DNA of 5,495 nt from an uncultured Solobacterium sp. (GTDB lineage Bacteria > Bacillota_I > Bacilli_A > Erysipelotrichales > Erysipelotrichaceae), in contig CALEMV010000369.1 of the NCBI GenBank assembly GCA_937910655.1, positions 1-5,495 on the forward strand. The letters are read 5' to 3'. How positions within the stretch are numbered: the stretch's first letter is position 1; each line of letters starts with the position of its first letter. The notes below the pieces were generated by a model that was given only the letters and a program-made list of their open reading frames with translations, searched no databases and was not told the DNA's origin. Shown piece after piece: positions 1-5,495 of this stretch. The translations under genes were made by a program, and so were the position numbers.

Positions 1-344
1 GACATGGAAGCTTTTCCTAATTTCGTGCAAATCAGTTCTTTGATATCACGATAGGTTCTTGTTTGACCATAAGGAATCGCTAATAAACATTCCCATACAG
101 CTTGTTGAAATACAGTTCCTCTAGGAGAAATATTCAAAGTCATATCTGGGTTTTTACCCGAAAAATATTTATCGAGCCATTCGATTGTTTTTCTCGCCAT
201 CGTAGAGATCGAAGTAGAAAATTCCCCCTGTATATTCGCTCTATCATATTTTTGACCATCAAACCATAAACCGATGAGGGTATCATCTTCTATTGCAATT
301 GTAATATGTCCTAATATAGATGTATATTTAACAAATTCAACCAT
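1..344 (-). CDS. ogt: Methylated-DNA--[protein]-cysteine S-methyltransferase, partial (C-terminus beyond the window)
   Basis: This is the N-terminal 114 residues of an Ogt/MGMT-type suicide DNA repair protein, which removes O6-alkyl groups from guanine by transferring them to its own cysteine. What is visible is the start MVEFVKYTS, a ribonuclease-like N-terminal domain (residues about 1-70), and the beginning of the DNA-binding/active domain with the family signature RGTVFQQAVWECLLAIPYGQ (residues 75-94) followed by TRTYRDI. The catalytic PCHR motif would lie further on and is outside the window, so catalytic competence cannot be judged. The start at 344 is supported by a purine-rich ribosome site (AGAAGGGAAG on the minus strand) just upstream. 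The gene is divergent from the BMP-like gene, with fewer than 100 bp between the two starts. Identity is secure; a full length near 160 residues is expected from the family. Confidence 0.93.
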   Translation of the reverse strand, partial: MVEFVKYTSILGHITIAIEDDTLIGLWFDGQKYDRANIQGEFSTSISTMARKTIEWLDKYFSGKNPDMTLNISPRGTVFQQAVWECLLAIPYGQTRTYRDIKELICTKLGKASM

Positions 345-365
345 AGTTTACTTCCCTTCTTTGTG

Positions 366-395
366 ATTATATATCAAGACTTCGCAATTAGACCA
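366..395 (-). promoter_or_regulatory. Possible promoter of the ogt-type gene
   Basis: On the minus strand there is an exact TATAAT at 371-366, about 22 bases before the start codon. The candidate -35 about 17-18 bases further upstream (TGGTCT/GGTCTA, near 395-389) matches the consensus poorly. It occupies the same bases as the -35 of the divergent promoter, so the two promoters may compete. The call rests mainly on the perfect -10. Confidence 0.4.
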
Positions 396-417
396 TAGCC
401 CCATATTCAAGTATAAT
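389..417 (+). promoter_or_regulatory. Promoter of the BMP-like/phosphoesterase pair
   Basis: A perfect -10 TATAAT lies at 412-417. A -35 candidate TAGACC (4 of 6 matches to TTGACA) lies at 389-394, giving a 17-bp spacer. Transcription would start near 424, only a few bases before the AGGAGA ribosome site at 427-432, so the leader is very short and leaves no room for a riboswitch. Confidence 0.55.
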
Positions 418-440
418 AGTAACGCTAGGAGATGATACTT

Positions 441-2246
441 ATGTCACTTTCTGAATACACATTAGCTCGTAAAAAAGGAAAAGCCGACGAGGAAACTTTA
501 GCAGTTTTAAACAACAGTATTTTCAGCGAACTACCAAAAGTATATATAGGTGTCTTAGAAATTCCTTTAGACCTTGTGGTAGGCACCATCACTTCCTCAC
601 GTGCAGCATCCTTTACTGAAAGTTGGATGCCAACACTAGATGAAGATACAGAGTTTGCTACAAAGTGGTCTAGATTGTATGATGCACAGATTGAAGAAGG
701 AATCCGTGAGCCAATTCAAGTTTATGAATACATGCATGCATTCTTTGTCAAAGAAGGAAATAAACGCGTATCTGTACTCAAATACTTACAAGCACCTTCT
801 ATCATGGCAGAGATTACTCGTATCATGCCTGTCCATAACGATTCACAAGAGATACAGGTGTATGAAGAATTTTTAAGATTCCAGAAAGTCACCAATTTAT
901 ATACGCCATATTTTACAATTCCTGGAAGTTATCAACTTCTTGCAGATATGTTAGGACAAAACCTAGAAACTAAATGGCCACAAGATCTCATTCGTACCTT
1001 CCAAGGTGCTTTCTATCGTTTTGAACTTGTCACAAAGGATATCACATCAAATCAACCATCCTTTAATATCTCAGATGCCTTCTTAATCTATCTATCGATT
1101 TTTACATTTGATAGTTTGTTAGATAAAAATAGAATGATTCTACGCCATCGTATTGAGCGTATTTTAAAAGAATTCAATCGTAGCGAAAGTAATGTGAGTC
1201 TCGAATATAAAGCAAAGGAAAAATCACAATCAATCCTTTCTCTACTCAACTTCCGTAAACAATATTATTCTGAACGCGACCCACTCACGATTGCTTTCTT
1301 ATATCCATCTAGCGATTTGAATAATTTACAAACAGCCGTAATGGAAAGTGGCAGAACCTATCTAAATAACCGTTATGAAGGTGTCCTCAATACCACTGCC
1401 TATACAGGTTGTTCTGACACAAAAACAACAGAACAAATCATCCATCAAGCATGTAAGGAACATGAGTGGATTATTACCACAAGTCCACTCTTACTCAAAG
1501 ATACATTAAAGGCAGCTACAGACTATCCTGATCATAAGTTTATGAATCACTGCACCCCTCTTGTATCACATATTATCAACACCTACGCATTACGTAGTTA
1601 TGAGTTATTCTTCTTAATGGGTATCTTAGCAGGTATGATACATGACGAGCGTCTTATTGGCTATTTACCATATGATAATGAAGTATCTGTCATTGAACTC
1701 AATGCCTTCGCACTTGGCGTATCCTGGACTTCTCCAGATGCCAAAGTACATATCTTAAAAGAACCATGTCAAAATGCAATCATCATGGATAATCGTTCTA
1801 CAACACATAAACCAGGTTTATACCGATTCTCAGAATCGCAAGAAGAATGCCTAGCAGCACCTATTTATAACTGGTCACTCTTCTATGATTTACTTGTACA
1901 GGATATTTTGACACACAAGGAAATCAGTGAACAGAGTTATTGGTTAGGTTTATCCTCAGGTGCAGAAGAACTCTATCTGCCTTCTTCCACATCAGCTGCG
2001 ATTTTACGTAGTATGAATCACTTTATTACCGCAATCAAAGAAGGTACTATCATTCCATTTACCGGTCCAATCGAGACCCGTACCGGCAAGCAGATTGTAG
2101 AAGCAGATAGCAGCTTACAACCATTAGATATTATTCGTATCAACTGGTTAAACAATAATATTGTAGGAGAACTTTCTTCTAACAATATCCCACGAGATGA
2201 ATTAACGGAGATTAAAACAACAGATGAAGATACTAGTCATAAGTGA
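441..2246 (+). CDS. Cytoplasmic BMP-family ligand-binding protein with ParB-like N-terminal segment
   Basis: This 601-residue protein has no signal peptide, lipobox or membrane segment, so it should be cytosolic. Residues about 36-130 resemble a family in Firmicutes usually annotated as BMP-family ABC transporter substrate-binding protein: VYIGVLEIPLDLVVGT, then EEGIREPIQVYEYM, then EGNKRVSVLKY (105-115). The last resembles the GxxR-type signature of ParB/sulfiredoxin-like folds. Residues about 280-560 resemble the Bmp/PnrA/Med periplasmic-binding fold: PLTIAFLYPS, a GILAGMI segment (394-400), NAFALGVSW (421-429), IYNWSLFYD (475-483) and YWLGLSSGAEEL (500-511). Known relatives of that fold bind purine nucleosides; the ligand here is unknown. 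I start it at 441 rather than the in-frame ATG at 432 because AGGAGA (427-432) is correctly spaced only for 441. The gene overlaps the downstream phosphoesterase by 23 nt. Family membership is fairly secure; function is unassigned. Confidence 0.85.
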   Translation: MSLSEYTLARKKGKADEETLAVLNNSIFSELPKVYIGVLEIPLDLVVGTITSSRAASFTESWMPTLDEDTEFATKWSRLYDAQIEEGIREPIQVYEYMHAFFVKEGNKRVSVLKYLQAPSIMAEITRIMPVHNDSQEIQVYEEFLRFQKVTNLYTPYFTIPGSYQLLADMLGQNLETKWPQDLIRTFQGAFYRFELVTKDITSNQPSFNISDAFLIYLSIFTFDSLLDKNRMILRHRIERILKEFNRSESNVSLEYKAKEKSQSILSLLNFRKQYYSERDPLTIAFLYPSSDLNNLQTAVMESGRTYLNNRYEGVLNTTAYTGCSDTKTTEQIIHQACKEHEWIITTSPLLLKDTLKAATDYPDHKFMNHCTPLVSHIINTYALRSYELFFLMGILAGMIHDERLIGYLPYDNEVSVIELNAFALGVSWTSPDAKVHILKEPCQNAIIMDNRSTTHKPGLYRFSESQEECLAAPIYNWSLFYDLLVQDILTHKEISEQSYWLGLSSGAEELYLPSSTSAAILRSMNHFITAIKEGTIIPFTGPIETRTGKQIVEADSSLQPLDIIRINWLNNNIVGELSSNNIPRDELTEIKTTDEDTSHK

Positions 2247-2871
2247 TCAAGTAGATCCATATCTATATGATTACTACACCCCAAATAAATTAAAAGATAT
2301 CGATCTGATCATCTCCTGCGGAGATTTACCAGCAAGATACCTTGAATTCCTTGTGACAGTCGCAAATAAACCACTCTTCTATGTCCATGGCAATCACGAT
2401 ACCGCGTATCTACGCCATGCACCAGAAGGATGTGTTGATATAGACGGTCGTGTATATGAATACAAAGGATTACGTATTGCAGGACTTGGAGGATGTATGA
2501 AGTACAATGACTCTCCATTCATGTATACCGAATCCGAAATGCAAAAACGCATCAACAAACTCAAGCCAAGCCTTTGGATTTCCAAAGGAGTCGATATCCT
2601 AGTCACGCATGCACCTGCCGAAGGCTATGGTGACCTAGATGATCTACCACATACAGGGTATGCATGTTTCAACGATTTACTTGAGAAGTATAAACCTGCA
2701 TACATGGTACATGGACATGTACACCAAGAATACGGGCAATTCCAAAGAGAACTCACCCACAAAAGTGGCACAAAGATTGTCAATGGTTATCAAAAGGCAA
2801 TCATTGAAGTAGAACCACCTGAACAAACAGAGAAGTCATTTCTATATCCATACTTCGTCACAAAATTCTAA
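2224..2871 (+). CDS. Calcineurin-like metallophosphoesterase (YfcE-type fold), non-canonical motif I
   Basis: This 215-residue protein is a compact, soluble, single-domain metallophosphoesterase that would hydrolyse a phosphomono- or diester with a two-metal centre. Motifs in order: motif I ISDQVD (D8), motif II CGDL (G33-D34), motif III GNHD (56-59), motif IV THAP (H129) and motif V HGHVH (163-167). The usual histidine of motif I (DxH) is valine here (D8-Q9-V10), which removes one expected metal ligand; the other ligands are present. The start ATG lies inside the 3' end of the BMP-like gene (23-nt overlap). A GGAG at 2207-2210 is rather far from it (13 nt), so translational coupling is likely. 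The terminator just after the stop closes the transcript. The substrate cannot be read from the sequence. Its partner suggests a nucleotide or nucleoside-linked signal, which is inference. Confidence 0.9.
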   Translation: MKILVISDQVDPYLYDYYTPNKLKDIDLIISCGDLPARYLEFLVTVANKPLFYVHGNHDTAYLRHAPEGCVDIDGRVYEYKGLRIAGLGGCMKYNDSPFMYTESEMQKRINKLKPSLWISKGVDILVTHAPAEGYGDLDDLPHTGYACFNDLLEKYKPAYMVHGHVHQEYGQFQRELTHKSGTKIVNGYQKAIIEVEPPEQTEKSFLYPYFVTKF

Positions 2872-2875
2872 TCAT

Positions 2876-2915
2876 AAAAAAATGGTATCCAACACATCGG
2901 ATACCATTTCGTTTT
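2876..2915. terminator. Bidirectional intrinsic terminator between convergent operons
   Basis: A perfect 10-bp stem pairs 2881-2890 (AATGGTATCC) with 2899-2908 (GGATACCATT) across an 8-nt loop. It is flanked by an A-run at 2876-2882 and by TTTCGTTTT at 2907-2915. For minus-strand transcripts of the S51 gene the stem is followed at once by a U-tract, a strong terminator. For the plus-strand phosphoesterase transcript the U-tract is interrupted (UUUCGUUUU) and the hairpin is probably weaker. Confidence 0.9.
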
Positions 2916-2922
2916 ATATACA

Positions 2923-3615
2923 TTACTGAACAATTACTCCATCACGAAGAACATAGTATTCACCAACAACTTCTTCTATCTTCTCTTCCGTATCACCAAG
3001 CACATAACTACCATCTTCCATTAGATAGAATGTATGTCCTTGACTATCCGGATAGGTAACATCTTCTAGAAGTCGAAGCCCATCTACTACATCATTCTTC
3101 CAAGAAGAATAGTGAGGAAGAATCATCTTCTCTGTTAACCCTAATCCAGGTATAAACCTCTGATATGTTGGATCAATCACTTCACCTTCTAGTTCGGGTT
3201 GAGCGTAGACAAGCGTTGCACTATTCATACTACCAGCAGAACTACCGATCCAGAGTCCATTAAAGTCTTGAAGATGTTTCTTCAAATCAATCTCTTGGAA
3301 GAAAGCATTCTGTGTTGGAACATGACCACCCATTGCAATAATAATATCTGCCCTATTAACAAGTTCTTTTGTACACTTTGCACTATTTCGATCTAAGATA
3401 TCAAACCCAGATAAACATAAACCCTGTTTATCCATGACATCCACAATCTCTTGTGCATAGTTTCTTGTCTTTTCAATCTCATCAGGTGAAGACGCAACAA
3501 GTAATGCATGGCATGGAAAGTGAACATGTTTTAACAGATCTTCAACCCAATGATATTCATTGTGAAGTTCCATCTTTGAATAATCAACTAAACTACTACA
3601 TAAATAATATCTCAT
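2923..3615 (-). CDS. Peptidase E-like protein, family S51 (class I glutamine amidotransferase-like fold)
   Basis: This 230-residue soluble protein has the hallmarks of family S51 serine peptidases (aspartyl dipeptidase and relatives). An oxyanion-region motif MGGHVPTQ lies at 95-102. The nucleophile elbow GSSAGSMN lies at 124-131, with S126 as the predicted nucleophile by alignment with GxSAG. A histidine sits in LPHYSSW (H168). In E. coli-type PepE the third triad residue is an Asp 15 residues after the nucleophile; the same spacing here gives E141, so a Ser-His-Glu triad is possible. Classic PepE cleaves Asp-X dipeptides, but this specificity is not evident here. Cyanophycinase-type activity is unlikely given the size and the lack of other cyanophycin genes. 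The start follows the Sel1 gene stop by one base (TAG-T-ATG) with no good ribosome site of its own, implying translational coupling. The terminator follows directly. Confidence 0.88.
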   Translation of the reverse strand: MRYYLCSSLVDYSKMELHNEYHWVEDLLKHVHFPCHALLVASSPDEIEKTRNYAQEIVDVMDKQGLCLSGFDILDRNSAKCTKELVNRADIIIAMGGHVPTQNAFFQEIDLKKHLQDFNGLWIGSSAGSMNSATLVYAQPELEGEVIDPTYQRFIPGLGLTEKMILPHYSSWKNDVVDGLRLLEDVTYPDSQGHTFYLMEDGSYVLGDTEEKIEEVVGEYYVLRDGVIVQ

Positions 3616-3616
3616 A

Positions 3617-4240
3617 CTAATTTAAAAATATTTCATCCTCATCTTCATCTCTATACTGGTCAAAACAATCTCTTTGTAAGATTTCTTCAACCTCTGCTAG
3701 CATCTTTTCATAATAGTGACAGCCCTGATCAATTTGGTATTCATAGCCTTCTTGCGCACCTCTGAAAAGAGTATACGCAACTTCATAGTCACCTTCCTCT
3801 TCACCAATTGCCAAGAATCTCTTACCCATCGCAAACAATACACTTGGATACTCTAATCTAGCAACTTCTGGTAAATCATTTAAAGATTGGAAGGCTGTCA
3901 TGAGATAGTATTCCGCAATCTCATCATTTTTCTTAACACCCTTACCATGTTCATACATCGTACTTAACTTATATAAAGCATCTGTATTCTTAAAACGTGC
4001 AGCCATCTTAAAATACGCATACGCAAGTTTAAGATCCCTCTTACAACCTCTACCATAGTAATAACAGTAGCCAAGGTTCGCTAGTGATTGAACATTACCC
4101 ATCGCTGCTGCTATACGATAATATTCAATAGCAGTTTCATACTCCTCATCACGATAGAGTTCAGCACCCCTTGAATTAAAATAGTCACTATTAAAATCTT
4201 CTAGTGCCACTTTATTCTCATTTTCAAATTCAATTTTCAT
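3617..4240 (-). CDS. Sel1/TPR-repeat protein
   Basis: This is a 207-residue, acidic, soluble, helical-repeat protein. After a short charged N-terminus, residues about 19-46 form a TPR-like unit (GAELYRDEEYETAIEYYRIAA). Two clear Sel1-type repeats follow: about 48-82 (GNVQSLANLGYCYYYGRG, then AYAYFKMAA) and 84-116 (NTDALYKLSTMYEHGKGV, then AEYYLMTA). A more diverged helical pair occupies about 130-190. The tail DEDEDEIF is strongly acidic. Sel1 repeats build scaffolds for protein contacts and carry no enzymatic residues, so the partner is unknown; the adjacent S51 peptidase is one candidate from context. Start 4240 is well supported by GAGGAGA on the minus strand (4254-4248). No signal peptide is seen, unlike many secreted Sel1 proteins, so it should act in the cytoplasm. 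Confidence 0.88.
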   Translation of the reverse strand: MKIEFENENKVALEDFNSDYFNSRGAELYRDEEYETAIEYYRIAAAMGNVQSLANLGYCYYYGRGCKRDLKLAYAYFKMAARFKNTDALYKLSTMYEHGKGVKKNDEIAEYYLMTAFQSLNDLPEVARLEYPSVLFAMGKRFLAIGEEEGDYEVAYTLFRGAQEGYEYQIDQGCHYYEKMLAEVEEILQRDCFDQYRDEDEDEIFLN

Positions 4241-4284
4241 ATTCTAATCTCCTCGTCCAATTTTCAACTAACTTTCTTTACTCA

Positions 4285-4313
4285 ATTATATACCTAGGCA
4301 TAAAAATAAAGAA
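4285..4313 (-). promoter_or_regulatory. Possible internal promoter before the Sel1 gene
   Basis: On the minus strand an exact TATAAT occupies 4290-4285, overlapping the stop codon of the XRE gene and 45 bases before the Sel1 start. The -35 region 16-18 bp upstream (TTCTTT) is poor and there is no TGn extension. It could give the Sel1 and S51 genes some expression independent of the XRE promoter, but a chance match in AT-rich DNA is equally possible. Confidence 0.3.
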
Positions 4314-4546
4314 GGCGTCTCGTCCATGCAGACCAAGATGTCTTCTACTTGTACATGCAAATATTTACTGAGCGCAAAACAGTTTTCTAATGTTGGTAAA
4401 CATTCTCCACGTTCCCACTTGTAAACTGCCTGTACGTCTGAAAAACCAAGGTAATCTGCTAGCTCACTGGTCTTCACGTTACGTTCTTTTCGTAAACGAC
4501 GAATGTTATCACCAGTAGCACTTAAACTAACGATAGGATAATTCAT
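4286..4546 (-). CDS. Small XRE-family helix-turn-helix regulator
   Basis: This 86-residue DNA-binding protein consists of little more than one HTH_3 (Cro/C1-type) domain. Residues about 11-72 read TGDNIRRLRKERN, then KTSELADYLGF, then SDVQAVYKWERGECLPTL, then ALSKYLHVQVEDIL, the usual five-helix order with the recognition helix near 36-45. The frame is open from 4573, but the codons upstream of 4546 contain GGAGGTGA (4561-4554), a perfect anti-16S match spaced 7 nt from the ATG at 4546, so the gene starts there. There is no ligand-binding or peptidase domain, so it probably acts as a simple repressor or activator. Its promoter carries an inverted repeat over the -10, suggesting autorepression. 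It lies 45 bp upstream of the Sel1 gene on the same strand and is likely its operon leader gene. The target beyond its own operon is unknown. Confidence 0.88.
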   Translation of the reverse strand: MNYPIVSLSATGDNIRRLRKERNVKTSELADYLGFSDVQAVYKWERGECLPTLENCFALSKYLHVQVEDILVCMDETPSLFLCLGI

Positions 4547-4553
4547 AACTCCA

Positions 4554-4561
4554 TCACCTCC
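4554..4561 (-). promoter_or_regulatory. Ribosome binding site that fixes the XRE start
   Basis: The minus strand reads GGAGGTGA here, complementary to the 16S rRNA tail over its whole length and 7 nt before ATG 4546. This rules against the longer reading from 4573, which would place the site inside the coding sequence. Confidence 0.9.
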
Positions 4562-4576
4562 AATATATTCCATAAA

Positions 4577-4598
4577 GATGGTACATCAATATACCATC
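4577..4598. promoter_or_regulatory. Candidate operator: inverted repeat over the -10 and start site
   Basis: Perfect 7-bp arms GATGGTA (4577-4583) and TACCATC (4592-4598) flank an 8-bp centre. The repeat covers the -10 box and predicted transcription start of the XRE promoter, the place expected for an autorepressor site. Arms of 7 bp with a 15-bp centre-to-centre distance are a plausible size for a Cro/C1-type dimer. Assignment to this regulator is by position, not by a known motif. Confidence 0.55.
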
Positions 4599-4616
4599 CT
4601 TTGACATGCATGTAAA
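4588..4616 (-). promoter_or_regulatory. Promoter of the XRE-Sel1-S51 operon
   Basis: On the minus strand a -35 TTTACA (4616-4611; 5 of 6 to consensus) and a -10 TATATT (4593-4588; 5 of 6) are separated by exactly 17 bp. Transcription would begin near 4581, about 35 bases before the XRE start codon. The -10 sits within the inverted repeat at 4577-4598 and the -35 overlaps a palindrome at 4604-4613. Confidence 0.7.
4604..4613. repeat. 10-bp perfect palindrome at the -35
   Basis: ACATGCATGT reads the same on both strands and overlaps the -35 box of the XRE promoter. It may be a second binding site, different in sequence from the 4577-4598 repeat, or chance. It also overlaps a TTGACA on the plus strand (4601-4606) that lacks a good -10. 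Confidence 0.35.
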
Positions 4617-4627
4617 TACCAATGTGA

Positions 4628-4651
4628 TGTTAAAAGTGAAAACACTGTAAT
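4628..4651 (+). repeat. Left arm of 24-bp imperfect inverted repeat
   Basis: This arm begins TGTTAAAAGTGAA and ends ACTGTAAT. It is the inverted complement of 5189-5212 except at three positions, all transitions. It is either the 3' strand of the closing helix of the candidate minus-strand RNA or a terminal inverted repeat. Confidence 0.8.
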
Positions 4652-4717
4652 GGGCTTTTATTCACCCTACATCATCATTGCAAAAATATTGTTATCCTAC
4701 AGAGAGAAAAGAGGCTG

Positions 4718-4740
4718 TGCAAGGTTAGCAATTCCTTGCA
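4718..4740. repeat. 7-bp perfect hairpin within the non-coding block
   Basis: TGCAAGG (4718-4724) pairs with CCTTGCA (4734-4740) around a 9-nt loop. Outside it, AAGAG (4709-4713) can pair with CTCTT (4742-4746) across an asymmetric bulge, giving a two-part stem. There is no U-tract after it on either strand, so it is not an intrinsic terminator. Confidence 0.65.
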
Positions 4741-4920
4741 TCTCTTCCCTAGATTTTCATCACGAAGCTCTGGTGGGATTGATTACCCACACTTTTCACC
4801 CAACTCTTCAGCAGTTTTCCTGACGATCTTCTTGTCATTATAGAACTGTCTCTAGGCTACTAAGAGAATCTTCTTCCATATCTTATACATGAATTTCTTC
4901 ACTTCACGACAGAGTGGATT

Positions 4921-4970
4921 ATTGGCTATTCTTAGGTTTGTATATAACGCCAATATATACCTAACTAAGA
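4921..4970 (-). other. Two-part hairpin with possible loop-flank pseudoknot
   Basis: CTTAG (4931-4935) pairs with CTAAG (4965-4969) and GTATATA (4940-4946) pairs with TATATAC (4954-4960), enclosing a short loop. ATTGGC at 4921-4926, just outside the stem, is an exact complement of GCCAAT at 4949-4954 in the loop (its last base is shared with the stem). The two pairings could therefore form an H-type pseudoknot. This is the strongest local sign that the block acts as folded RNA. Confidence 0.5.
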
Positions 4971-5188
4971 TTCAGGTGCTTTATTCAAGCAACCCTCTAT
5001 TCTTCCACTGATATGTATTCTGGACTATATTGCACAATGATGTGTGCCATCTGTTACTTTCAGGAATTGCACCCTTCATCTAGTATTACTACTTCGATGC
5101 GGCCAGCCGTAAGAAAGTATCCTTTCTCTTAGCCCCGAGCTTCATTCCAGATACCCCAGCAGGTTGAGCAAACCATCTTCACTAGGAT

Positions 5189-5212
5189 ATTACAGTATCT
5201 TCACTTTTGACA
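5189..5212 (-). repeat. Right arm of 24-bp imperfect inverted repeat
   Basis: Read on the minus strand it begins TGTCAAAAGTGAA and ends ACTGTAAT, mirroring 4628-4651. It is the 5' strand of the proposed closing helix. A 9-bp direct repeat, ATCTTCACT, lies partly within it at 5197-5205 and again at 5175-5183, exactly 22 bp apart. Confidence 0.8.
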
Positions 5213-5237
5213 CCATCTATCTTGGTACAGTTATTAT
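5207..5237 (+). promoter_or_regulatory. Possible promoter toward the small peptide ORF
   Basis: A perfect -35 TTGACA at 5207-5212 is followed, after 18-19 bp, by TTATTA/TATTAT (5231-5237). The -10 is only fair. It would give a leader of about 110 nt before the 24-codon frame at 5355. The -35 coincides with the tip of the right inverted-repeat arm. Confidence 0.35.
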
Positions 5238-5264
5238 TCTACCTATCGCAACCATCATCCACAA
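5236..5264 (-). promoter_or_regulatory. Possible promoter of the candidate minus-strand RNA
   Basis: On the minus strand, TAGAAT (5241-5236; 5 of 6 to consensus) lies 17 bp downstream of TTGTGG (5264-5259; only the TTG matches). Transcription would start near 5229, about 17 nt before the closing helix of the proposed RNA. The placement fits the RNA model well, but the -35 is weak. Confidence 0.3.
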
Positions 5265-5292
5265 TGAACCTGTAGTTTAATTTTTATCACAA

Positions 5293-5332
5293 GCAAGACA
5301 CTTGCAAGTTTGAGTTAGTTAGCGTAAACTAA
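5293..5332. repeat. Hairpins in the leader of the small ORF
   Basis: Two small structures precede the ribosome site. GCAAG (5293-5297) pairs with CTTGC (5301-5305) and overlaps the 10-bp palindrome ACTTGCAAGT (5300-5309), so the two are mutually exclusive. TTAGTT (5315-5320) pairs with AACTAA (5327-5332) around a 6-nt loop and ends 8 bases before AGGAG. Neither is followed by a U-tract. They could modulate translation of the small ORF. Confidence 0.35.
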
Positions 5333-5354
5333 TTATAGATAGGAGATGTAGATT

Positions 5355-5429
5355 ATGAGAAAAACAATATATAAACGCATCTTATTCTTAGAAAAACTAT
5401 TTAACAAAATAGAAAACAAAAGTAATTAA
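5355..5429 (+). CDS. Small 24-residue cationic amphipathic peptide (hypothetical)
   Basis: The frame reads MRKTIYKRILFLEKLFNK, then IENKSN, and stop. It is preceded by AGGAG at 5341-5345, 9 nt before the ATG, a spacing matching the other genes here; this is the main reason for calling it. The peptide is basic (Arg/Lys at positions 2, 3, 7, 8, 14, 18, 22). Hydrophobic residues at 5, 9-12, 15, 16 and 19 would give an amphipathic helix at a membrane surface; there is no long transmembrane stretch. I do not recognise it. It could be a regulatory leader peptide, a small membrane-active peptide of the toxin or phenol-soluble-modulin kind, or a chance frame. The DNA after it is AT-rich with no strong terminator (ATTCT/AGAAT, 5434-5448, is only 5 bp). 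Confidence 0.45.
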   Translation: MRKTIYKRILFLEKLFNKIENKSN

Positions 5430-5495
5430 AAAGATTCTACTAAAGAATTAAATATATACATAAGAACAAGATGAACAAAGGAAGATATCTAGACT

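Follow-up and report, generated by a model that had tools for sequence, protein, structure and literature searches.

A ROOL RNA gene directly before a small helix-turn-helix gene in Solobacterium, and the gene partners of ROOL in cellular and viral genomes

The ROOL gene and its neighbors in the window

The window (the whole stretch of DNA analyzed here, 5,495 bases) carries a ROOL RNA gene on its minus strand at positions 4632 to 5210, with the 5′ end at 5210. The Rfam scan matched model RF03087 to this interval with 338.8 bits (E value, 1.8e-78; gathering score, 99.1 bits), and the match is complete and uncut, covering positions 1 to 574 of the 574-position model. Identity to the model amounts to 152 of the 191 upper-case consensus positions and 325 of 574 positions overall, and none of 100 dinucleotide shuffles folds as well as the 579-nt RNA (z = -4.42). 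Among 4,227 Rfam families, ROOL alone reaches an E value of 1 in the window; the block is almost certainly a ROOL RNA encoded on the minus strand.

A first-pass annotation had proposed an undescribed large RNA that recalls ROOL, GOLLD, and OLE. The likeness to the ROOL layout was well seen, but the block is ROOL itself and not a look-alike, since it matches the model from end to end and far above the gathering score, which rules out an undescribed RNA class. GOLLD (RF02032) and OLE gave no match in the window at an E value of 1 and are likewise ruled out. A coding relic is ruled out by the full-length RNA match together with the open reading frame (ORF) list, which holds no ORF of 60 or more amino acids inside the block, as the earlier remark on the lack of a sustained reading frame had suggested. 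The decayed transposase once envisaged as a refutation is not needed, because ROOL accounts for the entire block. The RNA is a new copy of an already known family, for which Weinberg 2017 is said to be the founding paper, and the novelty of the locus lies in its gene setting.

Beyond ROOL, the minus strand continues with a small XRE-type helix-turn-helix (HTH) gene (4286 to 4573, minus strand; 95 amino acids; Pfam HTH_3, 4.6e-10) that starts 58 nt past the ROOL end, a Sel1-repeat gene (3617 to 4240, minus strand; Pfam Sel1, 1.5e-17), which is a putative member of the same unit, and an S51-peptidase gene. A metallophosphatase gene, a gene for a 604-amino-acid protein, and an MGMT-like gene lie further on. 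Known ROOLs resemble the one described here in the whole-model match, the closing helix, and the variable linker. They are often, though not obligatorily, found near tRNA islands or prophages, whereas the 5,495 bases of the window contain no tRNA gene and no phage family among their Pfam matches, and the conserved HTH gene directly downstream is a further difference. In a blastn search, the window ROOL matched no phage or plasmid record, and two other ROOLs searched against phages gave no match. The best reading is that of a resident, non-phage ROOL amid ordinary neighbors; ROOLs outside prophages have been reported before (PMC12191101).

On the other side of ROOL, a 24-codon ORF (5355 to 5429, plus strand; translation, MRKTIYKRILFLEKLFNKIENKSN) with a ribosome-binding-site-like AGGAG runs away from the RNA gene. 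Its distance from ROOL is kept in three related loci (143 nt in L071, 144 nt in the other two, L070 and L073), and the L071 copy differs by 5 synonymous and 12 nonsynonymous codons in 25. A terminator-like inverted repeat was seen by eye past this ORF in L070 and L073.

The first-pass annotation had also pointed to a plausible minus-strand promoter upstream of the helix. A candidate is TTGTGG-17-TAGAAT (5236 to 5264, minus strand, read 5264 to 5236), which is weak at 8 of 12 consensus positions counted by hand; it remains plausible, but it falls below the threshold of the promoter scan (9 of 12), which reported no ROOL promoter, and the region holds no more promoter-like sites than its shuffles do (four found; shuffle mean, 4.3). 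The HTH gene has a promoter-like site as well, TTTACA-17-TATATT with a TG before the second box (4588 to 4616, minus strand; 10 of 12), to which the same frequency applies. No terminator-like site was found between 4500 and 5495. A dyad, GATGGTA-N8-TACCATC (4577 to 4598), covers the -10 box of the HTH gene and is a possible operator. It is the best dyad and was equaled in 4 of 100 shuffles at the window; in the paralogous L071, both arms have changed together, and 0 of 100 shuffles reach it. Three of the seven dyads tested, those at L079, L080, and L092, do not stand out from shuffles, and no operator common to ROOL and the HTH gene was shown among them.

Compensation in the closing helix and conservation among close relatives

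The ends of the ROOL gene form a closing helix, with the 5′ arm at 5189 to 5212 and the 3′ arm at 4628 to 4651 (both minus strand). The arms are complementary at 21 of 24 positions across 537 nt, and in an inverted-repeat search the pair extends to 27 nt at 85% with the same spacing, the longest of 19 pairs in the window. Of the three exceptions, two are G-U pairs in the minus-strand RNA and the third is C-A, so both the placement of the arms and the two G-U pairs had been described correctly before. Pairing is kept in all 24 ROOLs scored in silico (30 nt at each end of the window copy and of 23 copies from relatives, excluding the 5′-truncated L088): own arms pair with a mean of -29.0 kcal/mol and arms swapped between ROOLs with -9.6 kcal/mol (n = 552), with related copies counted as separate points. 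Pairing stays while the letters change. The closing helix is maintained by compensatory change across ROOLs, as judged by arm-swap energies. The earlier view of a large structured minus-strand RNA held together by a long-range helix is borne out by these compensating arms and by the full-length match. In L080 and L079 the helix seems to extend beyond the Rfam ends, as a word preceding ROOL (11 nt in L080 and 9 nt in L079) recurs as its reverse complement just past the RNA gene.

Two close relatives of the window, L070 (in G001, the genome to which the Erysipelotrichaceae MAG contig L003 belongs) and L073 (from G018), are 90.1% and 90.6% identical to it as a whole. Identity rises to 96.7 to 98.4% in ROOL outside the linker (97.0% before it and 96.7 to 98.4% after it), 98.3% in the gap between ROOL and the HTH gene, and 94.4 to 94.8% in the HTH gene. 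It is 94.7 to 98.7% in the 24-codon ORF, 87.5 to 95.1% between that ORF and ROOL, 88.8 to 91.1% in the Sel1, S51, metallophosphatase, and 604-amino-acid genes, and 85.4 to 86.5% in the MGMT part. Selection on the ROOL RNA, the gap, and the HTH gene is thus stronger than on the adjoining genes. The variable linker (4815 to 4848, minus strand), at 47.4% identity to the two relatives, either drifts freely or is pushed to diverge. The linker of solved ROOLs is disordered and assigned to the cage interior (PMC12286853).

L070 and L073 share the whole downstream side of the window. Toward the other side, the shared stretch ends about 312 nt before ROOL, and what lies beyond differs, with small unrelated genes in L070 and a DruE-like gene and a NERD helicase in L073. 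A second ROOL-HTH-Sel1 locus of G001, L071, has a Sel1-repeat gene (41% identical) at the same position, and before its ROOL lie a 132-amino-acid ORF and the defense genes SngA-SngB-SngC (L071 9294 to 14687, minus strand), which we take to be Shango. The presence of defense-type genes before ROOL in two of these three loci is suggestive and no more. Translations read by eye suggest that L071 also retains MGMT-like and transporter-like genes farther out; the paralogy may thus span a longer segment, and ROOL, HTH, and Sel1 are not singled out by the duplication.

Partners of ROOL and of the HTH family in other genomes

The cellular set comprises 22 loci (L070 to L091) with 24 ROOLs; 20 of the 272 genomes from the family of G001 contribute 23 of these places, and G002 contributes the other. 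In 5 of the 22 loci (L070, L071, L073, L079, and L080), the gene directly downstream of ROOL, in the same orientation, is a family HTH gene. These five are not independent, as L070 and L073 are orthologues, L071 is a paralogue in G001, and L079 and L080 are kin. The other 17, among them L083 with only about 380 nt present after ROOL, have no HTH gene directly downstream. The chance of at least 3 direct ROOL-HTH pairs among 23 is about 6e-13, for an assumed mean genome of 2.2 Mb. RtcB follows ROOL in four loci (L084, L086, and L087, which are kin, and L090): after 35 nt in L084 and L087, from the ROOL end itself in L086, and after a 123-amino-acid ORF in L090. None of the 9 loci with HTH or RtcB has a tRNA gene within 6 kb, compared with 9 of the 13 others (P = 0.0014 for this post hoc grouping). 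No paper on ROOL together with RtcB was found in a limited literature collection. Eighteen pattern stretches were recorded in genomes, and of the four given an Rfam scan, two were ROOL. A ROOL was found in 1 of 150 genomes from the family of G004 (L126), with HTH, RtcB, and tRNA genes all absent.

A different picture emerged from 26 viral ROOL loci, including several near-duplicates, of which L019 and L023 were identified by Rfam and 24 by our own nucleotide HMM, among 43 new loci from a scan of 44 stretches. tRNA genes are present at 20 of the 26 loci, and HTH or RtcB at none, an absence that says little for L165, L167, and L168 since less than 500 nt follow ROOL in these three. The link to HTH is therefore limited to part of the cellular ROOLs.

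The HTH family itself is large (7,986 proteins), is present in 67 of the 272 genomes versus 20 with ROOL, and is mostly found away from ROOL, so it is not ROOL specific. All 12 of 12 aligned members match a phage transcription-regulator family. In a 57-row HTH tree of poor resolution, the ROOL-linked HTHs fall in three parts, with 4 changes, of which at least 2 are forced.

HTH relatives are followed by a same-strand tRNA gene within 150 nt in 17 of 54 cases, versus 1 of 337 for the other ORFs (at least 60 amino acids, with tRNA-overlapping ORFs dropped) of the same loci. The excess recurs in each source: 5 of 12 versus 0 of 62 at phage and plasmid loci, 7 of 18 versus 1 of 190 in the viral scan, and 5 of 24 versus 0 of 85 for the Erysipelotrichaceae genome hits. 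The loci were 9 of 60 phage and plasmid records with a match (8 of 14 phage and 1 of 46 plasmid), 16 of 16 viral loci, and 25 from genome searches (82 places); at the cutoff, L096 and L124 lacked an HTH, and the near-duplicates L116/L117 and L109/L110 were retained. Neither a different XRE protein nor the HTH of L. salivarius found relatives when scanned against viral contigs, so the other ORFs serve in place of an independent XRE control. RtcB stands directly before the HTH gene in L095, L097, L108, L109, and L110. Two of the 16 viral HTH loci have GOLLD in the same tRNA array, one has HEARO, and none has ROOL, and the whole records behind L112, L116, L117, and L093 contain no ROOL (0 of 4). 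The GOLLD copies lie at L116 2562 to 2997 and L117 2660 to 3096, inside arrays of 26 tRNA genes with an HTH of the window family. GOLLD is, like ROOL, a cage-forming RNA of tRNA islands, and the HTH family associates with tRNA arrays, RtcB, and both cage RNAs. Among 15 titles listed for GOLLD with helix-turn-helix in a limited literature collection, PMC5643018 was the only one that concerns bacterial RNA.

The closest known counterpart of the window arrangement is in Ligilactobacillus salivarius. The long noncoding RNA (lncRNA) of the UCC118 megaplasmid lies at a ROOL locus (130.4 bits) and is followed on the same strand by LSL_1884, which is 36% identical to the window HTH. The order of ROOL and a family HTH gene is that of the window; the plasmid location, the diverged RNA, and the further neighbors are different. 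All 33 L. salivarius plasmid records with ROOL have an HTH match 89 to 90 nt after it on the same strand, a count from one species with the lists compared by eye, and they are the same 33 Ligilactobacillus records present among the 46 found with the window HTH. According to PMC5643018, the UCC118 RNA outnumbers 16S rRNA, LSL_1884 is a separate transcription unit for which the authors thought an action on the RNA possible, and deletion of ROOL with or without LSL_1884 had inconclusive effects.

A predicted RNA cage with a candidate regulator

Our main reading, very probable overall, is of a minus-strand ROOL that is predicted to form a hollow cage and is likely regulated together with the HTH gene. 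The solved ROOL cages contain 6 or 8 chains and assemble from RNA alone (PMC12286853 for both and PMC12191101 for the chain numbers). Cryo-EM structures comprise octamers of env-120 and Enterococcus faecalis ROOL and a hexamer of L. salivarius ROOL, and the window ROOL would very probably be cage forming as well. The RNA would be transcribed from its own promoter, fold into the known monomer, and close a cage of its own copies around the linker. A probable dimer, the HTH protein would bind the dyad that covers the -10 box of its gene, tuning that gene and perhaps ROOL too. Regulation of the whole ROOL-HTH unit by this protein is possible, if short of probable. From the neighbors alone (viral ROOLs among tRNA genes, rtcB after some cellular ROOLs, and this HTH family at the head of tRNA arrays), one may tentatively guess that the cage helps to maintain tRNAs or translation when phages or stress strike.

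The same neighborhoods could arise if mobile elements carried ROOL, HTH, rtcB, and tRNA arrays as shared cargo with no functional link, leaving ROOL as a phage or plasmid relic in the chromosome. The tRNA genes at most viral ROOL loci and the variable genes before ROOL, including the defense genes of L071 and L073, are in keeping with this, as is L082 (1219 to 5846), which looks like a mobile element in which an HTH gene, 19 tRNA genes, and ROOL are followed by a TraG-like ATPase gene. A relic, however, would not be expected to show ROOL, gap, and HTH better conserved than the adjoining genes; tRNA genes are missing within 6 kb of precisely the HTH and RtcB loci, and the direct ROOL-HTH order recurs across distant lineages. 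We regard shared cargo as a somewhat doubtful account.

Alternatively, the HTH protein might be chiefly an RNA-binding partner of the cage and not a transcription regulator. OLE, a large ornate RNA, has a gene directly downstream, as the window ROOL does, whose protein binds OLE (PMC5643018), and the HTH gene is strongly conserved alongside ROOL. OLE differs from ROOL in being a dimer with known protein partners (PMC12286853). An RNA-binding role is nevertheless improbable, given the phage transcription-regulator family matched by the aligned HTHs, the dyad over the -10 box, cages that need RNA alone (PMC12286853), and the absence of an HTH gene beside most ROOLs. Least credible is ROOL as a long 5′ leader controlling read-through into the HTH gene: the two share a strand, 58 nt apart with no terminator-like site between them, but the HTH gene has its own promoter-like site, the L. 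salivarius HTH mRNA lacks a ROOL-like accumulation or persistence (PMC5643018), and RtcB or other genes replace HTH elsewhere.

Going beyond the reading of a cage regulated together with its HTH gene, we speculate, with little confidence, that ROOL may have been domesticated more than once from phage tRNA islands into resident ROOL-HTH or ROOL-RtcB units. When phages or stress attack, the cage would guard, repair, or store tRNAs or other parts of the translation machinery, and the fast-evolving linker enclosed in it would be its working part. The structures of the ROOL and GOLLD cages are solved, and a recurrent gene partner in a non-phage setting makes the question of their function easier to approach. 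If cellular ROOLs travel with a dedicated HTH regulator or RtcB, their function becomes approachable via the genetics of two named genes, and the linker, alone in diverging between close relatives, would be where specificity for a cargo or target is best sought first.

Several further features were observed near cellular ROOLs. In L087, a gene near ROOL-rtcB on the other strand has a weak WYL-domain match (21.4 bits; cutoff, 21.8), and look-alikes of it lie near ROOL on the other strand in L083, L086, and L090. Tandem ROOLs, 28 to 29 nt apart, are found in L077 (8001 to 8575 and 8604 to 9110, minus strand) and L078 (8001 to 8587 and 8617 to 9119, minus strand); such copies might give mixed cages, and no rRNA motif was found beside them. 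In L085, an IF-1 gene (7722 to 7961, minus strand) starts 57 nt past ROOL, with two tRNA genes further on.
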